Assembly (NCBI RefSeq): GCF_016908635.1
Contig: NZ_JAFBEG010000018.1
Location: 1-49,472 of the forward strand
DNA: 49,472 nucleotides
Source: Sporohalobacter salinus
GTDB taxonomy: Bacteria; Bacillota; Halanaerobiia; Halobacteroidales; Acetohalobiaceae
Direction of reading: 5' to 3'
Shown in pieces: positions 1 through 49,472 of the stretch. A program made the position numbers and the translations under genes. The first letter of the stretch is position 1. Each line of letters opens with the position of its first letter. The notes beneath the pieces are model-generated. The model searched no databases. It was given only the letters and a program-made list of their open reading frames with translations, and was not told the origin of the DNA.

Positions 1-41
1 ATTAATGAAGTGATATAATATTTTTAGCGGAGGTGAAATTT

Positions 42-203
42 ATGGCTTTAAAAAATAGAACTAAAGTTACTACTACTATTAAAAATGAGTTAGTAGATAA
101 GTTAGATGTTCTTAATAATAAAACTAGAATACCTAAATCTAAATTGTTTGACGAGGCATTAGAATTGCTTTTTAAAGAACATAAAGAAGAATTTCAAGAT
201 TAG
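42..203 (+). CDS. Small ribbon-helix-helix (CopG/Arc-like) DNA-binding protein
   Basis: A 53-residue protein starting at an ATG with a GGAGG ribosome site 7 bases upstream. The N-terminal strand TKVTTTIKNELVDKLD followed by two short helices (residues about 15-45, with KSKLFDEALELL) is the ribbon-helix-helix pattern, which dimerises and binds DNA through the beta strand. Such proteins are often plasmid or toxin-antitoxin regulators. No toxin gene follows: the next gene is on the other strand, and what lies upstream is outside the window, so an antitoxin role is only a possibility. The fold is seen fairly clearly; the target is unknown. Confidence 0.7.
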   Translation: MALKNRTKVTTTIKNELVDKLDVLNNKTRIPKSKLFDEALELLFKEHKEEFQD

Positions 204-221
204 TATTTAACCAATCTTGAA

Positions 222-269
222 ATAGCCAATTCATCCCCGCCGATTCATCAGCGGGGATGAATTGGCTAT
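222..269. repeat. Perfect 19-bp inverted repeat (hairpin)
   Basis: Two perfectly complementary 19-base arms (222-240 and 251-269) enclose a 10-base loop. The arms contain a GC-rich CCCCGC core that stands out in AT-rich DNA. Neither side carries a T run, so it is not a canonical intrinsic terminator, although it lies between the end of the RHH gene and the end of the convergent phosphopantetheinyl transferase gene, where a terminator would be expected. Confidence 0.8.
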
Positions 270-346
270 AATTCGGTAATCTTTTAAGATTACAGGTGAA
301 ATCCTTATTTCTAGTTAAACACCTAGTATTCAATTGTCATCTAAAA

Positions 347-1036
347 CTAAACTCCACCTAAATTATTAAAAATTTCTTCATATTCTTTTATAATAACTCC
401 ATTAGCAAATGATTTGTTTAAGGCACATACTGTTAATTTATAATCAGAATTTAAATTATAATTTTTTAAGAAAAAATTACTAAATTCAAGATGTCTTTTT
501 AACCAAATTTTATTATTTTCTTTTATTATAAATGAATCTAATGAGATGGATAATCCTTTACCCACCGCTTTTATATAACTTTCTTTTGAAGTCCATAAAT
601 AATAAAAATACTCTAATCTATCTTTCTTATTTTTTGACATTAAATTATTATATTCTTCTTTAGTAAAAAAATTTTGGGCTATCTTAAAATCAATAAAATC
701 TATTTTTTCTATGTCTATTCCAATTTTTCTATCACTTACTGCACATACTACCCATTCTCCTGAATGGGATACATTAAAATGAAACTCAGGATAATCTTTT
801 AAAAAGGGTTTCCCATAATCATTTTTCTTAAATATTATATTTTGATTTTTTATTTTAAATTCATTATATATTAAACTTCTAATTAAAATTTCCCCTATTA
901 TAGTTCGATAAGCATCTTTCTTCTTTAAAAATTTTTTTGCTTTATTCTGTTTTTCTAATGATATTAAGGGTAATATTTTATTAAACTTTGAATCATTCAA
1001 CTTTTTTAATCTAACAGCAAATATTTTATTCATCAT
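347..1036 (-). CDS. 4'-phosphopantetheinyl transferase, Sfp type
   Basis: Sfp-type transferases move the 4'-phosphopantetheine arm of coenzyme A to a serine of carrier proteins. The 229-residue length fits. Visible motifs are FNVSHSG (87-93), IGIDIEKI (105-112, with the Mg-binding Asp and Glu) and WTSKESYIKAVGKG (148-161). It lies 14 bases after the lpxA stop on the same strand, so the two are probably co-transcribed; LpxA uses an acyl carrier protein as acyl donor. Its own ribosome site is weak (GTGGGA), consistent with translation following lpxA. Which carrier protein it modifies cannot be read from the sequence. Confidence 0.88.
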   Translation of the reverse strand: MMNKIFAVRLKKLNDSKFNKILPLISLEKQNKAKKFLKKKDAYRTIIGEILIRSLIYNEFKIKNQNIIFKKNDYGKPFLKDYPEFHFNVSHSGEWVVCAVSDRKIGIDIEKIDFIDFKIAQNFFTKEEYNNLMSKNKKDRLEYFYYLWTSKESYIKAVGKGLSISLDSFIIKENNKIWLKRHLEFSNFFLKNYNLNSDYKLTVCALNKSFANGVIIKEYEEIFNNLGGV

Positions 1037-1050
1037 AAGTCATTCCCACT

Positions 1051-1848
1051 TCATCTACATATTTCACGTGATGTATTCCGTAAAAAACGTAAAAAATGCT
1101 CAATTTCAGAACTCTTATTTAATTCTTTATCCATTTTTTTAATAGCTTGAGAAATATTATTATCAGAGCGATATAAATATTTATAAGCCTGCTTAATCTC
1201 TTTTCTTAATTCAGGTGTGACTCCATTTCTTCGTAACCCCACCACATTAATTCCATGTACTGATGCTGGATTCCCATCAACTAAAATATATGGTGGAATA
1301 TCTTTCGTTACTTTGGAATGGGCCCCAATCATAGCCATTCTCCCAATTTTTACAAATTCATAAATTTCAGCTAATCCAGTAATAACCACTGAATCCTCAA
1401 CAATAACATGCTCCCCAAAATCAACAGCATTAGTTATAGTAATATTATTTTTTAATTGACAATCATGGGCAACATGACAATAAGCCATAATCAAATTATT
1501 GTCACCTATCTTAGTTACTCCACTACCTGCTTCAGTTCCACAATGAATAGTAGCAAATTCTCGAATTGTATTTTCATTCCCAATTTCTACACAACCTTTT
1601 TCACCTTCAAACTTTAAATCTTGAGGTTCTCTTCCAATCACAGCCCCATGAAAAATCTTATTATCCTTTCCTATTCTAGTCTGCCCTTCAATTACAACAT
1701 GAGCTCCTATCTCAGTTCCAGAATCAATTTTAACATTTCCTCCAATTATAGTATAAGGGCCTATTTCTACATCTTTAGCAATCTCAGCTCCTGAATAAAT
1801 TATAGCTGTCTCATGAATGTTATTAAGATGCACAATATTATTACTCAC
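1051..1848 (-). CDS. lpxA: Acyl-[ACP]--UDP-N-acetylglucosamine O-acyltransferase (LpxA family)
   Basis: LpxA makes the first step of lipid A synthesis, transferring a hydroxyacyl chain from ACP to UDP-GlcNAc. The 265 residues begin with left-handed beta-helix hexapeptide repeats (about 10-190) followed by the helical C-terminal ACP-binding part. The catalytic-histidine segment HVAHDC is present (125-130). The normally conserved VHQF segment reads IYEF, putting Tyr163 where E. coli has His160, and the ANNATLAGH segment is also divergent. It starts with GTG behind a GGGAG ribosome site. Substrate or product may differ from classical LpxA; family assignment is secure. Confidence 0.87.
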   Translation of the reverse strand: MSNNIVHLNNIHETAIIYSGAEIAKDVEIGPYTIIGGNVKIDSGTEIGAHVVIEGQTRIGKDNKIFHGAVIGREPQDLKFEGEKGCVEIGNENTIREFATIHCGTEAGSGVTKIGDNNLIMAYCHVAHDCQLKNNITITNAVDFGEHVIVEDSVVITGLAEIYEFVKIGRMAMIGAHSKVTKDIPPYILVDGNPASVHGINVVGLRRNGVTPELRKEIKQAYKYLYRSDNNISQAIKKMDKELNKSSEIEHFLRFLRNTSREICR

Positions 1849-2337
1849 TTTCTCTCCCTCACTTATTTATTTTAAATTTATCTATCACAATTTGAAATTA
1901 ATCAGGTGCAATTTCCTAATTAATAAAAGCTGTAACTCCTGATCGAGCTATTCATCCTATCAATTTAACAATATCAACCCCAATTAATAATTAAAACTAC
2001 ATTATTATAATAACACTTTTGATAATTAAAGTAAAGATTGTCATCTTTATCTATTATTACCATAATTATATACTTAATTAAATTGACTTATTATCTCATT
2101 AAAAACTAAAATTTGCATATAAAAAGGCCGTCCATTCCTGGTATGCTATGAGTGCATACCAGGAAAGACGACCGCATAATTATATTAAAAGCATTACAAA
2201 ACCGAATTTTTTATAAAATTGTAAAAAAGCTGATATCATTTATAGCAAGTATGTCTTTAAACCAATCAAAAAAACAAGCTAATTATTCAACAAGATGGTT
2301 CCTATTTATAATAATTTATCTTATTTTGTAACTAGAT
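1849..2337. other. Intergenic region, no gene seen
   Basis: About 490 bases of AT-rich DNA upstream of lpxA and downstream of the PsiE-like gene. Apart from one strong hairpin (2126-2173) I see no coding sequence on either strand. The promoter of lpxA should lie here but no convincing -35/-10 pair was found. Confidence 0.5.
2126..2173 (-). terminator. Long hairpin with T run, intrinsic terminator on the minus strand
   Basis: Arms 2135-2146 and 2154-2165 match perfectly over 12 bp, and the stem continues across a small internal loop to 2126-2132/2167-2173, with one G-U wobble on the minus strand. On that strand it is followed by TTTTT (complement of 2121-2125). It lies about 165 bases after the PsiE-like gene's stop. 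It is unusually long and GC-rich for this genome, so it could instead be the end of a mobile repeat. Confidence 0.6.
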
Positions 2338-2760
2338 TCATCCTGTGCTTTCTCTATCAATATTCTCTCCAATAAAAATACCACCATTACCTTCCAACAA
2401 ATACTTTTTAACTGCAAATAAACCAGCTAAGGCTATTACCCCCAATACTAAATCTATCATATTATCAGAATGAATCAATACTTTTCTAGCTATCCCAAAA
2501 ATCAGAACTTCTACTACACTACCAGGAGTATGTTGAATTAACATAATAATCATTTCTAATCCAATTACCAATAATAAAGTGTGACTTAAAAAATTTTGAA
2601 AATATTCATAAGCATTTTGAGGTGATAAACTAAAAATAACATTAATATACTTAGCTAAATCAATAAAACCAATCAAAACAGCTCCCATAATAAAGATTGA
2701 TAATACAGCTTCAAGCCACATAACTAAACTAACAAGTTTATTTTTAAGTCTCTTCTTTAT
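2338..2760 (-). CDS. PsiE-family (phosphate-starvation-inducible E-like) membrane protein, probable AUA start
   Basis: A small polytopic membrane protein with about four hydrophobic segments. The stretch from LLLVIGLEMIIMLI through VVEVLIFGIARK to LGVIALAGLFAVKKYL matches the PsiE family pattern; the function of this family is poorly defined. The first ATG is at 2721, but it has no ribosome site and would cut the protein at the edge of its first membrane helix. A strong GGGAGGG (2768-2774) sits 7 bases before an in-frame ATA at 2760, with an open frame between, adding a basic leader (KKRLKNK). I therefore place the start at ATA 2760; if wrong, use 2721. Confidence 0.65.
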   Translation of the reverse strand: MKKRLKNKLVSLVMWLEAVLSIFIMGAVLIGFIDLAKYINVIFSLSPQNAYEYFQNFLSHTLLLVIGLEMIIMLIQHTPGSVVEVLIFGIARKVLIHSDNMIDLVLGVIALAGLFAVKKYLLEGNGGIFIGENIDRESTG

Positions 2761-2902
2761 TTTTAATCCCTCCCTTTTTCTTTAACCTCTATTTTAAAAC
2801 TAAATTACTTTCATCAAAATTATCAACTACGTAAATTATTCTTCAAAGCACTAATTAGTCCTCTTTCTTCTTATAATCTAAAATTTCTGTAAACTCTTTA
2901 CT

Positions 2903-4633
2903 CTAAGTAGTTAAAGAATCATCAAATTGTCTTTTATATAATTTCTTATAAGTTCCTTGCTGCTTATTTATTAATTCACTGTGCTCTCCTCGTTCTATAA
3001 TCCCATCATCAGTTAAAACAATAATCTGGTCTGCATCTTTGACTGTAGATAGACGATGAGCAATTACTAATGTAGTTCTATCTTCAGCTAATTTCTGTAG
3101 CGATTTTTGAATAATTTTTTCGCTTTCATTATCAAGCGAAGAAGTAGCCTCATCTAAAATTAAGATCGGAGGATTCTTGAGAAATGAACGAGCAATAGAA
3201 ATACGCTGTTTCTGCCCCCCAGATAATTTTACACCGCGTTCACCAATATTAGTTTCATATCCCTGCTCTAAATCCAAAATAAATTGATGAGCATTGGCTT
3301 TTTTAGCAGCAGCAATTATTTCTTCCCTATCAGCATCCAATTTACCATAAGCTATATTATCTCTAACTGTACCATTAAAAAGAAATACGTCCTGTTGAAC
3401 AATACCAATTTTCTTTCTTAAAGATTCCAAAGTAATATCTTTAATATTATGACCGTCAATTAAGATTTCACCTTCATTAATATCATAAAATCTAGGTAAT
3501 AGCTTACATAAAGTTGACTTTCCAGCCCCAGAAGGCCCAACAAAAGCAACAGTCTTTCCAGCATCAATATGCATATCAATTCCTGACAATACTTTCTCTT
3601 GATTATCATAACCAAAAGTAACATTTGAGTATACTATATTCCCTTTAACATCTCCTAAATCTTTAGCCGAAGACCTATCTTCAATCTCCGGTTTAACTGC
3701 TAATAACTTAGTAAAACGCTGAAAACCAGCCATTCCATTTTGAAATTGTTCATTAAAATTGACTAATTTGTGTATCGGTTTTATAAACATTCTAACATAA
3801 AAAAGAAAAGCTACTAATTCTCCTACGGTTAATTGATCTAAATAAATATAATATCCCCCAACACCAAGAGTAAGCAATGTAATCATATTACTTAAAAAAT
3901 TCATACTAGAATAAAAACTAGCTACTGTTTTCATAGCTGCTTCTCTCGATTGACAGTAATTAATATTCTCTACTCTAAATTTTTCTTCCTCAAAGTCCTC
4001 ATTAGTAAATGATTTAACAACTCTAATCCCACTTAAACTATCCTCAATTTTTGAATTAACCTGACCTAATTTCTCTTTAATGTTTTTAAAAGCTCGGTGC
4101 ATTCTATGTCCTAATTTAATTGACATATAGATCATAATTGGCAATACTAAAAAAGTAATTACGGTCAACTGCCAATTTACCATAAATAAAATTCCAAAAG
4201 ATCCCAAAATCATTACTATAGAAATTAGTAAATCTTCTGGACCATGATGAGCTAACTCCGAAATATTATGTAAGTCATTAACTACTCGTGACATTAAATA
4301 TCCTACTTTATTATTATCATGGAATTTAAAAGATAATTTCTGTAGATGAGTAAATAGATCCCGACGCATATCTGTCTCCATTCTAATTCCAACCACATGC
4401 CCCCAATAATGAACTATATATTGTAAAATAAATCTAAGAATATAAAGAACAAATAATCCTCCAATTAATTTCGCTATCATAATGAAATTATGATTAGGAA
4501 AATAATTATCTACCATCTCCTTAATAAGAAAAGGGAAAACCAAATCAAGTCCAGACATCATAAAAGCACTACTTATATCAAGTGTAAAAAGCTTCCAATG
4601 AGGTTTATAATAATTAAAAAACTTTTTAATCAT
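2903..4633 (-). CDS. ABC exporter, fused permease-ATPase (MsbA/LmrA type)
   Basis: A 576-residue half-transporter: six predicted membrane helices in about residues 1-310, then a nucleotide-binding domain with Walker A GPSGAGKST, Q-loop, signature LSGGQKQR and Walker B ILILDEATSSLD followed by the switch HRLST. It would work as a homodimer exporting lipids or drugs. The ribosome site is GGAGG, 7 bases from the ATG. In a diderm cell with lpxA nearby a lipid flippase role is possible, but substrate specificity cannot be read from sequence. It appears to be a single-gene unit. Confidence 0.88.
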   Translation of the reverse strand: MIKKFFNYYKPHWKLFTLDISSAFMMSGLDLVFPFLIKEMVDNYFPNHNFIMIAKLIGGLFVLYILRFILQYIVHYWGHVVGIRMETDMRRDLFTHLQKLSFKFHDNNKVGYLMSRVVNDLHNISELAHHGPEDLLISIVMILGSFGILFMVNWQLTVITFLVLPIMIYMSIKLGHRMHRAFKNIKEKLGQVNSKIEDSLSGIRVVKSFTNEDFEEEKFRVENINYCQSREAAMKTVASFYSSMNFLSNMITLLTLGVGGYYIYLDQLTVGELVAFLFYVRMFIKPIHKLVNFNEQFQNGMAGFQRFTKLLAVKPEIEDRSSAKDLGDVKGNIVYSNVTFGYDNQEKVLSGIDMHIDAGKTVAFVGPSGAGKSTLCKLLPRFYDINEGEILIDGHNIKDITLESLRKKIGIVQQDVFLFNGTVRDNIAYGKLDADREEIIAAAKKANAHQFILDLEQGYETNIGERGVKLSGGQKQRISIARSFLKNPPILILDEATSSLDNESEKIIQKSLQKLAEDRTTLVIAHRLSTVKDADQIIVLTDDGIIERGEHSELINKQQGTYKKLYKRQFDDSLTT

Positions 4634-4695
4634 TAACTTTACCTCCTACTTCTCACATTGTAGCATATCTTAAAATTCAAAACAATATAAAAATA

Positions 4696-4728
4696 CCTAG
4701 AACTTATATAATCTTAATAAGTCCTAGG
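4696..4728 (-). terminator. Intrinsic terminator of the flavoprotein gene
   Basis: A 12-bp stem (4696-4707 with 4717-4728, one wobble pair) lies 16 bases after the fprA stop and is followed on the minus strand by a short T-rich stretch. Confidence 0.75.
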
Positions 4729-4743
4729 CTAATAAAAAATTAA

Positions 4744-5907
4744 TTATTTTATCTGTTCCTTTACTCTTTCAGTTATTTCATCTAAATTATCATCATTAGG
4801 TATATACTGTTCTTTAATTGGATCTAAAAGTTCAAAATCACATTCTTCTAATATATCAGCTACTTGCCCTACACTCTGACCACCCCAGCCGTAAGATCCA
4901 AAAGCCAGACCGGTTCGATCTTTAGGTGCTAAACCTTTAAGATAAGTTAGAAAAGATGCTACAGTAGGTAACATATTATTATTTAATGTTGGAGAACCAA
5001 CACAAATATATTCAGCAGTCATAACATCAGTCATAATATCAGAAATATGATTAACACCGAGTTTCCTCATTTTAGTATTTATATCTTTAGCTTCAAATGC
5101 CCGCTGAATACTAGTAGCAATCTTGGCAGTAGACTCCCACATAGTATCATAAATAATTATTGCTTCTTCTTCAGTTTCATTAGCCGACCATTTTTTATAT
5201 TTCTGAATAATCTCTTCAATATTAGAACGCCAGATTATACCATGAGATGGAGCAATTATCTCAATATCTAAATCTCCTACAGTACCTAACACATTCTGCA
5301 CTTGACTACTGTAAGGTAGAACTATATTAGCATAATACTTCTTAGCTTCCTCCATAACAATATCATACGGAGTTTGATCATCGAATCGTTCTGAAGATGC
5401 ATAATGCTGTCCAAAAGCATCATTAGAAAATAATAACTTATCCTCTGGTAAGTAAGATACCATGTTATCTGGCCAATGAACCATAGGTGTTAAGACAAAT
5501 TCTAAACTTCTTCTTCCTAAATCTAAAGATTCATTTGAATCAATAACCTTAAAGTTCCAGTCTGCATCATAATGAGACTTTAATCCTTTTTCTCCTTTAG
5601 GAGAAGTAATCACTGTTGCTTCTTTAGCAACCTCCATAATTTCTGGTAAACTACCAGAATGATCCATCTCTACGTGATTAGATACTACATAATCAATCTC
5701 TGCTGGATCAATTATTTCAGAAATTCGTTCCATCATTTCATCACAAAGATACGACTTTACTGTATCAATAAGTGTAACTTTATCATCAATAATTAAATAA
5801 GCATTATACGTTGAACCACGATTAGTAGAATAACCATGAAAATTTCTTAAATCCCAATCAATACCTCCAACCCAATAAATATCCTCTTTTACTTCTATCG
5901 GTTTCAT
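4744..5907 (-). CDS. fprA: A-type flavoprotein / rubredoxin:oxygen oxidoreductase (FprA family)
   Basis: A flavodiiron protein that reduces O2 to water (or NO to N2O) in the cytoplasm of anaerobes with electrons from rubredoxin. The 387 residues carry a metallo-beta-lactamase-like domain (1-240) with the iron-binding segment HVEMDHSG (78-85), then a flavodoxin domain from about 247 (FMN loop YDTMWESTAKIA). No fused rubredoxin domain is present, but a free rubredoxin gene lies about 475 bases upstream on the same strand. Ribosome site AGGGAGG. An AT-rich palindrome upstream is shared with the rubredoxin gene, suggesting common control. Confidence 0.92.
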   Translation of the reverse strand: MKPIEVKEDIYWVGGIDWDLRNFHGYSTNRGSTYNAYLIIDDKVTLIDTVKSYLCDEMMERISEIIDPAEIDYVVSNHVEMDHSGSLPEIMEVAKEATVITSPKGEKGLKSHYDADWNFKVIDSNESLDLGRRSLEFVLTPMVHWPDNMVSYLPEDKLLFSNDAFGQHYASSERFDDQTPYDIVMEEAKKYYANIVLPYSSQVQNVLGTVGDLDIEIIAPSHGIIWRSNIEEIIQKYKKWSANETEEEAIIIYDTMWESTAKIATSIQRAFEAKDINTKMRKLGVNHISDIMTDVMTAEYICVGSPTLNNNMLPTVASFLTYLKGLAPKDRTGLAFGSYGWGGQSVGQVADILEECDFELLDPIKEQYIPNDDNLDEITERVKEQIK

Positions 5908-5952
5908 TTTTCTTCCTCCCTTTTTATTAATTATACTCTATTATTATCATTA

Positions 5953-5971
5953 AATAATAATAACAATTATT
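5953..5971. promoter_or_regulatory. AATAAT-N7-ATTATT palindrome upstream of fprA
   Basis: A 6-7-6 inverted repeat 46 bases before the fprA start. On the minus strand its 19 bases agree with the one at the rubredoxin promoter at 16 of 19 positions. The binding protein is not known; PerR/Fur-type regulators use similar AT-rich palindromes. Confidence 0.45.
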
Positions 5972-6121
5972 CCTGTTTAAAAAGTGATTTTTTTAACTTT
6001 TTTTATTAAATACTACCTTATTTAAAAAAATCAACCGCATAATAAGTACGGCTGACTAAATTTAAAAACAGATTCTATTTAAACTTAATTATTACTGCTG
6101 ACCTTGCTGACCAGACATTTT

Positions 6122-6220
6122 TTATTCAGTCCCATACTGTGGTTCTTCTTGCTCAACATAATTAACCCTATTCTTTAAATTATCAATCATAGAATCTAAC
6201 TGTTGAGCATCTCGCTCCAT
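6122..6220 (-). CDS. Possible small acidic protein of 32 residues
   Basis: A short frame starting MERDAQQLDSMIDNL and ending YGTE. It has no clear ribosome site. Immediately after its TAA the same frame continues as K-MSGQQGQQ before another stop, which looks like a slightly longer small protein broken by a stop codon. I do not recognise a family. It may be noncoding; the glutamine-rich tail is the main reason to record it. Confidence 0.25.
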   Translation of the reverse strand: MERDAQQLDSMIDNLKNRVNYVEQEEPQYGTE

Positions 6221-6318
6221 TAAAATTTAACTTCTTAATTTTATTATGGAGGATTCATCAATAATATAGTCTAGTAGTTTATGTAAACAAATCAAACAAT
6301 TTATCAGTTATAACCAAA

Positions 6319-6358
6319 AAAGTCTAAAGACTGGTTGATATACCAGGCTTTAGACTTT
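6319..6358 (-). terminator. Rubredoxin gene terminator
   Basis: A 17-bp stem with a single wobble or mismatch (6319-6335 with 6342-6358) and a 6-base loop, 24 bases after the rubredoxin stop, followed by a T run on the minus strand. Confidence 0.85.
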
Positions 6359-6381
6359 AAATCAATAGCATAAAGCCAATA

Positions 6382-6543
6382 TTACTCCTGTTTTTCAAAT
6401 TGATCCTTTCCTACACCACATAGAGGACAAGTCCAATCATCAGGTAAATCTTCAAAAGGAGTTCCTGGTTCTACTCCAGATTCTGGATCACCTTCTTCTG
6501 GATCATATACATACCCACAGACTTCACAACGATATTTATCCAT
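6382..6543 (-). CDS. Rubredoxin
   Basis: A 53-residue one-iron electron carrier. The two iron-binding knuckles are [10 protein letters not shown] (starting at Cys6) and [11 protein letters not shown] (starting near Cys39), the spacing typical of rubredoxins. The ATG follows GGAGGTGA by 6 bases. It lies upstream of fprA on the same strand and is the likely electron donor of that flavoprotein. It has its own consensus promoter and terminator, so it forms a single-gene transcript. Confidence 0.96.
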
Positions 6544-6584
6544 TGTTAGTCACCTCCATTCTATTTTTATATTATATATTGTTA

Positions 6585-6603
6585 AATAATAACAGTAATT
6601 ATT
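6585..6603. promoter_or_regulatory. AATAAT-N7-ATTATT palindrome at the rubredoxin promoter
   Basis: A 6-7-6 inverted repeat beginning 4 bases downstream of the -10 box, covering the expected transcription start, a position suited to repression. It matches the fprA element. Confidence 0.5.
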
Positions 6604-6606
6604 TTT

Positions 6607-6635
6607 ATTATATCTACCATTATTAACTTTGTCAA
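6607..6635 (-). promoter_or_regulatory. Consensus sigma-A promoter of rubredoxin
   Basis: On the minus strand TTGACA (6635-6630), a 17-base spacer and TATAAT (6612-6607) form a perfect housekeeping promoter about 60 bases before the rubredoxin ATG. Confidence 0.85.
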
Positions 6636-6770
6636 CCAATTATAATATCATATTTAATAACTATTATTACTATATTCATTAAAGCAACTTTTTATTGCAG
6701 GAATACAGATAACAGAACAGAAGTATAATAGTAATTCATTTAAATTACAATAATAAAAGGGAGTATTATT

Positions 6771-7190
6771 ATGAATAAATTTACAGAAGCAGAAATTTTA
6801 AAGTTCCTAGGAAAGCTAGCTAACAAATGGGGAACTGGTCACGATAGCATCACCAGAATTTTAGATAAAGTAGAAAAATTTTTAGATGAAAAAAGCAGTA
6901 AAATTGACTTCTTAGATAAAGTTAAATTATTTGTATCTATGCTAAAAGATCACTCAAACCAAAATTATTATATTGATGATGGAATTTTAGGATCAATTAT
7001 TGCCTGCTTAGCTTACTTGGTATTACCAACTGATCTTGTACCAGACTTCATTCCAATAGCTGGATTTACTGATGATGCCGCTGCCTTTATGCTGGTAATG
7101 AATCAAATCAGTAATGAAATACAGCGATATCAAGAATGGAAAAAGGAAAATAATGAACTATCAAAAGAAGAAGTAATCGATATTGAATAA
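6771..7190 (+). CDS. YkvA-like DUF1232 membrane protein
   Basis: A 139-residue protein. Residues about 64-105 hold the DUF1232 signature, a hydrophobic stretch with LAYLVLPTDLVPDFIPIAG then DDAAAFMLVMNQI. The N-terminal half is charged and helical, and the C-terminus is acidic. The family is widespread in bacteria and its function is unknown. Start chosen at the ATG behind AAGGGAG. It stands alone, divergent from rubredoxin and convergent with the next small gene. Confidence 0.85.
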   Translation: MNKFTEAEILKFLGKLANKWGTGHDSITRILDKVEKFLDEKSSKIDFLDKVKLFVSMLKDHSNQNYYIDDGILGSIIACLAYLVLPTDLVPDFIPIAGFTDDAAAFMLVMNQISNEIQRYQEWKKENNELSKEEVIDIE

Positions 7191-7208
7191 ACTATTTATT
7201 ATCTAAAT

Positions 7209-7242
7209 AACTAAGAACCCATGGCTTTATGGGTTCTTAGTT
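7209..7242. terminator. Hairpin between two convergent genes
   Basis: A perfect 13-bp stem (7209-7221 with 7230-7242), 19 bases after the DUF1232 gene and 32 bases beyond the convergent small gene. T tracts are weak on both sides, so it probably acts as a modest bidirectional terminator. Confidence 0.6.
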
Positions 7243-7273
7243 AAAAGGTGTTTTATAAGCTCTTTATTAATTA

Positions 7274-7444
7274 TTAATGTTCAATTAAATCAATTACTCC
7301 TAGCAAGATGTGAGCAGCTCCAAAACCAGCTATCCCCCATCCTAGAGCCGAGTTAATAGAACGCATTCCAAGTCCTAAACCAGTAACTACAGTACCAAGA
7401 GCAGTAGGAATTGCTCCTTCCTTAACCTTTCTTACTTTCTGAAT
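7274..7444 (-). CDS. Small glycine-rich membrane protein, probable AUU start
   Basis: A 56-residue frame with a basic start (QKVRKVKEG) and two glycine-rich hydrophobic helices (TALGTVVTGLGLGMR and LGWGIAGFGAAHILLGVIDL). No ATG, GTG or TTG suits the start: the only internal ATG is in the middle of the protein. A strong GGAGGG (7450-7455) is 5 bases upstream of an in-frame ATT at 7444, so AUU is the likely initiator. I recall similar short GxG membrane proteins in clostridia without known function. The coding call rests on the ribosome site and the consistent membrane pattern. Confidence 0.6.
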   Translation of the reverse strand: MQKVRKVKEGAIPTALGTVVTGLGLGMRSINSALGWGIAGFGAAHILLGVIDLIEH

Positions 7445-7529
7445 AATATCCCTCCTATCTAATTCTATTCTTAGTATAATTTAAGTTAAGAGAGATTACT
7501 CAGGTAATTTTTGTTTTAAAATTAATTTG

Positions 7530-8798
7530 TTAAGTAGTGCGTAAAGCATCAGCCGGTTTAAGCTTTGCTGCTTTTCGAGCAGGAAGAATACAGGTCAGCG
7601 CTGTAACAACTACTCCCAAAATAAAAGAATAAATTAAAGTTTTTCCACTGACCACTGGACGCACTACAGGGTTTAATAATATATTCTCACTTACTCCTGA
7701 CATTGCTGCACTATAATCAATAATCTCTGTTATGGCAATTATCTTCGTAACTGTTCCGCCAATAATTACTCCTACTAAACTACCAACTAATCCCATAACA
7801 GTTCCCTCCATGATAAACATAGTCAATATTTCCTGATTCTTTAAGCCTAATGCTGTCATCATTCCAATCTCTTTTGTCCGTTCTTTAACTATCATAATCA
7901 TGGTATTAACTACTACTATTCCAGCTAAAATAATTAAAAATATATAGACAAAATTATAAATCCTCTGAGCTATCTGTAACATATTAATCATATCGTAACC
8001 GCGATTCCAGGAAATAATTTGATAATCTTCGGCCGCTTCTGCTTTCTTAAATACTTCTTTCACTTTAGGCATTATCTGATCTATTTTTCGATAATTAGTA
8101 GTCTCTATTAACAGCTCTGTTGCCATACCTGGCATCTCTAACATTCTTTGAGTCTGGTCCAAAGGTAAGTAAAATGCTTTTTTATCTAATAATTTTAAAC
8201 CACTATCTATTTGACCTACTATTTTAAAAGTAGAACCTCTAAAGGAACCAAAAGAAGTTTGATATAAAAAAGTAATTTTTTCTCCTACATCTAAATTCAA
8301 TTTTTGCAATAGATCTTTTCCCAGCACAACTTCCTTCTGCCCCTGCTTTACCATTCTCCCATCTGTCAACTTATTCTCAATATTAGTAAATTCTAACTCT
8401 TTATCTGGCTGAACTCCCCATCCCATTAGTCTTACTAACTCATCTTTCTGATCTTGAATAACTGCTGCCCTAAACTTAATTCGAGGGAGTGTCCTTTTTA
8501 CTCCATCAATTTTTGTTAATTTCTGCTCCATATTACTAATCCCTTCACCATTAAATCCATCAACAGGATAATTTAAAGATAATAGTCTCTCTTTTTGTTG
8601 ATACTCCTGATTAATAATTTTGGCATGTCCAGCCTTATATTGAATATGAAGTGCAAACATATTATCTATCATTCCTACTACTAACCCTTTTACAAAAACA
8701 ACTAAAGCTACAGATAAAGCAATAGCTAAAATAGATATTGAAGTCCTTAATTTATTACGCAGTAAATTCTTAGATGCTAAATTCCATAAAAATAACAC
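7530..8798 (-). CDS. LolE/MacB-like ABC transporter permease, second permease of the operon
   Basis: A 422-residue FtsX-family permease: one N-terminal helix (about 20-42), a large extracytoplasmic domain (about 45-275), then three helices separated by the coupling segment VKERTKEIGMMTALGL and ending with the ILPARKAAKLKPADAL motif. It is the third gene of an ATPase-permease-permease operon, starting 14 bases after the previous stop. In diderm bacteria such LolCDE-like systems move lipoproteins to the outer membrane, while in monoderms relatives export peptides or drugs. Context (lpxA in the window) makes the first plausible but not shown. Confidence 0.85.
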   Translation of the reverse strand: MLFLWNLASKNLLRNKLRTSISILAIALSVALVVFVKGLVVGMIDNMFALHIQYKAGHAKIINQEYQQKERLLSLNYPVDGFNGEGISNMEQKLTKIDGVKRTLPRIKFRAAVIQDQKDELVRLMGWGVQPDKELEFTNIENKLTDGRMVKQGQKEVVLGKDLLQKLNLDVGEKITFLYQTSFGSFRGSTFKIVGQIDSGLKLLDKKAFYLPLDQTQRMLEMPGMATELLIETTNYRKIDQIMPKVKEVFKKAEAAEDYQIISWNRGYDMINMLQIAQRIYNFVYIFLIILAGIVVVNTMIMIVKERTKEIGMMTALGLKNQEILTMFIMEGTVMGLVGSLVGVIIGGTVTKIIAITEIIDYSAAMSGVSENILLNPVVRPVVSGKTLIYSFILGVVVTALTCILPARKAAKLKPADALRTT

Positions 8799-8812
8799 TA
8801 ATACCGCCTCCT

Positions 8813-10051
8813 TTATCGATCATAAATAGCTTCTACAGGATCCTTGCGTGCTGCCCACCGAGCCGGTAAAATACTTGCTAATAAGGAAACAATTATACCA
8901 AAAGAAATAACAAATAAAAAGGCTGACGGATTCCAATAGCCATACAGTTTTCCCATAATTGGTAATCCCCAATCTTCTACTCCACCAAAAACAGATAAAT
9001 TAAGTCCTTCAATATTTAAATAAAAAATAACCATACTTCCCATCACTGATCCAATAATTCCACCAATCAAACCAATTCCCATTGCTTCTACCATAAAAGT
9101 TAAAATAATTTCTCTTTCTCTTAATCCTAAAGCCTTCATCATGCCAATTTCTTTAGTTCTCTCTAATGAAGATAAAATAATAGTATTCACAATTCCCACT
9201 GCAGCAATCAATAATATAACTGACATCATTATTGATTTTTCTATTGTCTCAACCTTACTCATCGCAATAACCTCTCCTGCTGAATCACGCCAGGAATGAG
9301 CAGTTAAATTCTGATTATAACTAGTTAACTCTTTTGATAATTTTTCTGTTATTTCTACTGCTTTTTCATCACGATTCAATTTTACCACTACTTGACTAAC
9401 CTTATTATTTAAATTCAAAGCCTGTTGGGCAATTTCTAAAGGAATATAGATTAAATTATTATTAACTTCAGGATTATTAGTATGTAATAATCCAACAATT
9501 TCAGCATCAATAGTATTAAACGAATCATCTGGAGTTCTAAAAAGTAAAGTAAAATAATCGCCAACTTCTAATTCCATTAAGTCAGCTAATCTCTTTCCAA
9601 ATACTGCTTCATATTTCCCATCTTTAATCATTCTACCTTTAATTAAATATTGTTCAGTAGTAAAGACTCTTTTATGCTGTTGAGGTTTAATTCCACAAGC
9701 TATAACAGGTAATTCATCAATACCATTATTGAGATTAGCCGAAAATTTCAATTGCAGTGATAAAGCTTTGAAATAAGAAATCTCTTTAATTATCTGCAAT
9801 AATTCCTGATCTTGATATATAAAATCTTCCAACGGTAGTTCTTCTTGCTTAGCCCAATATTCTTCATTAACTACTTGCAAATCTCCAGTCTCTAAATTCT
9901 TAATATTATTAAAAGATAACTTATTAATGCCGAGCTGAATTGAATCATAAATTAAAAAAATTGCAATTCCTAAAGCAATTATAGAAGCAGTAACTAAGAC
10001 TCGACGTTTATGTCGGGTTAAGTTCTTTAAAGCTAATCTAATAAAGAACAT
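8813..10051 (-). CDS. LolC/MacB-like ABC transporter permease, first permease of the operon
   Basis: A 412-residue FtsX-family permease with the same plan as its downstream neighbour: N-terminal helix, large periplasmic-type domain (about 40-260), three C-terminal helices, coupling motif LERTKEIGMMKALGL and ending SILPARWAARKDPVEAI. I place the start at the ATG at 10051 because GGGAGGTGAGG lies just upstream; an in-frame ATG at 10075 has no such site. The two permeases are diverged paralogues and would form a heterodimer with the ATPase encoded directly upstream. Confidence 0.87.
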   Translation of the reverse strand: MFFIRLALKNLTRHKRRVLVTASIIALGIAIFLIYDSIQLGINKLSFNNIKNLETGDLQVVNEEYWAKQEELPLEDFIYQDQELLQIIKEISYFKALSLQLKFSANLNNGIDELPVIACGIKPQQHKRVFTTEQYLIKGRMIKDGKYEAVFGKRLADLMELEVGDYFTLLFRTPDDSFNTIDAEIVGLLHTNNPEVNNNLIYIPLEIAQQALNLNNKVSQVVVKLNRDEKAVEITEKLSKELTSYNQNLTAHSWRDSAGEVIAMSKVETIEKSIMMSVILLIAAVGIVNTIILSSLERTKEIGMMKALGLREREIILTFMVEAMGIGLIGGIIGSVMGSMVIFYLNIEGLNLSVFGGVEDWGLPIMGKLYGYWNPSAFLFVISFGIIVSLLASILPARWAARKDPVEAIYDR

Positions 10052-10079
10052 TATCCTCACCTCCCGAATAATCAAATCC

Positions 10080-10769
10080 TTAATTAATTATTTCATCACT
10101 AACAATCTGCCCATCTCTTAACTTAATTAAACGCTGGGCATAATCCATGACTAACGGGTCATGAGTAGAAAAAATAAAAGTAGTATCTAGCTTCTTATTC
10201 ATTTCTACCATAACTTTTAAAACATCTTGACTGGTTTTCGAATCCAAATTAGCCGTCGGTTCATCAGCCAATACCAATTTAGGTTTCTTAACTAATGCCC
10301 GGGCAATGGATACCCGCTGCTTTTGACCTCCGGATAATTCAGTTGGTCGCCTATCGGCCAAATCTCCTAAACCAACTGCTGTAAGAATCTCCATTACCTG
10401 TTGTTCAATATTTATTTTTTCTATATCGTTAATTAATTTAAGAGCAAACTCAACATTTTCATAAGCTGTTAAGACAGGAATCAAATTAAAGTCCTGAAAG
10501 ATAAAACCAAAATTATGACGCCGCAACATTGCTAGCTCATCTTTGGATAATTCACTAATCTCTTCACCGCCAAAAGTAATTTTACCCTCACTAGGAGTAT
10601 CTAAACAGCCGATTAAATTCAGTAATGTAGTTTTGCCTGAACCAGATGGCCCAGCAATTGAAACAAATCCACCTTCTTCAATCGTTAAATCCACCCCGCA
10701 TAAGGCGTATACTTTAACTTTACCCTGACGGTAAATCTTCTTCACCCCTTTTAATTTTAACAATCCCAT
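10080..10769 (-). CDS. LolD/MacB-like ABC transporter ATPase
   Basis: A 229-residue nucleotide-binding subunit with Walker A GPSGSGKT (40-47), Q-loop FIFQDFNLIPVLTAYENV (the LolD/MacB-type hallmark), signature LSGGQKQR (about 144) and Walker B LVLADEPTANLD. It is the first gene of the operon and drives the two following FtsX-type permeases. Stop to next start is 28 bases. Ribosome site GGAGGGG. Confidence 0.92.
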   Translation of the reverse strand: MGLLKLKGVKKIYRQGKVKVYALCGVDLTIEEGGFVSIAGPSGSGKTTLLNLIGCLDTPSEGKITFGGEEISELSKDELAMLRRHNFGFIFQDFNLIPVLTAYENVEFALKLINDIEKINIEQQVMEILTAVGLGDLADRRPTELSGGQKQRVSIARALVKKPKLVLADEPTANLDSKTSQDVLKVMVEMNKKLDTTFIFSTHDPLVMDYAQRLIKLRDGQIVSDEIIN

Positions 10770-10943
10770 CTAAATTTCCCCTCCTATCTTTTATCAAGAT
10801 AGCTTAATTTATTTGAAAACTACTAAAGTTCAGGAAGATTTATAGCAACCAATAAATCTGTTATTATAATTTACAAAATATATAAATAATATAAAAAAGT
10901 AATTTAATAATTTCAAACAGCATAATTTTTTTATATAAATAAA

Positions 10944-10985
10944 AAAGATAACCTATTTTCTATTAATAGAAAATAGGTTATCTTT
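10944..10985 (-). terminator. Terminator of the thioesterase-mutM-ABC-F operon
   Basis: A perfect 18-bp stem (10944-10961 with 10968-10985) 6 bases after the ABC-F stop, followed on the minus strand by six T. Confidence 0.9.
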
Positions 10986-10990
10986 ACTTA

Positions 10991-12868
10991 CTAAATAGCT
11001 TCTTCCCATAAATCATAATATTCTTCTAACTTATCTTTTATTGTTTCGTACTCATCTGTTAAATCGGTTAATTCTTCTTTATCATTATATAAATCCTGGC
11101 TATTAAATGCAGTTTCTAACTCTTCAAGTCTATCTTCTAACTCTATAATTTCTGCTTCTAATTCATTAAGATCTATTTCACTTTTGCGCTTCTTTGATTC
11201 ATTTCTTATTTTTCCTTTTTCTACTGTTTCAGCCTCTCGCTCTTTTCGTTTAGCTTTTTTCTCAGCTGCTAATTCTTTTTCATATTCATTACGGTAATCA
11301 GTATAATTTCCTCTATACTCTACTAATTCATTACCATCAATAGCAAAAACTTTATCAACTAATTTATCTAAAAAGTAGCGATCATGAGAAATAACTAGAA
11401 TGGTACCAGAATAATTCTGAAGTGCTTCCTCTAAAATTTCTTTAGATTTGATGTCGAGATGATTTGTCGGTTCATCTAATAACAATAAATTATAATCCTG
11501 AATTGCTAACTTGGCTAATGATAATCTTGCTTTCTCTCCACCGCTCAAAGTAGATATCTTTTTAAAAACATCATCACCTTTAAATAAGAAACGGGCCAGA
11601 ACATCGCGAGCATAACTTTTAGCAATATCCTTAACTTTCTGTAATTCCTCAATTAAGTTATAATCAAGGGTTAAATTTGAATGTTCCTGATCGTAATATC
11701 CGATATTGACTCTAGTACCTAGCTTAATCTCTCCTGTATCAACCTCTTCTTGGCCCGATAATAATTGAAAAAGCGTCGATTTACCGCAGCCGTTTGGACC
11801 TACCAAGGCAACCTTTTCTCCTCTATATAACTTAAAATTTATATCCTCTAATATAAGTTCTTGATCATAGGACTTACTGAGCCCATCAACTGTCAGAACA
11901 TCATTTCCACTGACAGTATCAAGTTTAAAATCAATCTTAGGAGTATCTAATGTTGGAGGCGCTGGTATCTTTTCCATTCGATTCAATTTTTTTTGACGTC
12001 CCCGCGCCTGTTTTGAATCAACACCAGCTTTATTCTTACGAATATAGGCTTTCATTTTCTTTATCTTCTTCTGTTGTTTTTCATATTCTCGCTGCCAAGT
12101 TAATAAGCGATGTTCTTTTTCTTCTAAATAAAAAGAGTAATCCCCACTGTATTTTTCTAACCTTCCTTTTTCTAACTCCCAAATTCGGTCAACAACTTGA
12201 TCTAAAAAGTAACGATCATGAGAAATAATTACTACCGCTCCATCATAATCAACTAAATAATCTTCTAGCCACTCTTTAGCCTGAAGATCCAGGTGATTTG
12301 TTGGCTCATCTAAAAATAATAATTCCGGCTGACTAAGCAGTAATTTAGCCAATCCAGCTCTTGTCTTTTCACCACCACTAAAATTAGTTAATTTCTCAGA
12401 AAATTCATCCTCTGTAAATCCCAGTCCTCGTAAAACCCCTTTAATTTCACTTTCATAACGATAACCACCGCTGTCCTCATATTTTTGCCGAAGTTTACTG
12501 TAACGCTCCATTATTTTATTCAACTTCTCGCCGCTTACTTGACTCATTTCAGCTTCCAGCTTTCTTAACCTTTCTTCAAGCTGAAATAATTCCTGATAAA
12601 TGCTTAACATTTCTTGATAAAGTGTAGAATCCATTTTAAGATCATAGTTTTGAGATAGATGACCAATATCTAAGTTATTACTGGTTAACATTTCACCATC
12701 GTCAAGATATTCTTCTTCTCTTAAGATCTTAATTAATGTTGACTTTCCTGTACCATTATCTCCAATCAAGCCAATACAATCATCGGCTTGAATCTGAAGT
12801 GAAATATCTTTAAAAATAACCTGTTCTGGATATATTTTCGTTGCTTTTCGCAATTGTAAAAGTGACAC
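10991..12868 (-). CDS. ABC-F family ATPase (ribosome-associated type)
   Basis: A 625-residue protein with two ABC domains in tandem and no membrane helices: Walker A GDNGTGKST and GPNGCGKST, signatures FSGGEKTRAGLAKLL and LSGGEKARLSLAKLA, two LLFLDEPTNHLD/LLLLDEPTNHLD boxes, a charged linker between them (about 245-310) and a C-terminal coiled coil (about 530-625). ABC-F proteins act on the ribosome or in DNA metabolism (Uup). Start at the GTG at 12868, 5 bases after AGGAGGA within the end of mutM; the upstream in-frame ATG lies inside mutM. Third gene of the operon. Exact subfamily is not assigned. Confidence 0.9.
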   Translation of the reverse strand: MSLLQLRKATKIYPEQVIFKDISLQIQADDCIGLIGDNGTGKSTLIKILREEEYLDDGEMLTSNNLDIGHLSQNYDLKMDSTLYQEMLSIYQELFQLEERLRKLEAEMSQVSGEKLNKIMERYSKLRQKYEDSGGYRYESEIKGVLRGLGFTEDEFSEKLTNFSGGEKTRAGLAKLLLSQPELLFLDEPTNHLDLQAKEWLEDYLVDYDGAVVIISHDRYFLDQVVDRIWELEKGRLEKYSGDYSFYLEEKEHRLLTWQREYEKQQKKIKKMKAYIRKNKAGVDSKQARGRQKKLNRMEKIPAPPTLDTPKIDFKLDTVSGNDVLTVDGLSKSYDQELILEDINFKLYRGEKVALVGPNGCGKSTLFQLLSGQEEVDTGEIKLGTRVNIGYYDQEHSNLTLDYNLIEELQKVKDIAKSYARDVLARFLFKGDDVFKKISTLSGGEKARLSLAKLAIQDYNLLLLDEPTNHLDIKSKEILEEALQNYSGTILVISHDRYFLDKLVDKVFAIDGNELVEYRGNYTDYRNEYEKELAAEKKAKRKEREAETVEKGKIRNESKKRKSEIDLNELEAEIIELEDRLEELETAFNSQDLYNDKEELTDLTDEYETIKDKLEEYYDLWEEAI

Positions 12869-12870
12869 TA

Positions 12871-13698
12871 TTATTCCTCCTGCTTTTGACATTGAGGACA
12901 GAAATAAGAACTACGTCCCCCTACTTTAATTTTCTCTAATGCTGCTGCACATCTATTACATTCTTCTCCTTTTCGATCATAAACACGTAAATAATTCTGA
13001 TAGCTTCCAGCTTGACCGCTAGCATCAACATAATCCCATTTTGTTGTTCCGCGGTGCTTAATTCCTTCTGTTAGCACCTGTCTAATTGCATGATATAAAT
13101 TTTCAATTTCTTGTTCTGTTAAAGTATCAGCTTTGCGCAAGGGATGAATTTGCGATATAAATAAAGCTTCATCAACATAGATATTCCCTAATCCAGCTAA
13201 AAACTTCTGATTTAACAATAAGGGCTTAATTTTACCGCGTCGTGTAGATATTATCTCCTTAAATCTATCAAGTGTAAACTTATCAGATAATGGTTCTGGT
13301 CCTAATTTAGTTAAACTTCCAGCTTCACTAAGGTCATCTACTAAATAAGTACGAGTGAACTTCCTCTTACTTCCTAAGCGAAGTTCATCATCCCCTCTAA
13401 ACTTGAAAAAGATATAGTCATACTTATCATCTTCATCCTGTTTTTTGCAATAAACAAAGCGACCTGTCATTCTTAGATGAGTAACTAAATAATAATCTGT
13501 ATCTAGCTCTATGATTATATATTTTCCGCGCCTTCTTATATTTTCTATTCTACTGCCAACTAAAATATCTATAAATTCTTCTACTTTCAAATCAGCTATT
13601 AATTTTTCATTCTTTACTTCTATATCTATAATTTCTTTATTTAAAACTGTTTCTTTAAGCGTATCAACTACAGTCTGAACTTCAGGTAATTCAGGCAT
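12871..13698 (-). CDS. mutM: Formamidopyrimidine-DNA glycosylase
   Basis: Removes oxidised purines such as 8-oxoguanine and nicks the abasic site. The 275 residues start MPELPEV, giving the catalytic Pro2/Glu3, contain the helix-two-turn-helix region around NIYVDEALF, and end in a zinc finger C-x2-C...C-x2-C (CNRC and CPQC, about 246-270). All expected elements are present and length is usual. The ABC-F start follows after 2 bases and the thioesterase ends 41 bases upstream, so the three are likely one transcript. Confidence 0.96.
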   Translation of the reverse strand: MPELPEVQTVVDTLKETVLNKEIIDIEVKNEKLIADLKVEEFIDILVGSRIENIRRRGKYIIIELDTDYYLVTHLRMTGRFVYCKKQDEDDKYDYIFFKFRGDDELRLGSKRKFTRTYLVDDLSEAGSLTKLGPEPLSDKFTLDRFKEIISTRRGKIKPLLLNQKFLAGLGNIYVDEALFISQIHPLRKADTLTEQEIENLYHAIRQVLTEGIKHRGTTKWDYVDASGQAGSYQNYLRVYDRKGEECNRCAAALEKIKVGGRSSYFCPQCQKQEE

Positions 13699-13739
13699 TC
13701 TTTAGCCTCCATTATTTTTACAAATTATTATATCATAGC

Positions 13740-14171
13740 TTACTTTTTCTTATCAAAGTTTTTCTTAAGTAACTTCCATAACTCTGGTTTCTCCCTTTGT
13801 GGAGATATAGGTTCAAAGTCCTGATTCACAAAGGAATGTATAGTATTACCTACAGCCAATAATTCATCACTTTCTGACTCCAGGATCTTATAAGAAAAAC
13901 CAATCCTAACTCTCTTTAATTTGTTAATTGTAGTTTCAATTCTAATCAAATCATCATAACGAGCCGGTTGATGATACTCACAATGTGATTCTAATACTGG
14001 CAAAAATATTCCTTCCTCCTCTAATTCTTTATAAGTTATTCCTGCTTGACGCATATATTCAGTTCTACCAATTTCAAACCAACGCAAATAATTAGCATAA
14101 TAAACAATTCCCATTTTATCAGTTTCTTGATAGGTAACTCTAATCTGATGACTATGTTTTAACATTTTCAC
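13740..14171 (-). CDS. YbgC/FadM-type acyl-CoA thioesterase (hotdog fold)
   Basis: A single-domain hotdog protein of 143 residues. The segment from ETDKMGIVYYANYLRWFE (about 16-33) contains the catalytic Asp and the NYLRW motif of 4-hydroxybenzoyl-CoA thioesterase-like enzymes. It hydrolyses acyl-CoA thioesters; natural substrate unknown. The start may be the GTG at 14171 (3 bases from GGAGG) or, with better spacing of 9 bases, the ATG at 14165. First gene of the operon with mutM. Confidence 0.86.
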   Translation of the reverse strand: MKMLKHSHQIRVTYQETDKMGIVYYANYLRWFEIGRTEYMRQAGITYKELEEEGIFLPVLESHCEYHQPARYDDLIRIETTINKLKRVRIGFSYKILESESDELLAVGNTIHSFVNQDFEPISPQREKPELWKLLKKNFDKKK

Positions 14172-14488
14172 TATCCTCCAAGTTTAATTACTATCTATTA
14201 TATCATTACCATATCGAAGCATTAATACCTTGTTTAGTAACTATAATTAAAACTACAATTCCAAATATTTAATGAAATTCAAGTGAATTAACTGAGATTT
14301 TTTTACAATCACCTGCAAAAATTTTATAATCAATGGATAATTCTAATAGTATTTGTTATAATATCTACAAGTGTCTTAAAAGTAGATATTATAGTTAAAG
14401 TTATTTTCTTTTTTAATTTTATCCTTTATGATATTATTAATTAATTCATGTTAATAAGTTCTAAAATATAAAAAGGAGGTTAGATACA
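14172..14488. other. Intergenic region between divergent thioesterase and proS genes
   Basis: About 317 AT-rich bases that should hold promoters for both divergent genes. A TATAAT-like box occurs around 14355 in the proS direction without a good -35. No T-box leader: I see neither the conserved antiterminator bulge nor a terminator before proS. Confidence 0.4.
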
Positions 14489-16198
14489 ATGAAGATGTCA
14501 CAAATGTATTCGCCAACATTAAAAGAAACTCCAGCTAATGCTGAAGTAGTTAGCCATAAGCTAATGCTTAGAGCAGGATTAATGAGAAAATTAAGTTCAG
14601 GGATCTATTCTCACCTTCCATTAGGCTATAAAGTTATTCAAAAAATAGAGGATATCATTAGAGAAGAAATGAATAAAGCAGGAGCTCAGGAAGTATTACT
14701 ACCTGCTTTACAACCAGCTCAATTATGGAAAGAATCAAATCGGTGGGCAGATTACGGACCGGAATTAATGAGACTCAAAGATAGACATGAGAGAGATTTC
14801 TGTTTAGGGCCTACTCATGAAGAAGTCATAACTGATTTAATTAAAGATGAAGTTCGTTCTTATAAAGATCTTCCTTTTAATCTTTACCAGATACAAACTA
14901 AATTTAGAGATGAAATTAGACCTCGATTTGGAGTTTTAAGAAGTAGAGAATTTATTATGAAAGATGCCTATAGTTTTAATGCTGATAAAGATTCATTAAA
15001 TGAAAGTTATCAAAATATGTATGATGCATATGCAAAAATCTTTACTAGATGCGGCCTGGAGTTTAGAACTGTTGTAGCTGATAATGGTCCAATCGGTGGT
15101 ACAGATTCTCATGAATTTATGGTTCTAGCTGATTCAGGTGAAGACACAGTAGTCTTTTGTAATGAATGTGATTATTCTGCCAATCTTGAATTAGCCGAAT
15201 CTGATATTGAGTTTACTACTGAAGATACGAAATTTAAGGAATTAGAAAAAATTGAAACTAAAGATGCTGCAACTATTGAAGATATTTCTAACTTTCTAAA
15301 CTGTTCTGCTAAAAAGTTAATTAAAAGTTTAATCTATCAAACTCAAGATGGCTATGTTTTAGCTTTAATCAGAGGAGATTATCAGCTCAACGAAGTTAAG
15401 TTAAGAAACCTATTAGGTGTAGCAAATTTAGAAATGGCACCGGCCGAAGAACTTTTCAATGATACTGGAATCGTAACTGGGTATGCAGGCGCTATTGATA
15501 TCCCCGATGAAGTTACAGTCATTGCGGATCCATCAGCAATGTCAGTAGTTAATGGAGTTACTGGAGCCAATGAAGTTAATTATCACTATATTAATGTCAA
15601 TCCTGACCGCGATTTTAATGTTGATGAAATAGCTGATATAAGAGAAATTAAAGAAGGAGAACCTTGTATTGACTGTAATGGTGAATTGACTATGACTAGA
15701 GGAATCGAAGTTGGTCAGGTCTTTAAATTAGGTACTAAATATAGTGATTCCATGGAAGCAAGCTATATTGATAATAATGGTAAAAGCAAATCAATGTTTA
15801 TGGGATGTTACGGCATCGGTGTTACCCGAACAGTCGCAGCTGCCATTGAACAAAATCATGATGACTATGGTATTATTTGGCCAAAATCTATTGCTCCTTA
15901 TTCAGTTCATATAATTGAATTAGGAGATTCAAAAGAAATAAAAAGTGTCAGTGAAGAACTTTATACAGATCTGAAACAGTCTGGTCTTGAAGTTCTCTGC
16001 GATAACCGTAATGAACGGGCTGGAGTTAAATTCAATGATGCTGATTTAATCGGTTGTCCAATTCAAGTTATTCTTGGAAAGAATTCACTTGAAGATGATA
16101 ATATTGAAATTAAATTACGACAAACTAATGAAAAACTAAAGATTGATGTCAGTAATCCAGTCCCTAAAATTAAAGAATTACTTGCAAAACAGAATTAA
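14489..16198 (+). CDS. proS: Prolyl-tRNA synthetase, bacterial type with editing domain
   Basis: Charges tRNA-Pro with proline. The 569 residues show the class II core (motif 2 around the RFRDEIRPRFG-type segment TKFRDEIRPRFGVLRSREF, motif 3 GCYGIGVTRTVAA), the inserted editing domain (about 225-400) and the C-terminal anticodon-binding domain. Start at the ATG 9 bases after AAGGAGG. Single-gene unit facing the peptidase gene, with a shared terminator between them. Confidence 0.97.
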   Translation: MKMSQMYSPTLKETPANAEVVSHKLMLRAGLMRKLSSGIYSHLPLGYKVIQKIEDIIREEMNKAGAQEVLLPALQPAQLWKESNRWADYGPELMRLKDRHERDFCLGPTHEEVITDLIKDEVRSYKDLPFNLYQIQTKFRDEIRPRFGVLRSREFIMKDAYSFNADKDSLNESYQNMYDAYAKIFTRCGLEFRTVVADNGPIGGTDSHEFMVLADSGEDTVVFCNECDYSANLELAESDIEFTTEDTKFKELEKIETKDAATIEDISNFLNCSAKKLIKSLIYQTQDGYVLALIRGDYQLNEVKLRNLLGVANLEMAPAEELFNDTGIVTGYAGAIDIPDEVTVIADPSAMSVVNGVTGANEVNYHYINVNPDRDFNVDEIADIREIKEGEPCIDCNGELTMTRGIEVGQVFKLGTKYSDSMEASYIDNNGKSKSMFMGCYGIGVTRTVAAAIEQNHDDYGIIWPKSIAPYSVHIIELGDSKEIKSVSEELYTDLKQSGLEVLCDNRNERAGVKFNDADLIGCPIQVILGKNSLEDDNIEIKLRQTNEKLKIDVSNPVPKIKELLAKQN

Positions 16199-16212
16199 GT
16201 TTCATTAAATTC

Positions 16213-16238
16213 GCCCTGTAGTTTTAAAACTACAGGGC
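16213..16238. terminator. Terminator between convergent proS and Xaa-Pro peptidase genes
   Basis: A perfect 26-base palindrome (stem GCCCTGTAG with a TTTTAAAA centre) 14 bases after the proS stop and 7 bases after the peptidase stop. It is followed by a T-rich stretch on the plus strand and may serve both genes. Confidence 0.75.
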
Positions 16239-16245
16239 TTTATAA

Positions 16246-17337
16246 TTAAATCTCTTTAGGATAGCTATTCAATATCTGACAACCGCTGTCAGTAACTATC
16301 ACTAAATCTTCAATTCTAACTCCAAATTCTCCAGGCAAATAAATCCCTGGTTCAACGCTAAATGCCATTCCAGGTTCTAATACTTTATCATTTCCCTGCA
16401 CAATATAAGGAGATTCATGACAGTCCATACCAATTCCATGTCCTGTCCTATGAATAAAGTAATCACCATAGCCTTGTTCAGTAATATAATCACGGGCTAC
16501 TTGGTCTACCTCTTCAGCTGTAACTCCCGGTTGAATATACTCTTCTGCCAATTGTTGGGCCTTAAGTACTATTTGATAAACTTTCTTTAATTTATCACTA
16601 GGCTCCCCAAAGCAGATTGTCCTTGTCATATCCGAACAATAACCATGATAAACCCCACCAAAATCAATTACTATTGCTTCTCCTTCTTCAATTTTATCTT
16701 CTCCTGTTACATGATGAGGAGAAGCACCATTAGGACCTACTCCAACTATCGGTTTAAATGAAAGATCCTCCATGCCAGCTTGTTTAAGTTCAAAATCTAA
16801 AGCTGCTGCCAATTCTTGTTCTGCTCTCCCTACCCAATCATTATTAGTAATAACTTTTTCTAATACTTTATCTGTTAATTGAGAAGCCTTAATTAATAAT
16901 TCGCGTTCTTGTTCATCTTTCTTCATTCTTAATTCTGCAAATATATCACTATTTAACTTGAAATCACTTTCTTGTAATTTCTCCTGTAAAGGCAGCAAAA
17001 AAGAAGCTGTAATTTCATCCGTAACACCTATCTCTGCCTCTAGAAGTCCCTTGGATTCTAGCTTTTGTTCTAGAAGTTCTAATGGGTTGTCTTCATCCTG
17101 CCAAAACACTGCTTCATCAACTGGAGTTTTCTCAAGATGAGAACGGTACAGTTCAGGAGCTATAAAGAAAGGTTCTCCTAGTGCTGGTAGTATAAGTAAA
17201 AAGAAACGTTCATGACTCTCACCAGCATAGCCAGTAAGATATCTCAAGTTAGTAGAAGGTGGAACTAATACATAATTTAGATCTCGCTGCCTAATTATCT
17301 CTTTAGTCCTTTTGATTCTCTGTTGATATCTTTCCAT
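16246..17337 (-). CDS. Xaa-Pro aminopeptidase/dipeptidase (M24 family)
   Basis: A cytoplasmic metalloprotease that cuts before or after proline. The 363 residues have an N-terminal creatinase-like domain and a pita-bread catalytic domain with metal ligands in DFGGVYHGYCSDMTRT (two Asp), HRTGHGIGMDCHE (His), VEPGIY (Glu) and VRIEDLV (Glu). It begins 13 bases after the SSS symporter stop, so the two are probably co-transcribed: uptake linked with peptide processing. PepQ-like versus PepP-like specificity is unresolved. Confidence 0.92.
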   Translation of the reverse strand: MERYQQRIKRTKEIIRQRDLNYVLVPPSTNLRYLTGYAGESHERFFLLILPALGEPFFIAPELYRSHLEKTPVDEAVFWQDEDNPLELLEQKLESKGLLEAEIGVTDEITASFLLPLQEKLQESDFKLNSDIFAELRMKKDEQERELLIKASQLTDKVLEKVITNNDWVGRAEQELAAALDFELKQAGMEDLSFKPIVGVGPNGASPHHVTGEDKIEEGEAIVIDFGGVYHGYCSDMTRTICFGEPSDKLKKVYQIVLKAQQLAEEYIQPGVTAEEVDQVARDYITEQGYGDYFIHRTGHGIGMDCHESPYIVQGNDKVLEPGMAFSVEPGIYLPGEFGVRIEDLVIVTDSGCQILNSYPKEI

Positions 17338-17350
17338 TTCAGTCTCCCCC

Positions 17351-18766
17351 TTAATTTACATGCGTGTTACTATTAGTATCTTTTGGTTGAGAAGTCATTA
17401 AAGTTACTACAATTAAAGCAATGACGGCTATAGGTACAGATACTACAATACTATTTATATCAAAAGGCTTTTTAAGTATAATCTCCCAAACTAAAGTTAC
17501 TACAACTCCTGATACCATGGAAGAAATTCCGCCAGGTTTATTAACTCGATCCCATAAAAAGACGGCTAGTACCGCTGGAGTTATTCCGGCAGCATAAACA
17601 GTATATGCATACATCTGTACTGCTAATATAGATGGGAAATATTTAATCAATAAATAAGCAATTACACCTAATACTGGAATTGTTATTTTAGTAGCGACTA
17701 ACTTTTGTTTGTCAGTTGCATCGGTATTAATATATTCACCATAAATATCATAAGTAACACTAGTCGCTGCTGACAAAAGATAAGAATTACCGGTAGTAAT
17801 TACGAATCCAGCTACTGCTGCTAACATTAAACCTCCAATTGCTGTAGGAATTACAGTAGTAGTTGAAATCAAAGCCATCCCTGGCTCAATATTAGGGAAG
17901 ATAGCTCGAGCTGCAAAAGCAATTACTGCTACTGCTGGATAGATGATTAAAATACCTATAAGCCAACCAATAGTACCAATTTTCCCTTCTTTGTCTCCCT
18001 TAGAAGATGCTAATCGTTGATACATATTCTGGTCACCTAACAATAAGAAAACTGGCGGCAGAATATATCCGATCAATTGAAGGGGAGTTAAACTACCCAT
18101 TGGATTTAGATGAGTCTTGGGAACACTAGCTACAACATTGTCCCAGCCTCCAGCATAACCTAACACTGATGGCACTCCAACAACTAAACCAATCAAAATA
18201 ATAAAAGAACTCAACGCATCTGTTGGTGCTACTGTCATTAAACCACCAATAGCAGCTAAAAAGATCATTAAGGCAGCTGAAATAATGGTTCCTAGTTCCA
18301 CTGACATACCTGTAGTTACATGTAATACATATCCTAGCCCTTTATATTGATAAGAAACTATTCCTACATAAGCTAATACAATAATAATACTAGATAATAT
18401 CTTTGCTTCTACACCATATTTATCTTCTAGAATACCAGATATAGTATATTTTCCATAGGCTCTAATTTTAGGAGCTATCAAAGATAACAATCCTATTCCA
18501 AGTAATCCTTCAGTACAGAAAAATAAGGCTGGTCCTAAACCAAAAGAATAAGCTAGTGAATTTCCGCCCCCAGTAACTGTTCCACTTCCACACCAGGTAG
18601 CAATTAGCGTACCCATTAAGACTACTGGTCCCAAAGATTTACCTGCTAAAACAAAGTCCTCACTAGTAGAAATTTTTCGAGAAAAATAAATCCCCATTGC
18701 AATCATTATTACTGCATAACCGCCTAGATACCACAAAAAATCTGGATTATGTGTTACTGCTCCCAT
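17351..18766 (-). CDS. Sodium:solute symporter (SSS family)
   Basis: A 471-residue polytopic protein with about 13 membrane segments. The SSS hallmarks are visible: N-terminal SRKISTSEDFVLAGKSLG loop, GGNSLAYSFGLGPALFF in the early helices, and the GDQNMYQRLASSK loop. The family includes proline, pantothenate and sugar carriers driven by Na+. Start at the ATG at 18766 behind GGAGGG; an in-frame TTG slightly upstream lacks a ribosome site. Linkage to a proline peptidase and nearness of proS hint at proline or peptides, but this is inference. Confidence 0.9.
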   Translation of the reverse strand: MGAVTHNPDFLWYLGGYAVIMIAMGIYFSRKISTSEDFVLAGKSLGPVVLMGTLIATWCGSGTVTGGGNSLAYSFGLGPALFFCTEGLLGIGLLSLIAPKIRAYGKYTISGILEDKYGVEAKILSSIIIVLAYVGIVSYQYKGLGYVLHVTTGMSVELGTIISAALMIFLAAIGGLMTVAPTDALSSFIILIGLVVGVPSVLGYAGGWDNVVASVPKTHLNPMGSLTPLQLIGYILPPVFLLLGDQNMYQRLASSKGDKEGKIGTIGWLIGILIIYPAVAVIAFAARAIFPNIEPGMALISTTTVIPTAIGGLMLAAVAGFVITTGNSYLLSAATSVTYDIYGEYINTDATDKQKLVATKITIPVLGVIAYLLIKYFPSILAVQMYAYTVYAAGITPAVLAVFLWDRVNKPGGISSMVSGVVVTLVWEIILKKPFDINSIVVSVPIAVIALIVVTLMTSQPKDTNSNTHVN

Positions 18767-18812
18767 TATTATCAATCCCTCCAAAGATAGTATTAATTCT
18801 TCCTCCGAACAA

Positions 18813-18838
18813 AAAAGTGATTAATTGAAATTAATCAC
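18813..18838 (-). terminator. Intrinsic terminator upstream of the symporter gene
   Basis: A 9-bp perfect stem (18817-18825 with 18830-18838) followed on the minus strand by six T (complement of 18811-18816). It probably ends the lipoprotein-M48 transcript. Confidence 0.75.
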
Positions 18839-18877
18839 CTCCTAATAATAAATTATTCAACTATTCTTGTTTTATGC

Positions 18878-18903
18878 ATATAAAGGTCTATCAACCTTTA
18901 TAT
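18878..18903. terminator. Second hairpin after the M48 gene
   Basis: A perfect 10-bp stem (18878-18887 with 18894-18903), 20 bases after the M48 stop. The T run lies on the plus strand, so on the minus strand it may be only a 3'-end stabilising hairpin ahead of the stronger terminator at 18813. Confidence 0.5.
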
Positions 18904-18922
18904 TTTTTAATGTTTCTACTAA

Positions 18923-20026
18923 TTAATAAGTTTGTGGTCCCCTTAAAACTTTCCAGCCATACTTACCTTTTACTAAATCAATGGCTAATGAAGTTACTTT
19001 ATTTTGAGGTGCAAATTCGTTATTATAAAATAAAATAGCTACTCTTGCTGTTCCTTCTACTTGGTTCCTTAATTCCAATGTATATTTAAGATTATATTTT
19101 TCCTTCAGCCTAGCTACCTTATCTTCTATTTTCTTTAATTTTTCTTTCTCTTTAAATTCAGCCATTGTAAAGTTTTTATGTATTATTTCAGCATAAGTAG
19201 AATATATCTTTTTATCCTTATTCTGAAGCAATCCTTTTGCTAATTGTCTTGTTGTTGAAATCGGCGAATAATATAATTTCTCTGCTTCTTTCTGTCTTTT
19301 AATTACGTCTGCTACATAATTAATTCTAGTATCTAAATTAGGATGGCTTTTTACAAGTTCCAGTAATTCTAAATTAACACTACCTGATTTTCTTTTAAGC
19401 AATCTTAATAATCCTATTACTCCCCTAGGATCATAACCTGCTCGATCTAACAAATGAGCAGAATAAATATCAGCCTCTCTCTCTTGACTTCTATCATACT
19501 TCTTAACTAATAAATTAACGGTTATTCCTACTGCTGGATTTATCTTATCCTTATTAAGCTTACCATCCTGAGCTAAATCAAATATTACCGCTCCTATTTG
19601 TATTTTCTGGTTAATATCTATTTTCTCCTGCATATCATTATTAACTCCATGTCCCATTTCATGAGCAATTAAAGCAGCTAACTGCTGATCATTTTCTAAT
19701 AACTTAAATAAACCTTTATAAATTAGTATGTACCCGTTACCGATATTCACTGCATTTATTGCAGGATTATCTATGACATAATATTTAAAATCTAAATCTG
19801 AGGCATCTTTTTCAGCTTCAGATGCTAAATCAGAAAAAATTTTATCACTTCTTTTCTTATTTTTAGGCTTTAATTTAGCTTTACCGTATTCCTCCAAATA
19901 ATGTTCTAAGTATTTTTTTGATAATTTTTTTTCATAATCAGACACTGCCTGCACTGATATACTACCGAGTATTAAAAAAGTAATTAATAAAAAAGTAATT
20001 ACCTTTTTTCTTTTAAAAGCTATCAT
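18923..20026 (-). CDS. Secreted M48-family metalloprotease
   Basis: A 367-residue protein with a signal peptide (about 1-27, ending VQA) and a zinc protease core: HEMGH at 122-126 and the third ligand in READIYSA (about 178). The layout resembles BepA/LoiP-like peptidases that act in the envelope of diderm bacteria; the C-terminal part (about 270-367) is lysine-rich and not a TPR array I can recognise. Its ATG overlaps the stop of the preceding lipoprotein gene by 4 bases, so translation is coupled. Confidence 0.88.
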   Translation of the reverse strand: MIAFKRKKVITFLLITFLILGSISVQAVSDYEKKLSKKYLEHYLEEYGKAKLKPKNKKRSDKIFSDLASEAEKDASDLDFKYYVIDNPAINAVNIGNGYILIYKGLFKLLENDQQLAALIAHEMGHGVNNDMQEKIDINQKIQIGAVIFDLAQDGKLNKDKINPAVGITVNLLVKKYDRSQEREADIYSAHLLDRAGYDPRGVIGLLRLLKRKSGSVNLELLELVKSHPNLDTRINYVADVIKRQKEAEKLYYSPISTTRQLAKGLLQNKDKKIYSTYAEIIHKNFTMAEFKEKEKLKKIEDKVARLKEKYNLKYTLELRNQVEGTARVAILFYNNEFAPQNKVTSLAIDLVKGKYGWKVLRGPQTY

Positions 20027-20358
20027 ACTCCACCTCCATTAGTCCCCAAATTAACTTTTATATATTTATTCTTTTGACTATCAATCTTAACTTTCATTTC
20101 TCTTTGCTGACCTGGACTAATTATTCTAATCCAATATACTCCACTTTCTAACCCAGCAAATTCTATTTCCCCATGATGAGTATAAGCAAACCGAATACGC
20201 TGGTCAAAATCAGATTTATATAAGCCTACATAAACATCATTAATTGGATTCTGTTGTTGATCATGTACAATTACCTTTAGATTTCCTCTCCCACTGCAAC
20301 CAGTGATAATAGTTAAGATAATTATCAATGATATTAATAAAGATAACTTCTTCTTCAT
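20023..20358 (-). CDS. Small lipoprotein with a carboxypeptidase-regulatory-like beta domain
   Basis: A 111-residue protein beginning with a lysine-rich signal and a lipobox ITGC at about residues 18-21, so it should be lipidated and membrane-anchored. The mature part resembles a small beta-sandwich of the carboxypeptidase-regulatory type (VIVHDQQQNPINDVYVGLY, then GLESGVYWIRI). Start at the ATG at 20358 behind GAGGAGGGGG; the longer in-frame start lacks both site and signal peptide logic. Overlaps the M48 gene, so the two likely work together. Function unknown. Confidence 0.75.
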   Translation of the reverse strand: MKKKLSLLISLIIILTIITGCSGRGNLKVIVHDQQQNPINDVYVGLYKSDFDQRIRFAYTHHGEIEFAGLESGVYWIRIISPGQQREMKVKIDSQKNKYIKVNLGTNGGGV

Positions 20359-20438
20359 CTTCCCCCTCCTCTCTATAAAATACCCTAGTTTATAATTAGT
20401 CAATTACTTTAATTCTTCCTGCAAAATAAACTATAAAA

Positions 20439-20476
20439 AGCCATCAATAAGTGTAGAGCTGCATTTATTGATAGCT
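20439..20476 (-). terminator. Second minus-strand terminator after hflC
   Basis: A 12-bp stem with one wobble (20439-20450 with 20465-20476), 14-base loop, and TTTTT following on the minus strand. It lies about 240 bases beyond the hflC stop and after another terminator. Confidence 0.65.
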
Positions 20477-20653
20477 ATAATAATTTTTATTAGCCTTTAT
20501 CAAATACTATTTTTTCTGACATTCCGTAATTAATATAATTTCTACTATATTAAATCTAGGAGATTAATCATATAATTCTTTAATATCCCTTCATGATCAT
20601 CCACTATATTTAGCAATAAGTCTAAAATAATTTCTCTTTTTAATAAATTAAAA

Positions 20654-20692
20654 ACCTTCAAGCCTAAATTAAAATATATAAGACTTGAAGGT
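20654..20692 (-). terminator. Terminator of the hflKC operon
   Basis: A 12-bp stem with one wobble (20654-20665 with 20681-20692), 26 bases after the hflC stop, followed on the minus strand by a T run. Confidence 0.75.
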
Positions 20693-20717
20693 AATAATCT
20701 AATAAAAACTGTATTTT

Positions 20718-21596
20718 TTATTGTTTTATACTTTTTTCATTTAAATTAATATTATTAAAGTACTCTAAAAAATCACTTTCTGAATCAAGTATAAGAGTAG
20801 TTTTGTTATTTAAAGTTTTTCTATATGTTTCCAATGTTTTAATAAAACGATAAAACTCCGGTTCTTGATTATATGCCTTAGCATAAATTTGTAGAGCTTG
20901 AGCATCACCTTGACCACGAAGTTGACGCGCTTTCTTTTTAGCCTCAGCAAGAAGAACTGTTTTTTCTTTTTTAGCTTCAGCTCTAATCTGCTTAGCCTGC
21001 TGTTCTCCTTCTGCTCGATATCTATTAGCTTCCTCTTTGCGATGAGCATTCATTCGAGAATAAACAGATCTAGCATTGTCTTTAGGCAGATCAGCTCTTT
21101 TAATTCGAACATCAACAACTTCTATTCCTAGACTCTTACTATCATGATTACTCTTTTTGGTGACTTTTTTCATTATTTTTTTTCGAGTAGGAGATATTAT
21201 TTCATCTAAAGTATATTTACCCAATTCAGCTCTCAATTCCGAATAAACAATATCATCCAATTGAGATTGCGCAGCCTTCATGGTTCCTACACTTTGATAG
21301 AATAAAAGAGGGTCCTTAATTCTCCACTGAGCATAATTATTCACCTCAAGGTTCTTTTCATCAGCGGTATAAATTACCTTAGGATTAGAATCATACTCTA
21401 AAATCTGTTCTTCAAAATATTTAACTTCCTGCAGCATAGGAATTTTAAACTTAAGACCTGGTGTAGTAACTGATTTCACTGGATCTCCAAACTGTAACAC
21501 TACAACTTGATCAGTTTCATCAACAACGAAAAAAGTAGAACTAATAATAATTCCAGCTATAACTAATACTAGAATAGTTAAACTTAACTTCTTCAT
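20718..21596 (-). CDS. hflC: HflC-like SPFH/prohibitin membrane protein
   Basis: A 292-residue protein with an N-terminal membrane anchor (about 5-24), an SPFH domain (about 25-190, including VVDVRIKRADLP) and an alanine/glutamate-rich coiled coil (about 185-240, AEGEQQAKQIRAEAKKE). HflC forms a ring with HflK that modulates the FtsH protease. Its ATG overlaps the hflK stop by one base (TAATG), the usual coupled pair. Confidence 0.92.
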   Translation of the reverse strand: MKKLSLTILVLVIAGIIISSTFFVVDETDQVVVLQFGDPVKSVTTPGLKFKIPMLQEVKYFEEQILEYDSNPKVIYTADEKNLEVNNYAQWRIKDPLLFYQSVGTMKAAQSQLDDIVYSELRAELGKYTLDEIISPTRKKIMKKVTKKSNHDSKSLGIEVVDVRIKRADLPKDNARSVYSRMNAHRKEEANRYRAEGEQQAKQIRAEAKKEKTVLLAEAKKKARQLRGQGDAQALQIYAKAYNQEPEFYRFIKTLETYRKTLNNKTTLILDSESDFLEYFNNINLNEKSIKQ

Positions 21597-22669
21597 TATT
21601 TAGAACCCCCTTTCTTTATCTTATCTAAGTTTAACATTTTAAGTACCCCTTGTGAATTTTCACCAACAATAACCTTATTTAAATTAGGTAAAATTTCGCT
21701 CATAGTTTCTAAATAAAGCCGAGTTCTGGTTACTTCTTTGCCTGCTTTATATTTAACTAACAAATTATTAAACCGAGATACATTACCTTCGGCTTCAGCA
21801 ATCCGTTGAGCCTTATATGCCTCAGCTTCATTTATAATCTCAGATGCTTCCCCTTTAGCTTTAGGAATAATTTGACTTCTATAAGCTTGGGCTTGGTTAA
21901 CCTTCTTATGTTTGTCTTCTTTAGCACTAGCTACATCACGATATGCTTCTTCAACAGGATTAGGAACTGATACATCCTGAAAAAGAAAATTATTAACATG
22001 AATTCCCGCTTGATATTCATCTAATATATCTTGCAACAATTTCTTAGCCTCTAATTGTATCGCTGTTTTCTTTCTAGTTAAGACATCCTGAATTTCATTC
22101 TGTCCCACTACTTGACGCAATGCTGCCTCGGAAGCATCTTGAACTGTATCATTTGGATTTTTAATCCAGAATAAATATTGAATCGGATCCTTAATTTTAT
22201 ATTTAATTACCGCCTGGGCAGAAACAATAGCCAAATCCCCAGTCAACATTAATGATTCATTCTTCCTTTGGTCATACTTAGCTGGAGGTCCAGGATCAAT
22301 AGTTCTAAAACCTAATTCAATCCTTCTTACTTCTGTTACTTTAGGTGTATATACTGTTTCTATTGGATATGGTAAATGATAATTTAAACCAGACTCTACC
22401 TGCCGTGTATATTCTCCAAAACGAGTTACTACTCCTACTTCTTTAGGGCCTACCTTATATATTCCAGTAGCTAAATATAGTAATAATAAAACCACCAAAA
22501 TAGTAGCAGAAGGTAACTTATTTAGAAAATTAGGAAGTCTTATTTTAGACTTTTCTCCTGAATTACTCGACTTACCTATCTCCTCCTCATCATTAATATT
22601 AATAACCTCCTCATCATCTTTGACATCTTGATCAGTAAATAAAACTAATAAATCATCAAAAAAACTCAT
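21596..22669 (-). CDS. hflK: HflK-like SPFH/prohibitin membrane protein
   Basis: A 357-residue partner of HflC. An acidic N-terminal segment (DQDVKDDEEVININDEEE) precedes the membrane helix (about 52-70), followed by the SPFH domain (VGVVTRFGEYTRQVESGLNYHLPYP) and a coiled coil rich in Ala/Glu (about 240-300). Ribosome site AAGGAG. First gene of the hflKC operon; its promoter region lies between it and tRNA-Leu(GAG). Confidence 0.92.
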   Translation of the reverse strand: MSFFDDLLVLFTDQDVKDDEEVININDEEEIGKSSNSGEKSKIRLPNFLNKLPSATILVVLLLLYLATGIYKVGPKEVGVVTRFGEYTRQVESGLNYHLPYPIETVYTPKVTEVRRIELGFRTIDPGPPAKYDQRKNESLMLTGDLAIVSAQAVIKYKIKDPIQYLFWIKNPNDTVQDASEAALRQVVGQNEIQDVLTRKKTAIQLEAKKLLQDILDEYQAGIHVNNFLFQDVSVPNPVEEAYRDVASAKEDKHKKVNQAQAYRSQIIPKAKGEASEIINEAEAYKAQRIAEAEGNVSRFNNLLVKYKAGKEVTRTRLYLETMSEILPNLNKVIVGENSQGVLKMLNLDKIKKGGSK

Positions 22670-22830
22670 TTACTCACTCCTTTTCTTTATTCTATAGTAT
22701 TATTTAATACTACCATAAAAGAACTTAATCTCCTCGAAAATAAACTAAAATTAAAACTATCGACTATCAAATATACTTCATTATGTATATAACTTTATTA
22801 TAGAAAATATGTTATTTTTAAAATAAAAAA

Positions 22831-22854
22831 TCTAGCCTTCTTACGTAGGCTAGA
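22831..22854 (-). terminator. tRNA-Leu(GAG) terminator
   Basis: An 8-bp stem (22831-22838 with 22847-22854), 7 bases after the tRNA 3' end, followed by a T run on the minus strand. Confidence 0.8.
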
Positions 22855-22860
22855 AATTAC

Positions 22861-22949
22861 TGGTGCCGGAGGTGGGATTTGAACCCACACGGACAAGACT
22901 GTCCATAGCGCCCTCAACGCTACGCGTCTGCCAGTTCCGCCACTCCGGC
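22861..22949 (-). tRNA. tRNA-Leu (anticodon GAG)
   Basis: Eighty-nine bases including an encoded CCA. The acceptor arms GCCGGAG/CTCCGGC pair, the anticodon stem TAGCG/CGCTA frames loop TTGAGGG giving GAG, a long variable arm (GGACAGTC...) marks it as a class II leucine tRNA, and the T loop GGTTCAAATCC is standard. It would read CUC and CUU codons. Confidence 0.97.
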
Positions 22950-22976
22950 AACTTATTTAATTTAGTCACATTTAAT

Positions 22977-23004
22977 ATTGTAACATACATATTAAAAAAG
23001 TCAA
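22977..23004 (-). promoter_or_regulatory. Promoter of tRNA-Leu(GAG)
   Basis: On the minus strand TTGACT (23004-22999), a 16-base spacer and TACAAT (22982-22977), about 28 bases before the tRNA 5' end. Confidence 0.7.
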
Positions 23005-23011
23005 TAAAAAT

Positions 23012-23058
23012 AACAAAGCAGTATAGACGTTTTGTCAAAACGTCTATACTGCTTTGTT
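23012..23058 (-). terminator. Very long perfect hairpin ending the first HTH gene
   Basis: A 22-23-bp perfect stem (23012-23034 with 23036-23058, tip about GTC) begins 11 bases after the stop of the HTH gene, followed on the minus strand by a T-rich tract. It insulates the tRNA promoter from upstream transcription. Confidence 0.85.
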
Positions 23059-23069
23059 GATTCCTACTA

Positions 23070-23750
23070 TTAAATAACAAACTCTCCTGGAACTACTAAT
23101 TGTACCTTATCGGCATCAAAGAAGCAATTTTCAATAGCTATTGGCATCTTGCTAACCAAAATTAAACGTTGGCTTTTAATAATCGGAGCACCGCTATCAA
23201 TACTCAGTAACTTAGCTAAAAACCGATTAGCCATCTCTACTTGCATAACATTATTTTTAAATTTCAATTTGCTAATCGAATTTTCTCCGAATAACTCATA
23301 TAATGAATTTAATTTTTGGCTTTTTTCCTCTATTATCTCCGAATCTAAGTAAGTAATTACTTCTTGAAGACCAAAGGGCTCCTCATCTACTAGCTGTTTT
23401 TGAGAAACTTTATATAATTCTTGTTCAGGATCAGTCTTTCGCAATTCCTGAAATTCTTGTTCAGTAATCTGATTAAATCTTACATCTCCAGTCTCCATTT
23501 TTCCTTTTTGATTAATCAGTCTTACCTCTGCCTTCTGCGAATTACCATCTTTTACTTGTAGTCGCTCTTCCATATTACGAGCATACTTTTCTCTAAGCTT
23601 CATCAAAGAAATATTAGCTTCAGAAAGAATAGTCCTAACATAACGTGGTGTCGTCTGAACATGTTCAGCAATATCACTAATTTTTAAAAAAGGGTCATTC
23701 TGGGCAAAATTAATTATTTGTTCTTTTTTTGTCAGTTCTTCTAGACTCAT
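23070..23750 (-). CDS. HTH regulator with UTRA-like C-terminal domain (paralogue 1)
   Basis: A 226-residue predicted transcription factor. Residues about 1-50 hold a helix-turn-helix (ISDIAEHVQTTPRYVRTILSE) followed by a conserved helix (LMKLREKYARNMEE). The rest (about 70-226) ends in a pattern like the UTRA ligand domain of GntR regulators (LLSIDSGAPIIKSQRLIL...PIAIENCFF). It shares its N-terminus almost word for word with the next gene. Start at the ATG at 23750 behind GGAGGTGG. Ligand and targets are unknown; a true GntR winged helix is not apparent. Confidence 0.7.
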   Translation of the reverse strand: MSLEELTKKEQIINFAQNDPFLKISDIAEHVQTTPRYVRTILSEANISLMKLREKYARNMEERLQVKDGNSQKAEVRLINQKGKMETGDVRFNQITEQEFQELRKTDPEQELYKVSQKQLVDEEPFGLQEVITYLDSEIIEEKSQKLNSLYELFGENSISKLKFKNNVMQVEMANRFLAKLLSIDSGAPIIKSQRLILVSKMPIAIENCFFDADKVQLVVPGEFVI

Positions 23751-23892
23751 ACTTTCCACCTCCAACTTAGATTTCCAATTACTTATTGCTTCAGCCTTAT
23801 AAATATTATCTCTTAATGAAGTTAGTTTTATACGTTAAAATATAATATTTGTTTCAACTCTTTACTAACCTTGTAGAATCTAAACCAAATAA

Positions 23893-23924
23893 AAAAGCAA
23901 CTATCGTAATCGATAGTTGCTTTT
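23893..23924 (-). terminator. Terminator of the second HTH gene
   Basis: A perfect 14-bp stem (23893-23906 with 23911-23924) with loop TAAT, followed on the minus strand by a T run, about 57 bases after the HTH gene's stop. Confidence 0.85.
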
Positions 23925-23980
23925 AAATAATTATTTATTCCCTTTTTATTCTTCTAATTTTATAAATTTCAAAATGAAGC

Positions 23981-24673
23981 TTATTTACTATCAAGCTGTA
24001 AAGATGCATCTTGACCAGTTAAATTAATCTGGTAATTATCACTGCGTAAATAAAGAATATCTACCCCTTTTATTTCATCATCAGATATAATTTTACGGCT
24101 AATTTTAAAAATTTGATCTTTTAGATCAATTTCTAATACTTCTGCTAAATAATAATTAGCTTCAGTAATCTCCAACATTAAACTAGTAAATTCAATATTA
24201 TCTGAATTTAATTCTAATATTTGATTTATATCTTGAATAACCTTACCTTCAGCTGATAACCAAAAAGTTGTATTAACTAAAATAGGATCGTGTTGATTAA
24301 ATAATACTAATGACTTCTGTTGAAAGTTATCATTATCAACTAGTTCTTGATAATTATTACAGTTATTCATTATAGCTCTGTCTAATTCTTTACTCCACAT
24401 CATCTCTAAGTTAGAAGTGTTAAGTACATCAACTAAGAGCCTATCCGAGGACGAATTTGATAATCTTTCCATTTTACGAGCATAATCTTCTCTTAGTTTA
24501 GTCAATGAAAGTGCAGCTTCTGATAATACCGTCCTAACATAATGAGGGGTAGTCCCTACCTTCTCTGCTAGCTCTTCTACTTTTAAAAAAGGGTCATGTT
24601 TAGCTAAATATACTACTTTTTCTTTCTTATTTAAATTCTCCATTCTCAACTTTTTATTCCCTAAACCCTGCAT
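23981..24673 (-). CDS. HTH regulator with UTRA-like C-terminal domain (paralogue 2)
   Basis: A 230-residue paralogue of the downstream gene. The N-terminus (HDPFLKVEELAEKVGTTPHY, then VRTVLSEAALSLTKLRE) matches paralogue 1 at most positions, whereas the ligand-type domain has diverged strongly, with LAEVLEIDLKDQIFKISRKI as the recognisable segment. This suggests duplication with kept DNA-binding and changed signal sensing. Start at the ATG at 24673 behind AGGGAGGGG. A promoter 210 bases upstream and a terminator-like leader suggest attenuation. Confidence 0.7.
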   Translation of the reverse strand: MQGLGNKKLRMENLNKKEKVVYLAKHDPFLKVEELAEKVGTTPHYVRTVLSEAALSLTKLREDYARKMERLSNSSSDRLLVDVLNTSNLEMMWSKELDRAIMNNCNNYQELVDNDNFQQKSLVLFNQHDPILVNTTFWLSAEGKVIQDINQILELNSDNIEFTSLMLEITEANYYLAEVLEIDLKDQIFKISRKIISDDEIKGVDILYLRSDNYQINLTGQDASLQLDSK

Positions 24674-24705
24674 CTTCTTCCCCTCCCTAACCTTCTTAAT
24701 ATAAT

Positions 24706-24767
24706 AAAAAACCCTAAGCAAAGCTCAGCTTAGAGTAAGCCTTAGAAGATGAAATCATCTTCTAAGG
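24706..24767 (-). terminator. Two hairpins with T run in the HTH-2 leader (possible attenuator)
   Basis: Going down the minus strand, a perfect 12-bp stem-loop (24767-24756 with 24751-24740) is followed by a 6-bp stem (24733-24728 with 24719-24714), then GG and six T (24711-24706). The T run ends 33 bases before the ATG. Because a promoter lies upstream, transcripts of the regulator gene would have to pass it. Confidence 0.6.
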
Positions 24768-24884
24768 GATAATTATAAAACCAAAATTCTTCAAAATTAA
24801 TAGATATCCTACTAAACTACCCACCTACTTAGCTTAATTATTTATAAATATCAATTAATTTATAATTATACTATTTTGATGGTA

Positions 24885-24913
24885 ATTATAATATAACTTA
24901 CATATGTTGTCAA
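24885..24913 (-). promoter_or_regulatory. Consensus sigma-A promoter upstream of HTH paralogue 2
   Basis: On the minus strand TTGACA (24913-24908), a 17-base spacer and TATAAT (24890-24885). Perfect match to the housekeeping consensus, predicting a leader of roughly 205 bases. Confidence 0.8.
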
Positions 24914-24978
24914 GTTATTTTACAAGTTCTATTTTTCTATAGGGAAATATCCAAATATCCCAATCAATCATCTATCTT

Positions 24979-26013
24979 TTATTCTCTAACTTTAATTTCT
25001 GCCTCTCCAGACATAACTTTTCCAATAATAGCAGAAGTTACATCTTTTTCTTGTAAAGCAGTTACCAATTCACCTGCTTTATCAGCAGCAATAGAAATCA
25101 AAAGTCCTCCAGAGGTCTGTGGATCAAATAATATATCCTGCTTTGCTTCTGATAATTCAACTGTAAAATCTATATACTCTTCAATATATTCATGATTACT
25201 ATAAGCACCGCCTGGTACTAATCCCATTTCTGCCCACTCTATTACTTCAGGTAGTAATGGAATCTCCGAAAAATTAACTACAGCTTGTACTCCACTAGCT
25301 GATACCAACTCCCACAGATGACCTAGTAATCCAAATCCAGTTACATCAGTAGCAGCATTAGCCCCTACTTCCTGCATAACTTCAGCAGCAGTCTTATTTA
25401 GAGTAATCATTTCCTGAATAGCAGAATTCTCTTCTCCTCCAGAGCTTAAACCTCCATTAATAGCAGTTACAGCAATTCCAATTCCTAAAGGCTTAGTCAA
25501 TATTAATTTATCTCCAGGTTTAGCCCCTGCATTTGCTACCATATCCGCTGGAGCAACTAATCCACTAGCAGAAAGACCATATTTAGGCTCATCATCCTCG
25601 ATTGTATGGCCTCCAGCTAAAATTGCTCCTGCTTCTTTAACTTTATCTGCTCCTCCCTGCATAATTTTCTCTAAAATTTCAGTATCAAGATAAGGAGGAA
25701 ATCCAACAATATTCATAGCACTCAACGGCTTACCACCCATAGCATAAATATCGCTTAAAGCATTAGCAGCTGCTACTTGTCCAAACAAATACGGATCTTC
25801 AACTACTGGAGTAAAAAAATCAAGCGATTGAATTAATGCCTGCTTCTCGTTTAATTTAATTACTGAAGCATCATCAGAAGTACTCAATCCTACTAGCTCT
25901 CGTTCATCAGTAACTGTCGGTACTGATCGCAAAACTTGCGACAAGGTCTCAGGACCTATTTTAGCTGCTCAACCGCCTCCAGCTGATAGCTGACATGCCT
26001 TCTTATCATTCAT
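24979..26013 (-). CDS. selD: Selenide, water dikinase containing selenocysteine (in-frame UGA)
   Basis: SelD makes selenophosphate, the selenium donor for selenocysteine and selenouridine. A plain ORF starts only after a TGA, giving 321 residues that lack the catalytic N-terminus. Reading through the TGA at 25969-25971 from the ATG at 26013 (ribosome site GAGGTGA) gives 344 residues, the usual length, and restores the motif SAGGG-U-AAKIGP with selenocysteine at position 15, where other SelD proteins have Cys or Sec; Lys18 is the catalytic lysine. The rest of the family pattern (ATDVTGFGLLGH, DPQTSGGLL, GGHTIEDDEPKYGLS) is intact. It follows yedF by 45 bases, a usual selenium operon. Confidence 0.95.
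25944..25971 (-). promoter_or_regulatory. Sec codon and candidate bacterial SECIS hairpin in selD
   Basis: The UGA (25971-25969) is followed 11 bases later by a small stem AGGTC/GACCT (25957-25953 with 25948-25944) and loop CTGA. Bacterial SECIS elements sit just after the UGA inside the coding region; this is the best local hairpin I see, but without folding the exact element is uncertain. Confidence 0.5.
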
Positions 26014-26058
26014 TATTTCTATTCACCTCTTTAATTAGACTATCAATTAATAATTCAA

Positions 26059-26652
26059 TTAAAATGTTACTACTGGATTATTATTTAATGTCTCAACAAT
26101 AGTATACATATTTGAAACTTCTCCCACAGCCAATTCATCCTTTAAATCATAATAATCCAAACAAGTTCCACAAGAGATAATCTCTACTCCGGCTTCTTCT
26201 AATATTTTTAAATTCTCTATTACTTCATCATTCAAGGTAGGTAATTTGACTCCATCATTCATAAAAACTATTGCTTTAGGCCGCGGAGCTATTTCAGTCA
26301 AAGTATAAGTGAAACCTTTAATCAGAATTTCTCCTAACTCTTTTTCTCCATCCCCTAATACATCGGAACTAATAAAATACACTTTACCTTCCTCATCTCC
26401 ATTATCATTTAATTCTTCTGAAGTAGTCGATGAAGTAACTACTCCCTCCTCTGGAATAAAGGTTAATTGAAAATCATCATCTACTTCTAACACATCAACT
26501 TCACAATCCATCTTTTTGCCTAATTTTTGTAAATTCTTACAAGCAGTTTCATTATCAACTAATGTCTCAACTTTCTCTCCCTCACTTAGCGCATCCTTAG
26601 TTTTAATAACTGGCTGTGGACAATCCAATCCTCGTGCATCAACTTTAATCAT
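26059..26652 (-). CDS. yedF: Selenium metabolism protein YedF (TusA-like plus DsrE-like)
   Basis: A 197-residue two-domain protein: a TusA-type sulfur carrier domain (about 1-70) with the active Cys11 in the CPQP motif, an acidic linker (about 70-90), and a DsrE-like domain (about 90-197) with a second cysteine pair in SCGTCLDYYDL. The family is found next to selD and is thought to carry selenium in a reactive form to SelD. The 45-base gap to selD supports an operon. Start at the ATG behind GGAGGGAGA. Confidence 0.92.
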   Translation of the reverse strand: MIKVDARGLDCPQPVIKTKDALSEGEKVETLVDNETACKNLQKLGKKMDCEVDVLEVDDDFQLTFIPEEGVVTSSTTSEELNDNGDEEGKVYFISSDVLGDGEKELGEILIKGFTYTLTEIAPRPKAIVFMNDGVKLPTLNDEVIENLKILEEAGVEIISCGTCLDYYDLKDELAVGEVSNMYTIVETLNNNPVVTF

Positions 26653-26870
26653 TTATCTCCCTCCAAATTAATAAGTTATTTATACATTAATTATTTAATT
26701 CACCTACATTTAAATTATACATGACCTTACTTTACCATTCAACTAATCAATTATAGCTCTGTCAAACAATTATTAACGAAATATCACTTTCAATATTAAA
26801 TATTATTTAAAAAATAATTCTGTTTTAATTATATATAAATGAAATTTATAAATCAAATAAAATCCCCTAA

Positions 26871-26895
26871 TTGCGTTAGTTTAAATAAGGGGATT
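26871..26895 (-). terminator. Second terminator-like hairpin after the transglycosylase gene
   Basis: An 8-bp stem (26871-26878 with 26888-26895) with T-rich sequence following on the minus strand, in tandem with the hairpin at 26911-26946. Confidence 0.55.
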
Positions 26896-26910
26896 ATGTA
26901 AAGTAACATA

Positions 26911-26946
26911 AAAAGATCTACCAACTTTCTGATCGGTAGATCTTTT
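26911..26946 (-). terminator. Terminator overlapping the transglycosylase stop codon
   Basis: A 12-bp perfect stem (26911-26922 with 26935-26946). The stop codon of the gene lies within the stem, the 5' arm being part of the last codons. A short T-rich stretch follows on the minus strand. Confidence 0.75.
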
Positions 26947-27496
26947 TATACCAATAATAAGTATTAATGACTTTTTCAACATAATCTCTAGTCTCTGGAA
27001 AAGGTATTTGCTTAGAATCCTTTCTTTTCCCTGTCCACTCCTCTACTTCTAACCATTGTTCCACATTCCCCTGTCCTCCATTATAAGCAGCAATCACAAT
27101 TGTAATATCATCATCAAAGTATCTCATTAAATGAGCCAAATACCAACTACCAAAACAGATATTAACTTCCGGATCATGGAGACTATCAACATCAAAATCA
27201 TCTTTTTCTAATTGCTCAGCTATCCACTCACCAGTCTTAGGCATAATCTGCATTAAGCCTTTGGCTCCTTGTCTAGAAGTAGATTCTGGATTAAACTTAC
27301 TCTCTACTTTAATTATTGCTGCAACTAAATAAGGATCAAGATTATTCTTCTCTGCATATTTGAATATTAAATCTTTATAATAAAGAGGATAAAAAATTTT
27401 TAATATATTTTTGAAATTAATAACTACTACTGCACTAATAATTAAGCAAAAAATAATTATTAATATAATCTTTAATTCCCTAGAACTAATAACCAA
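26918..27496 (-). CDS. Membrane-anchored lytic murein transglycosylase (SLT domain)
   Basis: A 192-residue protein with an N-terminal membrane helix (about 9-28) and one SLT domain (about 43-180). The catalytic glutamate is Glu65 in VESKFNP, followed by the GLMQIMP motif (80-86) and AYNGG (about 139). It cleaves peptidoglycan glycan strands in the periplasm. Start is TTG at 27496 with AAGGAG upstream at usual spacing. Last gene of the ytaF-coaE-mgsA run, 14 bases after mgsA. Confidence 0.9.
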   Translation of the reverse strand: MVISSRELKIILIIIFCLIISAVVVINFKNILKIFYPLYYKDLIFKYAEKNNLDPYLVAAIIKVESKFNPESTSRQGAKGLMQIMPKTGEWIAEQLEKDDFDVDSLHDPEVNICFGSWYLAHLMRYFDDDITIVIAAYNGGQGNVEQWLEVEEWTGKRKDSKQIPFPETRDYVEKVINTYYWYKKIYRSESW

Positions 27497-27510
27497 GTTT
27501 CTAACACTCC

Positions 27511-27891
27511 TTAATCACAACCAGTCTCTAAATAAGATACAATCATAACAGCAGTTGCTAAATTAGTAGCTAGAGGAATATCATGCACATCACAAACTCT
27601 AAGCAGCGCACTAACATCAGGCTCATGAGGTTGAGCTGTAAGCGGATCACGTAAAAATATGACACCATCCAAACGCTCATGGGCTACTTCAGCACCAATC
27701 TGCTGATCTCCCCCTAGTGGTCCCGACTTCATTCTAGTTACTTGAAGTTCAGTCTTTTCATTAATTAATTTACCGGTAGTTCCTGTAGCAATTAAATCAA
27801 AATGGACTAATATTCCTTGATAATCTCTAGCAAATTTAATTAAGTCATCTTTCTTCTCATCATGAGCAATCAGTGCAATTCTTTTCGACAT
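27511..27891 (-). CDS. mgsA: Methylglyoxal synthase
   Basis: Converts dihydroxyacetone phosphate to methylglyoxal and phosphate, a phosphate-free overflow from glycolysis. The 126 residues contain the family signature [12 protein letters not shown] (58-69) with a catalytic Asp62 and the TGTTG phosphate loop (36-40), with later [13 protein letters not shown]. Its 5' end overlaps coaE by 32 bases in another frame, and the ribosome site GGAGGGAG lies inside coaE, so translation is likely coupled. Confidence 0.95.
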
Positions 27892-28474
27892 TAATCTCCC
27901 TCCAGATAGATAATATTCTGTGTCTTAGATCTGCTTTATCTCCCTCATTAATTACTAACCGATCAGCATACTCTTTCTTCTTTTCTAATGACATCTGAGC
28001 TTCAACTTTATTAACAGCTGTTTGATGATCAATTCCATCTCTACTCATTAATCTTTCTAACTGTGTTTCACGACTAACATAAACTACCCAAATTTCGTCA
28101 AAAAAATCAACCATCCCTACTTCAATCAACAGTGGAATATCAACAACAATTATTTCTTCTCCCTGATCTTGTAATTGACCAACTCGTTTTTTAATTTTTT
28201 TAACTATTTCAGGATGTGTAATCTGATCTATTTTTTTTCTAGCCTCGGGATCATCAAAAATAATCTGACCTAATCTTTCTCTATTAAGCTCTTGATTAGG
28301 TAATAATACTTCCTTACCAAAAGTATCAATTATTTTCTGCCAAGCTATCTTTCCTGGCTTAACTATTTCTCTAGCAATCAAATCAGCATCAATAACTGAA
28401 ACTCCTATATCTTTAAGTATATCACTAACTGTACTCTTTCCGCTAGCAATTCCTCCAGTTAATCCTATAAGCAC
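27860..28474 (-). CDS. coaE: Dephospho-CoA kinase
   Basis: Last step of coenzyme A synthesis, phosphorylating dephospho-CoA. The 204 residues start with the P-loop GGIASGKST (7-15), then [10 protein letters not shown], and the lid region near [15 protein letters not shown]. Start is GTG at 28474 behind AAGGGG. In Bacillus the neighbours polA, mutM, ytaF and coaE form one cluster; here ytaF-coaE remain together, while polA and mutM lie elsewhere in this window. Confidence 0.95.
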
Positions 28475-28536
28475 ATCTATAGACCCCTTTTATATAATAT
28501 TATTCAGTATTAACTACATTAAATCATTTTTTCTAA

Positions 28537-29202
28537 TTAGAATAATTTAACTATCCCTAATATAATCAATAACAATCCAGGCAGCAAAGCAATTCTATAA
28601 TCTGTCTCTTTTAAATTATATTTACCTCCCAAATAAAGTCCTAATGAAAGACAACCCAAAATCACAACCCCAGCTATAATAGCTGTAAACACTGGACTAA
28701 ATCCTGTCATAGCAGCACCTATTCCAGCTCCAAAGCCATCCAAAGCTAAAGCAAAACCTAAAAAAACTGCCTCTTTCTTACTGATAATTCCTGAATAATC
28801 AAAGTCAGCCTTTACCGGTTCCTTTAAAATCTTAATTACTATACCTAAAGATTTAATCTTTAGATCAAATAAAGGCTGATCAGAAGCTGAATTATCATTA
28901 ACTGAAATATTTGAACTTGCTGTTTTGTCAATCAATATCTGGCGTACCGATTGGTATAGAATCCATATCCCAACTAGAATTAAAATTGATCCACCTAAAA
29001 CTTTAGTAATCTTTATCGATAGAAAATTAGTTATTAATTGACCAAATAACATCGAAACCAATACTGAAATAGCTGAAGTTAAACTAATAATAATTAGCGA
29101 AAGAAGAGGTATTTTAATTTTACGCAATCCATAAGTAATTCCTACTACTAGACCATCAAAACTAATGGCTAAAGCCAGTAGTAAAATTGAAATTACCTTC
29201 AT
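28537..29202 (-). CDS. ytaF: Sporulation membrane protein YtaF (MntP-like family)
   Basis: A 221-residue membrane protein with six hydrophobic segments in two similar halves. The repeated motif LALAISFDGLVVGITYGL (about 9-26) and LGFALALDGFGAGIGAAM (about 145) places aspartates in helices 1 and 4, the pattern of the YtaF/MntP group. YtaF is linked to sporulation in Bacillus. Start at the ATG at 29202 behind GGAGGGGGG, not an upstream in-frame start. Followed by coaE. Confidence 0.88.
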   Translation of the reverse strand: MKVISILLLALAISFDGLVVGITYGLRKIKIPLLSLIIISLTSAISVLVSMLFGQLITNFLSIKITKVLGGSILILVGIWILYQSVRQILIDKTASSNISVNDNSASDQPLFDLKIKSLGIVIKILKEPVKADFDYSGIISKKEAVFLGFALALDGFGAGIGAAMTGFSPVFTAIIAGVVILGCLSLGLYLGGKYNLKETDYRIALLPGLLLIILGIVKLF

Positions 29203-29337
29203 ACTTATCCCCCCTCCATACATTTGGCTACACTAACTAATATATGGAAGGAAGAAGAGCAATGTGTATGTCCATATTATTATAACATATTTTACTTTTC
29301 CTGTCATATAATCCATGTAATTATAAAATCATTATTC

Positions 29338-30225
29338 TTAATGAATATGATTCTCTTTAATCCCTTCAGGATCAATATGAACCAAAACTTCTTGAATATT
29401 ATTATTCCACTGCTTAATCTCACTTCTTACCTGAACAGCTACTTCATGTCCCTCAATTACTGATAATTGATTATCGACAATTACTCTTACATCTATAAAA
29501 TAATTCGGCCCGTGACTTCTAATCTTTAAATTTTCAACTCCAATCACATCATCAATTGACTTAATAATCTCAAAAATTTCATCAAATACTTCCTGCTTAG
29601 GGGCAGCATCCATTAATTCATTAGCTGCATCCTGAAATATTTCTATTCCGGTCTTTAAAATAAATAAAGCAACTATTAAACCTGCAATTGGATCTAAAAT
29701 CGGATAACCAAATCTTGCGCCTCCAGCTCCAATTAAAGCTGCAATAGAAGAAAAAGCATCAGTTCGATGATGAATAGCATCAGCAATTAAAGCCTGATGA
29801 TTAACCTTTTTTCCTACCCTATATGTATATTGATACATCATCTCTTTAATAACTATTGATCCTAAAGCAGCCCATAAAACTAAAGTACCTGGAACTGTAA
29901 TCTGATTAGCAATAATTAAAGTAATGGTCTCCTTTAAAATCCCAAAACCGCCTATAATTAATGAAATTCCTAAAATTTTAGTAGCAATTGCTTCTGCCTT
30001 CCCGTGGCCATAAGGATGATCCTCATCAGGAGGCTCCTTTGCAATTACATTTCCAATCATTACTATCACCGTCGAAACTACATCCGAAGCAGAATGTAAA
30101 CCATCAGCTAATAATGCCTGACTATGAAAGTAAAAACCAATCACTACCTTAACTCCGGTCAAAATCAGATTACTTATTAAAGTAATAATACTTATCTTCT
30201 GACTGACTTTATATCTTGAATCCAC
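29338..30225 (-). CDS. Cation diffusion facilitator family metal exporter
   Basis: A 295-residue CDF protein: six membrane helices (about 10-215) and a cytoplasmic C-terminal domain (about 215-290). The metal site residues appear as LLADGLHSASDVV in helix 2 and IADAIHHRTDAFSS in helix 5, with the DEDHPYGHGKAEAIA loop. The HD-x3-D variant (HRTD) suits Zn, Fe or Mn; the substrate is not determined. Start is GTG at 30225. It seems to be a single-gene unit between a terminator and ytaF. Confidence 0.92.
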   Translation of the reverse strand: MDSRYKVSQKISIITLISNLILTGVKVVIGFYFHSQALLADGLHSASDVVSTVIVMIGNVIAKEPPDEDHPYGHGKAEAIATKILGISLIIGGFGILKETITLIIANQITVPGTLVLWAALGSIVIKEMMYQYTYRVGKKVNHQALIADAIHHRTDAFSSIAALIGAGGARFGYPILDPIAGLIVALFILKTGIEIFQDAANELMDAAPKQEVFDEIFEIIKSIDDVIGVENLKIRSHGPNYFIDVRVIVDNQLSVIEGHEVAVQVRSEIKQWNNNIQEVLVHIDPEGIKENHIH

Positions 30226-30260
30226 TCCCCACTACTCCTCTCTTTTTTAATGCTAAAAAT

Positions 30261-30299
30261 ATAACCTGCAAAACCGTAAAATCAGGTTCTACAGGTTAT
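30261..30299 (-). terminator. Terminator of the polA-tldD-pmbA operon
   Basis: An 8-bp outer stem (30261-30268 with 30292-30299) extended inside by a bulged 4-bp stem, about 78 bases after the pmbA stop, followed by a T run on the minus strand. Confidence 0.65.
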
Positions 30300-30376
30300 T
30301 AATTTCTAATTAAAAAATTAGTATCCACAATAACATTATATTATAATTATATATAATTGTTAAAAATAATTGTCTA

Positions 30377-31729
30377 CTAAGAACCACTAATGGCTAAACT
30401 TTTAACTCTAAAAGTAGGTGTGGCATAAGAACCAATCATCGGATTGAACTTTAGATTATTGCCAATTAAATCTATATCCTGTAAAAAGTCAATTAAATTA
30501 CCAGCAATAGTAATCTCACGCACTGGTTTTGTTAATTCACCATTTTCAATCCATCTCCCAGTAGCACCGACAGAAAAGTCTCCTGAAATTGGATTAGCTC
30601 CACCAGTAACCAAACCTGATACCTTCATCACATAGAATCCCTTATCAACTGATGCTAATACTTCTTCGGCTGATTTATCACCAGCTCCTAAGTAGAAGTT
30701 ACTAGGTGCTACACTAGGAATTCCTCGATAAGAACCACGACTAGCGTTACCGGTAGATTCCATCTCAGCCTTGTTTGCCGTATAAGTATCATATAAGAAA
30801 GTCTGTAGCTCACCTTCTTTAATTATCTCTGTTTCAGTAGAAGGTACTCCTTCACTATCAAAGGGAGAAGTAGCTAATCCTTCCTCTAATAGACCATTAT
30901 CTATAATATTAACTTCTTTAGCAGCTACTCTTTCTCCTACTTTCTGAGCAAAGACTGATTTACCCTTTTGAACTGCTTCAGCAGTTAATGCCTGAGAAAG
31001 AACATACATAAACATACTACCTACTTTTGGTGGAAAGACTACCGGAACTTCTTGAGAATCAACTGGCTGACCACCTAAAAGATTTACAGCATTTTCAGCA
31101 GCTTCTTCTCCAGTCTTTTGAGGAGTTAATTCAGCTACTGAATCACCATAAGTAATAGCCATTCCGGTTTCGGTATCTTCCCCTTCTCGGGCAATAACAT
31201 AAGAATAAGCATAACATTGATTTTTACGATAGCTTTTATCAAATCCTTTAGAATTAACTATTCTAATTTCTACCTCACTATCACCATACCCTACTGTATC
31301 TACGGAAGCAATGCGTTCATCATATTCTAAGGCTGCCTTCTCTAAATCTAAAACTAATTGAATCTTATCTTCTAACTTAACAGCAGCTAAATCTTCACTA
31401 TAAAGATCTAATTCTTCAACTTCAGCTACAGCTTCAGGCAAAGTTCGATACTCATCAGCACTAGCTACTTCAGCATTAGCAATAGCTTCTTTTAATGTCT
31501 TCTCTATCTCTTCTTCTTCAAAATTAGAAGTATAAGCAAATCCCATCTTATCATCAATAAATACTCTAATCCCTATTCCCTTAGCATTAGCTGATTTCAA
31601 TGATTCTACTTCACCTTCATAAATTTTTATATTATTTTCGCTAGATTCTTCATGAAATAGCTCAATATCATCAACACCTAATTCTTCTCCCTGAGCTATT
31701 ATCTGCTTTAAATCTAACTTTTCAGTCAT
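30377..31729 (-). CDS. pmbA: PmbA/TldE, inactive partner of the TldD protease
   Basis: A 450-residue member of the TldD/PmbA family. It lacks the HExxxH zinc motif seen in the neighbouring TldD, as expected for the non-catalytic TldE subunit; conserved family parts include GIGIRVFIDDKMGFAYTSN near the N-terminus and GNASRGSYRG and SGDFSVGATGRWIENGE toward the C-terminus. With TldD it forms a heterodimer that degrades unfolded peptides or matures peptide products. It starts one base after tldD ends. Confidence 0.93.
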   Translation of the reverse strand: MTEKLDLKQIIAQGEELGVDDIELFHEESSENNIKIYEGEVESLKSANAKGIGIRVFIDDKMGFAYTSNFEEEEIEKTLKEAIANAEVASADEYRTLPEAVAEVEELDLYSEDLAAVKLEDKIQLVLDLEKAALEYDERIASVDTVGYGDSEVEIRIVNSKGFDKSYRKNQCYAYSYVIAREGEDTETGMAITYGDSVAELTPQKTGEEAAENAVNLLGGQPVDSQEVPVVFPPKVGSMFMYVLSQALTAEAVQKGKSVFAQKVGERVAAKEVNIIDNGLLEEGLATSPFDSEGVPSTETEIIKEGELQTFLYDTYTANKAEMESTGNASRGSYRGIPSVAPSNFYLGAGDKSAEEVLASVDKGFYVMKVSGLVTGGANPISGDFSVGATGRWIENGELTKPVREITIAGNLIDFLQDIDLIGNNLKFNPMIGSYATPTFRVKSLAISGS

Positions 31730-31730
31730 C

Positions 31731-33125
31731 TTATCCTTCCTCCCTTTCTGTACCGCCTACAGTCAATTCTTCGATCAAAAGAGTAGGCTGACCTACTGCC
31801 GCTGGTATGCTCTGACCTTCTTTTCCACACATGCCGGGGGCATGTTCTAAATCATCGCCTACCATAGTAATTCTATGTAGGCTTTCTGGCCCATTTCCAA
31901 CTAGAGTAGCATTACGAACTGGCTCTGAAATTTCACCATCTTCAATTAAGTATCCTTCGGCAACAGTAAAGGTGAAATCTCCAGTTGCTGGCTCAACCTG
32001 CCCTCCACTTAAACTCTTAGCATAAAGTCCTCTATCTACACTGGAGACTATATCTTCTGGTTTAGATTCACCAGGTGCAATAAAGGTATTGGTCATCCGC
32101 GGAATCGGCTGAGATTGATAGGACTGGCGCCGGCCATTACCAGTAGATTCTCTATCTTCCTTCTTAGCTGTTTTGTAATCATACATATAATCTGTTAATT
32201 CACCATCTTTAATTAAGACTGTCTCTTCAGCTGGGTATCCTTCATCATCAACAACAAAAGATCCCCATTCATTAAGTACAGTAGCATCATCAATAGCTGT
32301 TACTTTCTTATTAGCTACCTTTTCTCCAATTCGATCAGTATATACAGAAGATCCCTTCTGAATAGCATCCGCCTCTAGTCCATGACCACAAGCTTCATGA
32401 AATAATACTCCACCAAAACCATGGTTAACTACTACTGGCATTCTCCTTGAAGGAGCAGGTCTGGCCTCTAACATAGTAATTGCTTTCTCTCCAGCTTTTT
32501 TTCCTACTTCTTCCGGCGGATATTCATCGAATAATTCAAATCCGACATGTTTCCCTGGAGTCTCTCGACCTGTCTGAATAATCTCACCATCGGAAGCAAT
32601 AGCATTAACCATCATTCGAGTCCTTACCCTTTCATCTTCTACTAAAAGTCCTGTTGAATTAGCAATTAAGACCTGTTGATAATAATCTATATAACTGACC
32701 ATTACCTGCTGAATTCTTTGGTCAACATTCCGAGCTGAGTTATTAGCTGTCTCAAGTATTTCTTTCTTCTTTATTTTTTCTACTGTTTCTGGTCTTATTT
32801 TAATCTGATGATCTGAATCTATATTTTTTCGCTGTAAGTTATTAATAGTTATATCTTCATTATATTTGCTGGCTGTTCCGGCTGCTTTAGCTGTTTCCAA
32901 TAATGAATCTAGAGTAATATCATCGGTATAAGCATAGGAGACTTGTTCCCCATTAATAACGCGAATACCTACTCCCAAGTCATAACCTGTCTTTACTTTT
33001 TCTAGTCTACTACTTTCCATGCTGAGTTGATTACTCTGCTTCTTCTCAAAGAAAAGCTCAGCAAATTCTCCGCCTTTATTCAAGGCAGCTGTTAATACTT
33101 TATCAATTCTTTCTTTGCTTAACAT
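31731..33125 (-). CDS. tldD: TldD metalloprotease
   Basis: A 464-residue zinc protease with HEACGHGLEAD at residues 243-253, supplying the HExxxH ligands, and the C-terminal metal cysteine in the GMCGKEGQS segment. Works with PmbA. Ribosome site AAGGAGGG. It lies 22 bases after polA and 1 base before pmbA, so a single transcript is likely. No peptide precursor gene of the kind TldD/E sometimes matures (such as a microcin or modified peptide) is seen next to it. Confidence 0.95.
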   Translation of the reverse strand: MLSKERIDKVLTAALNKGGEFAELFFEKKQSNQLSMESSRLEKVKTGYDLGVGIRVINGEQVSYAYTDDITLDSLLETAKAAGTASKYNEDITINNLQRKNIDSDHQIKIRPETVEKIKKKEILETANNSARNVDQRIQQVMVSYIDYYQQVLIANSTGLLVEDERVRTRMMVNAIASDGEIIQTGRETPGKHVGFELFDEYPPEEVGKKAGEKAITMLEARPAPSRRMPVVVNHGFGGVLFHEACGHGLEADAIQKGSSVYTDRIGEKVANKKVTAIDDATVLNEWGSFVVDDEGYPAEETVLIKDGELTDYMYDYKTAKKEDRESTGNGRRQSYQSQPIPRMTNTFIAPGESKPEDIVSSVDRGLYAKSLSGGQVEPATGDFTFTVAEGYLIEDGEISEPVRNATLVGNGPESLHRITMVGDDLEHAPGMCGKEGQSIPAAVGQPTLLIEELTVGGTEREEG

Positions 33126-33147
33126 TTCTTACCCTCCTTGCACTATT

Positions 33148-35766
33148 TTACTCAATCTCGTCCATATCTCGCCAGTTAGTTCCCACTTTAAGATCTACTT
33201 TAAGCGGTACATCAAGCTGAATTACATCCTCCATTTCTGATTTAACTACTTGCTGTACTTCTTCTAGCTCTTCAGGTGGCACTTCAAAGATCAATTCATC
33301 ATGTACCTGAAGCAGTATCTTTGCATCTAATTCCCGTTCATCTAAAACTTGGGCTGACTTTAACATAGCTAACTTCATAATATCTGCTGCACTACCTTGA
33401 ATTGGAGTATTAATAGCCATTCTCTCACCAAAACTACGTCGGTGATAATTACTGCTATTAATTTCTGGTAGATAACGACGGCGATTTAAAATAGTAGTTA
33501 CATAGCCCTCTTCTTTTGCCTGTTTAATCTGTCGGTCCATATATTCTTTAACTTTAGGATAGCGGTTTAAGTATTGGTCTATGTAATCTTCTGCTTCTTT
33601 TTTGCTGACATTAATATCTTTTGCTAATCCCCAAGGACTTATACCGTAAGCAATCCCAAAATTAATTGCTTTAGCTCGGCGCCGCTGCTCATAACTAACT
33701 TCCGATGCTTCAACTCCAAATACTTCCGCGGCTGTTTTGGTATGAATATCCTGTCCTTCCATGTAGGCATTCATTAAATTTTCATCCTGCGAAATATGAG
33801 CTAAAACTCTTAATTCTATCTGTGAATAGTCAATGGCCAATAACTCTTTTCCTTCTTCAGCTATGAATACCTTCCTAATCTCGCGGCCTTCTTCGGTTCG
33901 AATCGGTATATTTTGAAGATTAGGATCAGTACTACTAAGTCTACCTGTAGCTGTTACTAATTGATTAAAAGAAGTATGAATTCGATCAGTTTTAGGATTA
34001 ATTAAATCCGGCAATGGATCAACATAGGTTGATTTTAATTTTTGATACTTACGATACTCCAAAATCAAAGGCACAATTTCATGCTTATCCTCTAGTTTTT
34101 CTAATACAGAAGCACTAGTAGAATAACCAGTTTTAGTACGCTTAATCACCGGCAGTCCTAACTTTTCAAATAAAATCTTTCCTAACTGTTTAGGTGAATT
34201 GAGATTAAATTCTTCTCCTGCTAATTCATAAGCCTGACTGCGAATCGAATCTAACTTTTCCTTTAGCTTATCTGATAATTCCTGCAACATATCTTTATCA
34301 ACTGCTATTCCATTTAACTCCATCTGGGCTAGAATAGAAATTAACGGTAGTTCCACTTCAACAAAGAGTTCCATTAAATCTTTATTTTCTAGCTTATCAA
34401 TCAATTCTTTTTCTAATTTAAATAAAACTCGCACCTGTTGTACTTCAGCTTCAATCTCACTTTCTACCTCTTCTAATTCCATCTGTAATTGATCGGTTAA
34501 AACGCTCTCAAGATCCTGTTCTTTAGCCGATGGATGTAAAAGGTAATCTGCTAACAATAGATCAAAACTTAATCCTTTAACTTCTACTCCCTGCTCTTTT
34601 AGATAGATTAAATTTTCTTTGGTATTTAGACATAATTTATTAAGCTCAGGATCTTCAAAATAAGGCTTTAATCTATCAATTAATTCAGCTATCTCTAATT
34701 CGGAAGCATCAATATAATAAGCCGTTTCGTTATTAGCTAATGTCAATCCCTCTATCTGCTGTTGATATAATTCAGTACTAGTAAACTTAAATTTAAATCC
34801 AACTTTCTCTGCCTCATTAAGCATTGAAAGTAATTCATCTATCGCTGTTAAGTCTGTAATAATTTCAAACTCGTCAGTAAAGTTAAGAGTTTCGTGACCA
34901 CCAAATTCCTTTAAAAGACTATTAAATTCCAATCTGCTTAGAATATCAACTAACTTATCCTGATCAGGCTCTTCTAATTTAAATTCATCTAGGTCACATT
35001 CAAGGGGAATGTCTAATTTTATAGTTGCTAATTTTTTGCTCATTCTTGCTCTATCTGCCTGCTCTTTTAATGTCTGTTTTCGTTTCTTACCAGACACCTG
35101 ATCAATATTATTTAATACTTCCTCTAAACTACCAAACTGATGGAGAAGTTTAGTTGAGGTTTTCTTACCGATACCATCAACTCCCGGAATATTATCAGAT
35201 TTATCACCCATTAGTCCTTTTTTATCAATCAATTTTTTTGGTTCTAGTTCATACTCTTCTCTTATCTTTTCTAAATCATAATCGACTATATTAGTAATTC
35301 CCCGCTTAGTATATCTAATCTTGACATTTTCTGTTACTAACTGTAAAGCATCCCGGTCTCCAGTTACAATCGTTACTTGATAGTCTTCATCTTCTGCCTG
35401 ACGGGATAAAGTTCCTACAATATCATCGGCTTCATAGCCTTCTAATTCTAACACTGGAATCTTAAAAGCTTCTAAAACCTCTTTCATCAAACCAAACTGA
35501 GGCTTTAATTTATCTGGCGTTTCTTTGCGATTTGCTTTATATTCTTCATACTCTTCATGACGAAAAGTAGGACCAGCCAAATCAAAAGCAACAGCTAAAC
35601 TATCTGGATCCTCTTCCTCAATTAAACGTAATAACATCTTAGTAAAACCAAATACACCATTTGTATACTCACCATCCGAAGTCTGTAAACTGTCTGGTAG
35701 AGCATAAAAAGCACGATGTAACAAACTACTTCCATCTAATAAAAACAACTCTTTTGTGTCTTCCAT
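33148..35766 (-). CDS. polA: DNA polymerase I
   Basis: Repair and Okazaki-fragment polymerase of 872 residues: a 5' nuclease domain (1-290, with YKANRKETPD and GDKSDNIPGVDGIG), a 3'-5' exonuclease-like domain (about 295-460) and the polymerase domain (about 470-872; motif A DYSQIELRVLAH, motif B RRAKAINFGIAYG, motif C LLQVHDELIFE). In the exonuclease-like part the metal-binding DxE motif is replaced by VGFKFKF, so proofreading is probably lost, as in Bacillus-type enzymes. Ribosome site AAAGGAGG. Second gene of its operon. Confidence 0.96.
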   Translation of the reverse strand: MEDTKELFLLDGSSLLHRAFYALPDSLQTSDGEYTNGVFGFTKMLLRLIEEEDPDSLAVAFDLAGPTFRHEEYEEYKANRKETPDKLKPQFGLMKEVLEAFKIPVLELEGYEADDIVGTLSRQAEDEDYQVTIVTGDRDALQLVTENVKIRYTKRGITNIVDYDLEKIREEYELEPKKLIDKKGLMGDKSDNIPGVDGIGKKTSTKLLHQFGSLEEVLNNIDQVSGKKRKQTLKEQADRARMSKKLATIKLDIPLECDLDEFKLEEPDQDKLVDILSRLEFNSLLKEFGGHETLNFTDEFEIITDLTAIDELLSMLNEAEKVGFKFKFTSTELYQQQIEGLTLANNETAYYIDASELEIAELIDRLKPYFEDPELNKLCLNTKENLIYLKEQGVEVKGLSFDLLLADYLLHPSAKEQDLESVLTDQLQMELEEVESEIEAEVQQVRVLFKLEKELIDKLENKDLMELFVEVELPLISILAQMELNGIAVDKDMLQELSDKLKEKLDSIRSQAYELAGEEFNLNSPKQLGKILFEKLGLPVIKRTKTGYSTSASVLEKLEDKHEIVPLILEYRKYQKLKSTYVDPLPDLINPKTDRIHTSFNQLVTATGRLSSTDPNLQNIPIRTEEGREIRKVFIAEEGKELLAIDYSQIELRVLAHISQDENLMNAYMEGQDIHTKTAAEVFGVEASEVSYEQRRRAKAINFGIAYGISPWGLAKDINVSKKEAEDYIDQYLNRYPKVKEYMDRQIKQAKEEGYVTTILNRRRYLPEINSSNYHRRSFGERMAINTPIQGSAADIMKLAMLKSAQVLDERELDAKILLQVHDELIFEVPPEELEEVQQVVKSEMEDVIQLDVPLKVDLKVGTNWRDMDEIE

Positions 35767-35779
35767 AATTAGCCTCCTT

Positions 35780-36262
35780 TTATTTCTGCGGTCGATTATA
35801 AACAGTAACCTTTCTTGCTTTTCCTTGAGGATTAATAATAATTCCTACTATATCCCCTATCTTTAAACTACGAAATGTTGCTACTTCTTCTCGAATCTTA
35901 AAAACTGCTTTAGGAGCAATTCTAATTGGATTATCAACTTTATCATTCATATCATTCATATGTAGTTTAATATAAATTGCTCTCGGACTACTGGAAATTC
36001 TTTTTATTTCACCTTCAATATGCATTTCCCCTACATCTGAACGAGCAATATCTGCATCTGGCTCCTTATTCTTACCAATTATACCATTAATCAAACTAGA
36101 TGCACTTTCCTTAATCATAATAAACACCCTTGATACATCATTAGTTATAGTCCCCCAGTTGATACCTACTGATTCTAATTTACCTGAAAAACCAATCCCT
36201 GAATAAAAGATTATAAAAGATAACATTCCAATTACTAAAAGTATAATAATTAACTTCTTCAT
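35780..36262 (-). CDS. Unknown membrane-anchored protein upstream of polA
   Basis: A 160-residue protein not recognised. It has an N-terminal membrane helix (about 3-22), a short helical linker, then a predicted all-beta domain (about 80-155: MHIEGEIKRISSSPRAIYIK, later FRSLKIGDIVGIIINPQGKA) that resembles an OB-like or barrel fold. Most of the protein should be outside the cytoplasm. Its stop is 13 bases before polA, so it leads the operon although its topology does not suggest a DNA-repair role. Confidence 0.7.
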   Translation of the reverse strand: MKKLIIILLVIGMLSFIIFYSGIGFSGKLESVGINWGTITNDVSRVFIMIKESASSLINGIIGKNKEPDADIARSDVGEMHIEGEIKRISSSPRAIYIKLHMNDMNDKVDNPIRIAPKAVFKIREEVATFRSLKIGDIVGIIINPQGKARKVTVYNRPQK

Positions 36263-36481
36263 TATTTAATCACCTGCCATCTATAATTTGTCACCTTTTA
36301 TTATATTTCAGCAAAGGATGAATAATCCCTGTTAAAATTAGAAATTTAGGGCAGCTTAAGCCTCTTTAGTTAACTTGGCATATATTTTGCATTTCGATCA
36401 TAAATTACATTGACTAAAAGATAGATATTCCTTATCTATTATGATATCATTCTAATTAGAATTTATGAAAGGAGCCCTTCT

Positions 36482-37777
36482 ATGCAGAAAAAAATAATCA
36501 GTATAATATTAAGTGTAATACTTATTATCGCAATTTGTTTACCAGTCATGGCTAATAATCATGCAGTAGATATTAATGGACACTGGGCTGAAACACATAT
36601 AAATGAATTACTAACTAAAGATATTCTATCAACTTATGATGATGGACTATTTAAACCACAACAACCGATTACAAGAGAAGAATTTGCTGTCGGGTTAGCT
36701 AAGGGATTAGACTTAGATATAGTTAGTGTTACTAATCTAACTGATATTCAAAACCATCCGGCCAAAGGATATATTGCCGCTTTGGTTCATAAGGAAATTA
36801 TCACCGGATATCCTGACAATACTTTCCGACCAGAACGGCAAATTTCTAGAGCTGAATTAGTAACAATGCTTATGAGAGCTTTAGAGTTAAATAAGACTGA
36901 AACGGAAATCAATTTAGACGGAATCAAATATAACGATATACCTAAGGAAGATTACTGGGCTAATAATTTCATTAATCTAGCCAGTAAACTAAAAATTATT
37001 AATGGTTATCCAGACGGCAGCTTTAAACCTAATGATCCTGTAACTAGAGCCGAAGCTGCTAAAATGTTAAACCAAACTTTGAAGTTAAGAATAATTGATG
37101 GTAGTTTAAAAGCTGCTTATCCCATATCAAATAAGATTCGAGTTCAAAAATTAGACGGTTCAGAAATGATTTTAGAGATAGCTAATAATGCCTTAATCGG
37201 CCGTAACAACCGTTTAGTAGACTTAGATACTCTAATGACTGATGATAGCCTTCATCTTATTGTTAATAAGTTCAACAAAGTAGAATATCTTAAGGCCTAT
37301 GGTATGGTTACTACTGATGACATAGCTACGGAAGTAAGTGACTTAACTGATGGTGTCTTTAATCCTGAGGAAGTAAAGAAACTATCAAAAGGAGATCTAA
37401 AGGTTATTGAATCTAAAGCCAAAAAACAAGTTAGTGAAATAACCAACGGCTTTGTAACTCCTAATGATCTTGATCTAATTGCTGACGGCAAATATGAACG
37501 TTTAGAACCAAAAATGAGACTAGGAATCCAAATGGAATTAATCAATCAAGGTTTGACTTACGAAGAAGCAAAAGCAATCCTTGATACTGACTGGGATGCC
37601 TTAGAAGACTTTGGTAAAACACGATTAGTAGAAGCAGTTGCTATTCAAGCTGGCCTACCAGTAGATGTAACCGATGCACTCTTAAATCAAAACTGGACTA
37701 GACTTAGAAGATTAGCTGAAATTGAACTAATTCAGAGAGCCACTGCAGAAGTTTTAACTAGCGAGCTTATGTCTTAG
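36482..37777 (+). CDS. Secreted protein with three SLH domains
   Basis: A 431-residue envelope protein. A signal peptide (1-24, ending VMA) is followed by three S-layer homology domains: HWAETHINELLTKDILSTY at about 32, AAL through GYPDNTFRPERQISRAE at about 95, and NNFINLASKLKIINGYPDG at about 160. SLH domains bind cell-wall polymer or pyruvylated glycan. The C-terminal half (about 215-431) is unlike a beta barrel, being helical with repeated short L/E-rich segments, so it is not OmpM. Single gene with its own terminator. Ribosome site AAAGGAG. Confidence 0.9.
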   Translation: MQKKIISIILSVILIIAICLPVMANNHAVDINGHWAETHINELLTKDILSTYDDGLFKPQQPITREEFAVGLAKGLDLDIVSVTNLTDIQNHPAKGYIAALVHKEIITGYPDNTFRPERQISRAELVTMLMRALELNKTETEINLDGIKYNDIPKEDYWANNFINLASKLKIINGYPDGSFKPNDPVTRAEAAKMLNQTLKLRIIDGSLKAAYPISNKIRVQKLDGSEMILEIANNALIGRNNRLVDLDTLMTDDSLHLIVNKFNKVEYLKAYGMVTTDDIATEVSDLTDGVFNPEEVKKLSKGDLKVIESKAKKQVSEITNGFVTPNDLDLIADGKYERLEPKMRLGIQMELINQGLTYEEAKAILDTDWDALEDFGKTRLVEAVAIQAGLPVDVTDALLNQNWTRLRRLAEIELIQRATAEVLTSELMS

Positions 37778-37786
37778 AAATAAAAT

Positions 37787-37817
37787 AAGCCTATTTGAGG
37801 ATTCCTCAAATAGGCTT
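37787..37817 (+). terminator. Terminator of the SLH gene
   Basis: A perfect 14-bp stem (37787-37800 with 37804-37817), 10 bases after the stop. It also lies between two convergent genes and could serve both. Confidence 0.85.
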
Positions 37818-37845
37818 TAATATTATATTTAGACTATATTTTTAA

Positions 37846-38205
37846 TTACAAACAAAAGTTAACAGCTTCTTGACAGCCTGTTGAACAGAAAGGATGAAAT
37901 TCTTTACTGATTATTTTCACTTCACCACAGCTACAACATTTATCTAGTCTCCAGTCGTCTGGAACTTCTATTGCCTGCTGCTGTTTAAATTCTGCCTCTT
38001 TTGTTGTATCCTTCTTCAATTGAAATAAGAATCTTTTTACATCACTTAGCTCAATTTTCCAACTATCATTATCCAATTTGGTGCCCTTTAGATCATCCTT
38101 CTGTAAATAATCAAAGATAACCTGAGAAGTAACTGCCAATAAGTCAGCTACTTCTTCTACATTATAATACTTTCCTGCTCCATACTCGCCTACTCCATGA
38201 TTCAT
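37846..38205 (-). CDS. Excisionase-like HTH protein with C-terminal zinc-binding motif
   Basis: A 119-residue protein. Residues about 11-65 hold an HTH_17/MerR-type helix-turn-helix (YYNVEEVADLLAVTSQVIFDY then WKIELSDVKRFL), a charged linker follows, and the end carries CCSCG...CSTGC, a likely zinc knuckle. The ribosome site GAGGAGG precedes the ATG. The HTH type is shared by excisionases and small regulators, but this one lies outside the tRNA island. Function unknown. Confidence 0.75.
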   Translation of the reverse strand: MNHGVGEYGAGKYYNVEEVADLLAVTSQVIFDYLQKDDLKGTKLDNDSWKIELSDVKRFLFQLKKDTTKEAEFKQQQAIEVPDDWRLDKCCSCGEVKIISKEFHPFCSTGCQEAVNFCL

Positions 38206-38330
38206 TATTTTACCTCCTCTACTTCTCCATACTCTCTACTAAATTATAAATTTACATCATTATATCATTTATTATCCTCATGTCAATCATTTAAAACAAA
38301 ATACTCTGAAAAAATAATTATGATTTCCCC

Positions 38331-38359
38331 TTGCAAAAATCAAATTATTATGTTATTAT
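38331..38359 (+). promoter_or_regulatory. Promoter of tRNA-Leu(CAA)
   Basis: TTGCAA (38331-38336), a 17-base spacer and TATTAT (38354-38359), ending 9 bases before the tRNA 5' end. Confidence 0.7.
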
Positions 38360-38368
38360 ATTGGATGT

Positions 38369-38456
38369 GCCGAAGTGGCGGAATTGGCAGACGCGTTGGA
38401 TTCAAAATCCAATGGGGCCTCGCCTCGTGTGGGTTCGACTCCCACCTTCGGCACCA
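38369..38456 (+). tRNA. tRNA-Leu (anticodon CAA), integration target
   Basis: Eighty-eight bases including CCA. Acceptor arms GCCGAAG/CTTCGGC pair, the anticodon stem TTGGA/TCCAA frames loop TTCAAAA giving CAA, the variable arm is long (class II) and the T loop is standard. It reads UUG. Its last 17 bases recur at 43201-43217, marking it as the integration site of the following island. Confidence 0.97.
38440..38456 (+). repeat. Left copy of the 17-bp attachment-site repeat
   Basis: TCCCACCTTCGGCACCA forms the 3' end of tRNA-Leu(CAA) and is exactly repeated at 43201-43217. Tyrosine recombinases commonly integrate at tRNA 3' ends and duplicate this part. Confidence 0.85.
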
Positions 38457-38741
38457 ATTTATATCTTAATAAAAGCAATGAACCCTGTACTCCCTTGATA
38501 CTATTGGGATTACAGGGTATTTTTATTTTATGATGTATTGAGTTAAAATCAGTTTCGTCGCCCTTTCGCCGACGAGCTAGTCAGCATAGAAAAATACTAG
38601 ATATTACAAATTAATATCTTTTCTAAAAGCATAACAGATTTATTATGCTATCTTATTTTCTTTTGACCTTCCCCCAATTTGTTAGACACCCAGTTAAGCG
38701 ATATAATGGTTTAATATAGTGTCTAATTTAATGGGGGAACC
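38457..38741. other. Intergenic region inside the island's left end
   Basis: Contains the tRNA terminator, a TTCGCC-rich segment with an inverted TCGTCG/CGACGA pair (about 38551-38590) whose relatives occur near the right end, and the IS-end remnant. No gene seen. Confidence 0.5.
38482..38518 (+). terminator. tRNA-Leu(CAA) terminator
   Basis: An 8-bp outer stem (38482-38489 with 38511-38518) with additional inner CCC/GGG pairing, 25 bases after the tRNA, followed by ATTTTTATTTT. Confidence 0.8.
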
Positions 38742-38744
38742 TCA
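38664..38744. mobile_element. 81-bp remnant made of two inward-facing IS ends
   Basis: The left end (from 38664) and the reverse complement of the right end (to 38744) both read TGA-N2-TTCCCCCA, and share TTAGACAC about 20 bases in, with few differences between. Between them only about 30 bases remain. The TGA...C-rich ends with TTAGACA resemble IS3-family (IS150-like) inverted repeats, an assignment from memory. The right end abuts the truncated integrase and provides its TGA stop. It could be a deleted IS or a MITE. Confidence 0.6.
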
Positions 38745-39119
38745 GACCAGTTTATAAGCTTGAACCCAGCCGATACCCTTACTCTTATCTCTAGTGTTAT
38801 AAATAATAAAGTTATCTTGATCTTTAGTTATTTCGGTTTTAGTTTTCAAAAATTTTAAAGCTTCTCTTGCCGCCGAATTGATCTTAATAGTATTTCGCTT
38901 CTGCGTCTTCTGTTCTATTACTTCAAATATAGATTTGATCTCCTGTTCAGAAGTAAATGCATCCTTAACTTTAATCTGAAGTAAATCTCCTATCCTTAAG
39001 CCAAAATTGATTCCACAGACAAACAATACATAGTCCCGCCATTTTTTCCAGTCTCTGAGCAACTTCTTTATTTGCTTAATTTTTTCGCTATCACGAATAG
39101 GTTCCACCCTATTTCCCAT
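38742..39119 (-). pseudogene. Truncated site-specific integrase (tyrosine recombinase)
   Basis: The 125 residues match the start of a short integrase lacking an N-terminal SAM-like domain: NRVEPIRDSEKIKQIKKLL, then YVLFVCGINFGLRIGDLLQIK with the first catalytic Arg in GLRIGDLL. It breaks off at GWVQAYKLV, where a full protein continues for about 60 residues with the His-x-x-Arg and Tyr residues. The stop is the TGA of an IS-type terminus at 38742-38744. The enzyme cannot be active. The ribosome site GGGAGA and start are intact. Confidence 0.85.
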
Positions 39120-39238
39120 GATTATTTCTCCCAGTTTTGTAGATTTTTAAGTAAACGCAAGCATAATAATTTTAATATATGTTAACTTATTTAGCAATGG
39201 ATTATTTTTCTTGTGCCTAAATATTCCAAAAAAATAAA

Positions 39239-39278
39239 AACCCTGACCGCTAAAAATCAAGCAAATGCGATCAGAGTT
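39239..39278 (-). terminator. Terminator of the nitroreductase operon
   Basis: A 12-bp stem with two wobbles or mismatches (39239-39250 with 39267-39278), 20 bases after the nitroreductase stop, followed on the minus strand by TTTTTATTTTTTT. Confidence 0.8.
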
Positions 39279-39298
39279 AAAAAAATTAAATAACTGAG

Positions 39299-40102
39299 TT
39301 AATCACTGAGTTCAGCACTTAGTACATAATCTAAATCTCCACTTGCAGCCCCTTCAATCTTTTTAAATTCTAGAGACTGCTCATAATACTCAGCAGCTAT
39401 TTCTAAATGCTTTAAAGCAATTCCAATATCAACTTTATTTATCTCCCCCAAAAAGTAGCTTTTAATCAAACCTCTATTGTCCAAAAATACATGGATTTTT
39501 TCACCATCTAATTCAAACCGCCAGGGCTGGCTGTTTGCCGCCGAAGGAGCTACCCTTACAGCCTCAAATATCTCCTTTAAATCATCTTCACTGTTTAGTT
39601 GTTCATTATTAATAATAATCTCCGATAAGCTTTTTCTTTTTATTCCCTCAATCTCTTCTCGGTAAGGACTATTATTATTTTCCGGATAACCGAAAGCTAT
39701 TGCAAATAATAATTCATGCTCCTCAGGAATCTCAATCAACTTTTTTACATCTTCTGTTTCAAAATGGCCGCCTAACCAGCAGGTAGCAAGTCCCCTAGTA
39801 GTTAGCTTCAGAACAAATTCTTCTATCATAAATCCTGCATTTTCTCGATATAAATCAGCTGATTCGGAAGTAACCATCAGGTAATGAGGGGCTTTTATTT
39901 TTCCAAAGTTACCGATTAAACCACTCATAACTTCAAATGCCTGATCTCCGTCCTTCATTAAATAAGCGTTCAAATCAATATTATCTAATCCTTCTAGATC
40001 ATTTATTAAATTTTCTATTTCTTTTAGCTCTTCTTCCGATAAACTCTGGTCAGAATAGTTTCTAACTGATTTTCTCTTAAAAATCGCTTCATAAAGATTC
40101 AT
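39299..40102 (-). CDS. Nitroreductase-family flavoprotein
   Basis: A 267-residue FMN-type oxidoreductase with the N-terminal RKSVRNYSDQSLS motif (9-21) and a second half containing VRVAPSAANSQPWRFEL (about 187-205), in the single-chain two-half arrangement of TM-type nitroreductases. It would reduce nitro compounds, quinones or related xenobiotics with NAD(P)H. It ends the island operon downstream of the ABC exporter, suggesting a detoxification partner of efflux. Ribosome site GGGAGGG. Confidence 0.85.
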   Translation of the reverse strand: MNLYEAIFKRKSVRNYSDQSLSEEELKEIENLINDLEGLDNIDLNAYLMKDGDQAFEVMSGLIGNFGKIKAPHYLMVTSESADLYRENAGFMIEEFVLKLTTRGLATCWLGGHFETEDVKKLIEIPEEHELLFAIAFGYPENNNSPYREEIEGIKRKSLSEIIINNEQLNSEDDLKEIFEAVRVAPSAANSQPWRFELDGEKIHVFLDNRGLIKSYFLGEINKVDIGIALKHLEIAAEYYEQSLEFKKIEGAASGDLDYVLSAELSD

Positions 40103-40117
40103 AATTTTCCCTCCCAG

Positions 40118-40887
40118 TTATTGTTTTTTCATCTTAAACGCAAAGACTGCTACTGCATTCAGACAAACTCCAATCACCAATAATACAAGAATATCAAATG
40201 ATAGGCTGTAATTAACCATCATTTCCGCCATTTTACCAGTAAATATTACATTCCGGCAGGCATCAACCGCATAGGTCAAAGGATTTATCGTCATCAAAGA
40301 ACTCATCCAGTTCGGCAGCCCTTCCATTGGGAAAAAAGCCCCGCTTAAAAAAACATAGGCATAATTAAGAAGTTAATAATCATCTGAAAACCTTCCATTG
40401 AATCCATGGGGACTGCAATTAAAATCCCTAGAGAAGTTAAACTAAAGGCAATTAAGAGCATTAGTAATAAAACTTTCACTACCACCATAGGTGTTAAAGT
40501 AATCCCTACCAGCGGAGATAATAACAAGAGAAGAGCCCCCTGTAGCACTGCTACAGAACTCCCGCCCAACGTCTTCCCCAAGGCAATTGAAATTCTAGAC
40601 ACTGGAGCTACCATCACTTCCTTCAAAAAACCAAATTCTCTGTCCCGAACAATAGATAACCCCGAAGAAACAGAAGTAAATAACAGGGTCATACATATAA
40701 TTCCGGGATACATAAATTGAGTATAATCATAAGGCGCCGAAGCAGCAAGTGAATTGGCCAATCCGGTCCCAATTAAAAATAAAAACAACAGCGGCTGCAT
40801 GATCATCCCCAATACTCGAGATTTCTGCCGATAAAATCTTTTTATTTCTCTTAACCAGAGCGTATAAATTGCTACTAGTTCATTCAT
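40118..40887 (-). pseudogene. ABC-2 type permease, frameshifted in an A7 run
   Basis: The exporter's membrane subunit. The upstream piece (40345-40887, 180 residues, start MNELVAIYTLWLREIKRFYR) has the ABC-2 pattern with four helices and ends prematurely at PMFF; the second piece (40118-40327 and a few codons before it) continues as MEGLPNWMSSLMTINPLTYA with the last two helices. Adding one base to the A7 run at 40347-40353 (T7 on the coding strand) joins them through FF-LSGAFFP, giving a normal 256-residue protein. Could be true inactivation, transcriptional slippage or a sequencing error. Confidence 0.85.
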
Positions 40888-40889
40888 TA

Positions 40890-41867
40890 TTATCTGCGCC
40901 CCCTCTTTTTTAAATTATTGCGCATTCTTTCTGTCGCATCTGCTTCTTTTTCTCTTAATTCATGTCCTGTTAGGTGTAAAAACACATCATCCAGCGTAGG
41001 TCGATGGAGAGAAATGGATTTTATTTCGTCCTTAAAATCTTGAACAAACCGAGGAATAAATTCTTCTCCATTTTCCTGTTCAAAATGCAGGTAACCTTTA
41101 TTCTCTTTTACTTCTACCTGATATTTACTTTCAATTTTTTCCTTAGCGGCCTCTATATTCGCCACTCTAGTTTTAATCACATCGCCTCCTACTACCGATT
41201 TGAGTTCTTCCGGTGTATCCAGTGCAATTATTTCTCCATAATCTATAATTGCTATCCGATCACAGTACTCTGCTTCATCCATATAATGGGTAGTCAGAAA
41301 AATGGTAATATCTTTTTCGTCTTTTAACTGATAGATATACTCCCAAATTCGATTTCGGGTTTGAGGGTCTAAACCCAACGTCGGTTCATCCAAAAACAAT
41401 ACTTTAGGATAATGAAGTAATCCTCGAGCAATCTCGAGGCGCCTCTTCATCCCACCGGAAAATTTCTTTACTAAATCATTTACCCGATCATCTAATTCAA
41501 CCATTTCTAGCACTTCTGCTATTCTTTCTTCCCTGACTTTTCTATCCACTCCGTACATATTGGCATGAAATTTTAAGTTTTCATAGGCAGTAAGATTTTC
41601 ATCCACACTAGGTTCCTGAAATACCAATCCAATTGATTGCCTGACCTCACCAGGATTATCCATTGTATCATGTCCATTCACCACCGCCTGCCCCGAAGTA
41701 GGCTCAATAAGAGTACAGAGCATCTTAATAGTAGTTGACTTCCCAGCTCCATTCGGGCCCAGGAAACCAAATAATTCTCCCTGCTTAACTGCAAAATTAA
41801 TCCCTCTTACTGCTTCAATCGAACCGAAATTTTTGGCTAAGTTATTTACTTCAATAACACTATTCAT
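40890..41867 (-). CDS. ABC exporter ATPase, DrrA/daunorubicin-resistance type
   Basis: A 325-residue ATP-binding subunit with Walker A GPNGAGKST, signature FSGGMKRRLEIA, Walker B VLFLDEPTLGLDPQTR and a C-terminal extension (about 220-325) containing SLHRPTLDDVFLHLTGHELR, the mark of drug-resistance DrrA-type ATPases. It starts behind AGGAGGAG with a longish 13-base spacer and ends 2 bases before the permease. An operator-type palindrome lies just upstream of its -10. Operon: ATPase-permease-nitroreductase. Confidence 0.92.
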   Translation of the reverse strand: MNSVIEVNNLAKNFGSIEAVRGINFAVKQGELFGFLGPNGAGKSTTIKMLCTLIEPTSGQAVVNGHDTMDNPGEVRQSIGLVFQEPSVDENLTAYENLKFHANMYGVDRKVREERIAEVLEMVELDDRVNDLVKKFSGGMKRRLEIARGLLHYPKVLFLDEPTLGLDPQTRNRIWEYIYQLKDEKDITIFLTTHYMDEAEYCDRIAIIDYGEIIALDTPEELKSVVGGDVIKTRVANIEAAKEKIESKYQVEVKENKGYLHFEQENGEEFIPRFVQDFKDEIKSISLHRPTLDDVFLHLTGHELREKEADATERMRNNLKKRGRR

Positions 41868-41931
41868 TATCTAAAATCAACTCCTCCTGATAAAATTTAT
41901 AACTATTTTTTAACCAATAAAAAAGTTGACA

Positions 41932-41957
41932 ATTATAAATAGTTGGGGAATCAACTA
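41932..41957 (-). promoter_or_regulatory. Exporter promoter with MarR-type operator
   Basis: On the minus strand TATAAT (41937-41932) forms the -10. Immediately upstream TAGTTG-N6-CAACTA (41940-41957) fills the spacer where RNA polymerase binds. The same palindrome occurs twice upstream of the marR gene. Repression of the exporter by that MarR is inferred. Confidence 0.7.
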
Positions 41958-41993
41958 AATCTGTAAAATTTTTATCTATTTTGCCTACGCAGT

Positions 41994-42473
41994 TTAATTA
42001 TCTTTACTTTTTTCTGTCCAGCAGCTTAACTCTTTGACCCCTAAATTATGAATTATCTGTTTAAGCACCTTTAGGAACTGGTTTATTTCTTTTTCCGTCA
42101 AATTTTTTCTCATCTGGTCTTCAGAATCTTTTAGTATATCAAGAAAAATAGGCTTCAATTTTTTTCCTTTCTCAGTTAAAAATATTTTATATTGTCGCTT
42201 GTCTTCTGGATCTTTTTTTCTTTTTACTAAATTATTATTCCGCAATTTAGCAATAGCTCTTCCAACAGTTGCTTTATCAAAATTATAATACTCACATAAC
42301 TGCTGCTGAGAAACCCCCTCCTTTCGATAAAGCGCAATTAAAAAAGGCAGCTGCCCCCGACCAACATCATATTCCGCTAATTTTTGATCAAGATAAGAAT
42401 TAAGCGCCCGATAGGAAACTGACAAATACTTGCCTATGGGTTCAAAATCACGCTCTTTATCTTCACTAATCAT
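41994..42473 (-). CDS. MarR-family transcriptional regulator
   Basis: A 159-residue winged-helix protein (about 30-140 core). The recognition region is QQQLCEYYNFDKATVGRAIAKL followed by the wing KRKKDPEDKRQYKIFLT, the usual MarR pattern. It lies upstream of the ABC exporter on the same strand, separated by about 125 bases that contain an operator copy. Ribosome site AGGGAGGGG. Two further operator copies lie before its own gene, so it probably controls itself and the exporter-nitroreductase operon. The ligand is unknown. Confidence 0.92.
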   Translation of the reverse strand: MISEDKERDFEPIGKYLSVSYRALNSYLDQKLAEYDVGRGQLPFLIALYRKEGVSQQQLCEYYNFDKATVGRAIAKLRNNNLVKRKKDPEDKRQYKIFLTEKGKKLKPIFLDILKDSEDQMRKNLTEKEINQFLKVLKQIIHNLGVKELSCWTEKSKDN

Positions 42474-42561
42474 AATCCCCTCCCTAAATACTATTTAATT
42501 AACATTATCATATCCTATTAAATTATTTTAACTATATTGCCTCTAAAATCACCTGTTAAAT

Positions 42562-42579
42562 TAGTTGATATCCCAACTA
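42562..42579. promoter_or_regulatory. MarR-type operator, copy 2
   Basis: TAGTTG-N6-CAACTA, 89 bases upstream of marR, same sequence arms as the exporter operator. Confidence 0.7.
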
Positions 42580-42597
42580 TTATAATTATAATAGTTC

Positions 42598-42619
42598 TTT
42601 AGTTGTTATGTCAACTAAA
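42598..42619. promoter_or_regulatory. MarR-type operator, copy 3 with 8-bp arms
   Basis: TTTAGTTG-N6-CAACTAAA, the most complete copy. Centre-to-centre distance to copy 2 is about 38 bases, close to four helical turns, with TATAAT-like boxes between the two copies. Confidence 0.7.
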
Positions 42620-43200
42620 TATTTGAATAAATTTTATAGTTTGATTCGCACTCTGCCCATAGATTTCCCACGCTTACTCATAAATTTAGTATACAACTAT
42701 ATATTGTGGGGTTGATTCTAACAAGAAACTTTGTTAAAATAAAGAGCAATATTAATTATGTCTATATTCATCACCTTGGAAATCAAAGACTCATAAATAC
42801 TCTTACAAAAGTGTTAAAAGGAAGGGATATGTTATATCATTAATAGTTCCGATGATAAAATTCCAATTTTATAGATGCAATTGCAAAACACATCTATAAT
42901 AAATGAATATGAAATGCATAACAATTTTTCAACATAGAAAGTATCAAATTTGCTTCTATGTTAAGAAAACACATTCCAAAAAACAAAAAGTATACCCCAC
43001 TAGAAGTATACTTAAATCACAATATATCTAACTTGCTCCTCGACGACCGCTCACCGCCGAACCATCGCCAAAAAATATAAAACTAGTCAAATCCAACTAA
43101 CATAATCTATCATTTACACACTCCTTATCTTCATATAAAATATTAAAACTCATCATGTTTTAATATTGTTCAATATAATACTAAAAATTATCGAAATGAA
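42620..43200. other. Noncoding right end of the island
   Basis: About 580 bases with no supportable gene. It has an inverted repeat at 42932-42962, a terminator-like hairpin at 42988-43013 (minus strand), and a GC-richer segment with several CGCC/CGACG elements ending in AACTAGTC (43036-43088) that resembles segments near both island boundaries. Confidence 0.5.
42988..43013 (-). terminator. Orphan terminator-like hairpin
   Basis: An 8-bp stem AAGTATAC/GTATACTT (42988-42995 with 43006-43013) followed on the minus strand by a T-rich run. No gene lies upstream of it before the ahpF terminator, so the transcript it would end is unknown. Confidence 0.5.
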
Positions 43201-43217
43201 TCCCACCTTCGGCACCA
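43201..43217 (+). repeat. Right copy of the 17-bp attachment-site repeat
   Basis: Exact copy of the tRNA-Leu(CAA) 3' end including the encoded CCA, without any preceding tRNA body. It is followed by its own terminator hairpin, as if the original downstream region of the tRNA gene had been displaced here. Confidence 0.85.
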
Positions 43218-43243
43218 TTTAATTTTATAACTCAAACATAAAA

Positions 43244-43284
43244 ACTCTGAATCCTTTATGATTAATAGGATATCAGAGCTTTTT
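43244..43284 (+). terminator. Terminator after the displaced tRNA 3' end
   Basis: CTCTGA/TCAGAG plus ATCCT/AGGAT with one bulge (43245-43255 with 43267-43278), followed by CTTTTTTATTTT. It is probably the original tRNA terminator, now without a transcript. Confidence 0.65.
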
Positions 43285-43422
43285 TATTTTTTGATAGTTC
43301 AAGCAAAAATAAAGTTCGCCAACATTTCGCCAGCAAACTAGTCTACAAAAATGAATACTCACTTTCTATCAAGAAAAAACTTGCCAAATTTTATTAAAAT
43401 AACATTCTATAAAACGGAAAAT

Positions 43423-43466
43423 AAAAAAGTCGCTATACTTCCATACTGGTAGTAAGCGACTTTTTT
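43423..43466 (-). terminator. Terminator of the ahpCF operon
   Basis: A 12-bp stem (43423-43434 with 43455-43466) 16 bases after the ahpF stop; A6 and T6 flanks make it usable on both strands. Confidence 0.85.
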
Positions 43467-43481
43467 ATATATTAAGCTATT

Positions 43482-45014
43482 TTATTCGTTTCGGATTAAG
43501 TAATCAAATGCACCTAAAGCTGCAGTAGCCCCCGTCCCCATAGAAATAATAATTTGTTTATATGGACTATGGGTACAGTCTCCTGCGGCAAATACCCCAG
43601 GTAAACTTGTAGCTCCATGTCTATCAACAACAATCTCACCGAAACGGTTAAGTTCCACTGTTTCTCCTAACCAATCCGTATTAGGGGTAAGACCAATCTG
43701 AACAAATACACCTTGTAATTCAATATGATGGGTTTCTCCTGTATCCCGTTCAGTATAAGTAATACCGTCTACCTTATCAGTACCTGTAATTTCTTTGGTC
43801 TCCACATTTTTTAAGACAGTGACATTGGAAAGACTGTCAAGACGTTTTTGGAGTACTGCATCGGCTTTTAGTTCTGGCATAAACTCAAGAACCGTTACAT
43901 GATTTACAATACCTGCTAAATCGATTGCTGCCTCAATACCAGAATTACCTCCACCAATTACAGCTACATCTTTTCCTTGAAACATAGGCCCATCGCAATG
44001 GGGGCAGTAGGCCACACCTTTGTTCTTAAACTCATCTTCGCCAGGCACACCTAGCTTACGCCATCGAGCTCCAGTTGAAATGATTACGGTTTTCCCCCTT
44101 AGAGCAGAACCATTTTCAAGTTCCACTTCGATGAACTCATTCTTTTGCAGATCCTTAGCACGTTGTGATTTCATTACATCAATATTATAATCATTTACAT
44201 GCTCTTCAAGGCTTGCAACCAGTTTAGGGCCTTCTGTATATTTTACACTGATAAAATTCTCAATCCCCGAGGTATCCATGACCTGACCGCCAAAGCGTTC
44301 CGCAACAATACCTGTGCGAATGCCTTTACGGGCTGCATAAATGGCTGCACTTGCACCAGCAGGCCCGCCACCAATAATCAATACATCATAGGGATCTTTA
44401 TTGCTAAACTGTGAACTATTCATGCCACTACCCAGCTTATTAAGAATTTCTTCAAGGGACATACGGCCACTTCCTAGAAATTCTCCATTTAGGTAAACAG
44501 AGGGTACAGCTAAGATATCTTTATTTTCTACTTCATCTTTGAAAGTCGCTCCATCAATCATGGTATGAGTAATCTCAGGATTAAGAATACTCATCAAGTT
44601 TAATGCCTGCACAACATCCGGACAGTTTTGACAGCTTAAGCTAATATATGTTTCAAAGTGATGTTCACCTTGAATATTTTTGATTTGGTCAATAACCCTC
44701 TGTTCAACCTTTGGAGCTCTACCGCTTACTTGTAATAAAGCTAACACCAATGAAGTAAACTCATGTCCTAAAGGAACGCCGGCAAAGATGACCCCAGTAT
44801 CTTCCCCAACGCGATTTACACTAAAACTCGGCGTTCTTGGCAAGGAGGTCTTTTCTACCTCGATTTTTGAAGACATGGAGGTCAACTCCTCCACCAAATC
44901 GAGCATGTCGTTAGATACTTTGTCAGATCCGACACTCACTTTAAGTAGTACATCACCTTCCATGAGCTGAAGGTATTCATTTAATTGTGCTTTTACATCT
45001 GCATCTAACATCAT
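43482..45014 (-). CDS. ahpF: AhpF-type alkyl hydroperoxide reductase subunit (NADH-linked flavoprotein)
   Basis: A 510-residue flavoprotein that reduces the peroxiredoxin AhpC. The N-terminal tandem thioredoxin-fold domain (about 1-195) carries the redox pair in SCQNCPD (Cys128, Cys131). The thioredoxin-reductase-like part has the FAD motif IIGGGPAGASAAIYAARKG, the active pair in YCPHCDGP, NAD motif VIGGGNSGIEAAIDLAG and C-terminal GVFAAGDC. Starts 12 bases after ahpC ends; ribosome site AAGGAG. Its codon usage reads less AT-rich than that of neighbours, suggesting transfer. Confidence 0.95.
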   Translation of the reverse strand: MMLDADVKAQLNEYLQLMEGDVLLKVSVGSDKVSNDMLDLVEELTSMSSKIEVEKTSLPRTPSFSVNRVGEDTGVIFAGVPLGHEFTSLVLALLQVSGRAPKVEQRVIDQIKNIQGEHHFETYISLSCQNCPDVVQALNLMSILNPEITHTMIDGATFKDEVENKDILAVPSVYLNGEFLGSGRMSLEEILNKLGSGMNSSQFSNKDPYDVLIIGGGPAGASAAIYAARKGIRTGIVAERFGGQVMDTSGIENFISVKYTEGPKLVASLEEHVNDYNIDVMKSQRAKDLQKNEFIEVELENGSALRGKTVIISTGARWRKLGVPGEDEFKNKGVAYCPHCDGPMFQGKDVAVIGGGNSGIEAAIDLAGIVNHVTVLEFMPELKADAVLQKRLDSLSNVTVLKNVETKEITGTDKVDGITYTERDTGETHHIELQGVFVQIGLTPNTDWLGETVELNRFGEIVVDRHGATSLPGVFAAGDCTHSPYKQIIISMGTGATAALGAFDYLIRNE

Positions 45015-45026
45015 TCTACCAGCTCC

Positions 45027-45590
45027 TTAAATTTTTCCTACAAGATCAAGGTTTGGTTCAAGGGTTTCGCTACCTTCTTCCCATTTAGCAGGGCAAACTT
45101 CTTCTGGGTTATTTCTTACATATTGAGCGGCTTTAACTTTTCTTACAATGGCACTTGCATCTCGTCCAATGTTACCTGCATTAATTTCCATTCCTTGCAC
45201 CACACCATCTGGATCAATAATAAAAGTAGCACGATCAGCAAGACCCTCTTCTTCAATAAGGACATCAAAGTTTCGAGAAAGAGTATGTGATGGATCTCCA
45301 ACCATAACGTACTCAATCTTCCCTATAGTTTCTGAATTATCGTGCCATGCTTTATGCGTAAAATGAGTATCTGTTGAAACAGTATATACTTCAACTCCAA
45401 GCTCTTTTAAATTTTCATATTCATCTTGTAAATTTTCTAATTCTGTAGGACATACAAATGTAAAGTCAGCTGGATAAAATACAACTACACTCCATTGCCC
45501 TTTAAAACTTTCTTCTGTGACCTCCAAAAATTCACCGTTTTGATAAGCTTGAGCTTTGAATGGTAATACTTCCTTTCCGATTAATGACAT
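45027..45590 (-). CDS. ahpC: AhpC peroxiredoxin
   Basis: A 187-residue 2-Cys peroxiredoxin that reduces hydrogen and alkyl peroxides. The peroxidatic Cys47 is in DFTFVCPTE and the resolving cysteine in EEVCPAKW (about 166). Both are cysteine codons, not UGA. Ribosome site AGGAGGGA. First gene of ahpCF; a palindromic PerR/Fur-like box overlaps its promoter. Confidence 0.97.
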
Positions 45591-45927
45591 AATAAAATCC
45601 CTCCTAATTGTTATTTGAGATATTCAAAAAGTTATTTAAATCTTTAATTGAAATTGATAACTATTATTGATTAATAATAATTATTACATAAATTTAATTG
45701 TTTGTCAAGAAAATCATGGTCATTTTAAATTTTTTCTAGGCAACGGGTTAAAATATAGACCTTACCATAAGTATATGAAATTTATAGACTAAGTATAATG
45801 TTCTATTTTGTAAAAAATAGCAGATAAAACTACTAAGAAAGAATAAAAATCATACTGCTTAAATTGATTTCAGGTTCTTAATTTAAAGCTAGCTAGAAAT
45901 TAAAACCTCATCTTGATTAAAATTATT
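45591..45927. other. ahpC upstream region, otherwise no gene
   Basis: About 337 bases with the ahpC promoter and its regulatory box. From about 45720 to 45927 I see no gene or strong structure. Confidence 0.5.
45672..45708 (-). promoter_or_regulatory. ahpC promoter with PerR/Fur-like palindrome
   Basis: On the minus strand TTGACA (45708-45703), a 16-base spacer and TAATAA (45686-45681). A perfect 7-1-7 inverted repeat TAATAAT-A-ATTATTA (45672-45686) overlaps the -10, close to the PerR box consensus. Regulation by peroxide is inferred from known ahpC control in Firmicutes. Confidence 0.6.
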
Positions 45928-46671
45928 TTATTTCTTCACTACCCAAAATCTGCACTCTGCTGAAAACTCTTTAACTTGTTCACTTTCTTCAAATAAATCA
46001 GCTCTATAGAAATCCTCAATAAGTTCCCAACCAGTTTTATTTAAGCACTTTATTATTTCTTCTTTATCTGGAAAATGAATAAATAAGTCTCTATCTTCTT
46101 CCTCATACTCTATAATCTTATCGCCATATTCATATAATCTTTCATCTCGTTTTCCTGATTTCAATAATTCATTTTCTCTTTTCCAAAAGTCTTTATAACT
46201 TTCATTTATTTCTCTATCATGAGTTGTAAAAATGAACATTCCTTCTGATTTTAGTATTCTTCTAATTTCTTTTAAAGCTTTAATTCTATTTTTTCTTTGA
46301 GGTATTTGCATAATTCCATTAAACGCAAATAATACATAATCAAAACAGTTTTCCTCAAAATCTAAATTTGTTGCATCTCCTACTACAAACTCAATGTTAG
46401 TTCCTTTCTCTTCATTTATACTATTAGCTTCCTTAATCATATCAGGAGTTAAATCTAAACCTATAATATTAGTATATCCTTTTTTATATAATTCAAATGT
46501 TGTTCTCCCAGTTCCACACCCAATATCTAAAATAGATTTTTCCTTTTCAAAATATTTATTAATAACATATTCTTCTGATTTCCATAACCCAATATTTTTA
46601 GTGGCATCACTATAATTATTAATTGCATTTTCAAATGATTTCTTTATAAAATTTTTATCTACTTTTTCCAT
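45928..46671 (-). CDS. Class I SAM-dependent methyltransferase
   Basis: A 247-residue methyltransferase with the SAM-binding motif ILDIGCGTGRTTFEL (about 47-61), acidic loop GLDLTPDMI, then VVGDATNLDFEENCFDYVLF. The domain fills the protein. The substrate is not evident; the family contains small-molecule, lipid and protein methylases. Start at the ATG at 46671 behind AAGGGGGA. It has no operon partner. Confidence 0.88.
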   Translation of the reverse strand: MEKVDKNFIKKSFENAINNYSDATKNIGLWKSEEYVINKYFEKEKSILDIGCGTGRTTFELYKKGYTNIIGLDLTPDMIKEANSINEEKGTNIEFVVGDATNLDFEENCFDYVLFAFNGIMQIPQRKNRIKALKEIRRILKSEGMFIFTTHDREINESYKDFWKRENELLKSGKRDERLYEYGDKIIEYEEEDRDLFIHFPDKEEIIKCLNKTGWELIEDFYRADLFEESEQVKEFSAECRFWVVKK

Positions 46672-46715
46672 TAAGATTTCCCCCTTCAAATAAAAAATAT
46701 TATTATAAATAAAAA

Positions 46716-46750
46716 ATAGTTATTTTCTAATCTATCTTGAAAATAACTAT
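46716..46750 (-). terminator. Terminator between the PH-like and methyltransferase genes
   Basis: A perfect 12-bp stem (46716-46727 with 46739-46750) followed on the minus strand by six T. Confidence 0.8.
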
Positions 46751-46939
46751 CCTTTACTAGTTCAATTCTATATATCAAAATCATTTTTTCCTTTTTTCCT
46801 TCATATAACCTTTTTTACGCAATTATTTAACATCGAAAACTTAATGTAATAATAGAATTTCATTCAAATCGAGATAGCTAATATGTAAGTTATGTTTTTC
46901 AAAAATCACTTTGCCAAAATGAGTATCGTTCTCTTTTTA

Positions 46940-47536
46940 TTAAAAAATTAAACTTCTTAATAATCTAATCCAAAACATCACTACTGCATCTCCATATAAA
47001 CCAATGACAATTATAATTATTAAAAAAAACATGACATTTACAATTTCTTTTTTGTTTATTTTATTCTTACTCTTAATAATGTCTTCATTTCTTTTGTCTT
47101 TTACCTCTAAAAACCTCTTTCTCATTTTGTTCATAATTCTTTGCCTTAAATTATAACCTTTAACACACCGATCCCCTTGAAGTTCAGCTTTTAAATGTAT
47201 AATTGTTCTTGACATTCCTTCTGGCTTAACTAAATAAAGATTATTTACTTTAGATAAATTAATTTTCTCAACTTTATTGAATCTTCTTATATACAAATTT
47301 TTATCAGTTAATGCTAAAATATTATAATAATAAAAATATAATATAACAATTTCTAGGGCACTAAAAGTTAAAAAAGGATACACCATATCAATCCCCACTA
47401 CACCAAATAATAATAAAAAAAATAGTATTAAAACAATCAATAATACTATTATCATCATAGTTAACATTCCTAAATTATTGTTTTCCTTTTTTACTAAGAT
47501 TTTTTCTTTTTTACTGACAAAATCCTTTATTTTCAT
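46940..47536 (-). CDS. Membrane protein with PH-like (bPH/YdbT-type) domain
   Basis: A 198-residue protein. Two adjacent membrane helices (about 25-75) are followed by a PH-like beta segment typical of bacterial PH-domain membrane proteins (NILALTDKNLYIRRFNKVEK then INLSKVNNLYLV, about 92-125), a charged lysine-rich region and a C-terminal helix (about 168-195). Function unknown. Ribosome site GAGGTGG. Lysine and isoleucine rich, very AT-rich codons. Confidence 0.65.
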   Translation of the reverse strand: MKIKDFVSKKEKILVKKENNNLGMLTMMIIVLLIVLILFFLLLFGVVGIDMVYPFLTFSALEIVILYFYYYNILALTDKNLYIRRFNKVEKINLSKVNNLYLVKPEGMSRTIIHLKAELQGDRCVKGYNLRQRIMNKMRKRFLEVKDKRNEDIIKSKNKINKKEIVNVMFFLIIIIVIGLYGDAVVMFWIRLLRSLIF

Positions 47537-48020
47537 TTAAACCACCTCTTTTACTTTTTCCACTGATAAAGAACAAAAGTCTCCCAAAATTTAAATGGTA
47601 AACTAACAATAATTATTAAACTGCAAATCCTTTTTGCACTTAACAAGATATTTTATCTCTTAATAAAACAGCATATCGTCTAACTTGATTCTTCCTGACA
47701 CTACATTCTTATGCAGTATCACAAATTCTCATTATCTATAAAGCTACTTTAAATTAATACTAATTATATTATTACAACAAAAAGAACTATTCCCCTTTGA
47801 ATAATATTCCATTAATATAAATTCAAGTTAAAATCAATAAATCCAGTCATTCTATATACTGCTCTTTTGCTTGTTGTTCCATTTTTTAACTAATTATCTA
47901 ATTAAAATATTTAAATCCCTTTCTTATATAAAAATGTTATCTATTGACTTTTGATGGAAATTATAGTATAATTTATTTAAAGAAAGTTGTCGAAAAAATA
48001 AATAAGAGAGGGGGTTAAAA
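47537..48020. other. Intergenic region upstream of abrB
   Basis: About 480 bases between divergent genes. No coding sequence or hairpin stood out apart from the abrB promoter near the right end. Confidence 0.5.
47944..47972 (+). promoter_or_regulatory. Consensus sigma-A promoter of abrB
   Basis: TTGACT (47944-47949), 17-base spacer and TATAAT (47967-47972), with the ATG 49 bases after the -10. Confidence 0.85.
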
Positions 48021-48266
48021 ATGAAATCCACAGGAATTGTTAGAAAAGTTGATGATTTAGGAAGAATAGTAATTCCAATTGAATTAAGAAGAACTCTTAA
48101 AATTGATGAAAAAGACCCTCTAGAAATTTACGTAAATGGAGACAGTATAATTTTTAAAAAATATGAACCAGCCTGTGTCTTCTGTGGCAATGCTGGAAAT
48201 ACTATTGTTTTCAAGGAAAAAATAATCTGCAAAGATTGCTTAGCTGAAATGACTGACAGTGCTTAA
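48021..48266 (+). CDS. abrB: AbrB-family transition-state regulator with zinc-type C-terminus
   Basis: An 81-residue DNA-binding regulator. The swapped-hairpin AbrB domain (1-50: MKSTGIVRKVDDLGRIVIPI, then ELRRTLKI) matches Bacillus AbrB closely. The C-terminus replaces the usual helix with CVFCG...CKDC (about 52-75), a likely four-cysteine zinc site that I recall from clostridial AbrB proteins. In Bacillus AbrB represses post-exponential genes before sporulation. Ribosome site GAGAGGGGG. Confidence 0.9.
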   Translation: MKSTGIVRKVDDLGRIVIPIELRRTLKIDEKDPLEIYVNGDSIIFKKYEPACVFCGNAGNTIVFKEKIICKDCLAEMTDSA

Positions 48267-48302
48267 AAGTTTATATTAAAAATATAGCTTAAATAAGTCA
48301 CT

Positions 48303-48333
48303 AAAGCAGATAACTTAGTAAGTTATCTGCTTT
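48303..48333 (+). terminator. abrB terminator
   Basis: A perfect 13-bp stem (48303-48315 with 48321-48333) then TTTTTATT, 36 bases after the stop. Confidence 0.9.
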
Positions 48334-48379
48334 TTATTATCTTTCCAATTACATATCTAATTGAACCCCCCACAAAAAA

Positions 48380-48433
48380 CTAAAATCCTACCGATATACT
48401 CTCCCAAGTTCCATCTGCCTCTTTTTCATTCAT
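48380..48433 (-). CDS. Tiny ORF of 17 residues (possible peptide)
   Basis: Reads MNEKEADGTWESISVGF with AGAGGTGG upstream at 5 to 8 bases from the ATG. Too short to judge by itself, but the ribosome site is good. It faces away from the second tiny ORF at 48556. No family recognised. Confidence 0.3.
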   Translation of the reverse strand: MNEKEADGTWESISVGF

Positions 48434-48555
48434 TGACACCACCTCTTTCCTGTAATCAATTTCATTAAATATAACAAATATAATATAAAAATCACGAAAT
48501 CATAATAAAGTACATATACTATCACTGGAAAATAGATAGAAAGGAGAAATTAACA

Positions 48556-48627
48556 ATGAAAAATAGACCTAACTTTACTAGAGAACGATTCACTTACCTT
48601 GGTTTTGGATTTATATTCTTTTTTTAA
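48556..48627 (+). CDS. Tiny ORF of 23 residues with hydrophobic C-terminus
   Basis: Begins MKNRPNFTRERF and ends in a hydrophobic GFGFIFFF tail. The AAAGGAGAA ribosome site lies 7 bases before the ATG. The basic-then-hydrophobic layout could be a membrane-active or secreted peptide, or the start of a gene cut short. No family recognised. Confidence 0.35.
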   Translation: MKNRPNFTRERFTYLGFGFIFFF

Positions 48628-49023
48628 AAAATAGTTCTAAATCAGAACTACTAAGTTAATTACCACCGCTTAATTTATGATTTTCTGTCTACTTTTGTTT
48701 AGAACTCACTGTTTTTAATGGCGTCTAAACTATTACAACTCAAATATCATCAACAATTATGAACTCCAATAACCTAACTATCCTTTGCTATAATCAACTT
48801 TTGTTGATTTTTTCACTACTATGATAGCTTCTAAACTCTAATATTTCATCGTTCTGATTTTCCCGATTAGGTTATACCATCACTTATCTTTATAGATTCC
48901 TATAAGGACCACATTAAAGCATCCTCTAGTCAATTATGAAAAAATTCAATCATCCCGACCATAATCACACTTAACAACCCGACATAGATAAACCCATTTT
49001 CTCACGTTTTTACTAGCTACCCC

Positions 49024-49200
49024 CTAATCTAGCATTGGACTTCTTCGTTTCTTTGGCGAATCGTCATTACTAAATGCCACCGACGGTTCACATATTGTTT
49101 CGGGCCAATTATTCACCTCAAACTCTTCAGATTCTACCCCACGGTAGACACCCTGTTACTGTTGGTTTCATATACCGCCACAACTAAAACAGCATAGGTA
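49024..49200 (-). pseudogene. Possible relic of a TnpB (IS200/IS605) C-terminus
   Basis: On the minus strand a frame begins CCFSCGG, is broken by two stop codons, and then stays open for about 40 residues (GVESEEFEVNNWPETICEPS and PKKRRSPMLD). A CxxCG knuckle followed by a long polar tail is how TnpB proteins of IS200/IS605 elements end, and the DNA is less AT-rich than its surroundings. No other part of such an element is visible, so this is a weak call. A structured RNA is an alternative. Confidence 0.25.
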
Positions 49201-49243
49201 AAATTTTCATCTACTATTCTCATAATCTACATAGCACACAAAG

Positions 49244-49274
49244 AAAAGTCCTACTAAAAATTAGTAGGACTTTT
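49244..49274 (-). terminator. Terminator of the Ig-like gene at the window edge
   Basis: A perfect 13-bp stem (49244-49256 with 49262-49274), about 50 bases after the stop of the partial gene on the minus strand. The loop is AAAAT, and no clear T run follows. Confidence 0.65.
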
Positions 49275-49324
49275 CATCAATCTATCCCAATATAAATAAT
49301 TTGGAAGTTTTCTTTTAACTAAAC

Positions 49325-49472
49325 TTATGCTAAAGAAACAGTAATTGATTCTTCTGTAACATTGCCAGCACAATCAGTAGCTGTAACTGTAATGGTATAA
49401 TCTCCTGCATCTAATCCTGTGGTATCCCAAATATGTGTAACCTCAGCATTATTTTCTCCACGTAAACTTTGC
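49325..49472 (-). CDS. C-terminal end of a bacterial Ig-like repeat protein (partial)
   Basis: Only the last 49 residues lie in the window; the start is beyond the right edge. The piece HIWDTTGLDAGDYTITVTAT-DCAGN-VTEESITVSLA is the closing strands of a bacterial Ig-like domain, of the sort found in secreted or surface adhesins with repeated domains. The stop is at 49325-49327. Size and role of the whole protein are not visible. Confidence 0.8.
   Translation of the reverse strand, partial: QSLRGENNAEVTHIWDTTGLDAGDYTITVTATDCAGNVTEESITVSLA

Follow-up and report, generated by a model that had tools for sequence, protein, structure and literature searches.

The window, a 49,472-nucleotide stretch of DNA corresponding to contig 18 of the Sporohalobacter salinus genome (2.68 Mb, a draft of 54 contigs rated 100% complete), almost certainly carries an ordinary selD gene whose product would have selenocysteine (Sec) in its active site, inserted at a UGA at codon 15 by SelA, SelB and tRNA-Sec under the guidance of a downstream hairpin. 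The identity of the gene, the position of its UGA, the decoding machinery and the conservation described below can each be read from the sequence, and a Sec-type SelD is an already known and common arrangement in anaerobic bacteria with selenoproteins. The features concerned are as follows:

24979..26013, minus strand: selD, full-length selenide, water dikinase of 344 aa via UGA readthrough (frame reading, profile, alignment)
25969..25971, minus strand: in-frame TGA at codon 15, the predicted Sec codon, pairing with Cys17 of E. coli SelD (frame reading, alignment)
26025..26031, minus strand: Shine-Dalgarno-like AGAGGTG, about 10 nt 5' of the selD ATG (sequence)
25944..25957, minus strand: shorter hairpin, AGGUC-CUGA-GACCU, the first after the UGA and immediately preceding the SECIS-like one (fold, relatives)
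25926..25942, minus strand: probable bacterial SECIS hairpin, stem GUCGCAA/UUGCGAU (7 bp), loop GUU (fold, conservation, model of PMC13188914)
26059..26652, minus strand: yedF, TusA/DsrE-type selenium metabolism protein (TIGR03527, 209 bits against a cut-off of 110)

Read through its single TGA, the complete selD frame runs from 26013 to 24979 on the minus strand, with an ATG at 26013-26011, 344 codons and a TAA stop at 24981-24979, and the TGA at codon 15 is its sole interruption. The original prediction had placed the gene and its one TGA at exactly these positions and had described an ATG with a ribosome site at the restored N-terminus. It had also held that normal ORF calling truncates selD, and the table-11 ORF listing indeed reports only a frame of 321 aa at 24979-25944 that begins at a TTG at 25944, so that the N-terminus is lost. 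The readthrough product matches the NCBIfam selD profile (TIGR00476) at 389.8 bits (cut-off 125) over profile positions 3-310 of 311, and it also matches solved SelD structures. E. coli SelD, a Cys form (PDB 3u0o), aligns over its full length at 245 bits, pairing its Cys17 with residue 15, encoded here by UGA, and its Lys20 with Lys18, such that the UGA falls, as had been proposed, at the catalytic Cys/Sec position of the SelD N-terminal loop and is followed by the conserved Lys. The gene thus belongs to the SelD family, from which we would expect its product to synthesize selenophosphate from selenide and ATP. Annotation without Sec-aware calling strips such a gene of its catalytic N-terminus, and an organism treated in this way could be mis-scored as lacking an active SelD.

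That ORF callers do report the frame from TTG 25944 might suggest that selD is a pseudogene or is used as a short functional form, a reading we judge very improbable, as the short form would be devoid of both the catalytic residue and Lys18. The protein segment before the TGA is conserved among relatives and can be aligned across genera, and a comparison with a congener (G001) reveals 22 synonymous changes against one amino-acid change in the 59 codons after the UGA. Furthermore, the genome contains a complete Sec machinery, and a genome search found no second full-length selD.

Full-length Sec-type SelD is also the prevailing form among relatives. We compared SelD across 61 related genomes, S. 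salinus included, in a tally by SelD type that was compiled by hand from SelD and tRNA-Sec searches and then tested. In 41 of the 61, SelD contains one in-frame TGA and is otherwise open, a frequency that cannot be ascribed to chance, and the TGA occupies the identical codon in every relative read out. All but one of these 41 genomes have a tRNA-Sec above cut-off, the exception (G042) being a draft of about 300 contigs. Two further genomes (G011 and G012) possess an uninterrupted SelD with TGT (Cys) at this position and are without tRNA-Sec; at the Cys-type loci L025 and L034 the codon is TGT. The remaining 18 genomes have no full-length SelD or one with an unclear N-terminus, and tRNA-Sec occurs in 2 of them. 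These data bear on the possibility that the gene is really of the Cys type and acquired its TGA through faulty sequencing or assembly. Only the draft state of the 54-contig assembly speaks for this. We regard such an error as vanishingly unlikely, given the TGA at the same codon in the congener, in other genomes of the family and in most genomes of the order, and given a SECIS-like hairpin that is present here and lost in Cys-type relatives.

The genome encodes the capacity to decode UGA as Sec. It contains one strong tRNA-Sec (70.2 bits; called by ARAGORN as tRNA-SeC with anticodon TCA, that is, UCA), selA (628.6 bits) and selB (385.9 bits), together with ybbB/selU for tRNA selenouridine (338.6 bits), the last of which indicates that this anaerobe probably uses selenium for tRNA as well as for selenoproteins. 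The absence of selA, selB or tRNA-Sec had been named in the original prediction as the main observation that would tell against it; with all three present, the prediction stands. One in-frame TGA also interrupts fdhA and each of the two grdA copies; those read lie at known Sec positions, in the context HLUHS in FdhA and CFVUTAAG in the one GrdA copy read. Combined with the Sec machinery, these codons support the claim that the organism decodes UGA as Sec. They also argue against a decoding of UGA as Trp or its nonspecific readthrough, an alternative that is exceedingly unlikely when SelD, FdhA and GrdA all have UGA where Sec is expected and tRNA-Sec, SelA and SelB are all encoded; Trp at the nucleophile position would, moreover, not be expected to function in this family. 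The claim that SelD is itself a selenoprotein is similarly supported at the genome level by tRNA-Sec, selA, selB and the SECIS-like hairpin lost in Cys relatives.

Several of these genes are clustered on contig 13, where fdhA (Sec), selA, selB and grdA (Sec) lie on the same strand within about 7 kb (G000:C13:63141-70119), selA and selB adjoining, with fdhA before and grdA after them; neither selC nor selD lies on this contig. A SelB-like match with an internal UAG (L010) proved to be an EF-Tu gene whose UAG is its normal end, and an Rfam search at gathering score, confined to the window, matched only two tRNAs and has no bearing either way. Separately, a pyrrolysyl-tRNA synthetase is found in the congener (303 bits); nothing over the cut-off was detected in the S. 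salinus genome or in three other family members, so the pyrrolysine trait seems to vary within the genus.

Bacterial SECIS elements are described as having a loop 16-37 nt after the UGA, a G in the first two loop positions, a stem of 4-16 bp and a minimum free energy of at most -7.5 kcal/mol (PMC13188914). The probable SECIS hairpin of selD has 33 nt between the UGA and a loop that begins with GU, and its loop, spacing and stem length all lie within these ranges; its energy when folded alone, -6.7 kcal/mol, falls a little short of the published cut-off of -7.5, and the 45 nt after the UGA give -12.1 kcal/mol. In a shuffle test, the fold of a 53-nt stretch around the UGA was not significant (z -0.74), and the hairpin was therefore assessed by how well it is conserved, by whether Cys forms lack it and by resampling synonymous codons. 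The congener retains it as AUCGCAA-GUU-UUGCGAU, differing in the first base of the stem. Among the 49 Sec-type SelD genes read, all seven pairs are kept in 35 and six pairs in 6 more, while three Cys-type genes keep only 2 to 4 of the seven, though the sequences are related and the counts overstate their independence. The two Cys relatives that have lost the hairpin belong to the same order. The innermost pair joins the third position of a Gln codon to the first position of a Leu codon, and the two covary: the pair is A-T in 21 sequences and G-C in 18, with no mixed cases (CAA..TTG versus CAG..CTG), in a count of 39 sequences that takes in only those whose inner stem pairs and includes many close relatives. 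When synonymous codons were resampled at the codon usage of the window, the same 7-bp stem arose in 1.5% of draws, and 0.2% matched the native local energy. These observations point to the hairpin at 25926..25942 as a probable bacterial SECIS.

The first hairpin is not Sec-specific, since L025 and L034, both Cys relatives, have it too; the second appears to act as the SECIS in this lineage. Several Clostridium SelD genes (L054, L060 and L077) are missing the second hairpin and seem to bear a GG-type loop at the first position, which raises the possibility that SelB recognition has moved. We consider it conceivable, if rather unlikely, that the recognition site shifted some 17 nt from one lineage to another or that both hairpins jointly set SelD readthrough according to selenium supply.

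Taking the second hairpin as the SECIS, Sec incorporation and SelD activity would proceed as the families of these genes predict. SelA, using selenophosphate, would convert Ser-tRNA-Sec to Sec-tRNA-Sec, which SelB would deliver to the UGA at codon 15 with the hairpin some 33 nt further downstream as its guide, and the ribosome would insert Sec and continue translation of SelD. The finished enzyme would in turn produce selenophosphate from selenide and ATP, supplying its own synthesis, that of FdhA and GrdA, and tRNA selenouridine formation through SelU/YbbB.

Sec-containing SelD ranks second in spread among prokaryotic selenoproteins. It is treated in PMC1794560 as one of the two bacterial selenoproteins with the widest distribution and is recorded there for many Clostridia, and Sec occurs in 19% of the prokaryotic SelD proteins of a reference set, always at the same position (PMC4561486). 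As Sec-SelD has long been described and is a widespread, standard family (PMC1794560, PMC4561486, PMC13188914), the present case is correct but ordinary. Known bacterial Sec-SelD proteins, such as those of Clostridioides difficile, Carboxydothermus, Moorella and Aquifex aeolicus (PDB 2yye/2zod), share with the S. salinus protein the family, the Sec position, the in-frame UGA and the downstream hairpin, and nothing of substance differs beyond the local motif, SAGGG-U-AAKIGP here versus TSG-U-AAK. The A. aeolicus enzyme natively contains Sec. A literature search for selenoproteins of Halobacteroidaceae found no publication, and our analysis confirms, at the level of the genome, selenoprotein use of selenium by this anaerobe.

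The yedF gene lies 45 nt upstream of selD and is probably on one transcript with it; a TusA-type motif precedes selD in many relatives, and the link of yedF to selenium metabolism is taken from its NCBIfam family name. Downstream of selD, two neighbouring minus-strand genes (23070-23765 and 23981-24721) are paralogues with 32% identity that have in common an N-terminal, putatively DNA-binding part; one shows a weak UTRA match, and for the other neither Pfam nor NCBIfam gave a hit. They are preceded by a perfect match to a sigma-70 type promoter (TTGACA-17-TATAAT, 24913-24885), and directly 3' of the gene at 23070-23765 is an inverted repeat whose 23-bp arms match perfectly and are separated by 1 nt (23012-23058), which is perhaps a transcription terminator.
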